A stretch of 64,000 nt of DNA. Source: Candidatus Tenderia electrophaga (lineage in GTDB: Bacteria; Pseudomonadota; Gammaproteobacteria; Tenderiales; Tenderiaceae). Where the stretch lies: contig CP013099.1 in NCBI GenBank assembly GCA_001447805.1, positions 806,001 to 870,000 on the forward strand, given 5' to 3'. A program made the position numbers and the translations under genes. A model generated the notes under the pieces. That model was not told where the DNA came from, ran no database searches, and saw nothing but the letters and a program-made list of their open reading frames with translations. This document shows, piece by piece, positions 1-64,000 of this stretch; the first letter of the stretch is position 1, and every line of letters begins with the position of its first letter.

Positions 1-216
1 GTAATCAGCTTTCACTCGCTGGAGGATCGTATCGTGAAGCGCTTTATGCGTGACCAGGCCAGGGGGGATGAATTCCCTCCGGATCTGCCGGTGACCGTGG
101 ATCAGTTGAACCCCCGCTTGCGTCTGGTGGGCAAGGCGGTGCACGCATCGGCCGCGGAGCTGGCGCACAACGTGCGCGCCCGCAGTGCCGTATTGCGGGT
201 GGCGGAAAAGGTATGA
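1..216 (+). CDS. rsmH: 16S rRNA (cytosine-1402-N4)-methyltransferase RsmH, C-terminal fragment
   Basis: The window opens inside this gene. Frame 1 is open from base 1 and starts with [18 protein letters not shown], a characteristic stretch near the C-terminus of RsmH (MraW). About 71 residues are present; the N-terminal SAM-binding part lies outside the window. RsmH N4-methylates C1402 of 16S rRNA in the decoding centre. Its stop codon overlaps the ftsL start by 4 nt (ATGA), the usual first junction of the dcw cluster, which supports the call. Confidence 0.93.
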
Positions 217-530
217 AGGCAGCGCTACGGACGAACCCCGCGCCGCGGGGTGACGGCGGCCAGCTGCTGCACGGCGGCGCGATCGCCATGCTCGGCGCGG
301 TGGTGCTGATGTCGGCCGTGGCGGTGGTCTACGCCAAATACGAGAGCCGCACCTTGTTTGCCGAGCTGCAAAGTTTGAAGCAGGCACAGGACCGTATGGA
401 TGTGGAGTGGGGGCAATTGCAGTTGGAGCAAAGTACCTGGGCGGCCCACGGCCGTATTGAATCGATTGCGCGCAAGCGCTTGGGCATGGTCTTGCCCGAG
501 CCGCAACAGGTGGTGGTGATCAAACCTTGA
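213..530 (+). CDS. ftsL: Cell division protein FtsL
   Basis: This is a 105-residue bitopic membrane protein. A short polar N-terminus is followed by one hydrophobic segment (about residues 22-42) and a heptad-rich periplasmic region (about 46-85) that should form the coiled coil with FtsB in the FtsQLB complex. The C-terminal part has the family-like stretch [17 protein letters not shown]. The ATG overlaps the rsmH stop by 4 nt, and the stop overlaps the TTG start of ftsI. Sequence conservation in FtsL is low, so size, topology and position between rsmH and ftsI carry much of the call. Confidence 0.93.
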
Positions 531-2266
531 GTGAGTGGGATGTAAAACTGAACGCAGCGCGGCGCTGGCTGTTGCTCGGTGTGCTGTTGCTGGCGGCCGC
601 CGTGCTGGCTTGGCGCGCCGTGTATCTGCAATGGATCGAGCGCGATTTTCTCCAGGGTCAGGGCGACGCCCGCGCCCTGCGCACCGTGGAGCTGGCCGCC
701 AATCGCGGTGTCATCATGGATCGCAACGGCGAACCGCTGGCTATCAGCACACCGGTGGACTCGGTGTGGGTCAATCCCCAGCTGTATCTGGGCAACCAGG
801 GGGCGGCCAAGGCGGAGCCGCTGGCCCAACTGTTGCAAATGGATGCCGCCGAGTTGCAACAACGGGTGGCCGAGCGCGCCGGACGCGAGTTCGTCTATCT
901 CAAACGTCATGTGTCACCGGAACTGGCCAACAAAGTCACTCGCCTGAAGGTGCCGGGTGTGGCGCTGCAGCGCGAATATCGGCGTTATTACCCCATGGCC
1001 GAGGTGACCGGCCATGTGGTCGGCTTTACCGATATCGATGATCGCGGCCAGGAGGGCATGGAGCTGGCCCTGGACGAACGCCTGCGCGGCATCAAGGGCG
1101 GCAAACGGGTGTTAAAGAACAACATGGGGGACGTGGTGGAGGATGTGGAGAGCATCGCCGAACCGCAGCCCGGTGAAGACATGGTGCTCAGCATCGATCG
1201 GCGTCTGCAGTATCTGGCCTATCGTGAATTGAAGGCGGCGGTACAGACCAATCGTGCCCGCTCCGCTGCGGCGGTGATCCTGGATGTGCACAGCGGCGAG
1301 GTGTTGGCCATGGTCAACCAGCCCAGCTTCAATCCCAACAACCGCGCCAGTTTCGAGTCCGCCAATTACCGCAACCGGGCGGTGACCGATGTCTTCGAGC
1401 CCGGCTCCACCATGAAGCCGTTTACCGTGGCCGCGGCGCTGGAGCTGGGCACGATCACGCCCACCACCACGGTCAACACCGCGCCCGGCTATCTGCGCGT
1501 CGGGTCCAACACCATTCGTGACGCGGTCAACTACGGTGAGATCGACATTACCAAGATTCTGCAGAAATCGAGCAATATCGGCGCCACCAAGATCGCCCTC
1601 TCCATGAGCGCGGAGCAGCTATGGAAGGCTCTGGATCGGAATGGGTTCGGGCTGAGCAGCGGCAGCCGTTTTCCCGGCGAGGCGGACGGCCGCATCGGCG
1701 ACTATTGGCGTTGGTCGCCGGTGCAACAGGCCAGCCGCGCCTATGGTTACGGGATTCAGGTCACGGCCCTGCAACTGGCGCGCGCCTATGCCGTATTGGC
1801 CAATGACGGTCTGCTGAAACCGATTTCGTTTCTCAGGCTGGACGCCGCGCCCCAGGGCGAGCGGGTCATGTCGGCCGACGTGGCCGCCCAAGTGCGCCGC
1901 ATGCTGGAGAGCGTGATTAGCGACGAGGGCACGGGTCGATTGGCCAAGGTGGACGGTTATCGCATCGCCGGCAAGACCGGCACCGTGCATCGCGCCGGTC
2001 GTGGGGGCTATGCCGAGGATCGCTATGCCGCCCTGTTTGCCGGCATCGCGCCTGCCTCCAGGCCGCGGCTGGCCATGGTGGTGGTGGTGCAGGACCCCAT
2101 GCTGGGCGACTATCACGGCGGTCAAGTGGCCGCGCCCCTGTTCGCCAAGGTGATGAGCGGTGCCCTGCGCCTGCTCAATATCGCCCCCGATGATTTGCAG
2201 CCGACGCAGCAGCGTCATGCCGCCAATCGCAATCAGGCCGTGCAAGCGAGCGGAGACGTGCTGTGA
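527..2266 (+). CDS. ftsI: Peptidoglycan D,D-transpeptidase FtsI (penicillin-binding protein 3)
   Basis: This is the septal class B penicillin-binding protein, 579 residues, which cross-links peptidoglycan at the division site with FtsW. An N-terminal membrane anchor lies at about residues 13-33, followed by the pedestal domain and then the transpeptidase domain. The three penicillin-binding motifs are visible: STMK with catalytic Ser294, SSN at 348-350, and KTGT at 483-486. The start is taken as TTG at 527, overlapping the ftsL stop. No in-frame ATG exists before the membrane anchor, so a rare TTG start is needed to keep it. The stop overlaps the GTG of murE by 4 nt. Confidence 0.96.
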   Translation: MSEWDVKLNAARRWLLLGVLLLAAAVLAWRAVYLQWIERDFLQGQGDARALRTVELAANRGVIMDRNGEPLAISTPVDSVWVNPQLYLGNQGAAKAEPLAQLLQMDAAELQQRVAERAGREFVYLKRHVSPELANKVTRLKVPGVALQREYRRYYPMAEVTGHVVGFTDIDDRGQEGMELALDERLRGIKGGKRVLKNNMGDVVEDVESIAEPQPGEDMVLSIDRRLQYLAYRELKAAVQTNRARSAAAVILDVHSGEVLAMVNQPSFNPNNRASFESANYRNRAVTDVFEPGSTMKPFTVAAALELGTITPTTTVNTAPGYLRVGSNTIRDAVNYGEIDITKILQKSSNIGATKIALSMSAEQLWKALDRNGFGLSSGSRFPGEADGRIGDYWRWSPVQQASRAYGYGIQVTALQLARAYAVLANDGLLKPISFLRLDAAPQGERVMSADVAAQVRRMLESVISDEGTGRLAKVDGYRIAGKTGTVHRAGRGGYAEDRYAALFAGIAPASRPRLAMVVVVQDPMLGDYHGGQVAAPLFAKVMSGALRLLNIAPDDLQPTQQRHAANRNQAVQASGDVL

Positions 2267-3765
2267 CGGCGCCCGGTATGAGCTTGCGAGAACTGATGAG
2301 CGGCCTGGTGGACGGGCCGGTGGCGGATATCCGCGTGACCGGTTTGTGTCTGGACAGTCGCCGGGTGCAGGCCGGGGATGTGTTTTGCGCCTTGCCGGGT
2401 ACCCGTACCGACGGCCGGCGCTACATCGAGGCGGCGATTGCCGCCGGCGCGGCGGCGGTGATTTACGATGCGGCGCAGCATCTCAGCCAAGGCGCCGTGC
2501 CGTGTCTGCCGGTAAGCGATTTAAAGCACAGGCTCGGCCTTATCGCCGAGCGCTTTTACACTGCGCCCTCGCAGCAGCTGTTCGTGATCGGCGTGACGGG
2601 CACCAACGGCAAGACCTCCTGCAGTCACTTCATCGCCCAGGCCCTGCACAGCGCCGCCGAACCCGCGGCGCTGATCGGCACCCTGGGCAACGGCTTTGTC
2701 GATCGCCTGGAAGCGGCCAGCCACACCACCCCGGATGCCATCACTCTGCATGCCTTGCTGCGCCGCCTGGCCGATGCCGGCGCCCGCAGCGTGGCCATGG
2801 AGGTCTCCTCTCACGGCCTGGAACAGGGGCGGGTCAGCGGGGTTGGCTTCGATCTGGCCGTGTTTACCAATCTGTCCCATGAGCATCTCGATTATCACGG
2901 CGACATGACCAGTTACGGGCGCGCCAAGGCACGTCTGTTTCACATGCCCGAGTTGCGCTACGCGGTCATCAACGCCGACGACCGCTTCGCTCAAAACCTG
3001 TTGACCGAACTGCCTGAGTCGCTGGAGACCCTGGTCTACAGCCTGGCCGACGCCTGTCACGGCGACAACGCCGTGTGCGGCGAAATTCTCAGCCAGGGCC
3101 GCGACGGCCTGTTACTGGCAGTGCATACCCCCTGGGGCGCGGGGCGACTGCACTCCGGCCTGTTGGGGCGCTTCAACGCCAGCAATCTGTTGGCGGTGCT
3201 GTCGACCTTGCTATTAAAAGGTATGGGGCTGGAAACGGCGCTTAAAAAACTTTCTCAGCTGCGCACCGTGCCGGGGCGCATGGAACGCTTCGGCGGTGAA
3301 CACGATCAGCCGTTGGTGGTGGTGGATTATGCCCATACCCCCGATGCCCTGGAGCAGGTGCTCATAACCCTGCGTGAACACTGCGCGGCGCGGCTGTGGT
3401 GCGTGTTCGGCTGCGGCGGTGAGCGGGATCGGGCCAAGCGGCCGCTGATGGGCGGTATCGCCGCGCGCCACGCCGACCACATTATTCTTACCGACGATAA
3501 TCCACGCCACGAAGATGGCGCGGCGATCATTGCAGAGATCGCCAGCGGTATCGATTCCTGCATTGATTCTGGCATCGATGCCGGCCACGTGCTGGTGCTG
3601 CGCGATCGAGCTCGGGCCATTCGTCACGCCGTCAGCCAGGCCGCGGCCAATGACGTGGTGCTGGTGGCGGGCAAAGGCCATGAAGACTATCAAGACGTGG
3701 GTGATGACAGGCGCCCCTTCAGCGACGCCGATCAGGTGCGCCAGGCCCTGGGGCTGGCGGCATGA
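2263..3765 (+). CDS. murE: UDP-N-acetylmuramoyl-L-alanyl-D-glutamate--2,6-diaminopimelate ligase MurE
   Basis: This 500-residue Mur ligase adds the third stem-peptide residue. The ATP-binding loop TGTNGKT is at residues 112-118. The DNPR motif at 412-415 is diagnostic of enzymes that add meso-diaminopimelate rather than lysine. The start is GTG at 2263, overlapping the ftsI stop by 4 nt. An in-frame ATG five codons downstream (2278) is the alternative. The stop overlaps murF by 4 nt. The presence of DNPR implies a typical Gram-negative meso-DAP peptidoglycan. Confidence 0.97.
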   Translation: MTAPGMSLRELMSGLVDGPVADIRVTGLCLDSRRVQAGDVFCALPGTRTDGRRYIEAAIAAGAAAVIYDAAQHLSQGAVPCLPVSDLKHRLGLIAERFYTAPSQQLFVIGVTGTNGKTSCSHFIAQALHSAAEPAALIGTLGNGFVDRLEAASHTTPDAITLHALLRRLADAGARSVAMEVSSHGLEQGRVSGVGFDLAVFTNLSHEHLDYHGDMTSYGRAKARLFHMPELRYAVINADDRFAQNLLTELPESLETLVYSLADACHGDNAVCGEILSQGRDGLLLAVHTPWGAGRLHSGLLGRFNASNLLAVLSTLLLKGMGLETALKKLSQLRTVPGRMERFGGEHDQPLVVVDYAHTPDALEQVLITLREHCAARLWCVFGCGGERDRAKRPLMGGIAARHADHIILTDDNPRHEDGAAIIAEIASGIDSCIDSGIDAGHVLVLRDRARAIRHAVSQAAANDVVLVAGKGHEDYQDVGDDRRPFSDADQVRQALGLAA

Positions 3766-5150
3766 GTATGATGACGCTGCAACAGGCCGCTGCCATCCTC
3801 GACGCTCGCCTGCGCGGCGCGGCCGGTGTCGGCTTTGACGCCGTCTGCACCGATACGCGCACGCTGCGTCCCGGTGACCTGTTCGTCGCCCTCAAGGGCC
3901 CCAATTTCGATGCCCATGATTTCGTTGCGGCCGCGGCGCAGCAAGGTGCCGTCGCCGCGCTGGTGGAAACCGAGATCGACTGCGATCTGCCCCAGATCGT
4001 GGTGGCCGATACCCGCCTGGCCCTGGGGCAACTGGCGGCCGCCTGGCGCGCCCGGTTTCAGGGGCAGGTGATCGGCGTCACCGGCAGCAACGGCAAGACG
4101 ACCGTGAAGGAAATGCTGGCCTGCATCCTGGGACAGCAGGGTGCGGTGCTGGCCACGGAAGGCAATTTGAACAATGACATCGGCGTGCCCCTCATGCTGC
4201 TGCGCCTGCGGCCGGGCCAACATCGCGCCGCGGTGATCGAGATGGGCGCCAACCACGCCGGCGAGATCGCCTATCTCACCCGCCTGGTGCAGCCCGACGT
4301 GGCGCTCATCACCAATGCCGCGGCGGCCCATCTGGAAGGCTTCGGGTCGCTTGAAGACGTGGCCCATGCCAAGGGCGAAATCTGGCAGGGGCTGGGCAAG
4401 CAGGGGACCGCGGTGATCAATCTGGACGACGAGTTTGCCGACTACTGGCGCGAGCTGGTGGTGGATCACCGCAGCATAGGTTTCGGCATGGTGCCCAGTG
4501 CCGACGTGCGCCTGGCTGAGGGCGGGGTGAAGTGGACCATCTCCCAGGGCGGCTACAAATGTAGCTTCAAGATCCAGACGCCGGCCGGCGCCGTGGACGT
4601 GGCCATGAATCTGGCCGGCAAGCACAATGTCATGAACGCACTGGCGGCGGCCGCCACCGCCTTGGTCGCGGGGGCGACGCCGGCGCATGTGCGCACCGGG
4701 CTGGAAAGCATGACGCCGGTCAAGGGTCGCCTCGAACCCAAGGTCACGCCCTGGGGACAGTTGGTGATCGACGATTGTTATAACGCCAATCCCCATTCCC
4801 TGCGCGCCGCCATTGATGTGTTGTTGCAGGCGCCGGGCGAAACGATCCTGGTGCTGGGCGACATGGCCGAGCTGGGTGCTCAGGCCGACGAGCTGCATTA
4901 CCAAGTGGGCGTGGAGGCGCGCGAAAAGGGCGTCGACCTATTGCTGGCTTGCGGTCAGCATTGCCGCCAAGCGGTGCAGGGCTTCGGTGACAAGGGTATT
5001 TGTTTCGACGATCAGCAGGCGCTCAAGCGGCATCTGTTGACCTTGCTGAGCGAAGCGGCGCATCGCGATGCCGTGGTGCTGGTCAAGGGCTCGCGCAGCG
5101 CTGCTATGGACAAGGTGGTCGACAGCCTGGTGGCGGGGGAGGCGCTCTGA
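3762..5150 (+). CDS. murF: UDP-N-acetylmuramoyl-tripeptide--D-alanyl-D-alanine ligase MurF
   Basis: This 462-residue Mur ligase adds the D-Ala-D-Ala dipeptide to complete the UDP-MurNAc-pentapeptide. The ATP loop TGSNGKTT is at residues 107-114, preceded by the N-terminal UDP-substrate domain. The central and C-terminal domains contain [12 protein letters not shown] and [10 protein letters not shown], both typical of MurF. The ATG overlaps the murE stop by 4 nt, and its TGA shares one base with the mraY ATG. It follows murE directly, as in most gammaproteobacterial dcw clusters. Confidence 0.97.
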
Positions 5151-6232
5151 TGTTGCTCTACCTGGCCGAATATCTGACCCAGTTCCACAGCGGCTTCACC
5201 GTGTTCCAGTACATCACCCTGCGCACCATCCTGGGTGTATTGACGGCCTTGTTGATCAGCTTCATTGTCGGCCCGCTGATGATTCGTAAGCTGAGCCTGT
5301 ATAAAGTCGGCCAGCCGATTCGCGAGTTCGGGCCGGAAACGCACTTTTCCAAAGCGGGCACCCCGACCATGGGCGGCGCCCTGATCCTGGTGGCCATTGC
5401 GATCAGTACCCTGATGTGGGGTGATCTGGAGAGCCGCTACGTGTGGGTAGTATTGCTCACCACCCTGGCCTTCGGCGCCATCGGCTTTGTCGACGATTAC
5501 AAAAAACTGGTGCTGCAGGACCCCAAGGGCCTATCCGCCAAATCCAAGTATTTCTGGCAATCGCTGGCGGGCCTGGCCGCCGCACTGTTCCTCTACAGCA
5601 GCGCCAGCTCGTCCCTGGAGACCCAGTTGATCGTGCCCTTCTTCAAAGACGTGGCCCTCGACATGGGGGGGATGTTCGTGGTGCTGACCTATTTCGTGGT
5701 GGTGGGCAGCAGTAATGCGGTCAATCTGACCGATGGCCTGGACGGCCTGGCCATCCTGCCCACGGTGATGGTGGCCGGCGCCCTGGCGGTGTTCGCTTAT
5801 GTCACCGGCCATGTGGAATTCGCCGACTATCTCGGCATCCCGTATATCGAGGGCGTGGGCGAGGTGGCCATCTTCTGCGCCACCATCTGCGGCGCCGGGC
5901 TGGGCTTTCTGTGGTTCAACACCTATCCGGCCCAGGTCTTCATGGGCGATGTGGGTGCCTTGGCCTTGGGTGCGGCGCTGGGCATCGTCGCCGTGGTGAC
6001 GCGCCAGGAATTGGTGTTGCTGATCATGGGCGGGGTGTTCGTCATGGAGACCGTTTCGGTGATCCTGCAGGTGGTCTCCTACAAACTGACCGGGCGGCGC
6101 ATTTTCCGCATGGCGCCCCTGCATCATCATTTTGAACTGAAAGGCTGGCCGGAGCCGCGCGTCATCGTGCGTTTTTGGATCGTGACCGTGATCCTGGTCC
6201 TGATCGGACTGGCCAGCTTGAAGATTCGTTAA
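5150..6232 (+). CDS. mraY: Phospho-N-acetylmuramoyl-pentapeptide-transferase MraY
   Basis: This integral membrane enzyme transfers phospho-MurNAc-pentapeptide to undecaprenyl phosphate to form lipid I. From ATG 5150 it is 360 residues, the same length as the E. coli enzyme. About ten hydrophobic segments are present. The catalytic acidic residues are visible: D115-D116 in FVDDYKK and D267 in [11 protein letters not shown]. The HHHFE loop occurs near the C-terminus. The reading frame extends upstream into murF, but ATG 5150 is preferred because it overlaps the murF stop by one base and gives the family N-terminus MLLYLAEYL. Confidence 0.97.
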
Positions 6233-6234
6233 CC

Positions 6235-7587
6235 ATGGGACTGGCACTATTGCAACAGCAGGACACACATACCCTCGTCGTCGGTCTGGGCAAGACCGGG
6301 CTCTCCTGCGCCCGTTTTCTGGCGCGCCGGGGTGAGGCGGTGAGGGTGGTGGACAGTCGCGCCGAGCCGCCCATGCTGCGCGAATTGCAGCGTACGCTGC
6401 CGCAGGTGGATACCCGCTGCGGCGGTTTCGATGCCGAACTATTGAAACAGGCGCGCATGCTGGTGGTCAGCCCCGGCATCCCGCTCAGTGATCCGGCCAT
6501 CGCCGCCGCCATGGCGGCCGGCGTGGAGGTGATCGGCGATATCGAACTCTTCGCCCGCCATGCCCGGGCGCCGGTGGTGGCGATTACCGGTTCCAACGGC
6601 AAGAGCACCGTCACCACCCTGCTGGGTGCGATGGCGCGGGACGCCGGCAAGGATGTGCGGGTGGGCGGCAACATCGGCACGCCGGCCCTGGAGCTGCTGC
6701 ACAGGTCCGAGCCGGATCTGTATATATTGGAATTGTCCAGCTTCCAGCTGGAAACCACCCACAGTCTCACGCCCGCCGCGGCGGTGGTGCTCAATGTCAG
6801 CCAGGATCATCTCGATCGCTATGCCGGGATGCAAGAATACGGCGCTGCCAAGCGGCGTATCTATCGCGACGCCGCTATGAAGTTGATTAACCTGGATGAC
6901 GCCCTGGTGGCCGCCTGGGAGGAGGATGATGAGGGCTGGCAGCGTTTTACCCTGCGCCAACCGCAACGTTGCGATGATTTCGGGCTAATCTCAAAGGATG
7001 ACGGCCTGTGGCTGGCTAAAGGTGACAAGGCCCTGCTGCCGGTGACTGAGCTGAAATTGGCCGGTATGCACAATGTGGCCAACGCCCTGGCGGCCCTGGC
7101 GCTGGGGGACGGCATGGGGTTGTCCATGGCCTCCATGTTGAATACGCTGCGCCGTTTCGGGGGACTGCCCCATCGCTGCCAGTGGCTGATCCAGCGCGAT
7201 GGAGTGAGTTGGTACAACGATTCCAAGGCCACCAATGTGGGCGCCGCGGTGGCGGCCATCAACGGCATGCCCGGCCAGGTGGTGCTGCTGGCCGGCGGCG
7301 AGGGCAAGGGGCAGGATTTCACGCCCCTGCGTAATGCCATGGCGGACAAAGGCCGCGCCGCGATCCTGTTTGGCCGCGATGCGGGAGTGATCGCTGCAGC
7401 GCTGGACCAGATCGTGCCGGTCGAACGGGTGACCACGCTGAGAGAGGCCGTGCGGGCGGCACAGGCCCTGGCCCAGCCGGGCGACACGGTGTTGTTGGCC
7501 CCGGCCTGCGCCAGCTTTGACATGTTCAAGGACTATGAGGATCGCGGCGCGCAATTCGCCGCCGCGGTTAAGGAGCGTCTGTCATGA
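6235..7587 (+). CDS. murD: UDP-N-acetylmuramoylalanine--D-glutamate ligase MurD
   Basis: This cytoplasmic Mur ligase adds D-glutamate to UDP-MurNAc-L-Ala. From ATG 6235, two bases after the mraY stop, it is 450 residues. An N-terminal Rossmann-like domain has GLGKTGLSCARFL. The ATP loop TGSNGKST is at residues 118-125. The stretch NDSKATNVGA and the C-terminal LLAPACASFDMFKDYEDRG are MurD signatures. The frame remains open upstream inside mraY, but the later ATG gives the expected N-terminus. The stop overlaps ftsW by 4 nt. Confidence 0.97.
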   Translation: MGLALLQQQDTHTLVVGLGKTGLSCARFLARRGEAVRVVDSRAEPPMLRELQRTLPQVDTRCGGFDAELLKQARMLVVSPGIPLSDPAIAAAMAAGVEVIGDIELFARHARAPVVAITGSNGKSTVTTLLGAMARDAGKDVRVGGNIGTPALELLHRSEPDLYILELSSFQLETTHSLTPAAAVVLNVSQDHLDRYAGMQEYGAAKRRIYRDAAMKLINLDDALVAAWEEDDEGWQRFTLRQPQRCDDFGLISKDDGLWLAKGDKALLPVTELKLAGMHNVANALAALALGDGMGLSMASMLNTLRRFGGLPHRCQWLIQRDGVSWYNDSKATNVGAAVAAINGMPGQVVLLAGGEGKGQDFTPLRNAMADKGRAAILFGRDAGVIAAALDQIVPVERVTTLREAVRAAQALAQPGDTVLLAPACASFDMFKDYEDRGAQFAAAVKERLS

Positions 7588-8801
7588 GCGCCACCCGGTT
7601 AACCGCCACGACCCAAGCGCCGGCGGCGCCGTTGAAATACGATCCGCTGCTGCTGGGCAGTGGCGTGCTGTTGCTCGCGCTGGGGCTGGTGATGGTGGCC
7701 TCGGCCTCGCTGCATATCGCCGCAGAGGATTACGGCCAACCCTGGTTTTATACCCTGCGTCAGCTGGTGTTCATCGGTTTGGGTTTGGCGGCGGGCATGA
7801 TCGTCTTCAGTATCCCGGTGGCGGTGTGGGAGAAACTGGGGCCCTGGCTGCTCCTGGCGGGCCTGGCCTTGTTGCTGCTGGTGCTGGTCCCCGGCGTCGG
7901 CCGCAGCGTCAATGGCGCCACCCGCTGGATCAACCTGGGTGTGTTCAATCTGCAGGTCTCTGAGCTGATGAAGTTGTTTGTCATCCTCTATCTGGCCGGC
8001 TACCTGGTGCGCCGCGGCGACGAGGTGCGCACCAGTTTCAAGGGCTTTCTTAAGCCGATGATCGTATTGTCGCTGGTGGCCCTGCTATTGCTGCTGGAGC
8101 CCGATTTCGGCGCCGCGGCGGTGATCATGGCCACCGCCCTGGCGATGATGTTCATCGGCGGCGTGCGGCTGTGGCAGTTCGGCCTGTTGCTGGCGCTGGT
8201 GGCGGCGGCCATGGCCGTGCTGGCCATCACCTCACCCTATCGCATGGAGCGCCTCACCACCTTTCTCAATCCCTGGGCCGATCCTTTCAACAGCGGCTTT
8301 CAATTGACCCAGGCGCTGATCGCCATCGGCCGCGGCGAGATCTGGGGTGTGGGACTGGGCGCCGGCGTACAGAAGCTGTTTTATCTGCCCGAGGCTCATA
8401 CCGACTTCCTGTTCGCCGTGCTGGCCGAGGAATTCGGCCTGATCGGTTCCCTGCTGGTCATCGCCCTGTTTGTGGTATTCGTCATGCGCGCTTTCATCAT
8501 CGCCCGTCAGGCGGAGTTGAAAGGCCAGCAGTTCGCCGCCTACCTGGCCTACGGTTTGGGCGTGTGGCTGGGCTTACAGGCCTTTATCAATATCGGCGTT
8601 AACATGGGCGTGTTGCCCACCAAGGGGCTGACCCTGCCGCTGATGAGTTACGGCGGCAGCAGTATCGTGGTGTGTTGCGTGGCGGTGGCCCTGCTGCTGC
8701 GCGTGGATTTCGAACAGCGCCGCAGCGCCCTCCAGGCCGAACGTCGCGCCGGCCGGCCTGACACCCGTCGGGTGAAACGGGAACGGAGGATCGGATCATG
8801 A
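7584..8801 (+). CDS. ftsW: Peptidoglycan glycosyltransferase FtsW (SEDS family)
   Basis: This 405-residue polytopic membrane protein of the SEDS family polymerises septal glycan from lipid II in partnership with FtsI. About ten membrane segments follow a roughly 25-residue polar N-terminus. Family features include GATRWINLG, the loop near PYRMERLTTFLNPWADPF, AHTDFLFAVLAEEFG, and the C-terminal LPLMSYGGSS. The C-terminus is strongly basic and cytoplasmic. The ATG overlaps the murD stop by 4 nt, and the TGA overlaps the murG ATG. Confidence 0.97.
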   Translation: MSATRLTATTQAPAAPLKYDPLLLGSGVLLLALGLVMVASASLHIAAEDYGQPWFYTLRQLVFIGLGLAAGMIVFSIPVAVWEKLGPWLLLAGLALLLLVLVPGVGRSVNGATRWINLGVFNLQVSELMKLFVILYLAGYLVRRGDEVRTSFKGFLKPMIVLSLVALLLLLEPDFGAAAVIMATALAMMFIGGVRLWQFGLLLALVAAAMAVLAITSPYRMERLTTFLNPWADPFNSGFQLTQALIAIGRGEIWGVGLGAGVQKLFYLPEAHTDFLFAVLAEEFGLIGSLLVIALFVVFVMRAFIIARQAELKGQQFAAYLAYGLGVWLGLQAFINIGVNMGVLPTKGLTLPLMSYGGSSIVVCCVAVALLLRVDFEQRRSALQAERRAGRPDTRRVKRERRIGS

Positions 8802-9892
8802 CGGCGCGCATCATGATCATGGCCGGCGGCACTGGTGGACACGTGTTTCCCGCCCTGGCGGTGGCCGAGGAACTGCGGGCGCGCGGCGCCGAGGTGTTTT
8901 GGCTCGGCACCCGTGGCGGCATGGAGGCGGAGTTGGTGCCCGCGGCGGGCATCGACATGGAGTGGATTTCCATCGCCGGCCTGCGCGGCAAAGGGCTGCT
9001 GGGTTGGCTGTTGGCGCCGCTGCGCCTGGCTAAGGCCGTGTCCCAGTCCTTGGAAGTCATCCTGCGCCGCCGGCCTATGGCGATCCTGGGCATGGGCGGG
9101 TTTGTCGCCGGGCCGGGCGGTGTGGTGAGCTGGCTGCTACGTAAGCCCTTGTTGATCCATGAGCAGAATGCCGTCGCCGGCATGACTAATCGGCTCTTGG
9201 CGCGGCTGGCCAGTCGCATCATGGAAGCATTTCCCGATACCTTCAAACACTCCGAGCGCGTTATCGCCACCGGCAATCCGGTGCGTGCCCAGATCGCCGA
9301 TCTGCCGCAACCGGCACAGCGTTTCGCGGGACGCGCGGGCAGTCTGCGGCTGTTGGTCCTGGGTGGCAGCCTGGGTGCTCAGGCCCTCAATGAGATGGTG
9401 CCGCAGGCCCTGGCCATGATGCCCGCCGATCAACGTCCCGATGTCTGGCATCAGGCCGGTAAGCGCAATATCGATACGGCACTGCAACAATATACGGAAT
9501 CGCAACTTGCGGGGCGGGTGGAGGCCTTCATCAGCGACATGGCCGAGGCCTACGCTTGGGCCGATCTGGTGTTGTGCCGCGCCGGTGCCCTGACAGTGTC
9601 CGAACTGGCGGCTGCGGGCGTAGGCGCCATGTTGGTGCCCTTTCCGTATGCGGTTGACGACCATCAGACGGCCAATGCCCGTTATCTCTGCGATAACGGT
9701 GCGGCCTTGCTGTTGCCGCAATCTGAATTGAGCGCCGCACGTCTGAAAGAGATCATTGCCGGATTCATGCGTGATTGCGCTGAGAATCAACGCGCCGAGC
9801 TGCAGCAAATGGCCGACAAGGCGCGCGCCCTTGCCAAGCCCTATGCCGCCCAGCAGGTGGCTGACCTGTGCATGGAGGCAAGCAATGAGTAA
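8798..9892 (+). CDS. murG: UDP-N-acetylglucosamine--lipid I GlcNAc-transferase MurG
   Basis: This peripheral inner-membrane GT-B glycosyltransferase converts lipid I to lipid II. It is 364 residues. The N-terminal glycine-rich loop [11 protein letters not shown] is close to the start; a second, [14 protein letters not shown], opens the C-terminal domain. The nucleotide-sugar region [15 protein letters not shown], followed by [15 protein letters not shown], is characteristic. The start ATG overlaps the ftsW stop by 4 nt, and the murC start lies within its last codons. Confidence 0.97.
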
Positions 9893-11302
9893 TTCCGCCA
9901 TGCGCCGTATCAAGCATATCCACCTGGTCGGCATCGGCGGCGCCGGCATGGGCGGCATCGCTGAGGTGCTGCACAACCTGGGGTATCAGGTGAGCGGTTC
10001 CGACTTGGGGCATAACGCCATGACCCGTCACCTGGCCGGGCTGGGCATCCGCATCGATCACGACCACAAGGGTGGCAATGTGCAGGACTGCGATGCGCTG
10101 GTGATTTCCTCGGCGGTGAAACAGGACAACCCGGAGGTCGTGGCGGCCCACGAACGCCGTATCCCGGTGGTGCCGCGCGCCGAGATGCTGGCCGAGCTGA
10201 TGCGTTTTCGTTTCGGTATCGCCGTGGCCGGCACCCATGGCAAGACCACTACCACCAGTCTGATCGCCAGTCTGCTGGGCGAGGCGGAGCTGGACCCTAC
10301 CTTCGTCATCGGCGGGCGGCTCAACAGTGCCGGCACCAACGCCCGGCTCGGCAGCGGCGAATATCTGGTGGCCGAGGCGGACGAGAGCGACGCCTCGTTT
10401 CTGTATCTGCAACCGGTGTTTGCGGTGGTGACCAATGTGGATGTGGACCACATGTCTACCTACGGCGGCGACTACAACAAGCTGCGCCGTACCTTCATCG
10501 AGTTTCTGCATCACCTGCCCTTCTACGGCTTGGCGGTGGTCTGTGTGGATGACTCGGGCGTGCGCGAGGTGATGGATGAGTGTCCCCGCCCCATGCTCAC
10601 CTACGGCTTCAGTGAGGCGGCCGATCTGCGCGCCAGCAACGTCAAGCAGCAGGGCAATACCACCACATTTACGGTGAGTCGGGCGGGGCATGCGGATCTG
10701 GATATCAGTCTCAACATGGCTGGCCATCACAATGTTCTGAACGCCCTGGCGGCCATTGCCGTGGCCCAGGAGCTGGCGGTGCAAGACGCGGTAATCGTGC
10801 GCGCCCTGGCCGGTTTTCAGGGTATCGGACGGCGCTTCCAAATTAACGGCGAAGTACAAACCGCCAAGGGCAAGGCGTTGCTCATCGACGATTACGGTCA
10901 TCACCCGCGCGAAGTGGCGGCCACGTTGCAAGCCATTCGTGCCGGCTGGCCGGGACGGCGCTTGGTGGTGGCCTTTCAGCCGCACCGCTACAGCCGCACG
11001 CGTGATCTGTTTGAGGACTTCACCATGGTGCTCTCCGAGGTGGATGCGCTGGTGTTGCTGGAGGTCTACAGCGCCGGTGAAGAGCCCATCGCCGGCGCCG
11101 ACGGGCGCAGTCTGGCGCGTGCCATCCGCACCCGTGGCCAGGTGGACCCGGTGTTCATCGAAAACGTCGATGATCTGGCTCACGCCTTGGCAGGGGTGAT
11201 CCAGGACCAGGACATCGTGCTCACTCTGGGTGCCGGCAATATCGGCATGGCGGCGGCACAACTGGTACAGCAGTTGGCGCACCAGTCGCAGGGGGAGTCG
11301 GC

Positions 11303-11306
<4 letters not shown>
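9885..11306 (+). CDS. murC: UDP-N-acetylmuramate--L-alanine ligase MurC
   Basis: This ligase adds the first amino acid, L-alanine, to UDP-MurNAc. From ATG 9885 it is 473 residues. The N-terminal Rossmann motif is [12 protein letters not shown], and the ATP loop GTHGKTT lies at residues 116-122. [10 protein letters not shown] and [14 protein letters not shown] are MurC signatures. The ATG overlaps the murG stop by 8 nt. A second in-frame ATG at 9900 is possible and would still keep the Rossmann motif. The frame is also open upstream within murG, but that extension matches no known N-terminus. Confidence 0.96.
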
Positions 11307-13910
<2,604 letters not shown>

Positions 13911-13951
13911 CCCCTGTGCTCACTGAAATAAACACTAAAGAGAGCGTTTAG

Positions 13952-15187
13952 ATGTCGAAAAGGGCGGAAAAAAATCTGATTGTCGGTTTGGATATAGGCA
14001 CCTCTAAGGTGGTCGCCATCGTCGCCGAGGTGTCGGCCGATAGCGGCATGGAGGTGATCGGCATCGGCTCCCATCCGTCACGCGGGTTGAAAAAAGGGGT
14101 GGTGGTCAATATCGAGTCGACGGTGCAATCCATTCAGCGGGCGGTGGAAGAGGCCGAGCTGATGGCCGGTTGTCAAATTCATTCGGTCTATGCCGGGATC
14201 GCCGGCAGTCACATCCGCAGCCTCAACTCCCACGGTATCGTCGCCATTCGCGACACCGAAGTGAATCAAAGCGATGTGGAGCGTGTCATCGATGCCGCGC
14301 GCGCCGTGGCCATTCCGGCCGATCAGAAAATCCTCCATATCCTGCCGCAGGAATTCATCATCGACAAACAGGAAGGTATTCGTGAGCCGGTCGGTATGTC
14401 CGGCGTGCGGCTGGAAGCCAAGGTGCACATGGTCACCGGCGCGGTGAGCGCGGCGCAGAACATCGTCAAGTGCGTGCGTCGCTGCGGTCTGGAGGTGGAT
14501 GACATCATCCTCGAGCAGCTGGCGTCCAGTTATTCGGTGCTCACGGATGATGAAAAGGAGCTGGGTGTGTGTCTGGTGGATATCGGCGGCGGCACCACCG
14601 ATATCGCCGTATTCACCGATGGCGCGATTCGCCATACCGCGGTGATTCCCATCGCCGGCGATCAAGTCACCAACGACATCGCCGTGGCGCTGCGAACACC
14701 GACGCAGTACGCCGAAGAGATCAAGATCAAATACGCCTGCGCTCTGACGCAACTGGCCAGTCCGCAAGAGACCATCGAAGTGCCAAGCGTCGGAGACCGA
14801 CCGCCGCGGCGTCTGGCGCGCCAGACCCTGGCGGAGGTGGTCGAGCCACGTTACGAAGAATTGCTCAGTCTGATCCAGGCCGAGCTGCGCCGTAGCGGCT
14901 TCGAGGATTTGATTGCCGCCGGCATTGTCATGACCGGCGGCAGTTCAAAGATGGAAGGGGTGGTGGAGTTGGCGGAGGAGATTTTCCACATGCCGGTGCG
15001 TCTGGGTTCGCCCCAATATGTCACCGGTCTGGTGGATGTAGTGCGGAATCCTATTTATGCCACCGGTGTCGGCCTGCTGTTGTTCGGCGATCAACACCGC
15101 GGCGATCGCGGCGGCGATTCGGTGGTAGGGGGAGGTACAAAGGGCGTTTGGGAACGAATGAGAAATTGGTTTAAGGGAAATTTTTAA
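13952..15187 (+). CDS. ftsA: Cell division protein FtsA
   Basis: This actin-family ATPase tethers FtsZ to the membrane. It is 411 residues. The phosphate-1 motif is GLDIGTSKVVAIV near the N-terminus. Family stretches include LVDIGGGTTDIAVF and GIVMTGGSSKMEGV. The extreme C-terminus (WERMRNWFKGNF) has the amphipathic, aromatic and basic character of the membrane-targeting helix. A 41-nt gap separates it from ftsQ, the first gap of that size in the cluster. The ftsZ start follows 32 nt after its stop. Confidence 0.97.
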   Translation: MSKRAEKNLIVGLDIGTSKVVAIVAEVSADSGMEVIGIGSHPSRGLKKGVVVNIESTVQSIQRAVEEAELMAGCQIHSVYAGIAGSHIRSLNSHGIVAIRDTEVNQSDVERVIDAARAVAIPADQKILHILPQEFIIDKQEGIREPVGMSGVRLEAKVHMVTGAVSAAQNIVKCVRRCGLEVDDIILEQLASSYSVLTDDEKELGVCLVDIGGGTTDIAVFTDGAIRHTAVIPIAGDQVTNDIAVALRTPTQYAEEIKIKYACALTQLASPQETIEVPSVGDRPPRRLARQTLAEVVEPRYEELLSLIQAELRRSGFEDLIAAGIVMTGGSSKMEGVVELAEEIFHMPVRLGSPQYVTGLVDVVRNPIYATGVGLLLFGDQHRGDRGGDSVVGGGTKGVWERMRNWFKGNF

Positions 15188-15219
15188 CAGCATTGACAAG
15201 TAATCAGGAGGTTACAGAC

Positions 15220-16383
<1,164 letters not shown>

Positions 16384-16424
16384 CCGAGCTTGGATGGTTG
16401 TCTCAATTTGGCGACAAGGCTGTC

Positions 16425-16453
16425 GTCACAGGGTGGATAAAATGTGCTATTCT
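16425..16453 (+). promoter_or_regulatory. Possible promoter for lpxC
   Basis: The 144-nt gap between ftsZ and lpxC contains TGCTATTCT, an extended -10 element with hexamer at 16448-16453. A poor -35 (GTCACA at 16425-16430) lies 17 nt upstream. The extended TGn motif could compensate for the weak -35. No hairpin terminator is evident after ftsZ, so lpxC may also receive read-through. This is inference from motif matching only. Confidence 0.35.
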
Positions 16454-16527
16454 TGCCCGCATTTGTTACCGCCCTGTGACAAGGTGTGGTTTTTTTACCG
16501 CGCGATTTCGGAGTGAACGGCCAGTTA

Positions 16528-17439
16528 ATGATTAAGCAGCGTACCTTAAAAAATGTGATTCGGGCCACGGGTGTTGGCCTGCATACGGGTGAAAAGATCT
16601 ATCTGACCCTGCGCCCCGCGCCGGCCGATGCGGGGATCGTGTTTCGCCGGGTTGATCTCGACCCTGCGGTGGAGATTCCGGCGCGCGCCGAAAACGTCGG
16701 CGATACGCGCTTGTCCACGACCTTGATTCAAGACGGCGTGCGCATTTCCACGGTCGAACACCTGCTCTCGGCCATGGCGGGTCTGGGGATCGATAATGCC
16801 ATTATCGATTTGAGTGCGCCGGAAGTGCCGATCATGGATGGCAGCGCCGGGCCGTTTGTCTTCCTGTTGCAGTCCGCCGGGGTGCAGGAGCAGGACGCAC
16901 CTAAGCGCTTTATCCGTATTAAACGCCCCGTTCTGGTGGAGGACGATGATAAGTGGGCCAAGTTTGAGCCGTTTGACGGCTTCAAGGTTTCGTTCAGCAT
17001 CGATTTCGATCATCCCGCCTTTCACGGCCGCGCCAAGCAGGCGACTATCGATTTTTCCACGACCTCGTTCGTGAAAGAAGTCAGTCGTGCCCGTACGTTT
17101 GGTTTTATGCGCGACATCGAGGCCCTGCGCGCCAACAATCTGGCGCTGGGCGGCAGTATGGAAAACGCTATCGTGGTGGACGATTACCGCATTCTCAATG
17201 ATGATGGGCTGCGCTACGAAGACGAATTCGTCAAACACAAGGTCCTGGACGCCATCGGCGATCTTTACCTGCTGGGGCGCAGCCTGATCGGGGCCTTTAG
17301 TGGCCATAAATCGGGCCACGCCCTGAATAATCAGCTGCTCAGAACCCTGATGGCGCAGGAGGATGCCTGGGAACTGGTGACCTTCGAAGATGGCGAGCAG
17401 GCACCCATTTCCTTTATGCAGCCCTTGCTGGCGACTTGA
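16528..17439 (+). CDS. lpxC: UDP-3-O-acyl-N-acetylglucosamine deacetylase LpxC
   Basis: This zinc deacetylase catalyses the first committed step of lipid A synthesis. From ATG 16528 it is 303 residues, close to 305 in E. coli. Zinc and catalytic residues are recognisable: His78 in [17 protein letters not shown], the HKVLDAIGD motif supplying His and Asp, and the HKSGHALNN histidine near the C-terminus. The frame is open upstream to 16486, but that extension has no family counterpart. It follows ftsZ, the classic end of the dcw cluster. Confidence 0.97.
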
Positions 17440-17527
17440 GAGTCGTAATTTAGACATTAGTCGCACTTTTCTTTGTCAGCGGCCATCAAGCAACTCATTG
17501 AATAGCCGTTGAATAATAATGTATGCA

Positions 17528-17977
17528 TTAAGCTTGGTTACGGCCGTGTTGTGACAGCCGCCTCAGGGCATTTTTGAGCTTGGGGTCGGTGATGGCTTCG
17601 GCTAACTCGGCAATCAAGCGGGACGATTGTGATGACAGGCGCGGCCGGCGTTGGCTGTTGGATTGAGGCCGTTGTGGTTGGGTGGTGGGCACGACCTGAC
17701 TAACGACCGATTTTATCCTAAAATCATGATAGGCTTTGATAATTTTGGGATGCAACAGGCGCAAACGGGTGGCCCAGGCCGGCGACGAGACTAGGATCAC
17801 GAGTCGGTCTCGGTCAAGCGCGGCGATGCTGCACTGGCGCGCCAAGGGTGTGGGCAGCAAGTGTTGCAAGCGTGCGTTGAGGACGCGCAGATTGTCGATG
17901 CGGCGCATGAGTTGTCGCAGACCGGCGCTGGATTGGTCGGCTGCCAGGATGTTTTTGACTGAGGTCGGTGATTTCAA
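17528..17977 (-). CDS. dciA: DUF721 family protein, DciA-like replicative helicase operator
   Basis: The protein has an N-terminal DUF721 (DciA) domain, with LRQLMRRIDNLRVLNARLQ, CSIAALDRDRLVILVSSPAWATRLR and a Q/R/S-rich C-terminal tail. DciA proteins load or operate DnaB in bacteria lacking DnaC. The proposed start is TTG at 17977, preceded by AGGAA at good spacing, giving 149 residues and an N-terminus like that of pseudomonad homologues. An upstream ATG at 18040 would add 21 residues and overlap the divergent peptidase gene. It is convergent with lpxC and divergent from the M23 gene. Family is clear; the start is less certain. Confidence 0.82.
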   Translation of the reverse strand: MKSPTSVKNILAADQSSAGLRQLMRRIDNLRVLNARLQHLLPTPLARQCSIAALDRDRLVILVSSPAWATRLRLLHPKIIKAYHDFRIKSVVSQVVPTTQPQRPQSNSQRRPRLSSQSSRLIAELAEAITDPKLKNALRRLSQHGRNQA

Positions 17978-18029
17978 AGCTGACTTCCTGATCAACGAAT
18001 GACTAAGGACGGAGCTAAGCGGCGAAATT

Positions 18030-18959
18030 ATGGGTATCATTTTAATACCGAAAAGCTCGAAAGGCGTGGCACGAAGAGTTAGCCGCCGCGCCGCATTGTT
18101 GATGATATCAGCCTTGCTACTGACTGTGCCCGCCGCCACATTATTCACCGGTTATTATTTGGGCTTGCATAATACCGCCGAGCAGAAAGAGATGCTCTCC
18201 GCCGGATTGCGTGCCGAGTTGGAGCAGCAGCGCCGGGAACTGGATGCCAGCAAACAGCGCGCCCAGGAAAATATTAATGCGCTGACTTTGCGTCTGGCGC
18301 AGCTGCAATCCCGCGTGGTGCGGCTCGATGCCATGGGTGAGCGGCTCACCGAGATGGCCCAGCTGGACAAGGGCGAGTTCGATTTTCAGACGGCTCCCGC
18401 CCAGGGGGGGCCGGCCGCCGATGACTTGCTGGCACAGGCGGATCTGGATGATTTCATGGCGTCCTTCCAGGATTTGAGCAAACAGCTGGATGATCGCGAG
18501 CAGCAATTGGCGGTATTGGAATCCATGTTGATGACGCGCAACCTGGAAGACGAGGTGTTTCCCGCCGGCTTCCCGGCGGAAAAAGGTTGGGTTTCTTCAT
18601 TTTTCGGCACCCGTACCGATCCCTTTACCGGCCGCCCGGCGCGTCATGAGGGGGTGGATATCGCCGGCAAGCTGGGCACCAAGATTCTGGCCGTTGCCGC
18701 CGGCGTCGTGACCTGGTCCGGCGACCGTTACGGGTACGGCACCATGGTCGAGATCAACCACGGCAACGGTTATATCACCCGTTACGCGCATCATAGCGAG
18801 AACCTGGTTGAGGTGGGGGACACGGTCAAAAAGGGCCAGGCGATCGGCCTGATGGGGTCCAGCGGTCGTTCCACAGGTCCGCATGTGCATTTCGAGGTTC
18901 TGCGTCATGGCCGGGTGGTCGATCCGATCAAGTATGTGCGTAGTAGCGCCCGTCGCTAG
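18030..18959 (+). CDS. M23 family (LytM-type) peptidase with membrane anchor and coiled coil
   Basis: This 309-residue protein has a basic N-terminus, one membrane helix (about residues 24-46), a long coiled coil (about 50-110) and a C-terminal LytM/M23 endopeptidase domain. Zinc-site residues are present: His206 and Asp210 in HEGVD, and His285-x-His287 in HVHFE. An active zinc peptidoglycan endopeptidase facing the periplasm is therefore likely, rather than a degenerate EnvC-type activator. It sits between a divergent dciA-like gene and secA. No strong Shine-Dalgarno precedes ATG 18030. Its precise cell-wall role cannot be read from sequence. Confidence 0.9.
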   Translation: MGIILIPKSSKGVARRVSRRAALLMISALLLTVPAATLFTGYYLGLHNTAEQKEMLSAGLRAELEQQRRELDASKQRAQENINALTLRLAQLQSRVVRLDAMGERLTEMAQLDKGEFDFQTAPAQGGPAADDLLAQADLDDFMASFQDLSKQLDDREQQLAVLESMLMTRNLEDEVFPAGFPAEKGWVSSFFGTRTDPFTGRPARHEGVDIAGKLGTKILAVAAGVVTWSGDRYGYGTMVEINHGNGYITRYAHHSENLVEVGDTVKKGQAIGLMGSSGRSTGPHVHFEVLRHGRVVDPIKYVRSSARR

Positions 18960-18979
18960 AGCGACGGAACTCTTTTCCC
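18950..18979 (+). terminator. Hairpin containing the peptidase stop codon
   Basis: CCGTCGC (18950-18956) and GCGACGG (18961-18967) form a perfect 7-bp stem with a TAGA tetraloop holding the TAG stop. The downstream sequence AACTCTTTTCCCT gives only an interrupted T tract. It could be a weak terminator insulating secA from upstream transcription. Confidence 0.5.
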
Positions 18980-19084
18980 TCAAAATCATCTAGTTTATTT
19001 TCTAAATAGGGCGATTTGTTTTATGATCGCTCTGCGATGCGCAGTCCGTGCGCGCTTATATTTTGACAAGATTTCTAGGGGCCA

Positions 19085-21787
19085 ATGGTTACTAAGTTAT
19101 TGAAAAAAGTCTTCGGCAGTCGCAATGAGCGGCTGTTGAAGCGCATGCAAAAGGTCGTCTTGCAGGTCAATGCGCTGGAGGATGGGATCGCCGCCTTGGC
19201 GGATGACGAGCTCAAGGCCAAGAGCGCCGAGTTTCGTCAGCGTCTGGCGGACGGCACCAACCTGGAGGCCATTCTGCCAGAGGCCTTTGCCGTGGTGCGC
19301 GAGGCCGGCAAGCGCGCCTTGGGCATGCGCCACTACGATGTTCAGCTCATTGGTGCCATGGTCCTGAACGAGGGCAACATCGCTGAGATGCGCACCGGCG
19401 AGGGGAAGACCTTGGTGGCCACCCTGGCGGTTTATCTCAATGCCCTGGAAGGCAAGGGTGTGCACGTCATCACCGTCAACGATTACCTGGCCCAGCGCGA
19501 CGCCAAGTGGATGGGGCAGGTGTACGAATTCCTGGGTATGACGGTCGGCGTAATCCTGTCCGGCCAGGATACCGAGGCGAAACGTGCCGCCTATGCCGCG
19601 GACATCACCTACGGCACCAATAACGAATACGGTTTCGACTACCTGCGCGACAACATGGCCTTCCGCGTTACCGACAAGGTGCAGCGCGAACTCAATTTCG
19701 CCGTGGTGGACGAGGTGGACTCCATCCTCATCGACGAGGCGCGCACGCCGCTGATTATCTCGGGGCCGACCGACGACAACTCCGAGCTCTACGTCAAGAT
19801 GAACACGCTCATTCCTAATTTGGTGAAGCAGGAGGAGGAAGAGGGGCCGGGTGATTATTCCGTGGACGAAAAGGCCAAGCAGGTATTCCTCACCGAAGAG
19901 GGCCACCAGAAGGTGGAAGAGATGCTGCTCCAGAACGACCTGTTGCAAGAAGGCGAGAGCCTCTATGACGCCGCCAACATCGCCCTCATGCACCATCTCA
20001 ATGCCGCATTGCGCGCCCATGCCTTGTTCCAGCGTGACGTGGATTACATTGTCCAGAACGGCGAGATCGTCATCGTTGACGAATTCACCGGCCGCACCAT
20101 GCCCGGGCGACGCTGGTCCGACGGCCTGCACCAGGCCATCGAGGCCAAGGAGGGGGTGAAGATCCAAAACGAGAACCAGACCCTGGCCTCCATCACCTTC
20201 CAGAACTATTTCCGCCTTTACAACAAACTTGCCGGCATGACCGGCACCGCCGACACCGAGGCCTACGAATTTCAGGAAATCTACGGTCTGGAAGTGGTGG
20301 TGATCCCGCCCAACAAGCCGACCCAACGCAACGATATGGGCGACCTGGTCTACCTCAACCAGCAGGACAAATTCAACGCCATTCTCGAGGACATCAAGGA
20401 TTGCCACGGCCGCGGCCAGCCGGTGCTGGTGGGCACCACCTCCATCGAGGTCTCCGAGCTGTTGTCGGGCGTTTTGAGCAAAAGCAAGATCAAACACGAG
20501 GTGCTTAACGCCAAGCAGCATGCGCGCGAAGCCGAGATCGTGGCCCAGGCGGGCAGCCCCGCTGCGGTCACCATCGCCACCAACATGGCCGGCCGCGGGA
20601 CCGACATCGTCCTGGGCGGCAGTCTCGATGTCGAGTTGGAAAAGGTTGACGCCGGTGATGAGGTGGCGGTCAAGCGTATTCGTTCCGAATGGCAGCAGCG
20701 TCACGATCAGGTGCTGGAGGCCGGCGGCCTGCACATCATCGGCACCGAGCGCCATGAATCACGCCGCATTGACAACCAGCTGCGCGGCCGCTCCGGGCGC
20801 CAGGGCGACCCCGGCTCCTCACGCTTTTATCTGTCGCTGCAAGACAACCTGATGCGCATCTTCGCCTCTGATCGTGTCTCTTCGATCATGCAGAAACTGG
20901 GTATGGAAGAAGGCGAGGCCATCGAACACCCCTGGGTGAGCAAGGCCATCGAGAACGCCCAACGTAAGGTCGAGGGGCACAACTTCGATATTCGTAAGCA
21001 ACTCCTCGAATACGACGATGTGGCCAACGACCAGCGCAAGGTGATCTACGAACAACGCAACGAATTAATGGCCTCGGACGATATCTCCGACGCCATCAAG
21101 GGCATCCGCCACGACGTGGTCAACGAGGTCATCAGCAGCTTCGTGCCGCCGCAGAGTCTCGAGGAACAATGGGATGTACCCGGTTTGGAGCAGGCCCTTG
21201 AGCATGAATTCGGCCAACGCATGCCCATACAGCAATGGTTGGATGAAGACGACGAACTGCACGAAGAGACCCTGCGCCAGCGCATCCTGGACGAGATCGA
21301 GGCGGCCTACCAGAAGAAAGAGGAACAGGCCGGCAGCGAGGTGCTGCGCCATTTCGAAAAGGCGGTGATGCTGCAGGTGCTCGACACCCAGTGGAAGGAC
21401 CATCTGGCGGCTATGGACTATCTGCGCCAGGGTATCCACCTGCGCGGCTATGCCCAGAAAAACCCCAAGCAGGAATATAAACGCGAAGCCTTCGAGATGT
21501 TTACCCAATTGCTGGAGCGCATCAAGCACGAGGTGGTGAGTATCATCTCCAAGGTGCAAGTGCAGACCCAGGCCGATGTGGAAGCGGTGGACGAGCAGCG
21601 CCGCAGCCAAGGCAAGATGCAGTTCCAGCATGCCCAGGCCTCGGCCCTGCCGGACGCCGACGTCGAGGCGGACCAAGGCGAGCACCCTGAACCCTTTGTG
21701 CGTGAAGGCCGCAAGGTCGGTCGCAACGAGCCCTGTCCCTGTGGTTCGGGCAAAAAGTATAAACAGTGCCACGGTAGGCTGAGCTGA
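19085..21787 (+). CDS. secA: Preprotein translocase ATPase SecA
   Basis: This motor ATPase pushes preproteins through SecYEG. It is 900 residues, normal for proteobacteria. Walker A GEGKT is at residues 105-109, and the DEVD box at 209-212. Conserved stretches include [28 protein letters not shown] and [15 protein letters not shown]. The C-terminal zinc-binding SecB/phospholipid-binding tail [14 protein letters not shown] is intact. The upstream 125 nt contains a TATGAT -10 at 19022-19027 with a poor -35 at 18999. No SecM-like arrest peptide gene is found upstream; an M23 gene occupies that position. Confidence 0.98.
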
Positions 21788-21792
21788 TTACC

Positions 21793-23010
21793 ATGCCGGT
21801 CGGCCTGTCTGGGTTGCCCGAATTGCTGCCGGTCAGCGGGGTACGTTGGGGCGTGGCCGAGGCCGCCATCAAACGCCCCGGGCGCAATGACGTGGCCCTG
21901 ATGGAGATCGCGCCGGATTCAAGCGCGGCGGCGGTTTATACCCGCAATGCCTTCTGTGCCGCGCCGGTGAGCGTGGCCAAGCGCCATGGTGCCGCCCAGG
22001 CCACGCGTTATCTCCTTATCAACAGCGGCAATGCCAATGCCGGTACCGGCGCGCCCGGCCTGCAGGCGGCGCTGGACAGCTGTCGCGCCGTCGCTGAGCT
22101 GGGCCACTGTCAGCCCGAGGCGGTATTGCCCTTTTCCACCGGTGTCATCGGTGAACCCCTGCCGCTGGAGCGTATCCGCCGGGCCCTGCCTCAGGCGCTC
22201 GCCGGTCTGAGCGAGCAGGGCTGGGAAGCGGCCGCCCGCGCCATTATGACCACCGACATCGTGCCCAAAGGTATCTCCAAGCAGCTCGTGCTGAACGGCA
22301 AGCGCGTCACCATCACCGGCATCGCCAAAGGATCGGGCATGATCAGACCGGACATGGCCACCATGCTGGCCTATCTGGCCACCGACGCCGGTGTGGCGCA
22401 GGCGCTTTTGCAACAAACCCTGCGGCAGGCCGCCGACCGTTCATTCAACAGCATCACCGTGGATGGCGACACCTCCACCAATGACGCCTGTGTGCTGGTG
22501 GCGACAGGCCAGGCGGGGGTGACGTTTGCATCTGAAACCGATGCCGGATTCGCCGAGTTCGACGCCGCCGTCACCCAGGTGTGTCAGGCCCTGGCCCAGG
22601 CCATCGTGCGCGATGGCGAGGGGGCGACCAAATTTATCACCATCGATGTCCAAGGCGGGCGCGACACGGCCGAGTGTCGCCAGGTGGCCTACGCCGTGGC
22701 CCACTCACCGCTGGTGAAGACTGCGTTTTTCGCCTCCGACCCCAACTGGGGACGCATCCTGGCGGCGGTGGGGCGTGCTGGGCTGGACGGGCTCGACGTG
22801 GACAAGGTCACCCTCCATCTGGGTGATGTATGTATCGCTAGAGGCGGCGGCCGCGCCGCCGACTATACCGAGGCGGCCGGTCAGGCGGTGATGCGCGAAG
22901 CGGAGATCACCATTACCATTGCACTGGGACGGGGCAGTGCCGAGGCCCGGGTGTGGACCACCGACCTGTCCTACGATTACGTCAAGATCAACGCCGAATA
23001 CAGAACCTGA
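21793..23010 (+). CDS. argJ: Bifunctional glutamate N-acetyltransferase / ornithine acetyltransferase ArgJ
   Basis: This arginine-pathway enzyme transfers acetyl from N-acetylornithine to glutamate. It is 405 residues. The autoproteolytic and catalytic threonine is Thr190 in RPDMATMLAYL. Other family stretches are INSGNANAGTG, MTTDIVPKG and DPNWGRILAAVGRAG. The start is 5 nt after the secA stop, so the two are probably co-transcribed. An argA homologue is also present in this window (43836-45167), so ArgJ may mainly recycle acetyl groups. Whether it also uses acetyl-CoA cannot be decided from sequence. Confidence 0.97.
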   Translation: MPVGLSGLPELLPVSGVRWGVAEAAIKRPGRNDVALMEIAPDSSAAAVYTRNAFCAAPVSVAKRHGAAQATRYLLINSGNANAGTGAPGLQAALDSCRAVAELGHCQPEAVLPFSTGVIGEPLPLERIRRALPQALAGLSEQGWEAAARAIMTTDIVPKGISKQLVLNGKRVTITGIAKGSGMIRPDMATMLAYLATDAGVAQALLQQTLRQAADRSFNSITVDGDTSTNDACVLVATGQAGVTFASETDAGFAEFDAAVTQVCQALAQAIVRDGEGATKFITIDVQGGRDTAECRQVAYAVAHSPLVKTAFFASDPNWGRILAAVGRAGLDGLDVDKVTLHLGDVCIARGGGRAADYTEAAGQAVMREAEITITIALGRGSAEARVWTTDLSYDYVKINAEYRT

Positions 23011-23012
23011 TT

Positions 23013-23089
23013 GTAGGGTGCGCACCGCGCACCATTCATTGTCTGATTGGTACTATCCCCGACGTTGCGGCGCGCTATGCGCACCCTAC
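23013..23089. repeat. 77-bp intergenic inverted-repeat element
   Basis: The region begins GTAGGGTGCGC (23013-23023) and ends with its exact reverse complement (23079-23089). The arms match at 18 of 21 positions when extended inward. The core is about 35 nt with no open frame. It begins three bases after the argJ stop. Size, terminal symmetry and intergenic location resemble interspersed palindromic or MITE-like repeats, but only one copy is seen here, so repetition in the genome is inference. Confidence 0.6.
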
Positions 23090-23104
23090 GACGCCCGGCG
23101 GACA

Positions 23105-23134
23105 ATAAAAAACCCGCCGCGGCGGGTTTTTTAT
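23105..23134. terminator. Bidirectional Rho-independent terminator between argJ and rpmG
   Basis: AACCCGCC and GGCGGGTT form a GC-rich stem, flanked by an A-run on the left and a T-run on the right (AAAAAACCCGCC/GGCGGGTTTTTT). It can terminate argJ on the plus strand and rpmBG on the minus strand. Confidence 0.88.
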
Positions 23135-23152
23135 TGCGATCAAGCGGCTTGA

Positions 23153-23320
23153 TTACTTGATCTTGGCTTCCTTATACATCACATGTTTGCGCACCACGGG
23201 ATCGAACTTCTTGATCTCCATCTTTTCAGGCATATTGCGCTTGTTTTTGTCGGTGGTGTAGAAGTGACCGGTGCCGGCAGAGGACACCAGTCGGATCTTT
23301 TCACGTGCACTCTTCGCCAT
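23153..23320 (-). CDS. rpmG: 50S ribosomal protein L33
   Basis: This small ORF encodes 55 residues, beginning [20 protein letters not shown] and ending with a lysine-rich tail (KEAKIK). [13 protein letters not shown] and [15 protein letters not shown] match the cysteine-free L33 form. It lies 12 nt downstream of rpmB, the usual rpmBG operon, and ends shortly before a strong terminator. The lack of zinc-ribbon cysteines identifies the zinc-independent paralogue class. Confidence 0.97.
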
Positions 23321-23332
23321 GATTCTGTCTCC

Positions 23333-23569
23333 TTAAATCTTTTCGCCGCGGGCACGGATCTCGGCCAGCACGCTATCGATGCCGCGTTTGTCGATGATGC
23401 GCATCCCGTGCGACGAAACACGCAGTTTCACCCAACGCTTTTCGCCCTCCACCCAGAAACGGTGGCTGTGAAGGTTGGGCAGAAAACGGCGCTTGGTCTT
23501 GTTGTTGGCGTGGGAGACGTTGTTCCCGACCATCGGGCGCTTGCCCGTAACCTGACATACTCTCGACAT
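23333..23569 (-). CDS. rpmB: 50S ribosomal protein L28
   Basis: This 78-residue large-subunit ribosomal protein begins [20 protein letters not shown] and contains [14 protein letters not shown], both diagnostic of L28. A GGAGAAAG ribosome-binding site precedes the ATG at 23569. It is the first gene of the rpmBG operon, with a good promoter at 23625-23654 upstream. Confidence 0.98.
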
Positions 23570-23624
23570 GAGTCTTTCTCCAAAATGAATTCTTTTGACG
23601 CTGCTGCGGCGCAGGAAGGGCGAA

Positions 23625-23654
23625 TTTATACCAGATTCAGGGGGGTGGTTTCAA
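23625..23654 (-). promoter_or_regulatory. Promoter of rpmBG
   Basis: On the minus strand TTGAAA (23649-23654) is followed after 18 nt by TATAAA (23625-23630), a near-consensus sigma70 promoter. The predicted start near 23618 gives a leader of about 48 nt before rpmB. The rest of the 175-nt rpmB-radC gap shows no gene. Confidence 0.65.
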
Positions 23655-23744
23655 GTAAAAAGCTGTTTTGGCAGGAAAATAATTCCCCGCAGGGCACACG
23701 TCCGAGGCGATACACTGCCAAAACAAGCGCTTAACCCGCGTTCG

Positions 23745-24419
23745 TCAGAGCAGGCCGTTTTCGGCAAACGAGGTCAGCTCCCCGTCGCCGACCACGAAAT
23801 GATCCAGCAGGCGGATGTCCACCAGCCCCAGGGCCTCTTGCAGGCGGCGGGTGATCTGGCGGTCGGCCTGGCTGGGTTCGGCGATGCCGGAGGGGTGATT
23901 GTGGGCCAGGATCACCGCCGCGGCATTGTGGTGCAGGGCGCGCTTGACCACCTCGCGGGGATAGACACTGGCACCGTCAATGGTACCGACGAACAGTTCT
24001 TCGAAATGAATCACCCGATGGCGGTTGTCCAGGAACAGACCGGCGAATACCTCATGGGGGTAATCGCGCAGCCGGGCGCAGAGAAAGCGACGCGTGTCGT
24101 GTGGGCTGGTGAGGGCGTCGCCGCGGCGCAGCCGTTCGTCCAGGTGGCGCCGGCCCATCTCCAGGGTGGCCTGCAGTTGTACGAATTTGGCTGTGCCCAG
24201 GCCCTTGGCGCGGCAGAAGCTTGCTTGGTTGGCCTCGAGCAGGGCGCGCAGACCGCCGAATTCGTCCAACAGCTCGCGCGCCAGGTCCACGGCGGTCTTG
24301 CCGGGAATGCCGGTGCGCAGGAAGATGGCCAGCAGTTCCGCGTCCGACAAGGCCGCCGGGCCCCGTTGTACGAGCTTTTCACGCGGCCGCTCGTCCGCCG
24401 GCCAATCGGTAATCGCCAT
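23745..24419 (-). CDS. radC: RadC family JAB/MPN domain protein
   Basis: This is a 224-residue RadC. The N-terminal part contains helix-hairpin-helix-like sequence ([30 protein letters not shown]). The C-terminal JAB1/MPN domain has the metal motif [14 protein letters not shown]. The name comes from an E. coli allele later mapped to recG, so a DNA-repair role is not established; the JAB motif suggests metalloprotease-like chemistry. It is divergent from coaBC, the arrangement common in gammaproteobacteria. Confidence 0.95.
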
Positions 24420-24448
24420 GTGCCTACACCTCCCTCGAATCGACTGTT

Positions 24449-24498
24449 TTGCTTCGATTTATCCCCCCGACAATGGTATGTTATCCCCCTCGAAGCAA
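24449..24498. repeat. Inverted and direct repeats between radC and coaBC
   Basis: TTGCTTCGA (24449-24457) is matched by its perfect reverse complement TCGAAGCAA (24490-24498). Just inside, TTATCCCCC occurs twice in direct orientation (24459-24467 and 24481-24489). This lies in the 100-nt divergent intergenic region, so it could be an operator or a shared promoter element. No clear sigma70 promoter pair was found. Function is unknown. Confidence 0.45.
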
Positions 24499-24519
24499 TC
24501 ATGCCATGAGGAGTTGAAT

Positions 24520-25743
24520 TTGCCGTCAGTCACGGGCATCGGCGGGCGTCGCATCGTTGTCGGTATCAGCGGCGGTATCGCCGCCTACAAGAGCGCCGAA
24601 CTGGTCAGGCGCCTGCGCCAGGCGGGGGCCGAGGTGCGTGTGGTGATGACGCCGGCGGCGCAGCAATTCATTACGCCCTTAACCCTGCAGGCCCTGTCAG
24701 GCAATCCGGTGCACCTTGATCTGCTCGATTCCAATGCCGAGGCGGCCATGGGCCACATCGAACTGGCGCGTTGGGCCGATGCGGTACTGGTCGCCCCGGC
24801 CAGCGCCCATGTCATCGCCCGCCTGGCCCAGGGGCTGGCGGACGATCTGCTCACCACCTTGTGCTTGGCCACCGAGGCGCCCCTGCTGCTGGCGCCTGCC
24901 ATGAACCGCTTGATGTGGGCCCATCCGGCCACACAGCAGAACAGCCGCACCCTGGAACAGCGCGGCGTCACCCTGCTGGGTCCGGCGGCAGGCGAGCAGG
25001 CCTGTGGCGAAACCGGCGTCGGCCGCATGCTGGAGGTGGAAGAATTGCTACAGGCCCTGGATGGGCATTGGCGCCAAGGCCCGCTGGCCGATTGCCGCGT
25101 GTTGGTCACGGCCGGGCCCACCCGGGAGGCGATTGACCCGGTGCGCTATATCAGCAATCACAGTTCCGGCAAAATGGGGTATGCCGTGGCCGCCGCCGCC
25201 GCGGCGGCCGGCGCCGAGGTGGTCCTGGTCAGCGGCCCGACGGCGCTGGACTGTCCGCGCGGCGTGCGTCGTCATGAGGTTGAAACCGCCGCCGAGATGC
25301 TGCAGGCGGTGCAGGCCCGTGTTGGCGACTGTCAGATCTTTATCGCCGCCGCCGCGGTGGCCGATTATCGCGCGCAGCAGGCGCAGGCCGCTAAACTTAA
25401 AAAGGGCGCCGCCGAATGGATGCTGCCGCTGGCGCCCACTGAGGATATCCTGGCCACGGTGGCGGCGTCCGCGTCTGCCCCGTTTTGCGTGGGCTTTGCC
25501 GCGGAAACCGACGAGCTCGAGGCCCATGCCCGTGACAAGCTGCAACGCAAGCGCTTGGATATCATCGCTGCCAATCAAGTGGGGGGCGGGCTGGGTTTCA
25601 ATGCCGACGATAACGCCCTGACGCTGTTCTGGCAGGGCGGCAAACACGACATTGCGCGGGCCGACAAGACCGTTGTGGCGCGTGAATTAATCGCTATTAT
25701 CGCTGAGAGGTATCATGCAAAAAGTGCAAGTCAAAATTCTTGA
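24520..25743 (+). CDS. coaBC: Bifunctional phosphopantothenoylcysteine decarboxylase/phosphopantothenate--cysteine ligase CoaBC
   Basis: This is a two-domain coenzyme A biosynthesis enzyme. The N-terminal flavin decarboxylase (CoaC, about residues 1-190) has [11 protein letters not shown], catalytic His79 in [19 protein letters not shown], and PAMN with Asn129. The C-terminal ligase (CoaB) has [21 protein letters not shown] and KLKKG. TTG at 24520 is chosen because GAGGAG lies 6 nt upstream and the resulting 407 residues match E. coli (406). The upstream frame overlaps radC and is unlikely. Its 3' end overlaps dut by 29 nt. Confidence 0.96.
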
Positions 25744-26170
25744 TGACCGGATCGGTACGGAATTTCCGCTGCCCCATTACGCCACCCACGGTGCGGCGGG
25801 CATGGATCTGCGTGCCTGTCTGGACCAACCCATCACCCTCGCGCCCGGCGAGACGCAGCTCATCCCCACCGGTATCGCCCTTCATCTGGGTGACCCGCAG
25901 CTGGCGGCGATGATTCTGCCTCGTTCCGGCCTGGGCCACAAACACGGTATCGTGCTGGGCAACCTGGTCGGACTGATCGATTCCGATTATCAGGGCCAGC
26001 TGTTCGTCTCATGTTGGAATCGTGGCAAGGAGGTCTTTGAAGTCAAGGTCGGCGAACGCATCGCGCAACTGGTCTTCGTGCCGGTGGTGCAGGCCGAATT
26101 CGACATCGTCGCCGAGTTCGAGGAAAGCCATCGTGGTGAGGGTGGCTTCGGTCATACCGGACGCCATTGA
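25715..26170 (+). CDS. dut: Deoxyuridine 5'-triphosphate nucleotidohydrolase (dUTPase)
   Basis: This trimeric dUTPase hydrolyses dUTP to dUMP, keeping uracil out of DNA and feeding dTMP synthesis. It is 151 residues with all five family motifs: [42 protein letters not shown] and the P-loop-like C-terminal [10 protein letters not shown]. The start lies inside the end of coaBC, a linkage widely conserved in gammaproteobacteria. The algC-type gene follows after 15 nt. Confidence 0.98.
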
Positions 26171-26185
26171 AGCGGCTGAGCTTGC

Positions 26186-28801
26186 ATGCTGAATAAAAAG
26201 GAGCACGCCGTGGGGACAGGCCACACGGACGCCAAGCAGGGTTCCCTGTTGTCCATGACCGTCAAGGCCTATCTGGGCGGCATCATCGCCCTGTTCGTGT
26301 TGGCGGCGGCGGCCTATCTGGTCATCGATGCCTTGGAAAAGAAGGAAATCGCCAGGCACGCCGAGAGTGTCAAGGAACGCCTGCACAACGATATCAAGGT
26401 ACTGCTCAAGCATTACGAAGAGCGCGTCAATCTGCTGGCCGCCGACCCCAACTTGGTCGAGTTGGTCAACTACCCCTCCAGTCGCGAAGTGCGCCAAGTC
26501 GATCTGGCCGAAATGATTGACGCGCAAACGGTCATGCTGTTCGCCCGCGGTGAGGAGAAGGGCCTGGCGGGACCGCACCCGCTGCTGAGTTTTTCCGAAT
26601 TGGATTTAATCTACGAGGCAGAGAAGGGGCGCGAGCCGCGCATTGAGTATCACAAGTTGCGAGACGGCGACAGTCACCTGGATTTGGTGCGTCCCTTCAA
26701 GCAGGGCGATGCCGTGGTCGGTTTTGTGCTGGTGCGCTTTGACGGCGCGGCGTTTAACGCTGCGGTAAAGCGTTTGACCGTGCCCCAGGCACGCTTGGAA
26801 CTGAGTCAGATGTTGAGCGACGGGTCGGTGGAGACCTTTCTCAGCTGGGGCGATGCGGCGATTAAGTCAGAAGGACAGCTCAACAGCGCCACGTTTGGCG
26901 CCGCCGACTGGCGGCTGTCCTATTGGGAAGTACCCAACGGTTGGCAAATCCTGGGCATGGATTGGCGCAGTTTTTATTGGCTCACCTTTATTGAGATTGT
27001 CGCCGTATTGGCCCTGATGATGGCCGTGTTCCGGCGCATGATGGACCGCGCCATGATCGCCAGTGCGAATGTGCTGTTCGGCTACGTGCGCGACCGCCTC
27101 AACGGCAAATGGATGGGCAAGAACTATGTCACCTCCTTGAGTGAACTGCAGCCGACCTTGAACAATTTGCAGAACCTGAACTGGTCCGCCGCCGTTGCCG
27201 CGGCGCCGCCCGAGGCCGAGGTGGCACCGGCGCCGGCGGCGCCCAAGCGCAGTGCCGCCGAGGCGTCGGAACAGGGGCGCAAGGAATTCGAGCGTGCCTA
27301 TGTGGACATCCTCTATCAGAAAGGCAGCATCAATATCGAAGAGCATGAGGTGCCCGTTGACGAGGCGCCGGCGGAAACGTTTAAAGCAGCCGAGTCCGGC
27401 GTGACGGCGGCGGCAGACGATGCCCCGACCGAGGTGCCGGCAGCGATCTTTCGCGCCTATGATATCCGCGGAGTGGTGGATGAGACGCTCACCCCTGCCA
27501 TGGCGTATCAAATCGGTCGCGCCTTCGGCACTGAGGCCTGGGAGTGCGGCGAGCAGAGCGTCGTGGTGGGGCGTGACGGCCGCCTCTCCAGTGAGTCGCT
27601 GGCCGAGGAATTGATCAAGGGCTTGTGTGAAAGCGGCCGCGACGTCATCGATATCGGTCGCGTGCCGACACCGGTGGTGTATTTCGCCACCCACTACCTG
27701 AATGCGCGCTCGGCAGTGATGGTGACCGGCAGTCACAATCCCGCTAACTACAATGGTTTCAAACTGGTATTGCAGGGCGAGGCCTTGGCCGAGGACGGCA
27801 TTCAACAGGTTTATCGGCGTATACAATCGCAGGATTTTTCCGTGGGTGAAGGCAGTTATATTCAGCAGGACTTGATCTCGGATTATACCGCCCGGATTCA
27901 TGCCGACGCCCAGTTCAAACGCGGCCTCAAAGTTGTGGTGGACTGTGGCAACGGTGTCGCCGCCCTGGTGGCGCCGGGGCAGCTGCGCAGCATGGGCTGC
28001 GAGGTGATCGAGTTGTGCTGCGAAGTGGACGGTGCATTCCCCAGTCACCATCCTGATCCCAGTCAGCCGGTCAATCTGCAAGGATTGATCGCCGCAGTAA
28101 AACAGCACGGCGCCGATGTGGGGCTGGCCTTCGACGGCGATGGAGACCGGCTCGGGGTTGTGGATTCCCAAGGTAAAATCATCTGGCCCGACCGGGTGTT
28201 GATGTTGTACGCCCGCCAGGTGCTGAAACAGCATCCCGGCGCTACGGTGGTTTATGATGTCAAGTCGAGCCGGCATTTGCATCGCTTAATCGAACAGGCT
28301 GGCGGTCAACCGCTGATGTGGAAGGCCGGCCACTCCTTGATGAAGGCCAAACTCAAGGAAAGCGGCGCGTTGCTGGCCGGCGAGCTGAGCGGCCATATCT
28401 TCTTCAATGATCGTTGGTATGGCTTTGACGACGGCCTGTATGCCGCGGTGCGGTTGCTGGAAATCCTGTCCCAGGATACGCGCCCCAGCGCCGCGCTGTT
28501 CGCCGACTTGCCCGATGCCTTGAGCACCCCCGAGATCCTGGTGCGCATGGACGAGGGCGAGCATCATAGATTGATGGACAAGCTTGTTCAGGAGATCGAT
28601 TTGCCCGAGGCGCAGCTGATCCTGATCGACGGGGTGCGGGCGGAATTCAAGGACGGCTGGGGACTGGTGCGCGCCTCCAATACCACGCCTTGTTTAAGCT
28701 TTCGCTTCGAGGCGCAGAACGAGCCGGCGCTGGAACATATACAGACCCTATTCAAGCTCCAGCTGAGCCGCTTCGCGCCACAGCTGGAGCTGCCTTTTTA
28801 G
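26186..28801 (+). CDS. algC: Phosphomannomutase/phosphoglucomutase (AlgC type) with N-terminal membrane-sensor-like extension
   Basis: This is an 871-residue protein. The C-terminal half (from about residue 418, IFRAYDIRGVVDETL) is a complete alpha-phosphohexomutase: catalytic phosphoserine Ser516 in TGSHNPANYNGFK, metal loop DGDGD at 650-654, sugar-specificity loop GELSGHIFF, and a C-terminal phosphate-binding loop. It interconverts mannose or glucose 1- and 6-phosphates for polysaccharide precursors. The N-terminal half has a membrane helix (about 28-50), an extracytoplasmic domain, a second helix (about 260-280) and a low-complexity Ala/Pro/Glu linker. P. aeruginosa AlgC has a comparable long form and the same dut-algC-argB context. 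Confidence 0.93.
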   Translation: MLNKKEHAVGTGHTDAKQGSLLSMTVKAYLGGIIALFVLAAAAYLVIDALEKKEIARHAESVKERLHNDIKVLLKHYEERVNLLAADPNLVELVNYPSSREVRQVDLAEMIDAQTVMLFARGEEKGLAGPHPLLSFSELDLIYEAEKGREPRIEYHKLRDGDSHLDLVRPFKQGDAVVGFVLVRFDGAAFNAAVKRLTVPQARLELSQMLSDGSVETFLSWGDAAIKSEGQLNSATFGAADWRLSYWEVPNGWQILGMDWRSFYWLTFIEIVAVLALMMAVFRRMMDRAMIASANVLFGYVRDRLNGKWMGKNYVTSLSELQPTLNNLQNLNWSAAVAAAPPEAEVAPAPAAPKRSAAEASEQGRKEFERAYVDILYQKGSINIEEHEVPVDEAPAETFKAAESGVTAAADDAPTEVPAAIFRAYDIRGVVDETLTPAMAYQIGRAFGTEAWECGEQSVVVGRDGRLSSESLAEELIKGLCESGRDVIDIGRVPTPVVYFATHYLNARSAVMVTGSHNPANYNGFKLVLQGEALAEDGIQQVYRRIQSQDFSVGEGSYIQQDLISDYTARIHADAQFKRGLKVVVDCGNGVAALVAPGQLRSMGCEVIELCCEVDGAFPSHHPDPSQPVNLQGLIAAVKQHGADVGLAFDGDGDRLGVVDSQGKIIWPDRVLMLYARQVLKQHPGATVVYDVKSSRHLHRLIEQAGGQPLMWKAGHSLMKAKLKESGALLAGELSGHIFFNDRWYGFDDGLYAAVRLLEILSQDTRPSAALFADLPDALSTPEILVRMDEGEHHRLMDKLVQEIDLPEAQLILIDGVRAEFKDGWGLVRASNTTPCLSFRFEAQNEPALEHIQTLFKLQLSRFAPQLELPF

Positions 28802-28821
28802 CCATCAAAGTTTTCCGGTAA

Positions 28822-29721
<900 letters not shown>

Positions 29722-30324
29722 TTACTCGGCTTTTTTCACCAGGCTTTTGAGTTCGCGAAAGCGCTGCAGATCCGCGTCGAATCGGGCCGCGGTCTGCGCC
29801 AACTTGGCGTTGTGTTGTTCCAGGCGATCCTGATACTTGTTGATCTTTCTGCGCGTGGCGGCAATCTGGGTGAGCAGGGATTCGGGGATGGCACGGCCTT
29901 GCTTCTCGTAATCGCCGGCCTCCTTGGCCAGTTGCCGGAACTGCATTTCGAGCAGGGAGATGGTCTCCTCGCTGAGTTCAATCAGGGCCTGTAGGTCATC
30001 AAGCTTGCGCGCGCGCGCGGCCTGAATCTCCGTTTCGTTGCTGTAGGTCATCAGCAGGCGCCGGTCGTTCTGGGCCTGTTCGGCCGAGATCGCGGGCGTG
30101 GCGGGGACGCTCGCTTCGACTTCGTCGACGGATTTGATGGTCTGAATGGTGATGCCCTGCTCGCTGATGACGCGATAACCGTGTTGGACGTATTCGGGCG
30201 GCACCCGGTCGGTATAATGTACATTGCCTTGGTCGTCCTGCCAGCGGTATAGATCGGCGGCGTGGAGGGGAATGACTGTAAAACACAGGCAAGCGAAGAC
30301 CAAACTACGGCGTCTGCTAGGCAT
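29722..30324 (-). CDS. DUF4124 domain-containing periplasmic protein
   Basis: The protein has a signal peptide (basic MPSRRR, hydrophobic core, cleavage near LHA-AD), then the DUF4124 motif LYRWQDDQGNVHYTDRVPP, then a long charged alpha-helical region (about residues 85-195) predicted to form coiled coil. Function of DUF4124 is unknown. The start is set at ATG 30324 (200 residues), which gives a clean signal peptide; ATG 30342 adds six residues. A possible promoter (TTCAAT, 17 nt, TACAAT at 30359-30364) would leave too short a leader for the upstream ATG. It ends exactly at the argB stop. Confidence 0.82.
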   Translation of the reverse strand: MPSRRRSLVFACLCFTVIPLHAADLYRWQDDQGNVHYTDRVPPEYVQHGYRVISEQGITIQTIKSVDEVEASVPATPAISAEQAQNDRRLLMTYSNETEIQAARARKLDDLQALIELSEETISLLEMQFRQLAKEAGDYEKQGRAIPESLLTQIAATRRKINKYQDRLEQHNAKLAQTAARFDADLQRFRELKSLVKKAE

Positions 30325-30382
30325 ATTGATATCCAGATTCATGCATTCGAAACGTCACATTGTAGCCCGTAAAGGGGTTTGA

Positions 30383-31138
30383 TTGAATTGGGATCAGCAA
30401 CTGCTGTTATTCCTCGTCTCGTTGGTGGCCAATGCCTTTTCCGCCCTGGCTGGCGGCGGCGCGGGACTGATTCAGCTGCCAGCGCTGATCTTCCTGGGGC
30501 TGCCGTTTTCCGTCGCTCTGGCCACTCATAAGGTCGCCAGCGTCGCCCTGGGGGCCGGTGCCACCCTGCGTCACTGGCGCGAGCGCACTCTCGATTACCG
30601 CTTCTCACTGTTCATTCTCGCCAGCGGCCTGCCCGGTGTAGTCCTGGGGGCCAGCATTATCCTGGCGGTGCCGGATCGCAGTGCCGAAATCGCCTTGGGG
30701 CTACTCACGGTCAGCCTGGGCCTGTATTCCTATCTGCAGCCCGATCTGGGCACCACCGAGCGCCTGCAGCATCGCAACCCCAGGGGCTATCTCATCGGCG
30801 CGGCCGTCTTGATGGTTATCGGCGTATTGAACGGTTCTTTGACCTCCGGGACCGGCCTGTTCGTGACCCTGTGGCTGGTGTACTGGTTCGGTTTGGACTA
30901 CAAGCGCGCGGTGGCCCATACGCTGATTCTGGTGGGCCTGTTCTGGAACGCCAGCGGTGCTATGACACTGGGGATCCTGGGCGAGATCCGCTGGGATTGG
31001 CTGCCGGCCCTGTTGCTGGGTTCGCTGCTGGGCGGTTATATCGGTGCCCACTATGCCATCGTCAAAGGCAATCGGCTGATCAAGCGGACCTTCGAGATAG
31101 TCACCCTGCTGGTGGGTGTCAAGCTGATTCTAGGTTAG
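30383..31138 (+). CDS. Sulfite exporter TauE/SafE family membrane protein
   Basis: This is a 251-residue polytopic membrane protein with about seven or eight hydrophobic segments. The paired glycine-rich motifs near the start of each half ([17 protein letters not shown] and [18 protein letters not shown]) are typical of TauE/SafE (former DUF81) permeases. Members move sulfite, sulfoacetate or other anions, but substrate cannot be assigned. The start is TTG 30383, preceded by AAAGGGG. Its stop overlaps the stop of convergent pyrE by 3 nt. No sulfur-metabolism genes are adjacent. Confidence 0.88.
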
Positions 31139-31782
31139 GCGGCGCTGCCGTATTGTTCGCGATAGACGCGCACAGCCGCCAGTGCGTCCTTGAGCCGAGG
31201 TTGATCCTGCAGATAGGTGATCAAATCATCCAGCCGGACAATGCTGGCCACCGGCATGCCGAATTGCTGTTCCACCTCCTGGATGGCGGATAGCTCGCCC
31301 TGACCGCGCTCCTGGCGATCCAGGGCGATGATCACGCCGGCGCTGGTGGCGCCGGCAGTTTCGATGAGGCGGATGGATTCGCGCACCGAGGTGCCGGCGG
31401 AGATGACGTCATCGATGATCAACACCCGGCCCTGCAGCGCCGCGCCGACGATGTCGCCGCCCTCGCCGTGATCCTTGGCCTCCTTGCGATTGAAGGCATA
31501 GGGCAGGTCCTTGCCGTGATGGTCTGCCAGGGCGATACAGCTGCTTACGGCCAAGGGAATGCCTTTGTAGGCCGGGCCGAAGATCATATCGTAAGCCAGT
31601 CCCGAATCCTCCATGGCGGCGGCGTAATAGCGTCCCAGTCGGGCAATGGCCGCGCCGCTGTTGAACAGGCCACTGTTGAAAAAATAAGGACTCACCCGCC
31701 CCGACTTGAGGGTAAATTCACCGAAGCGCAGGACATCGGTCCTGATGACGAAGTCGAGAAATTCTTTTTGATAAGGCTGCAT
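31135..31782 (-). CDS. pyrE: Orotate phosphoribosyltransferase PyrE
   Basis: This enzyme joins orotate to PRPP to make OMP in pyrimidine synthesis. From ATG 31782 it is 215 residues, the family's typical length. The N-terminus is [21 protein letters not shown], and [14 protein letters not shown] and the PRPP-binding loop [17 protein letters not shown] are diagnostic. The frame is open upstream to 31971, but that part overlaps the divergent exonuclease gene. A near-consensus promoter lies at 31816-31844, giving a leader of only about 27 nt, too short for a translation-coupled attenuator like that of E. coli. Confidence 0.97.
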
Positions 31783-31815
31783 CGACGGTTCCGTGTTCAG
31801 ATGATAAAAGCTAGT

Positions 31816-31844
31816 ATTGTACGCCGGACACGGGGGGTGGGCAA
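31816..31844 (-). promoter_or_regulatory. Promoter of pyrE
   Basis: On the minus strand TTGCCC (31839-31844) is separated by 17 nt from TACAAT (31816-31821). The predicted start is near 31809, 27 nt before the pyrE ATG. Confidence 0.6.
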
Positions 31845-31873
31845 AATCGGTCAATGCAATGTAGTGGATAATG

Positions 31874-32641
31874 ATGAGAATAATTTCAGTCAACGTAAAC
31901 GGGATCCGCGCCGCGCAGCGCAAGGGCTTTTTTGAGTGGCTGGCCAAGCAGGATGCCGACGTGGTCTGCATTCAGGAGACCAAGGCGCAGGAGCATCAGC
32001 TGGATACCACCTTGTTCTATCCAGGCGGGTATCACTGTTATTACTTCGACGCGCAAAAAAAAGGCTACAGCGGCGTGGCCATTTTTACCAAGCAAAAACC
32101 CAAGCGCGTGGGCGCCGGCCTGGGGTGGGAACACGTGGACAGTGAAGGGCGCTGGATTCAAGTGGACTTCGACAAGCTCAGCATCGCCTCTCTGTATTTG
32201 CCCTCGGGCTCATCCAGTGAGGAGCGTCATCAAAACAAGCTGGTATTTATGGATCGCTTCCTCGAAGATCTTAGCGCCATGCGCCGCAAGCGACGCGAGT
32301 TCGTGATCTGCGGTGACTGGAACACGGTGCACAAAGAGATCGATATCAAGAATTTCAAAAGCAATCAAAAGAATTCCGGTTGTACGCCGCAAGAGCGCGC
32401 CTGGATGGACAAGCTGTTCGGCGAGCGGGGCTGGGTGGATGCCTTTCGGGCGGTCAATCAGGAGGCGGATCAGTACACCTGGTGGTCGAATCGGGGCCAG
32501 GCCTGGGCCAAGAACGTGGGCTGGCGCATTGACTACCAGGTCATCACGCCCGGACTGAAGGATAAGGTCAGGGCGGCGGATATCTATCGCGACGAGCGGT
32601 TTTCAGACCACGCACCGCTGACCATCGATTACGACTTGTAG
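31874..32641 (+). CDS. xth: Exodeoxyribonuclease III family protein in the position of pseudomonad crc
   Basis: This 255-residue EEP-fold nuclease begins [14 protein letters not shown]. Catalytic residues of exonuclease III/AP endonuclease are present: Glu35 (QETK), Asp148 and Asn150 (GDWN), Asp245-His246 (SDH). It should cut at abasic sites and degrade 3' ends. Divergent linkage with pyrE and overall similarity ([29 protein letters not shown]) match the Pseudomonas Crc locus, but Crc has lost the catalytic residues kept here. ATG 31874 is preferred over the adjacent ATG 31871 by spacing from GTGG and by alignment with Crc. A Crc-like regulatory role is not supported by what can be seen. Confidence 0.92.
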
Positions 32642-32687
32642 CGGGTCCTATGCACACGGCATAGTCGCTGGACGTGTTCCGAGCGCC

Positions 32688-34664
32688 TCAGCCGGAGGCG
32701 GCCTGTTGCGCGTTTGAATCATCGGCGGCCCTGCCGATGGGGCTTTGCAGCTTCTTGAGCAAGCCGTCCAGGGCGGCGTATTGCTCGGCCAGTTTGCGGC
32801 ACTGGCCCTCCAGCTCGGCGGTTTTGGAGGCGATGTTGTCTTTCGACTCGTTGATCTTGTAGAGCGTTTCCATGTGTTGCTCCAGCAGTTGCTTGTGCTC
32901 GGTCACATGTTTGGCCAGCGGGATCATGATGTCCTTGAACCAGGTTTCGGCCTCCTGGTTGGCCTGGAAAAAGATGTCGCGGGCATGGCTTACCAGCGAG
33001 ATGAAAAACTTCTTCACTACAAAGCTCTGCTCGGTCATGGTGGTCACCGGGCTGCTGCGAAACTCTTCGGCCTGGTCGTAGAGGCGTTGCATCTCGATAT
33101 CGTACTTGTCGGTGGAGAAGGGCTTGGGGTCCAGCGCCTGCAGTTCGGTTTCCTTTTCGAATTTCTGATAAATGCTGATGATCTGCTGATGGGTTTCATC
33201 GGCATGGCGGGTCGCCACCTGCATAGTGTCGCGAATGCCGTCGAACAGGGTCTTCATGCCGGTTTTGAGGCCGGCCGTGGTCCAGCTGTCGGTCATCTGC
33301 TTGCGCGCCGTGCCGGCGACGTTGTCGAATTTCTTCAGGCTCAGTTCGTTCAGCAACAGTTTGGCCTGCTGGTTTAGAGTGCGGCGGCTGGACTGGAAGT
33401 ATTCCATGTTGTTGTTGTAGGCGGCCTGTTTTTCGCGCGCCTTGCGCATCAAGTGTTGAATCAGGGTGGTGTTCTTGCCGCTGGCCGATTTCAGGTCGTT
33501 GAGCTGGGATTTGAGCTGTTTGTAGCGGGTGGCGATGCTGTTGCGGTTGATCTTGATCAGGTCGCCGATTTCGCCCACCACGTTGTCGCGGATCAGGCCC
33601 TGTTTGGCGGGGATGATTTCGTTGGCCAGATAACGTTCCAGATCCATCAGGCGGCTCTTTTCCAGCAACACCTGATCTTCCTTGGTCTTGGCCAGCAAGG
33701 CCTTTTGTGCCGATACCGGAAACACGCCGCCGGTATCGATGCTGAGCGCGTTGGCGACTTCGCGCTGCTGGGCCTCGATGGACGCGGCGACCTCGTCCTC
33801 GCTCTTCATCTCGTCCCACAGGGTGTCGATCTTGTTGAGCGCGGCCACCAGGCCCTTGTCGTCGCTGCGGCGGTGTTGCTTAATGTAGTATTCCCACACA
33901 TCCAGGTCGCTGCGTGTGACGCCGGTGTCGGCGGCCAGGATGAACAGCACCGCGTGGGCATTGGGCAGCATGTTGTAAGTCAGTTCCGGCTCGGTGCCCA
34001 GGGCGTTGAGGCCGGGGGTGTCGAGGATGGCCAGACCCTGCTGCAGCAGCGGATGGGGAAAGCTGATCATGCAGTGACGCCATTCGGGCACTTCGATCTC
34101 CGCCGGCGGCGGATCATCGGTGCGCCGCCGGCGCGGCGTGTCATCGCTGTACAGGCCCAAATCCATGGCGTCCTGCAAGGGCACGCGTTTGGTGGCGACC
34201 ACCTGTTTCATAGCCTCGATCATCTGGTCCGGCGAATTGACGTCGAGGTTAATGGTCTTCCATTGATCCGGGTCTTTTTTCAGTTCCGAGATGCTCGTGT
34301 CCTGCAGTCGCGTCTCGATGGGCAACATGCGTATATAGGCCTGATCCACTTCGTGATCATAAAACAGCTCGGTGGGGCACATCGTGGTGCGGCCGGCTTC
34401 GGAGGGCAGCAGCCGGCGCTTATAATCGGCAAAAAAGATGGCATTGATGAGTTCGGTCTTGCCGCGCGAAAATTCGGCCACGAAGGCGACGGTCAATTGG
34501 TCCGATTTCAGCGACTCGATGACATCGAACAGACGCACGTTGATATCGGCGGTTCCTTTGCCATTGCTTTCGAGCCAGTGATGATAGTCCTGGATCACCT
34601 GAATTAAATCGGCTTTCCAGCGGTCAAACGCCCGCATTTGCTGTTTGAACAGGTCTTCCTCCAT
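32688..34664 (-). CDS. Dynamin-like large GTPase
   Basis: This 658-residue protein has an N-terminal dynamin-type GTPase domain and a long helical C-terminal region. G1 is AEFSRGKT at residues 63-70, where the first P-loop glycine is alanine. A Thr-rich switch I candidate is at 92-98, G3 DTPG at 215-218, and G4 NKID at 277-280. Residues about 360-640 are predominantly helical with heptads, as in stalk regions. No membrane-spanning segment is obvious. Bacterial dynamin-like proteins remodel or protect membranes, often as adjacent pairs; here there is a single gene. A basic/proline patch (about 176-191) interrupts the GTPase domain between G2 and G3. Function is unknown. Confidence 0.87.
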   Translation of the reverse strand: MEEDLFKQQMRAFDRWKADLIQVIQDYHHWLESNGKGTADINVRLFDVIESLKSDQLTVAFVAEFSRGKTELINAIFFADYKRRLLPSEAGRTTMCPTELFYDHEVDQAYIRMLPIETRLQDTSISELKKDPDQWKTINLDVNSPDQMIEAMKQVVATKRVPLQDAMDLGLYSDDTPRRRRTDDPPPAEIEVPEWRHCMISFPHPLLQQGLAILDTPGLNALGTEPELTYNMLPNAHAVLFILAADTGVTRSDLDVWEYYIKQHRRSDDKGLVAALNKIDTLWDEMKSEDEVAASIEAQQREVANALSIDTGGVFPVSAQKALLAKTKEDQVLLEKSRLMDLERYLANEIIPAKQGLIRDNVVGEIGDLIKINRNSIATRYKQLKSQLNDLKSASGKNTTLIQHLMRKAREKQAAYNNNMEYFQSSRRTLNQQAKLLLNELSLKKFDNVAGTARKQMTDSWTTAGLKTGMKTLFDGIRDTMQVATRHADETHQQIISIYQKFEKETELQALDPKPFSTDKYDIEMQRLYDQAEEFRSSPVTTMTEQSFVVKKFFISLVSHARDIFFQANQEAETWFKDIMIPLAKHVTEHKQLLEQHMETLYKINESKDNIASKTAELEGQCRKLAEQYAALDGLLKKLQSPIGRAADDSNAQQAASG

Positions 34665-34899
34665 AATCCCTTTGGTTTCCGTGCTTGTTTATGTCCAATA
34701 AGTCGTTGTTTATGCAAGCCTTGCGGGCAAGGAATTGCGCGATGCCAAACTGTTATCGGACAGAGCTTCCCAGCCCTTTAGGTTTTCCCCGATGTTTGCG
34801 AGCGGGTCGACAAAACCGCGACCTGCCTCGCGATTCCATCACTCAGCAGCTCGTTCAAGGATTATTGCGTCGAGCGCCTAGCCCGCATGTCTCAGCGGG
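34665..34899. other. Intergenic region between the dynamin-like gene and yggT
   Basis: This 235-nt stretch carries no gene I can support. A short plus-strand frame (34685-34903) has no recognisable domain and no clear ribosome-binding site. The region must hold the promoter of the minus-strand dynamin-like gene, but no convincing -35/-10 pair was found. A hairpin lies at its yggT end. Confidence 0.5.
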
Positions 34900-34903
34900 C
34901 TAG
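34878..34903. terminator. Hairpin overlapping the yggT stop codon
   Basis: CTAGCCCGC (34878-34886) and GCGGGCTAG (34895-34903) form a perfect 9-bp stem with an 8-nt loop. The yggT stop codon lies inside one arm. There is no T tract on the minus strand after the stem, so it is more likely a 3'-end stabilising or Rho-assisted structure than a classical intrinsic terminator. Confidence 0.45.
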
Positions 34904-35472
34904 ATCAAGCTGCGGCCCATATCCATTAGGGGGCTGACGATCAGAATCTTCATCAGACCGATAGCCAGAAACACCAGTATAGGCGAAAAGTCGATGCCGG
35001 ACATGGGCGGCAGGATGCGTCGCGCGGGTCGCATCACCGGTTCGTTGAGGGCGTAAAGCAGGGCGGTGACTGGATTATACGTCCCCGGGCCCACCCAGCT
35101 GAGGATGATCTGAATCAGGATGCTGATCATGTAGATGTTTAGCAGCAGGGCGATCAGCTCGGCGACGGACAGCAGCGCCAGGCCGGGCAGGGCCAGTGTT
35201 ATGCCGCCGGCCAGGGCGACCAGGGCCAGCTTGGCCATTTGCAGGGCCAGCAACAACACGACGGCGGCCATGTCGACACCGGCGACGCTGGGGATGACGC
35301 GGCGCAGAGGCTTGAGCAGCGGGTTGGTGGCCTTGACGATGAATTGACACAATGGATTGTAAAAGTCCGCGCGCACCAGCTGCAGCAGCAGGCGCAGCAT
35401 GACGATCAACATATAGAGACCGAACACGGCCTCGATCAAAAAGGCGGCGGCGGAGGTAAAATAGCCGTTCAT
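34900..35472 (-). CDS. yggT: YggT family membrane protein
   Basis: This 190-residue integral membrane protein carries two tandem YGGT repeats, each ending in a loop of the form NP..LL/ALNEPVM..P.RR..P...G.D: ATNPLLKPLRRVIPSVAGVD and ALNEPVMRPARRILPPMSGID. The biochemical function is not established; homologues are linked to osmotic tolerance and, in plastids, to nucleoid or membrane organisation. The ATG overlaps the proC stop by 4 nt, and GGAG is well placed. The yggS-proC-yggT order is conserved in gammaproteobacteria. Confidence 0.95.
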   Translation of the reverse strand: MNGYFTSAAAFLIEAVFGLYMLIVMLRLLLQLVRADFYNPLCQFIVKATNPLLKPLRRVIPSVAGVDMAAVVLLLALQMAKLALVALAGGITLALPGLALLSVAELIALLLNIYMISILIQIILSWVGPGTYNPVTALLYALNEPVMRPARRILPPMSGIDFSPILVFLAIGLMKILIVSPLMDMGRSLI

Positions 35473-36302
35473 TCTTGCTCCTTTCCAAGTGCTTGGGCCA
35501 ATTCTTCGGAACGTTTGGCGGCCGCCGTGACGGCCTGTTCGATCAGGCCGCGCAGATCGCCCTGTTCGAACACGCGCAGGGCCTGCTCGGTGGTGCCGCC
35601 GGGGGACGTGACGCGCCGGCGCAGGGTGGCGCAGTCCTCGCTGCTCTCCAGCGCCATCTTGGTGGCGCCGAAGGCGGTTTGCAGGGTCAGCAGGCGGGCG
35701 CTGTCGGCGTCGAGGCCGAGCGCGCGCCCGGCGGCCTCCATGGCCTCCATGAATAAAAAGAAATAGGCCGGGCCGCTGCCGGACAGGGCGGTGACCGCAT
35801 CCATGTGCGCCTCGTCATCCAGCCATAAGGCGATGCCCACGGCGCGCAGGATGGTCTCGGCGGCATTGCGCTGTGCCGTCGTGACCCTTTCGTTGGCGTA
35901 TAGGGCCGAGGCGCCGGTCTGGATCAGGGCCGGCGTGTTGGGCATGACCCGCACCACGGCAACATCGCCGCCCAGCCAGCGGTTGATGTCGTGCTGGCGC
36001 ACCCCGGCGGCGATGGAAATCACCAGCGGCCGGGATTGTTGTACCTGGTCGCGAATCTCACCGGTCACCGCTCGGAGGCTTTGCGGCTTGACCGCCAACA
36101 CCAGGATATCGGCCGCCGCGGCGGCGGCCTCGTTCGAATCACAGACGCTGATAGCGAAGCGCTGTTTGAGTGTGTCCAGTCGCGCCTTGTCGACGTCGGC
36201 GATGTGGATGCTGGTGGGCGCCTTGCCATCGGCCAGCAAGCCGCCGATCAGGCTGCTGGCCATGTTGCCGGCGCCGATGAAACTGATGTTAAGTGTTTCC
36301 AT
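35469..36302 (-). CDS. proC: Pyrroline-5-carboxylate reductase ProC
   Basis: This enzyme performs the last step of proline synthesis, reducing pyrroline-5-carboxylate with NAD(P)H. It is 277 residues. The N-terminal Rossmann motif is FIGAGNMASSLIGGLL. The substrate-binding dimerisation region has ALSGSGPAYFFLFMEAMEAAG and VTSPGGTTEQALRVFE, both diagnostic. It lies between yggS and yggT on the minus strand, with a 71-nt gap from yggS and a 4-nt overlap with yggT. Confidence 0.97.
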   Translation of the reverse strand: METLNISFIGAGNMASSLIGGLLADGKAPTSIHIADVDKARLDTLKQRFAISVCDSNEAAAAAADILVLAVKPQSLRAVTGEIRDQVQQSRPLVISIAAGVRQHDINRWLGGDVAVVRVMPNTPALIQTGASALYANERVTTAQRNAAETILRAVGIALWLDDEAHMDAVTALSGSGPAYFFLFMEAMEAAGRALGLDADSARLLTLQTAFGATKMALESSEDCATLRRRVTSPGGTTEQALRVFEQGDLRGLIEQAVTAAAKRSEELAQALGKEQE

Positions 36303-36373
36303 AAAGTTATCCGTTTCGACGTTTTCGTTTCAAGCGATCAGCCCGAGTGTACCGCACTCACTGCGTTTGCCAA

Positions 36374-37078
36374 TCAGGCGCCGCGTTGGATCTTGGCATA
36401 ATCACGCGCACCGAAGATGGCGGTTCCGATGCGGACCAGGGTGGCGCCCTCGGCAATGGCCGCCTCCAGGTCGTCCGACATGCCCATGGACAGGGTGTCC
36501 AGCGCCAGTCCCTGTGCGATCAATCGGTCTTGCAGTTCGCGCACCTGGCGGAACATGGCGCGCTGCCCGGCGAAATCAGCCATGGGCGCCGGGATGGCCA
36601 TCAGGCCGCGCAGGCGTAGACGGGGGAGTTCACTGATCGGTCCGGCCAGTGTCAGCACCTCGTCCGGCCTCAGGCCGGACTTGCTGGCCTCGCCGCTGAT
36701 ATTGACTTGCAGGCAGATGTTCAGCGGTGCCAGAGGGTCTGGCCGTTGCTCGCTCAGACGCCTAGCCAGCTTGAGGCGGTCGATGCTGTGTACCCAGTCA
36801 AATCGGCTGGCGATATCGCGCGACTTGTTGGATTGGATGTGGCCGACGAAATGCCATTCCAGTTCGATAGGACAGGCATCGATCTTGGCGACGGCCTCTT
36901 GCACGTAGTTTTCACCGAAGCAGGCTTGACCTGCCCGGGCGGCGGCCAAGATATCCTCCAGCGGCCAGGTCTTGCTCACCGCCAACAGGGCCACCGAGCC
37001 GGGCGCACGTTGATAACACGTCTCGGCCGCATGAATCTGTTGCCGTACTTGGTCGATGCGTTGTTGGATGCTGGTCAT
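36374..37078 (-). CDS. yggS: YggS family pyridoxal phosphate homeostasis protein (PLPBP)
   Basis: This single-domain PLP-binding TIM-barrel protein balances free PLP and amino/keto acid pools. From ATG 37078 it is 234 residues, the same as E. coli YggS. PLP-binding Lys36 is in LLAVSKTWPLEDI. Other motifs are FGENYVQEAVAK, WHFVGHIQSNKSR, QVNISGEASKSG and LSMGMSDDLEAAI. A TTG 18 nt upstream keeps the frame open, but ATG 37078 aligns with the family. It is divergent from pilT, as in Pseudomonas. Confidence 0.96.
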   Translation of the reverse strand: MTSIQQRIDQVRQQIHAAETCYQRAPGSVALLAVSKTWPLEDILAAARAGQACFGENYVQEAVAKIDACPIELEWHFVGHIQSNKSRDIASRFDWVHSIDRLKLARRLSEQRPDPLAPLNICLQVNISGEASKSGLRPDEVLTLAGPISELPRLRLRGLMAIPAPMADFAGQRAMFRQVRELQDRLIAQGLALDTLSMGMSDDLEAAIAEGATLVRIGTAIFGARDYAKIQRGA

Positions 37079-37222
37079 GCGCGTTGCTCGGGCCAATGAG
37101 TGGCGCTATTGTATCAGCTCGGCCGGCCCGGGCGCTGCGTCAAGAAGTCGCGGGTCGTGCCGTTACAGATAGGGAATCTGCTTCGCAACATTAATATAGA
37201 GTTATTGCCGGGACGGAATTGC

Positions 37223-37314
37223 TGAATACCCATGCTCCGAAACGCTGTGAATACATCCCGCTACGCTCGATGGCCGCGTCCATGCGGCCAACGGTTTCGG
37301 AATATGGGTATTCA
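37223..37314. repeat. 92-bp nested palindromic element upstream of pilT
   Basis: The outer arms, 37223-37244 and 37293-37314, are inverted repeats matching at 19 of 22 positions (core GAATACCCAT/ATGGGTATTC). Inside lies a second perfect stem, TGGCCGC/GCGGCCA, at 37271-37290 around a 6-nt loop. The element fills much of the yggS-pilT divergent region and ends 36 nt before pilT. It has no coding capacity. Such nested palindromes resemble intergenic interspersed repeats of gammaproteobacteria; copy number cannot be seen here. Confidence 0.65.
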
Positions 37315-37350
37315 TCATTAAAGACTTGTGAGTAAGCAAAGGGGAATGCC

Positions 37351-38388
37351 ATGGATATAGCCGAGCTGCTGGCCTTTAGTGTCAAGAACGCCGCATCGGA
37401 TTTGCATTTGTCGGCCGGCCTGCCGCCGATGATTCGTGTCGACGGCGACATTCGTCGTATCAATGTGCCGCCGATGGACAACAAGGCGGTGCACACAATG
37501 CTCTACGACATCATGAACGACCGCCAGCGCAAGGACTTCGAGGAATTCTTCGAGACTGACTTCTCGTTCGAAATCCCCGGCCTGGCCCGTTTTCGCGTCA
37601 ACGCCTTCAACCATAACCGCGGTGTCGGCGGTGTGTTCCGTACCATCCCCTCGAATATCCTGTCGCTGGAGGAGCTCAAGTGTCCGGCGGTATTCAAGGA
37701 TATCTCCAACAACCCGCGCGGCCTGGTGCTGGTTACCGGACCCACCGGTTCAGGTAAGTCGACCACCCTGGCGGCCATGGTGGACTACAAAAACAATACC
37801 GAGTTCGGTCATATTCTCACCGTCGAGGACCCGATCGAGTTCGTGCATCAAAGCAAGAAATGCCTGGTCAACCAGCGCGAGGTGCATCGCGATACTCTCG
37901 GCTTCAATGAGGCGCTGCGTTCCGCCCTGCGCGAAGACCCGGATATCATCCTGGTGGGCGAAATGCGTGACCCGGAAACCATCCGCCTGGCCCTGACCGC
38001 GGCCGAGACCGGCCATCTGGTATTCGGTACCCTGCACACCAGTTCGGCGGCCAAGACCATCGACCGTATCATCGATGTGTTTCCGGCGGCGGAGAAGGAC
38101 ATGATGCGTTCCATGCTGTCCGAATCCTTGCGTGCGGTCATCTCGCAGACCTTGCTCAAGCGCGTCGGCGGCGGCCGGGTGGCGGCCCACGAGATCATGG
38201 TCGGTACCCCGGCCATCCGCAACCTGATTCGTGAAAACAAGGTGCCGCAGATGTACTCGGCGATTCAGACCGGTCAGGGCATGGGCATGCAGACCCTGGA
38301 TCAGTGTCTGGCCGAATTGGTGCGCAAGGGGATTATCACCAAGCAGGATGCGCAGATTCGCGCGGCGAATAAAGATACGTTTATGTGA
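37351..38388 (+). CDS. pilT: Type IV pilus retraction ATPase PilT
   Basis: This hexameric AAA-like ATPase powers pilus retraction for twitching motility and DNA uptake. It is 345 residues. An N-terminal PAS-like domain precedes the Walker A GPTGSGKST at 130-138. The Asp box is EDPIEFVHQS, Walker B is ILVGEMRDPETIRLAL, the His box is HLVFGTLHTSSA, and the PilT-specific C-terminal AIRNLIRENK is present. AAGGGGAA precedes the ATG. It is divergent from yggS, as in Pseudomonas, but no pilU follows; the next genes are on the opposite strand. Confidence 0.97.
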   Translation: MDIAELLAFSVKNAASDLHLSAGLPPMIRVDGDIRRINVPPMDNKAVHTMLYDIMNDRQRKDFEEFFETDFSFEIPGLARFRVNAFNHNRGVGGVFRTIPSNILSLEELKCPAVFKDISNNPRGLVLVTGPTGSGKSTTLAAMVDYKNNTEFGHILTVEDPIEFVHQSKKCLVNQREVHRDTLGFNEALRSALREDPDIILVGEMRDPETIRLALTAAETGHLVFGTLHTSSAAKTIDRIIDVFPAAEKDMMRSMLSESLRAVISQTLLKRVGGGRVAAHEIMVGTPAIRNLIRENKVPQMYSAIQTGQGMGMQTLDQCLAELVRKGIITKQDAQIRAANKDTFM

Positions 38389-38405
38389 TGGCGGGGATTG
38401 TTTTG

Positions 38406-38440
38406 CCCTCACCCCGCCCCTCTCCCGGCAGGAGAGGGAG
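38406..38440. repeat. Short hairpin repeat CCCTCACCCC...GGAGAGGG
   Basis: The 81-nt gap between pilT and the convergent ABC gene carries CCCTCTCC (38418-38425) and GGAGAGGG (38431-38438) around a 5-nt loop, preceded by CCCTCACCCC. This arrangement is familiar as a dispersed intergenic palindrome in many proteobacteria. It might also act as a terminator-like stem for both genes, but no T tract follows. Confidence 0.5.
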
Positions 38441-38469
38441 ACTGAATAGTCCGCTGCGCGACAGTTGTT

Positions 38470-39237
38470 TTATAGGGGCAGGAAGGCCTGCCCCCAGTCC
38501 CCTGTCAGTTTCCGCATGGCATGCAGATAGAGCCGCTCCAGATTGTGCTCCGTCAGGGTTGCTTCGATCGTCCCGCTGACGACCTCTCCGTGTCCGAACA
38601 GCAATACGGCGTGGCTGCAATAGCGCGCCGCCAGGTTGATGTCATGCAGGGTCATGAGGCAGGCGCGTTCGGCTTGGGCGCTCCACTGGTTTAACAGTTC
38701 CAGCACCTTGACCTGTTGATGAATATCCAGGTGGTTGCTGGGCTCATCCAGCAACAACAGCTTGGGTCGTTGCGTCAGCAGCGTGGCCAAGGCTAAGCGC
38801 TGGCGCTCACCGCCGGACAGGGTATCCACCTGACGTTGGGCCAGATGGTCGATCTGCAATTGTTGCAGCGCGTCCAGGGCCAGCTGTTCATCCTGTTGCG
38901 TTTCCCATTGCCAGCTTTTCAGATAGGGATGCCGGCCGATCAGGGCCGTTTCCATCACCGTGGCGGGAAAGGCGTCTTCTTGTCGCTGAAACAACACGCC
39001 GAGGCGGCGCGCAATCAATGACGGGCTGAGTCGCGCCAGATTGTCGCCTGCGAGGGTGATCGTGCCGCCATCGCCTCGGCGCAGGCCGGCCAGACAGTGC
39101 AGCAAGGTAGTCTTGCCCACGCCATTGCGGCCCAGCAAGGCCCAGCGCTGGCCGGGTTCAATGGCCAGGTCCAGGCCTGTACAAACCTGTTTTCCGCCGA
39201 TGGTCAAGTCCAGTTGTTGCGTCGTTAGCAGACTCAT
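38470..39237 (-). CDS. ABC transporter ATP-binding protein, iron-complex/cobalamin type (BtuD/FecE-like)
   Basis: This is a 255-residue ABC ATPase: Walker A GRNGVGKTT, Q-loop LFQRQEDAFP, signature LSGGERQRLALA, Walker B LLLLDEPSNHLD and the switch histidine in LMTLHDINLAARY. Sequence and pairing with a FecCD-type permease place it among importers of ferric siderophores, haem or vitamin B12. Substrate cannot be fixed; no riboswitch, Fur box or binding-protein gene is visible nearby. Its start overlaps the permease stop by 4 nt. Confidence 0.92.
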   Translation of the reverse strand: MSLLTTQQLDLTIGGKQVCTGLDLAIEPGQRWALLGRNGVGKTTLLHCLAGLRRGDGGTITLAGDNLARLSPSLIARRLGVLFQRQEDAFPATVMETALIGRHPYLKSWQWETQQDEQLALDALQQLQIDHLAQRQVDTLSGGERQRLALATLLTQRPKLLLLDEPSNHLDIHQQVKVLELLNQWSAQAERACLMTLHDINLAARYCSHAVLLFGHGEVVSGTIEATLTEHNLERLYLHAMRKLTGDWGQAFLPL

Positions 39238-40220
39238 GACATCCGGCTCCGGCGCAGCAGATAGAGAAACAACGGCACACCGAGAAAGGCGGTGATCACC
39301 CCGACCGGCAGTTGCTGCGGTGCCAGCACGGTGCGTGCCAGGGTGTCGGCGCAGACCAGCAGGGTGCCCCCAAGCAACATACTGGCAGGTAGCAGCAGGC
39401 GGTGGTCATTGCCCGTGGCTAAGCGCACCATGTGCGGTACCACCAGACCGACAAACCCGATGCTGCCGGCCTGGGTCACCGCCACCGCGGTCAGCAGCGA
39501 GGCAAGAAAGTAGATACCCCAACGCAGCGCCGCGACATTCACGCCCAAGGCACGGGCCTGCAGTTCGCCGCGTGCCAACAAGCTCAGGTCGCGCGCCAGG
39601 GGCAGGCACAGCGCCAGGCCGATGAGCATGATCAATAGCGCCGTGCCGGGGGCGTCGGCGTGGCTGAAGTCGCCCATGAGCCAGAACAGCATGCCGCGCA
39701 GACTGGCATCCGGGCTGATGGCGAGGATGAAGCTGATCAGGGCGCCCCAGCCGGCGGCGACGATGACACCGGTGAGCAGCAGCCGGGTCGAGGTCCAGCC
39801 GCCCTTGCCGTGGGCCAGGGCGAACACCAGCAACATGGAGAGCAGGGCGCCTACGAAGCTGCCGCCGCCGAGCCAGAGGCCCCCCAATCCGAACAACATC
39901 GTCAGCAGGGCGCCCACCGCCGCACCGCCCGAGATGCCTAATACGTAAGGATCGGCCAGGGGATTGCGCAGCAGGGCCTGCATCAGGGCGCCGGCCAGGG
40001 CCAGCAGGGCGCCCACGGCGAAGGCGCTTAGCAGACGCGGCAGGCGCAGCTCGAAAATGAGGCTATGGGCCAGTCGGTCCGGCGTGAAAAGCGCCTGCCA
40101 GAGTTGGCCCGGGCCCAAGTCGATGCTGCCGCGGCTGATGCCCCATAGCAGGCTCAGCAGCGCCAAGAGCGCCAGGCCGCTGAGCGTCAGGGTGAAGCGG
40201 GCGCGGGTCAATACGGCCAC
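39234..40220 (-). CDS. FecCD/BtuC family ABC transporter permease
   Basis: This 328-residue permease has about ten membrane helices. Family stretches include LRLPRLLSAFAVGALLALAGALMQALLRNPLADPYVLGISGGA (split over the first third of the protein), the coupling region ARALGVNVAALRW, and GSIGFVGLVVPHMVRL. It should pair with the downstream ATPase as a type II importer for cobalamin or iron chelates. Its GTG start shares one base with the stop of the upstream HAD gene (TAGTG). No substrate-binding protein or TonB receptor is encoded within the window. Confidence 0.93.
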   Translation of the reverse strand: MAVLTRARFTLTLSGLALLALLSLLWGISRGSIDLGPGQLWQALFTPDRLAHSLIFELRLPRLLSAFAVGALLALAGALMQALLRNPLADPYVLGISGGAAVGALLTMLFGLGGLWLGGGSFVGALLSMLLVFALAHGKGGWTSTRLLLTGVIVAAGWGALISFILAISPDASLRGMLFWLMGDFSHADAPGTALLIMLIGLALCLPLARDLSLLARGELQARALGVNVAALRWGIYFLASLLTAVAVTQAGSIGFVGLVVPHMVRLATGNDHRLLLPASMLLGGTLLVCADTLARTVLAPQQLPVGVITAFLGVPLFLYLLRRSRMS

Positions 40221-40879
40221 TAGTCGTCGCGCAGGCTGATCACGGGCCAGCCCTTGAGTTCGGCGTGTTGTTTCAAAGTGTCGTCGGCGTCCACGGCGAC
40301 CGGGTGGGTGACCAGCTCCAGCAGGGGCAGGTCGTTATGCGAATCGGAATAGAACCAGCTCGAGGCCAGGTTGTAGCCGTTTTGTTTGAGCCAGGTGTTG
40401 AGGCGTTCCACTTTGCCTTGGCGAAACGCGGGCACACCGCTTACCCGGCCGGTATAGCGGCCGTCTTTGAATTCCGGATCGGTAGCGAGCAGCTCAGGCA
40501 CCCCCAGCAATTCGGCGATGGGTTCGGTGACAAAGCGATTGGTGGCGGTAATGATGAGCAGTATACGGCCCTGGTCACGATGCTGATTGATGAGCTCACG
40601 CGCCTGGGGCAGGATAATCGGTTTGATCTCCGTTTCGATGAACTCCCGGCGCAAGGCCAGCATCTGCTCCAAGGGGGTTTGCGCCAGCGGTTGCAGGGCG
40701 AAGCGCAGGAACTCGAAAATATCCAGCGTGCCGGCCGTGTAGTCTTCATAAAAGCGCTGGTTTTCCCGTTCGTAAATCGCGCCGTCGACGATTCCCCGCT
40801 GCACCAGGAAACGGCCCCAGAGGTAGTCGCTGTCGCCCTTCAGCAGGGTATTGTCCAGGTCGAAAATGGCCAGTTCCAC
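40220..40879 (-). CDS. HAD-superfamily subfamily IB hydrolase (SerB-like)
   Basis: This is a 219-residue phosphatase-like protein from GTG 40879, which has GGAGA at good spacing. HAD motif I is FDLDNT (nucleophile Asp7, acid Asp9). Motif II is the Thr in IITATN, motif III a downstream Lys, and motif IV SDSHNDLPLLE. Members of the IB subfamily resemble phosphoserine phosphatase; the substrate here is unknown. The same gene neighbours rppH and ptsP in Pseudomonas. The frame extends upstream to 40972, but the extension has no match to the family. Confidence 0.9.
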   Translation of the reverse strand: MELAIFDLDNTLLKGDSDYLWGRFLVQRGIVDGAIYERENQRFYEDYTAGTLDIFEFLRFALQPLAQTPLEQMLALRREFIETEIKPIILPQARELINQHRDQGRILLIITATNRFVTEPIAELLGVPELLATDPEFKDGRYTGRVSGVPAFRQGKVERLNTWLKQNGYNLASSWFYSDSHNDLPLLELVTHPVAVDADDTLKQHAELKGWPVISLRDD

Positions 40880-41035
40880 GTGTTTCTCCGCCGCTTTTTG
40901 CAAAACCGCTAAGAATAGGCGCTCGGCCGTGAAAGGTAAATGGCGGACCTTGGCGCAGGCGTAAATGTCCAATTGATCGGAGTCGGGTGTTGTGGAACAA
41001 TAAGTTTCAATAATGATTTAACAAACAGGTTATAA

Positions 41036-41551
41036 GTGATTGATTCGGATGGGTATCGGCCAAATGTCGGGATTATTCTGAGCAACAGCGACGGCAAGCT
41101 GTTCTGGGCCCGGCGGATTGGACAGGATGCGTGGCAGTTTCCGCAGGGCGGTATACGCTCGGACGAAACGCCTGAGGAGGCCATGTATCGCGAACTCGGC
41201 GAAGAGGTGGGCTTGAACGCCGACCATGTCGAGATCATCGGCGTGACCCGCGGCTGGCTGCGCTATCGTCTGCCCAAGCGTCTCATCCGCCGCCACAGCA
41301 AGCCGGTCTGCATCGGCCAGAAGCAGGTCTGGTTTCTACTGCGCTTTCTGGCTCGGGATACGGAAGTGCGTCTCGATCTCACCTCTCATCCCGAGTTCGA
41401 CTACTGGCGCTGGGTGGACTACTGGCACCCGGTAAGCCAGGTGGTGCACTTCAAGCGCGATGTCTATAGTCGGGCCTTGCAGGAGCTGGCCCATCTTCTC
41501 GGTTACGATAAACAGGGCTTATCGGTTGCGCGGGACGCCTCGCGGCGTTGA
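41036..41551 (+). CDS. rppH: RNA pyrophosphohydrolase RppH (Nudix)
   Basis: This enzyme removes pyrophosphate or NAD caps from mRNA 5' ends, triggering RNase E decay. It is 171 residues. The start is GTG 41036, giving [13 protein letters not shown], matching the conserved RppH N-terminus. The Nudix box spans residues 38-60 with metal-binding Glu53, Glu56 and Glu57. The C-terminal region [21 protein letters not shown] is characteristic. ptsP follows after 7 nt, a conserved pairing. Confidence 0.97.
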
Positions 41552-41558
41552 CCGGTCT

Positions 41559-43823
41559 ATGCTGAATATCCTGCACCGCGTCATTCAAGAAGTCAGTCAG
41601 GCGGACAATCTCGAGCGCGCACTGAGCATTATCGTCAAGCGGGTGAAAGAGGCGATGCAGGTGGATGTCTGCTCCGCCTATCTCTGCAACGAGGGCCAGC
41701 AGCGCCATATCCTCATGGCGACCGACGGCCTCAATCCGAAGGCGGTGGGCCATGCCGGCCTGATGTTCGGCGAAGGGCTGGTGAGCCTGGTGGCTGAGCG
41801 CGCCGAGACCGTCAATCTGGACAACGCCCCGGACCATCCCCGTTTCCATTTTCTTCACGGCACCGATGAGCAGGCCTTTCACGCCTTCATGGGCGCGCCC
41901 ATCATTCATCATCGCAAGGTGCTGGGGGTGCTGGTGGTGCAGCAGCGCGCACGGCGCAAGTTCGAAGAGGACGAGACCGCCTTTCTACTCACCGTGGCGG
42001 CGCAGCTGGCCGGCGCCATCGCCCATGCCGAGGTCAGCGGCGGCATTGCCCGCCTGATGACCGATTTCAACGACGGTGTCTCCCTGGCCGGCCTGCCGGG
42101 CTCGGCCGGGGTGGGCATCGGCACCGGTCTGGTGGTCTATCCGCCCGCGGATCTGGATGCGGTGCCGGACCGGACCGTAGAAGACGTGGAGGCCGAAGTG
42201 GAGGTGTTCCGCGAGGCCGTGTCCCTGGCGCAGGCCGATATCCGCGAGTTGCAGGCGCGCCTCAGCACCGCCCTCAGTGACGAAGACCAGGCCCTGTTCG
42301 ATGCCTACCTGCAAATGCTGGGCAGCACCAGCATGACAGACCAGGTGATCAGTCGCATCCGCGCCGGCAGCTGGGCCTCGGGCGCCCTGCGCGCCACGAT
42401 TAAGGAGCATGTCCAGGTGTTCGAAAATATGGACGACCCCTACATGCGCGAGCGCGCCGAGGATGTGCGCGACCTGGGACGGCGCATCCTGCGCTTTATC
42501 CAAAAGGGGCGTCACAAGCCGCCGCCTTATCCGGAAAGGACCGTGCTGGTGGGGGATGAGATTACCGCCACCATGCTGGCCGAGGCGCCCGTCGATCGCC
42601 TGGTGGGGGTGATCTCGGCCAAGGGCTCGACCTCGTCGCACGTGGCGATTCTGTCCCGGGCGCTGGGCATCCCGGCGGTGGTGGGTGTGAAGGACCTGCC
42701 GGTGGCGCGGCTTGAGGGTCAACCCCTGATCGCCGACGGTTACAACGGCCGGGTCTATGTCGCGCCGTCGGCCCACGTGCGCCAGGAATATGAACGTCTG
42801 GCCCGGGAAGAGGCGCAGATGACCGCCGATCTGGCCGAGCTGCGCGAGCTGCCGGCCGAGACCCCGGACGGTTACCGCATCCCGCTGTATGCCAACACCG
42901 GCCTGTTGTCCGACATCACACCCTCCCTGCTCAGCGGCGCCGAGGGCATCGGCCTGTACCGCACCGAGTTTCCCTTCATGGTGCGCGACCGTTTTCCCGG
43001 CGAGGACGAACAGTTTCGCATCTATCGCCAGGTGATCGAGTCCTTCGCGCCGCGCCCGGTGGTGATGCGTACCCTGGACGTGGGCGGCGACAAGGCGCTG
43101 CCCTATTTTCCCATCAAAGAAGACAATCCCTTCCTCGGCTGGCGCGGCATTCGTATCACCCTGGATCATCCCGAACTGTTTCTGGTACAGGTCAGGGCCA
43201 TGCTGCGCGCCGGCGACGGCAGCGATCGGCTGCGCATTCTGTTGCCCATGATCAGCAGCATCAGTGAATTGGACGAGGCCCTGGGGTTGATTCGGCAGGG
43301 CTATGACGAACTGCTCGCCGACGGTGAAGAGGTGGCCCGGCCGCAGGTCGGCGTAATGATCGAGGTGCCGTCGCTGATCTACCAGATCGAGGCGGTGGCC
43401 AAGCGGGTGGATTTCGTCTCCATCGGCAGCAATGACCTGACCCAATACCTGCTGGCGGTGGACCGCAACAACGCCAATGTGGCCGAACTCTACGACAGTC
43501 TCAGCCCTGCCGTGATCATGGCCATCCGCCAGGTCATCGAGGGCGCGGCCCGGCATCAGTGCCCGGTGAGTGTGTGCGGTGAAATGGCCGGCGATCCGCG
43601 CGCCGTGTTGGTGTTGCTGGCATTGGGCGTGGACTCATTGAGTATGAGCGCCTCCAGTCTGCTGCGCATCAAATGGGTGATCCGCAAAGTGGCCCGCGCC
43701 CGCGCCCAAGAGCTGTTGGCCGCGGTGTTGACCATGGAGTCGGCCAAGGATATTCGCCAATACCTGGATACGGCCTTGATCGAGGCCGGTCTGGGCGGCT
43801 TAGTGCGCGCCGGGAATAAATAA
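41559..43823 (+). CDS. ptsP: Phosphoenolpyruvate--protein phosphotransferase PtsP (nitrogen PTS enzyme I)
   Basis: This is 754 residues from ATG 41559. An N-terminal GAF domain (about residues 1-150) precedes a complete PTS enzyme I. The phosphorylatable His361 is in GSTSSHVAIL. The PEP-binding barrel includes GLYRTEFPFMVRD, VVMRTLDVGGDKALPYF, SIGSNDLTQYLLAVDR and SVCGEMAGDP with the catalytic Cys. It starts the regulatory PTS(Ntr) phosphorelay to NPr and EIIA(Ntr), sensing nitrogen status rather than transporting sugar. The upstream-extended frame overlaps rppH and is rejected. It is convergent with argA. Confidence 0.97.
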   Translation: MLNILHRVIQEVSQADNLERALSIIVKRVKEAMQVDVCSAYLCNEGQQRHILMATDGLNPKAVGHAGLMFGEGLVSLVAERAETVNLDNAPDHPRFHFLHGTDEQAFHAFMGAPIIHHRKVLGVLVVQQRARRKFEEDETAFLLTVAAQLAGAIAHAEVSGGIARLMTDFNDGVSLAGLPGSAGVGIGTGLVVYPPADLDAVPDRTVEDVEAEVEVFREAVSLAQADIRELQARLSTALSDEDQALFDAYLQMLGSTSMTDQVISRIRAGSWASGALRATIKEHVQVFENMDDPYMRERAEDVRDLGRRILRFIQKGRHKPPPYPERTVLVGDEITATMLAEAPVDRLVGVISAKGSTSSHVAILSRALGIPAVVGVKDLPVARLEGQPLIADGYNGRVYVAPSAHVRQEYERLAREEAQMTADLAELRELPAETPDGYRIPLYANTGLLSDITPSLLSGAEGIGLYRTEFPFMVRDRFPGEDEQFRIYRQVIESFAPRPVVMRTLDVGGDKALPYFPIKEDNPFLGWRGIRITLDHPELFLVQVRAMLRAGDGSDRLRILLPMISSISELDEALGLIRQGYDELLADGEEVARPQVGVMIEVPSLIYQIEAVAKRVDFVSIGSNDLTQYLLAVDRNNANVAELYDSLSPAVIMAIRQVIEGAARHQCPVSVCGEMAGDPRAVLVLLALGVDSLSMSASSLLRIKWVIRKVARARAQELLAAVLTMESAKDIRQYLDTALIEAGLGGLVRAGNK

Positions 43824-43835
43824 CGGTCGTAAGGT

Positions 43836-45167
43836 CTATGCCCCCAACTGTTTAATGAAGACCTTCGAGCGGCGCTGATAGTTGTATAAGGATTTGCGCT
43901 GCACCGGCAGGTTATCAATATCGCCCGCCGCATAGCCGCGTTCCTGAAACCAGTGCGCGGTCTGGGTGGTGAGTACGAACATGCGCTCGATGTTGCGCGC
44001 CTTGGCCACCTTTTCGGTATACGCCAGCAGCTCGCCGCCACGGTTGGCCTTGCGGTAATCGGGATGCACCGCCAGGCACGCCAACTCCGCTACCTGTTCG
44101 TCGGTATACGGATATAGAGCGGCGCAGGCGACCACCGTGCCGTCACGTTCCACCACAATGAAGTGGTCGATCTCCAGTTCCAGTTGTTCCCGTGAACGAC
44201 GGACCAGGACGCCGCTCTCCTCCAGCGGTTTAATCAGGCTGAGAATGCCGCCCACGTCATCGATGTTGGCCTGACGTGTGGCCTCAAACTGGCCCGCCGT
44301 AATCAGTGTGCCGATGCCGTCGCGGGTAAACAATTCCTGCAGCAGGCAGCCGTCGATGCGGCGATCGATCAAGTGGGTGCGAGTCACGCCGCGCCGGCAG
44401 GCCTGCACGGCATGGCGTAGATAAGCCAGCTCATCGTCGCTGATTTGCTGGCGCTGCAGCAATTGCTGGGCCTGTTCGGTATTTAATTCGCGCATCAGGC
44501 GCTGTTCGGCGTCGTGAATGCCGTCGCCCTCGGTCAGAAACATCAATTTGTCCGCCTGCAGGGCGACGGCAATGGCGGTGGCCACTTCATTGGCGGTGAG
44601 ATTGAAGGTTTCACCGGTGGGCGAGTATCCCAACGGCGATGCCAAGACGATGGCACCGTCATCCAAACGTTGCTGGATGGCCGTGGCGTCGATGCGGCGC
44701 ACCTGGCCGGTGTGGCAATAGTCCACGCCGTCGCGCACGCCCAGCGGTTGGGCGGTGACGTAGTTGCCCGAGGCGACCCGGATGCGCGCCCCGGCCATGG
44801 GTGAGTTGGCCACCCCCATTGAGAGCTGTGCCTCGATCTCTACGCGCACGCTGCCCACCGCCTGTTTTACACAGGCCAACGCGATGTCGTCAGTGATGCG
44901 CAGGCCGTTGACATAATCGATCTGGGCGCCTTGCTGATTCACCCGTTGCTCGATCTGGGGCCGGGCGCCGTGCACCAGCACCAGGCGAATGCCCAGGCTG
45001 TTGAGCAGGGCGATATCATGAACCAGACTGTGGAAATTACAGTCCGCCACCGCCGCGCCATCGAAGGCCAGTACAAAGGTGCGGCCGCGAAAGGCGTGAA
45101 TATAGGGTGAGGACTGGCGAAACCAGTGGATGAAGGCTTGTTTGTTACCGTCTGCGACGCTGCTCAC
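43836..45167 (-). CDS. argA: Amino-acid N-acetyltransferase (N-acetylglutamate synthase) ArgA
   Basis: This is a 443-residue two-domain enzyme. The amino-acid-kinase-like regulatory domain (about 1-290, with LVLVHGARPQIEQRVN and FNLTANEVATAIAVALQADK) binds arginine. The C-terminal GNAT domain (about 295-443, AELACLAVHPDYRKANRGGELL) uses acetyl-CoA to acetylate glutamate, the first step of arginine synthesis. The start is GTG 45167 with AAGGAG 9 nt upstream. A good promoter lies at 45312-45340. argJ and argB are also in this window but not in the same operon. Confidence 0.96.
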   Translation of the reverse strand: MSSVADGNKQAFIHWFRQSSPYIHAFRGRTFVLAFDGAAVADCNFHSLVHDIALLNSLGIRLVLVHGARPQIEQRVNQQGAQIDYVNGLRITDDIALACVKQAVGSVRVEIEAQLSMGVANSPMAGARIRVASGNYVTAQPLGVRDGVDYCHTGQVRRIDATAIQQRLDDGAIVLASPLGYSPTGETFNLTANEVATAIAVALQADKLMFLTEGDGIHDAEQRLMRELNTEQAQQLLQRQQISDDELAYLRHAVQACRRGVTRTHLIDRRIDGCLLQELFTRDGIGTLITAGQFEATRQANIDDVGGILSLIKPLEESGVLVRRSREQLELEIDHFIVVERDGTVVACAALYPYTDEQVAELACLAVHPDYRKANRGGELLAYTEKVAKARNIERMFVLTTQTAHWFQERGYAAGDIDNLPVQRKSLYNYQRRSKVFIKQLGA

Positions 45168-45311
45168 TTCAGTGAACTCCTTGGGTTCTGGTCTACCAGC
45201 CTAAGTCGTTGAATTTTTAGACGAGATGTTTGGCTTGTGGCGCTTTCGATTGTCGCTTTTTTTGGTGGAATTTGCACCACCGGCGCGCCGCGGGACGGCC
45301 GGCGTTGCCGC

Positions 45312-45340
45312 GTATTACCGCAAAATATCATAAATTTCAA
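45312..45340 (-). promoter_or_regulatory. Promoter of argA
   Basis: On the minus strand TTGAAA (45335-45340) is 17 nt from TAATAC (45312-45317), a good sigma70 match. The predicted start near 45305 gives a leader of about 138 nt. Confidence 0.6.
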
Positions 45341-45374
45341 CAAGTTTAATTCTGAGTATTTTGGTAAAAAAAGC

Positions 45375-45404
45375 TTGAAAAAAGTCTTGGTGGTTTGCTA
45401 AGGT
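45375..45404 (+). promoter_or_regulatory. Promoter candidate for the small-ORF pair
   Basis: TTGAAA (45375-45380) is followed after 18 nt by TAAGGT (45399-45404), which is preceded by TGC as an extended -10. The sequence upstream is AT-rich and could act as an UP element. The -10 is imperfect, so this is tentative. Confidence 0.4.
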
Positions 45405-45487
45405 TTTGCTAGCCCCGTAGGACACCGTCCCGGTGGTTGGTTGGGGGACCATAGCAAACACTAAATAATCGCATTGATGAGATCACA

Positions 45488-45589
45488 ATGGATCAACGTA
45501 AGAGCTTGGTAATGACTTTTGGTACCGTCGCTGGAATTCTGGGCATTGTTGTTTCTGTCGCCCTGTTTGCCACTGAGCTGATGGCTTAA
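45488..45589 (+). CDS. Small single-helix membrane protein A, 33 residues (unrecognised)
   Basis: ATG 45488 to TAA 45589 encodes 33 residues: a charged N-terminus (MDQRKS), then one uninterrupted hydrophobic helix ending in ATELMA. The distal part, GILGIVVSVALFATELMA, aligns with the end of the next small ORF. The Shine-Dalgarno is weak (GATGAG at about 7 nt). The gene has its own promoter candidate, a paralogous neighbour and a strong terminator downstream, which argues that it is real despite its size. I do not recognise the family. A membrane subunit, regulator or toxin-like peptide are all possible. Confidence 0.68.
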   Translation: MDQRKSLVMTFGTVAGILGIVVSVALFATELMA

Positions 45590-45597
45590 GTCTAACG

Positions 45598-45614
45598 TTC
45601 GGAAATCTTCCGAA
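45598..45614 (+). promoter_or_regulatory. Hairpin abutting the ribosome-binding site of small ORF B
   Basis: TTCGGAA (45598-45604) and TTCCGAA (45608-45614) form a perfect 7-bp inverted repeat with a 3-nt loop. Its right arm runs into AAGGGGGA (45613-45620), the Shine-Dalgarno of small ORF B. It could modulate translation or protect processed RNA. Confidence 0.5.
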
Positions 45615-45625
45615 GGGGGAACGCC

Positions 45626-45736
45626 ATGTACAGAGAAATCAAACGACCCGTTATGGAGCATACGCTCTCGCTGCTAATCGGCGGACTGGGAGCGGTAATT
45701 TCGTTGTCACTGGTAACAAGCCAGTTAATGGTGTAA
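45626..45736 (+). CDS. Small single-helix membrane protein B, 36 residues (unrecognised)
   Basis: ATG 45626 to TAA 45736 encodes 36 residues with a basic N-terminus (MYREIKRPVMEH) and one hydrophobic helix. Its last 18 residues, GGLGAVISLSLVTSQLMV, match the end of small protein A at 8 of 18 identical positions, with mostly conservative differences. The ribosome-binding site AAGGGGGA is very strong, far better than that of protein A. The two look like products of a tandem duplication. The Lys/Arg-rich N-terminus predicts N-in orientation. No known family is recognised. Confidence 0.72.
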   Translation: MYREIKRPVMEHTLSLLIGGLGAVISLSLVTSQLMV

Positions 45737-45775
45737 TAAGCTAGAAGAAATATATCCACCTAAATCAGAATGTTG

Positions 45776-45809
45776 AAAAGGGAGCAGCGCAATCTGCTCC
45801 CTTTTTTTT
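45776..45809. terminator. Strong terminator after the small-ORF pair
   Basis: AAGGGAGCAG and CTGCTCCCTT form a perfect 10-bp stem with a 6-nt loop, followed by T8 on the plus strand. Four A residues precede it, so it may also serve ttcA on the minus strand. Confidence 0.92.
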
Positions 45810-45818
45810 GTGGCGCTG

Positions 45819-46652
45819 TCAAAACGGGTTGGCCTGGAGTGCGCTTGTCTCGGTGTCGCAATCTCGGCGCTGTTGTTCCAGGTGCTTGAAGTCCCAATGG
45901 CGTTTGTCCATGAGCTGGCTCGGCTGCAGCGCCTGCAGGGCATGGAGCATGTTGCTAGGGATCTTTTCGTTTTCCGCCGCCAAATCCCTGATTAATTGTT
46001 TGATGCGTTGGCGCGCCAGGTTCTCCTGCGAGCCGCACAGGTTGCAGGGGATAATGGGGAATTCCATTAATTCGGCGAATTCGGCGATATCCTGCTCCTG
46101 GCAGTAGACCAGCGGTCGGATCACGATATGGTCTTGGCTGTCAGTGAGCAATTTGGGCGGCATGGATTTGATCTCGCCGTTGTAGAGGATGGACATCATC
46201 AGGCTTTGGATCAAATCGTCGCGATGGTGGCCCAGGGCGATTTTGCTGAAACCGTGCTTTGCTGCATAGCTATAGATGCTGCCGCGGCGCAGGCGTGAGC
46301 ACAGAGAACAATACGTCTTGTTCTCGGGCACCTTTTCGATGACCACGGAGTAGGTGTCTTGTTTGTAGACTTCGAAGGGAATTCTGTGCTGCTCCATCCA
46401 GCTGCGCAGGCCGCTGTCGTTCCAGCCCGGCTGGCCCTGGTCGAGAGTGAAGGAGAACAGCTCGAACTTGTTATTGCTGCGCTTGCGCAATTGATTGAGC
46501 AGATGGAGCAGGGTGAAGGAGTCCTTGCCGCCCGACAGGCACAGCATGACCCGATCACCTTTCTGGATCATGTTGAAATCGGCGATGGCCTTGCCGGTGT
46601 AATGCAGTAGTTTCTTTTCCAGTTTGGCCAGCTGGGTCGAAGGGGTGCTCAT
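45819..46652 (-). CDS. ttcA: tRNA 2-thiocytidine(32) synthetase TtcA
   Basis: This iron-sulfur PP-loop enzyme thiolates cytidine 32 in certain tRNAs. From ATG 46652, with GGAG upstream, it is 277 residues. The PP-loop SGGKDS is at residues 40-45. Two CxxC motifs, CSLC and CNLC, supply cluster ligands; [20 protein letters not shown] is characteristic. An upstream in-frame ATG at 46724 would add 24 residues of no family similarity. The C-terminus is short and the gene ends next to a strong terminator. Confidence 0.96.
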
Positions 46653-46994
46653 GGGACGCTCCGGGTGAGGCGGTGACTGTGTAGGAAGGGCGGATTTTAC
46701 GCCATTTAAGCCGCCTGACGCCAACCATGCTCGTGCTGTGGATAGTGGATTCGCGTTTATCTCTTGCCTTGGGCGGGCTCAATTTGCCAAACCTTTTATC
46801 ACGGGGATAAGTGATGGGCGACGCAGCGCCGCCCATCGCCTGAGTCTGCGCCGCACGGGCGGCTTATCGCAACGCATGAGGTTCGACTTCCCGGCAGAAA
46901 AGGGGGATTGAAACGGTGTTTATGCGTCGCGCCGGAGGCCTAAATTTGCTATCTTTGTGGTCCGTACGAATCAAGCAGACCAGAGGTTCAGACC
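46653..46994. other. Divergent intergenic region between ttcA and ilvD
   Basis: This 342-nt stretch shows no supportable gene. A hairpin GATGGGCG/CGCCCATC (46813-46820 and 46830-46837) lies in the middle. An extended -10 (TGCTATCTT, hexamer 46950-46955) is a possible ilvD promoter, without a good -35. No ilv-type leader peptide rich in branched-chain codons was found. Confidence 0.5.
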
Positions 46995-48854
46995 ATGCCC
47001 GACTATCGTTCCCGCACCTCCACAAGCGGCCGCAATATGGCCGGTGCCCGCGCCCTATGGCGCGCGACCGGGATGAAAGACGACGATTTCGGCAAGCCGA
47101 TTATCGCGGTGGCTAATTCGTTTACCCAGTTCGTGCCGGGACATGTCCATCTCAAGGATATGGGGCAGCTGGTGGCGCGTGAAATCGAAAGGGCCGGCGG
47201 CGTGGCCAAGGAATTCAACACCATCGCTGTCGATGACGGCATCGCCATGGGCCACGGCGGCATGCTGTATTCCCTGCCTTCACGCGAGCTGATCGCCGAT
47301 GCGGTGGAGTACATGGTCAACGCCCATTGCGCCGACGCCATCGTCTGTATCTCCAACTGCGATAAGATCACGCCCGGCATGCTGAATGCGGCGCTGCGCC
47401 TGAATGTGCCAGTGGTGTTCGTCTCCGGCGGGCCGATGGAGTCGGGCAAGGCCGTCATCGGCGGTAAGGAAGTGCACCTGGACTTGGTCGATGCCATGGT
47501 CTCGGCCGCCGATCCCAATGAATCCGACGAAGATGTGATGAGCATGGAGCGTTCGGCCTGTCCCACCTGCGGTTCCTGCTCGGGTATGTTTACCGCCAAT
47601 TCCATGAACTGCCTGACCGAGGCCCTGGGCCTGTCGCTGCCGGGCAACGGTTCCATGCTGGCCACCCACGCGGATAGGAAACAACTGTTCCTGCGCGCCG
47701 GCCGCTTGATTGTCGATCTGGCCAAGCGCTATTACGAACAGAACGACGCCTCGGTACTGCCGCGCGCCATCGCCAGTAAGGCGGCCTTTGAAAACGCCAT
47801 GTCGTTGGACATCGCCATGGGCGGCTCCACCAATACCATTCTGCATTTGTTGGCCGCGGCTCAGGAGGCGGAAGTGGATTTCAGGGTGGCGGACATCGAT
47901 CATTTGTCGCGCAAGGTGCCGCAGCTGTGCAAGGTGGCGCCGAGCACCCCGCTGTATCACATGGAGGATGTGCATCGTGCCGGGGGGGTCATGGGTATTT
48001 TGGGGCGGCTGGCGCATGCCGGCTTGCTGCATACCGACGTTCAGACCGTCCATTCCCATACCCTGCAGGCGGCCTTGGATCAGTGGGATGTGAGCAGCAG
48101 TGAGGATGAGGCGGTGCATGCCTTTTTTAAGGCGGGGCCCGGTAACGTCCCCACCCAGCAGGCCTTCAGTCAGGAAAAACGCTGGCCGGCATTGGACCTG
48201 GACCGCGCCAACGGTTGTATCCGTGATCTGGATCATGCCTATAGCCGTGACGGCGGCTTGGCGGTGTTGTTCGGCAATATCGCGCGCGAGGGCTGTGTAG
48301 TAAAGACCGCCGGTGTGGATGAAAGTATTCTCAAATTCAGCGGGCCGGCGCGCCTGTTCGAGAGCCAGGAGGCTGCCGTGGAGGGCATCCTCGGTGACCA
48401 GATCAAGGAAGGCGACGTGGTCATCATCCGTTACGAAGGCCCGCGCGGCGGGCCGGGTATGCAGGAAATGCTCTACCCCACCAGTTATCTGAAATCCAAA
48501 GGGCTGGGCAAGGCCTGTGCCCTGATCACCGACGGCCGTTTTTCCGGTGGCACCTCGGGTCTGTCCATCGGCCATGTGTCGCCCGAAGCGGCCGAGGGCG
48601 GTGCCATCGGCTTAGTGGAAGAGGGGGATACCATTGAGATCGATATTCCCAATCGCAGCATCAACGTCGCCGTCTCCGACGATGAGTTGGCGGCGCGGCG
48701 TGAGGCCATGGAGGCCAAGGGCGCGGCGGCCTGGCTGCCGAGCGCGCGCCAGCGTCAGGTGAGTGCTGCGCTGCAGGCCTATGCGGCCATGACCACCAGC
48801 GCTTCGCGCGGGGCAGTGAGAGATGTGAGTCAGTTACAGCGAAAGGCACGCTAA
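46995..48854 (+). CDS. ilvD: Dihydroxy-acid dehydratase IlvD
   Basis: This iron-sulfur dehydratase of valine, leucine, isoleucine and pantothenate synthesis is 619 residues (616 in E. coli). Cluster cysteines are visible: Cys122 in [10 protein letters not shown] and Cys195 in [11 protein letters not shown]. Other conserved segments are [45 protein letters not shown] and [20 protein letters not shown]. It is monocistronic: its stop is followed at once by a strong terminator, and it is divergent from ttcA. Confidence 0.98.
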
Positions 48855-48855
48855 T

Positions 48856-48881
48856 AAAAAGCCCCGTTAACGGGGCTTTTT
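48856..48881. terminator. Bidirectional terminator between ilvD and the SH3 protein gene
   Basis: AAAAAGCCCCGTT and AACGGGGCTTTTT form a fully self-complementary 26-nt palindrome, with A and T runs on both flanks. It can terminate both converging genes. Confidence 0.92.
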
Positions 48882-48883
48882 AT

Positions 48884-49552
48884 TTAGAGCTCGTTCCATT
48901 TGGATTTACGCTGAAAGCGTAGCCTGGGCAGGATCAAGCCAATAATGATGCCCAGGATGGTGACGCCGGTGCCGGTGATAAACCAATCCCGGGCGCTGCG
49001 GTCCTTGAGTACTGCGTTTTGTTGCTCCACGGTTTGCAGCTCCGTTTCCAGGTGAATCAGCTTTTCCCGTAATTCTTTATTAATCTGATCCAGTGCCAGG
49101 GCGTTGCTGGATATTTCCCGAATACGATCGAGCTCCTGTTGCAGTTTCTGGTTTTCCGTGTCCAGTTGGCTACTGCTCTTATCCAAGCTGTCGCGCGAGG
49201 CGCGGGTCTGCCCCAGTTGGGCGGTCAGTTCGGCCGTTTTGGCTTCCAGGCTGGCTAGCTTGTTTTTGGCGTCCGCCAGGCGGTGTTTGGCGATGGGGGT
49301 CTGAGTCAGATAGCGGGTCAATACCCAGCCTTCGGTGCCGCCGGGGGTGCGCGCCAACGAGTAGCCGGCGTCCTTGTCGGTTTCCAGTACTTCCAGTCGG
49401 GTGCCGCTTTTCAGAGTGCGAATGATCTGGTATTCGGTGCCCTTGCCGCCGCGCATGGTGATGACCAGTTCGTCATCCACGTAATAGGTTTCCTGGGCGA
49501 CGGCGCTGCTGAGCAGTAAACCGCCAAAGACCGCAGCAATAATTTTGTTCAC
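48884..49552 (-). CDS. SH3 domain, coiled-coil membrane protein (TIGR04211/YgiM family)
   Basis: This protein has a signal sequence (VNKIIAAVFGGLLLSSAVA), a bacterial SH3 domain (about residues 25-90, YYVDDELVITMRGGKGTEYQ and GWVLTRYL), a long coiled coil (about 95-185) and a C-terminal membrane helix (about 191-212) with a basic tail. This matches the YgiM/TIGR04211 architecture. Function is unknown. GTG 49552, with GGAG upstream, gives 222 residues; ATG 49570 lacks a ribosome-binding site. It is probably exported, with the C-terminal helix anchoring it in the inner membrane. Confidence 0.87.
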   Translation of the reverse strand: MNKIIAAVFGGLLLSSAVAQETYYVDDELVITMRGGKGTEYQIIRTLKSGTRLEVLETDKDAGYSLARTPGGTEGWVLTRYLTQTPIAKHRLADAKNKLASLEAKTAELTAQLGQTRASRDSLDKSSSQLDTENQKLQQELDRIREISSNALALDQINKELREKLIHLETELQTVEQQNAVLKDRSARDWFITGTGVTILGIIIGLILPRLRFQRKSKWNEL

Positions 49553-49598
49553 ATCAACTCCATGGGTCAATTGTCGAGGGTATCGATGTTACCCAATC

Positions 49599-50600
49599 TT
49601 ATTGATTGCGGAAATCATTTTGCATCAGCTTGCGTTCCCAGTGGAGCGCGCTGGCGACAATCTGTTCCAGGTCATCGTATTGCGGCCGCCAGCCCAGCGT
49701 GGTGCGGATGCGTTCGGCATCGGCGATCAGTGTCGGGGGGTCGCCGGCGCGGCGCGGCAGTTCCTTAATGTTCAGTGGCGCGCCATTGACGCGGGCCACC
49801 ATGTCCAACACCTCGCGCACGCTGTAGCCGTGGCCGTAACCGCAGTTGAAGGTGTTGGAGGCGCCGCCTTGCTCCAGGTAATCCAGCGCCATGAGGTGGG
49901 CGTTGGCCAGGTCTTCAACGTGAATGTAGTCGCGTACCCCGGTGCCGTCCGGAGTGGCGTAGTCGCTGCCGAAGATGGCCACCTGGTCTCGGATACCCAA
50001 GGCCGCCTCGCAGGCCACCTTGGTCAGCAGAGTGGCCTTGCGAGTGGACTGGCCGATGCGGCCCTTGGGGTCGGAACCGGCGACGTTGAAATAGCGCAAC
50101 ACCACGTGGGCAAGATCGGTGGCGGCGGACAGGTCGCGCAACATCCACTCGCTCATCAGTTTGGAGCTGCCGTAGGGATTGATGGGGTTGAGCGGTGTGT
50201 CCTCGCGCGCTACCCCGGTCGCGGGGATGCCGTATACTGCGGCCGTGGATGAAAATATGAAGTGTTTGACGCCGTGCGCACTGCAGCATTCCAGTAGATT
50301 ACGGGTGCAGCAGGTATTGTTTCCATAATATTTGAGTGGATCCGAGACCGACTCGGGCACGATGGTGTGGGCTGCGAAGTGCATCACCGCGCCGACGTTG
50401 TGATCCTTCAGCAGTTGGCTGACCAGCGCCTTGTCTCCGGTGTCGCCGATGACCAGGTCGGTGTCCTGGGCGGCCTGGCGGAAGCCGGTGGAGAGATTGT
50501 CCAGAATAACGACATTTCTGCCCTTGCTGCGCAGTTGTTGCACCACATGGCTGCCGATATAGCCGGCCCCGCCTGTTACCAGGATGTTGTATTCCGACAT
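49599..50600 (-). CDS. galE: UDP-glucose 4-epimerase GalE
   Basis: This short-chain dehydrogenase/reductase-fold epimerase interconverts UDP-glucose and UDP-galactose. From ATG 50600 it is 333 residues. The NAD motif is VTGGAGYIGSHV. The catalytic YxxxK is YGSSK, preceded by FSSTAAVYG. The C-terminal RRAGDPPTLIADAERIRTTLGW is typical. It supplies sugar nucleotides for surface polysaccharide. The frame is open upstream, but the later ATG gives the canonical N-terminus. A promoter lies at 50637-50665. Confidence 0.95.
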   Translation of the reverse strand: MSEYNILVTGGAGYIGSHVVQQLRSKGRNVVILDNLSTGFRQAAQDTDLVIGDTGDKALVSQLLKDHNVGAVMHFAAHTIVPESVSDPLKYYGNNTCCTRNLLECCSAHGVKHFIFSSTAAVYGIPATGVAREDTPLNPINPYGSSKLMSEWMLRDLSAATDLAHVVLRYFNVAGSDPKGRIGQSTRKATLLTKVACEAALGIRDQVAIFGSDYATPDGTGVRDYIHVEDLANAHLMALDYLEQGGASNTFNCGYGHGYSVREVLDMVARVNGAPLNIKELPRRAGDPPTLIADAERIRTTLGWRPQYDDLEQIVASALHWERKLMQNDFRNQ

Positions 50601-50636
50601 CGTCCCGCTTGGTCCTGTGGTATTGAAAGTCGGCAC

Positions 50637-50665
50637 ATCATAACAGCTTGAAAACGCTCGGGTAA
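50637..50665 (-). promoter_or_regulatory. Promoter of galE
   Basis: On the minus strand TTACCC (50660-50665) is 17 nt from TATGAT (50637-50642). The predicted start is near 50630, about 30 nt before the galE ATG. Confidence 0.5.
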
Positions 50666-50730
50666 GGGGGGTTAAACCGGGCAAGTGGGGCTATCAGGCT
50701 GATTAATGGCTGTTTATCCGGGATTTGATG

Positions 50731-50759
50731 TTGACAGAAAAGCAACTCTACTCCAAAAT
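50731..50759 (+). promoter_or_regulatory. Promoter of the tRNA-tuf operon
   Basis: A perfect TTGACA (50731-50736) is 17 nt from CAAAAT (50754-50759). The next bases, GCCGCC, form a GC-rich discriminator as in stringently controlled stable-RNA promoters. tRNA-Tyr begins 15 nt after the -10. Confidence 0.7.
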
Positions 50760-50774
50760 AGCCGCCTTTGTTTC

Positions 50775-50859
50775 GGAGGGGTTCCCGAGTGGCCAAAGGG
50801 ATCAGACTGTAAATCTGACGGCTCCGCCTTCGGAGGTTCGAATCCTCCCCCCTCCACCA
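50775..50859 (+). tRNA. tRNA-Tyr (GTA)
   Basis: This is an 85-nt class II tRNA with a long variable arm. The acceptor arm GGAGGGG pairs with CCCCTCC, and CCA is encoded. The anticodon loop reads CTGTAAA with anticodon GTA. The T arm has GGTTCGAATCC. It is first in the tRNA-tuf operon. Confidence 0.97.
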
Positions 50860-50932
50860 GGTTTCAAAAGATTGCGTCGGAAGTGTCGGGGCGGACCAGT
50901 CATCGGTGGTGTTAATCGATTTTAGAGGTCGG

Positions 50933-51006
<74 letters not shown>

Positions 51007-51061
51007 TACTTGATGGGCGATACTCTTTAATATAGGGCCGGTCGCAGTTTAAAGATGTTTC

Positions 51062-51136
<75 letters not shown>

Positions 51137-51192
51137 GGTTTTGATTTTTGTTACGAAGTTTTTGGAACATTTTTTATATAGAGGGTGCATCG

Positions 51193-52383
<1,191 letters not shown>

Positions 52384-52459
52384 GGAAACGCTGCGAAATC
52401 GACGAGGGGTGAGGGCTGATACGCCTTCATCCCTTGTTGTTGTTTTTGGTTACCAGGAT

Positions 52460-52535
52460 AGGCCAGTAGCTCAATTGGCAGAGCGGCGGTCTCCAAAACC
52501 GCAGGTTGGGGGTTCGATTCCCTCCTGGCCTGCCA
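52460..52535 (+). tRNA. tRNA-Trp (CCA)
   Basis: This is a 76-nt tRNA: acceptor AGGCCAG pairs with CTGGCCT, discriminator G, encoded CCA. The anticodon loop CTCCAAA gives anticodon CCA. It sits between tuf and secE, as in pseudomonads. Confidence 0.97.
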
Positions 52536-52566
52536 TTTTGGTAGCTACTAAGAATTTTTGAGGTGT

Positions 52567-52911
52567 ATGGACAAGCTTAAGTTGACGATAGCTCTGGCGC
52601 TGGTCGCCGCAGGCGTGGTGGGGTTTTATTACTTTCCCGACCAATCGCTGCTGATGCGTGTGCTGGGCTTGTTGGCGGCTGCGGGCATCGCCTTGGCGGT
52701 GGCCTACCAGACGGCTGTGGGTCAACGGACCTGGGGTTTCGTGACAGGCGCTCAGACAGAGATCAAGAAAGTTGTCTGGCCGACCCGGAAGGAAGCGCTG
52801 CAAACCACCGGGATCGTGGTCGTGATGGTGTTGATCGTTGCGCTCTTTCTCTGGGGTCTGGACTCCATACTGTTGTGGTTGGTCCGTTTATTGACTGGTC
52901 AAGGGGAATAG
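52567..52911 (+). CDS. secE: Preprotein translocase subunit SecE
   Basis: This essential SecYEG subunit is 114 residues from ATG 52567, with GAGGTGT upstream. Three hydrophobic segments are visible (about 5-24, 29-47 and 83-108), as in the E. coli three-helix form. The conserved amphipathic cytoplasmic region [17 protein letters not shown] precedes the last helix. nusG follows 4 nt after the stop. Confidence 0.96.
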
Positions 52912-52915
52912 ACAC

Positions 52916-53449
52916 ATGGCGAAGCGGTGGTACGTAGTGCACGTTTACTCGGGCTTTGAAAATCAGGTCAGGCGTTCGCTGGAAGAGCGTGTGCGCCATG
53001 CCGGTATGGAAGAGCGTTTCGGCGAGGTGCTGGTGCCGACCGAAGAGGTCGTCGAGATGCGCGCCGGCCAGAAGCGCAAGAGCGATCGCAAATTCTTCCC
53101 AGGTTATGTGCTGGTGCAAATGGAAATGGACGACGAGACTTGGCACCTGGTCAAGGATGTACCCAAGGTGATGGGGTTCGTCGGCGGCACCACGGATCGG
53201 CCGGCGCCGATCAGTGATCGTGAGGCCGAGCGCATTCTGGATCGCGTCAAGGAAGGCGTGGAAAAGCCCAGGCCGAAAGTCTTGTTCGAGCCGGGCGAGG
53301 TCGTCCGCGTCGTCGATGGTCCGTTTGCCGATTTCAACGGCGTGGTGGAGGAAGTCAATTACGAAAAGAGCCGTCTGCGTGTGGCGGTGTTGATCTTCGG
53401 TCGTTCCACCCCGGTTGAATTGGAGTTCGGGCAGGTCGAAAAGAGTTAG
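52916..53449 (+). CDS. nusG: Transcription termination/antitermination factor NusG
   Basis: This elongation factor binds RNA polymerase through its NGN domain and Rho or S10 through its KOW domain. It is 177 residues. The NGN domain starts [20 protein letters not shown], and [12 protein letters not shown] and VMGFVGGT are conserved. The KOW domain contains [21 protein letters not shown]. It forms the secE-nusG unit typical of proteobacteria. Confidence 0.98.
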
Positions 53450-53531
53450 TTTTTATAGGAAAGGGTTTAAAGGGTACTGGAGAAAAGAAGAGGTTTGTTC
53501 TTTTCACTTTTCTCTTTGCTCTGTCTTTATC

Positions 53532-53558
53532 AGGGGAGCCGTAAGGCGTTCGCACCCG
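53532..53558 (+). promoter_or_regulatory. Probable ribosomal protein L1 binding site in the rplKA leader
   Basis: The 125-nt nusG-rplK gap ends with a GGG-A-GCC stem paired to GGC and, across an asymmetric loop, to CCC. An interrupted stem with an asymmetric internal loop just before the rplK start is the layout of known L1 repressor sites. Upstream, GAGAAAAG and CTTTTCTC form another inverted repeat. Assignment is inference from position and shape. Confidence 0.4.
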
Positions 53559-53574
53559 GCAAGGAGTCAATGCA

Positions 53575-54006
53575 ATGGCAAAGAAAATAGAAGCGTATAT
53601 CAAGCTGCAGGTCGCGGCGGGTCAAGCCAACCCCAGTCCGCCCGTGGGGCCCGCCCTGGGTCAGCGCGGCGTGAACATCATGGAGTTTTGCAAGGCCTTT
53701 AACGCCCAGACTCAGAACCTGGAGCCCGGCATGCCGGTTCCGGTGGTGATCACTGTCTACAACGATCGCAGCTTTACCTTTATTACCAAGACCCCGCCTG
53801 CGGCCGTGTTGCTGAAAAAAGCGGCCGGTATCAAGTCAGGCAGCGGCCGTCCCAACACTGAAAAGGTCGGTACGGTTAACCGTGCCCAGCTGGAAGAGAT
53901 CGCCGCGACCAAGATGCCCGATCTCACGGCTGCCGACATGGATGCAGCGGTTCGCACAATCGCCGGTACTGCACGCAGTATGGGCCTGAACGTAGAAGGG
54001 GTGTAA
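53575..54006 (+). CDS. rplK: 50S ribosomal protein L11
   Basis: L11 forms the GTPase-associated centre with 23S rRNA. It is 143 residues beginning [20 protein letters not shown], with [19 protein letters not shown] and the C-terminal RNA-binding stretch [23 protein letters not shown] split around its loop. AAGGAG precedes the ATG. rplA follows after 2 nt. Confidence 0.98.
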
Positions 54007-54008
54007 GC

Positions 54009-54704
54009 ATGGCTAAGATGAGTAAGCGCGCCAAGGCGATTGCCGAAAAGGTTGCTCCGGGTACGGTATTGAGTATCGAAGAGGCCTTGGCGCTTTTAAA
54101 AGAAGTGTCTTCGGTCAAGTTTGACGAGGCTGTCGATGTGGCGGTGAATCTGGGTGTGGATCCGCGTAAATCGGATCAGGTGGTACGCGGATCTTCCGTA
54201 CTGCCCAACGGTACCGGTAAGACCGTTCGTGTCGCCGTGTTCACCCAGGGGCCGAACGCCGATGCCGCCAAAGAGGCCGGCGCCGATATCGTCGGAATGG
54301 ATGACCTGGCGGAAGAGGTCAAAAAAGGCAATATGGATTTCGACGTGGTTATCGCTTCGCCGGACGCCATGCGCGTAGTCGGTCAGCTGGGTCAGATCCT
54401 GGGTCCGCGCGGTCTGATGCCCAACCCCAAGGTCGGCACGGTGACCGCCGACGTGGCCACGGCGGTGAAGAATGCTAAGGCTGGCCAGGTGCGTTACCGT
54501 ACCGACAAGGCCGGAATCATTCATACCACCATCGGCAAGGCCAGCTTCGACGTCACGGCCTTGAAGGAAAACCTGGACACGCTGCTGGCCGACCTGAACA
54601 AGGCCAAACCCAGCAGTGCCAAGGGTATTTATATGAAGAAAATCACTGTCTCCACGACCATGGGTCCCGGGGTGGGGGTAGAGAAATCGAGCCTCGCCCT
54701 ATAG
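54009..54704 (+). CDS. rplA: 50S ribosomal protein L1
   Basis: L1 builds the mobile stalk near the E site and acts as translational repressor of rplK-rplA. It is 231 residues. [20 protein letters not shown] and [14 protein letters not shown]-type sequence ([17 protein letters not shown]) are diagnostic. It is coupled to rplK with a 2-nt gap. Confidence 0.98.
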
Positions 54705-54744
54705 TGGGGAGGCTGTTGTGATTCGCGTCGCCTGCAGTTCGGGC

Positions 54745-54925
54745 GGTGCACAAAGACTTTGGAGTCATCAGGCGACTGGTGGCAGTCAAAGACCGTAGGT
54801 GCCACGCCTTTGCAAGTGGAAGGCGCGGCTTAATGGAGCGATCCGGCCTACGTAGACGGTGCCACCCAAAGCGGGATTTTCCCGGTCGGGGTCGCCGTAG
54901 GTGGATATCCGGTGACGGATATCTT
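54745..54925 (+). promoter_or_regulatory. L10 leader (autoregulatory element of rplJL)
   Basis: The 245-nt rplA-rplJ gap contains conserved L10-leader features: GACCGTAGG (54791-54799) complementary to CCTACG (54847-54852), an internal CGCCTT/AAGGCG stem, a TTAATGG stretch, and GTAGACGGT near 54852-54860. A later hairpin GATATCC/GGATATC (54904-54923) precedes the rplJ ribosome-binding site GGAGGT. Known L10 leaders bind L10(L12)4 to repress translation. Confidence 0.8.
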
Positions 54926-54949
54926 GGTTAGACCTTTTGGAGGTAAGTT

Positions 54950-55480
54950 ATGGCTCTTAATCTGAATGATAAGAAAGCCATCGTTGCCGAAGTCGCGGAA
55001 GTGGCGTCCGTCGCCCATTCTGCGATTGCAGCTGAGTACGCCGGCCTGAGTGTGGGTCAGATGACTGAGTTGCGTGCCAAGGCACGTGAGTCCGGTGTTT
55101 ATTTGCGCGTTGTGAAAAACACCTTGGCTCGGCGTGCGTTGCAAGGGACTGACTTCGAGTGCATGAACGAAGCGTTGGCGGGTCCGCTGGTGTTGGCGTT
55201 TTCCCAGGAAGATCCTGGTGCCGCCGCCCGCGTGATCAAGTCCTTCGCCAAGGACAATGAAAAACTCGAGGTCAAGTTGGTTTCTATTGGCGGCAAACTA
55301 TTGGCGCCCGGCGACATCGAACGCCTGGCCAATATGCCGACCAAGGAACAGGCGATCAGCTTGCTGATGGCATTGATGAACGCCCCTGTCGAGAAACTTG
55401 CACGTACCCTCAACGAGATACCGACCAAGGCTACGCGTGTTGTTGCCGCAGTGCGCGACCAAAAGCAGGCTGCGGGTTAA
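54950..55480 (+). CDS. rplJ: 50S ribosomal protein L10
   Basis: L10 anchors the L7/L12 stalk. It is 176 residues. The N-terminal rRNA-binding domain starts MALNLNDKKAIVAEVAEVA, with AEYAGLSVGQMTELRAKARE. The C-terminal helix that binds L7/L12 dimers ends in VRDQKQAAG. The start has GGAGGT upstream. It is the autogenous regulator of this operon. Confidence 0.98.
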   Translation: MALNLNDKKAIVAEVAEVASVAHSAIAAEYAGLSVGQMTELRAKARESGVYLRVVKNTLARRALQGTDFECMNEALAGPLVLAFSQEDPGAAARVIKSFAKDNEKLEVKLVSIGGKLLAPGDIERLANMPTKEQAISLLMALMNAPVEKLARTLNEIPTKATRVVAAVRDQKQAAG

Positions 55481-55552
55481 TCGCGGCCTAGGTATCGCAC
55501 GGCAAGCGATGATGGTTTGAGTCTTTATTTTTATTAATTAGGAGATAGTCAA

Positions 55553-55936
55553 ATGGCTGTATCTAAAGAAGATATTTTGGAAACGATTGCCAACATGACC
55601 GTGATGGAAGTGGTCGAGTTGGTTGAGGCCATGGAAGAAAAGTTTGGTGTTTCCGCCGCCGCAGTCGCAGCCGCTCCGGCCGCTGCTGCCGGTGGTGCTG
55701 ACGGCGGTGCCGCCGCGGAAGAGCAGACTGAATTTGATGTTGTGATGAGCAGCTTCGGCGACAACAAGGTTTCCGTCATCAAGGCTGTTCGCAGCATCAC
55801 TGGTCTGGGCCTCAAGGAAGCCAAGGAAATGGTTGAGAGTGCTCCTTCCACCATCAAGGAAGGCGCTTCCAAGGAAGAAGCTGAAGAAGTTAAGAAGCAG
55901 CTTGAGGAAGCTGGCGCTGCTGTTGAGCTTAAGTAA
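55553..55936 (+). CDS. rplL: 50S ribosomal protein L7/L12
   Basis: This stalk protein recruits translational GTPases. It is 127 residues with an N-terminal dimerisation domain ([20 protein letters not shown]), an Ala/Gly-rich hinge (about residues 36-56), and the C-terminal factor-binding domain with [26 protein letters not shown] precedes the ATG. The expected high copy number fits the attenuator-like hairpin downstream, before rpoB. Confidence 0.98.
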
Positions 55937-55978
55937 GTTTCGACACTGCCAGGGTGCTTTTTAACGGCATCCTTAATC

Positions 55979-56025
55979 GGCTGGCGGCCTCGTGCCGCCG
56001 GCCTTTTGCCGTTGGTGAGACGGCA
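55979..56025 (+). terminator. Attenuator-like hairpins between rplL and rpoB
   Basis: GGCTGGCGGC and GCCGCCGGCC form a 10-bp stem with one wobble and a 5-nt loop, followed by TTTT (56004-56007). A second smaller stem, TGCCGT/ACGGCA, follows at once. The short T run suggests partial termination, as in the E. coli rplL-rpoB attenuator, lowering rpoBC relative to ribosomal proteins. Confidence 0.7.
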
Positions 56026-56122
56026 GCATGTTTGGCTACAGTAAGGCTTTGAGGCGATTGGCGCTGCAACAATGCAGGCCTGTTGCACTCAATATGTAAA
56101 GTACTAAGACTGAGGAACTCCG

Positions 56123-60202
<4,080 letters not shown>

Positions 60203-60258
60203 TCCGGCAAACGGTGTTTGACTGGCAACTGGCGTGTCACATTGAGTAGGAGACTACA

Positions 60259-64000
<3,742 letters not shown>

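Follow-up and report, generated by a model that had tools for sequence, protein, structure and literature searches.

Several described systems provide a frame for tiny proteins with one hydrophobic helix. MgtS, AcrZ and MgrB are small regulators that bind membrane proteins, the type I toxins TisB, Ibs and Ldr are tiny hydrophobic peptides that sometimes occur in tandem, and the two subunits of cytochrome b559 hold haem between one-helix chains. CydY (YnhF) is described as a one-helix oxidase subunit whose gene lies between ydhP and purR, apart from that of its complex (PMC6853902), and YohP as an E. coli protein of 27 residues that lowers the membrane potential and keeps a conserved place beside dusC (PMC12719787).

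The gene pair considered here belongs to Candidatus Tenderia, an uncultured bacterium studied for electrode electron uptake coupled to CO2 fixation (PMC5371394). Neither "argA" nor "small protein" is mentioned in the main text of that metatranscriptome report. Literature searches returned no paper on small proteins in Tenderia, and nothing about the pair was found among the matches listed for argA, ttcA and small protein. As judged from sequence comparison, the two genes, A and B, constitute a real, conserved and undescribed family of membrane microproteins that is tandem-duplicated here and whose mechanism we infer.

A gene pair between argA and ttcA

In the window (the whole 64,000-nucleotide stretch of DNA analysed), gene A (45488..45589, plus strand; MDQRKSLVMTFGTVAGILGIVVSVALFATELMA) is read as an ORF for a one-helix microprotein of 33 residues and gene B (45626..45736, plus strand; MYREIKRPVMEHTLSLLIGGLGAVISLSLVTSQLMV) for a paralogue of 36 residues, coordinates and lengths being those of the initial annotation. 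The ORF list and the comparison of loci place the pair, as had also been described, between a divergent gene on the minus strand (43836..45167), presumably argA, for N-acetylglutamate synthase, and a convergent gene on the same minus strand (45819..46724), presumably ttcA. When the two peptides are compared, B corresponds to A plus a basic (K/R) N-terminal extension of nine residues. A of the window carries an insertion of six residues at its N-terminus relative to the 27-residue A of its relatives, made up of six codons after the start codon (45488-45511) and followed by an inner ATG at 45512. This insertion, together with a Shine-Dalgarno sequence weaker than in four congeners, suggests that A of the window may be less translated or may start at the inner ATG. 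The ribosome-binding site of A reads GATGAGA in the window versus GAGGAGA in six of eight relatives. Upstream of B lies AGGGGG, a strong site, and most A and B genes across the loci display clear ribosome-binding sites.

Transcription of the pair would depend on a putative plus-strand promoter at 45375..45404, composed of a -35 element (TTGAAA, 45375-45380), an 18-nt spacer ending in TGC and a -10 element (TAAGGT, 45399-45404) of the extended type. The mechanical sigma-70 scan did not list it, and its conservation with small variations in all nine pair loci lends weight to the promoter candidate proposed at the outset. Just 5' of the -35 element, an A/T-rich block on the plus strand (GTTTAATTCTGAGTATTTTGGTAAAAAAAG, 45344..45373), presumably a possible UP element, is largely kept in the aligned nine Tenderiaceae loci. 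With the transcription start predicted from the -10 element, the 5' untranslated region would span about 77 nt (45411..45487, plus strand). Sequence reading and comparison with relatives place in this leader a plus-strand hairpin with a GGGG loop (45438-45451), which might act as a target of CsrA or another GGA-binding regulator. In seven of nine genomes such a hairpin, with differing stems, recurs 30-36 nt upstream of the start of A, and its stem is unremarkable against shuffles in eight of nine. Folding of the 5' leader is no better than in shuffles for most of 15 sequences, with z < -2 only in G007 and G009.

On the 3' side, direct reading of the plus strand reveals the strong intrinsic terminator that had been announced (45776..45809), consisting of a hairpin at 45776-45801 followed by eight T to 45809; it was also not listed by the mechanical scan. 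An equivalent GC-rich stem with a T-run lies 3' of B in all nine loci when the alignment is inspected by eye, and its position in the window could also suit the convergent ttcA. The Rfam scan gave sub-gathering matches only; the best, to STnc320, overlaps the terminator on the minus strand (29.5 bits versus 50, E 0.0021). Codon adaptation was considered as a sign of high expression and dropped: A scores 0.60 and B 0.44, below the mean of 0.73 for 38 ORFs of the window, with B unusually low, and the ribosomal genes used as reference do not stand out in score from ordinary ones.

Selection, structure and common descent

A and B are genuine protein-coding genes, as comparison at the codon level shows. 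Inside the genus, dN/dS (Nei-Gojobori) ranges from 0.045 to 0.155 for A (six pairs among four genomes, the window sequence being left out for its insertion) and from 0.010 to 0.088 for B (nine of ten pairs from five genomes, the tenth being saturated). These values, 0.01-0.16 in all, point to purifying selection on both genes, even though many synonymous distances exceed 1 and individual ratios are rough. Changes at codon positions 1/2/3, summed over genome pairs, number 22/6/48 for A and 50/20/153 for B and are concentrated at third positions. Lengths are constant as well, B having 36 codons in nine of nine loci and A 27 codons in nine of ten, a count that takes in G046 of another family (f37). 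The tenth locus is the window itself: the 33 residues initially reported for A are right for this sequence, yet they are the exception. Short ORFs arise often by chance and several overlap this same stretch, so A and B might be fortuitous frames within a small RNA or leader. The third-position excess, the low dN/dS, the constant length and frame and the conserved start sites argue against this, and such an origin is scarcely credible.

The suggestion that the two genes derive from a duplication has gained considerable strength. Their last 18 residues are identical at eight positions, as originally counted, and comparison of the A set with the B set by hhalign yields a probability of 97.4% (E 1.2e-11, 30 columns). 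In composition-preserving shuffles (400 per sequence), none of 400 reaches the real score in any of nine genomes, whether the B profile is run on A or the A profile on B. On this sequence evidence A and B are paralogues of common descent. In nine A and seven B rows the 27-residue core always has small residues (G/A/S/C) at positions 10, 13 and 17; their location on a single helical face is not significant (permutation p 0.22-0.54). The polar residue near the C-terminus varies in kind: E predominates in A, B has Q, family f72 has H and family f102 has Y.

Both peptides have the anatomy of one-helix membrane microproteins (fewer than about 50 residues with a single hydrophobic helix), as first described, and would insert in the membrane. 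B is predicted by AlphaFold2 from its single sequence as one helix over residues 3-35 (mean pLDDT 87, pTM 0.42), and the best 17-residue hydropathy is 2.26 for B and, in six relatives, 2.37-2.64 for A. That no known family was recognised at the start has been confirmed by searches of Pfam, NCBIfam, PHROGs and PDB sequences. A, B and the relatives submitted gave no Pfam or NCBIfam match over the curated cut-off and no significant PHROGs E-value, no CydX or YnhF model appeared among the Pfam and NCBIfam matches, and profile A4 had no match to PDB sequences at E up to 10. Sub-threshold matches were those of G312b to PF21088 MS_channel_1st (E 0.0032, 17.9 bits versus 23.1), of G312a to MotA_ExbB (E 0.063) and of A to phrog_17665 (E 0.5).

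Distribution in Tenderiaceae and beyond

Genome searches demonstrated that the pair extends beyond the genome and the genus of the window. It occurs in tandem and in the same order in nine of the 11 Tenderiaceae genomes searched (G000-G004 and G007-G010), and no credible match to A or B was obtained in the genome search of the other two, G005 and G006 (77% and 85% complete). The search match for B of G009 is weak (E 0.33); position, length and alignment led us to count it as B. A divergent argA adjoins the pair in all nine loci, and a ttcA-like gene lies downstream in eight, the copy of G007 being only 48% identical; no such gene was found in G008 within the DNA examined downstream of the pair. 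The profile search detects one locus per genome in four Tenderiaceae genomes, and a megablast comparison of 45340-45830 with plasmids found nothing.

Upstream of argA in other families, similar peptides have a patchy presence. Only three of 72 named argA loci with upstream DNA carry the pair (G003, G004 and G008); in two others there are small hydrophobic ORFs, but of another type. Among 124 argA-upstream regions, which represent the argA genes most like that of the window plus family f72 and no random sample, 17 have, on the divergent strand, a small hydrophobic ORF preceded by a ribosome-binding site, versus four on the control strand. These 17 comprise four from Tenderiaceae, five from f72, two from f102, two from f65, three from f22 and one from G024, which was judged a chance ORF. 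Relatives are located upstream of argA in one of two f37 genomes with upstream DNA (G046, whose A-type peptide lies 10 bases from the contig end; none was found upstream of argA in G188), in five of 13 from f72, in two of two from f102 and, with less certain kinship, in two of three from f65. Four of the five f72 carriers have a tandem pair at this position; in the fifth, G376, the first gene alone was seen. Further f72 genomes have argA next to ttcA with no peptide found in the interval, which indicates that this neighbourhood is independent of the peptides.

Profile searches support these kinships to different degrees. With the Tenderiaceae profile, no shuffle of 400 reaches the score of G046 or of the second genes of f72, and the first genes of f72 are partly recognised (0, 1, 3, 58 and 82 of 400), those of G381 and G378 (82 and 58) being not significant. 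The same profile does not recognise f102 (59 and 161 of 400), which is recognised by the f72 profile (0 of 400). Peptides of f65 are borderline, with 2 and 3 of 400 shuffles reaching the score of the widest profile and 13-50 those of two narrower ones. A FastTree of the 27-residue cores is compatible with the duplications in f72 and Tenderiaceae as one event or two.

For the f22 peptides, none of three profiles revealed similarity to the family (190-289 of 400 shuffles score as high); what they have in common with the A/B loci is position and promoter. They are hydrophobic, of 36-37 residues and ending in AHFPAGH, and lie at the same place behind a near-identical promoter with no detectable similarity to A or B (L183 336-450, L186 333-444 and L188 333-444, as offsets from the argA end of the match). 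Their promoter reads CTTGCAAAATACC(C/T)AAC(T/C)ATTTTGCTATGGT, versus CTTGAAAAAAACTTTAGTCTTTTGCTATGGT in G007. As a separate observation, several argA matches contain one in-frame stop each (TGA, TAA), among them L170 (G312) and L183 (G031), which may reflect sequencing error or overrun of the match.

A pattern derived from the promoter matched 14 of 196 argA-upstream regions and had no site on the reverse strand of the 196. A small membrane ORF comes after all 14 sites; this agreement is partly circular since some of these sequences had served to build the pattern. It misses four of the five f72 carriers and G309, and in the fifth f72 carrier it precedes the second gene. A stricter version occurs once in the whole genome of the window and at one site in each of five of nine carriers, always at this locus, with none in the other four. 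Across 369 genomes it yields 24 sites in 23 genomes versus 15 for the reversed pattern, and is thus not specific alone. Seven of the 24 sites precede a small membrane ORF, six of them at argA. Two sites away from this setting deserve mention: at L306 (G312:C25, ~2811) a similar promoter, distant from argA, precedes a hydrophobic ORF of 32 residues, MAQKSASDHDFILVTSLAAIVLVVAAVAKVVM, and at L310 (G134:C8, ~29368) the pattern lies 60 nt before a GTG-started ORF of 96 residues, which to our eye looks like a DsrC/TusE protein.

At the practical level, the family was recognised only through position, promoter and codon pattern compared across genomes. Position together with promoter, the latter a pattern taken partly from the same sequences, constitutes a practical finder for peptides too short for homology search. 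Given the interest of this organism for electron uptake, a conserved membrane component without a name belongs on the Tenderia gene list.

Possible functions and comparison with known systems

The reading that we tentatively favour, at somewhat less than even confidence, is that A and B are bicistronic microproteins of the inner membrane which bind one another as well as a larger membrane partner. Both would insert in the inner membrane as one-pass helices with a cytoplasmic N-terminus, an orientation suggested by the K/R residues in the extension of B and by the lack of any basic residue after the helix in either peptide. They would then pair and act as accessory helices on a larger membrane protein, in the manner of CydX or CydY/YnhF, although the complex would be a different one. 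The genes may have remained beside argA by descent, with no service to arginine synthesis. This proposal is consistent with the pair in nine of 11 Tenderiaceae genomes, the low dN/dS, the paralogy, the single helix of B and the fixed small residues. Against it, no partner gene adjoins the pair, the small residues form no significant single face, the polar C-terminal residue varies in kind, codon usage does not point to strong expression, and the patchy presence outside Tenderiaceae would require a partner that is non-universal or able to work without A and B. The isolated position of the genes is no objection, since CydY/YnhF is itself encoded apart from its oxidase.

The main rival and best alternative model is that of free membrane-acting peptides like YohP, which would insert into the inner membrane, reduce its fluidity and potential and slow metabolism, all with no protein partner involved. 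The same size class, a conserved place beside a tRNA-modification gene (dusC for YohP, ttcA here) and the lack of a partner gene near the pair speak for this model, but two diverged copies kept adjacent under purifying selection would suggest specific contacts rather than bulk action on the membrane, which makes it an unlikely though serious explanation. Helices that, like MgtS, AcrZ or MgrB, tune the activity or stability of one resident transporter or sensor kinase would have the same anatomy as accessory subunits, and the patchy spread outside Tenderiaceae fits an accessory regulator; co-occurrence, examined for CydA and KdpA, yielded no target, and we consider this role rather improbable. 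The initial annotation had named complex subunits, regulators and toxin-like peptides as options, and while the first two are still in play, the third has been weakened. Small hydrophobic tandem peptides on a short mRNA with a terminator would suit type I toxins under antisense RNA control, and there is one antisense promoter-like site at 45776-45749. However, antisense promoter scores in a consensus scan are at shuffle level in nine of nine genomes, the mechanical scan found one antisense site versus 0.9 expected, the interval from promoter to start codon, a potential site for an antisense gene, is little conserved in sequence, and both proteins are under purifying selection at one locus per genome in the four Tenderiaceae genomes, all of which renders toxins very doubtful.

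A broader proposal, which we regard as a long shot, considers the stretch upstream of argA as an ancient microprotein slot. A specific promoter and leader would have been inherited across several gammaproteobacterial families, and the one-helix peptide behind them would duplicate, diverge beyond recognition or be exchanged, a behaviour suggested by f22, where the promoter is retained in front of a peptide without detectable similarity. Both f72 paralogues have a histidine towards the C-terminal end of their helix, and by analogy with cytochrome b559 a shared cofactor such as haem could be held between two one-helix chains.

Set against the described systems, A and B resemble the type I toxins TisB, Ibs and Ldr as tiny hydrophobic peptides that are in tandem at times, and differ from them in being fixed beside argA, in their purifying selection and in an antisense promoter that is not above shuffles. 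The likeness to KdpF consists of one helix and a sub-threshold match of A to TIGR02115 (9.6 bits and E 0.97 for a cut-off of 26.85), whereas KdpA is found in only two of the 22 genomes searched and is absent from the other 20, that of the window included; this distribution rules out Kdp as an obligate partner. A and B also resemble CydX and CydY of E. coli cytochrome bd, small proteins with one membrane helix (CydX has 37 residues), the gene of CydY lying apart from the complex (PMC6853902). A and B differ from them as a tandem paralogue pair, in that profile A4 has no PDB chain match and in that several near-complete carriers have no CydA. The genome of the window has CydA; in all, it is present in seven of 22 genomes counted as carriers with f22 and f65 included, or six of 17 without them, and was not found in G009, G010, G111 (98-100% complete), G309, G031, G178 and G285 (99-100%), and these carriers rule out cytochrome bd as an obligate partner. 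YohP, compared here by its description in PMC12719787, differs in being described as a single gene with mdtQ and dusC as neighbours instead of argA and ttcA; likeness to the pair lies in its 27 residues and in a chromosomal position that is conserved and close to a gene for tRNA modification.
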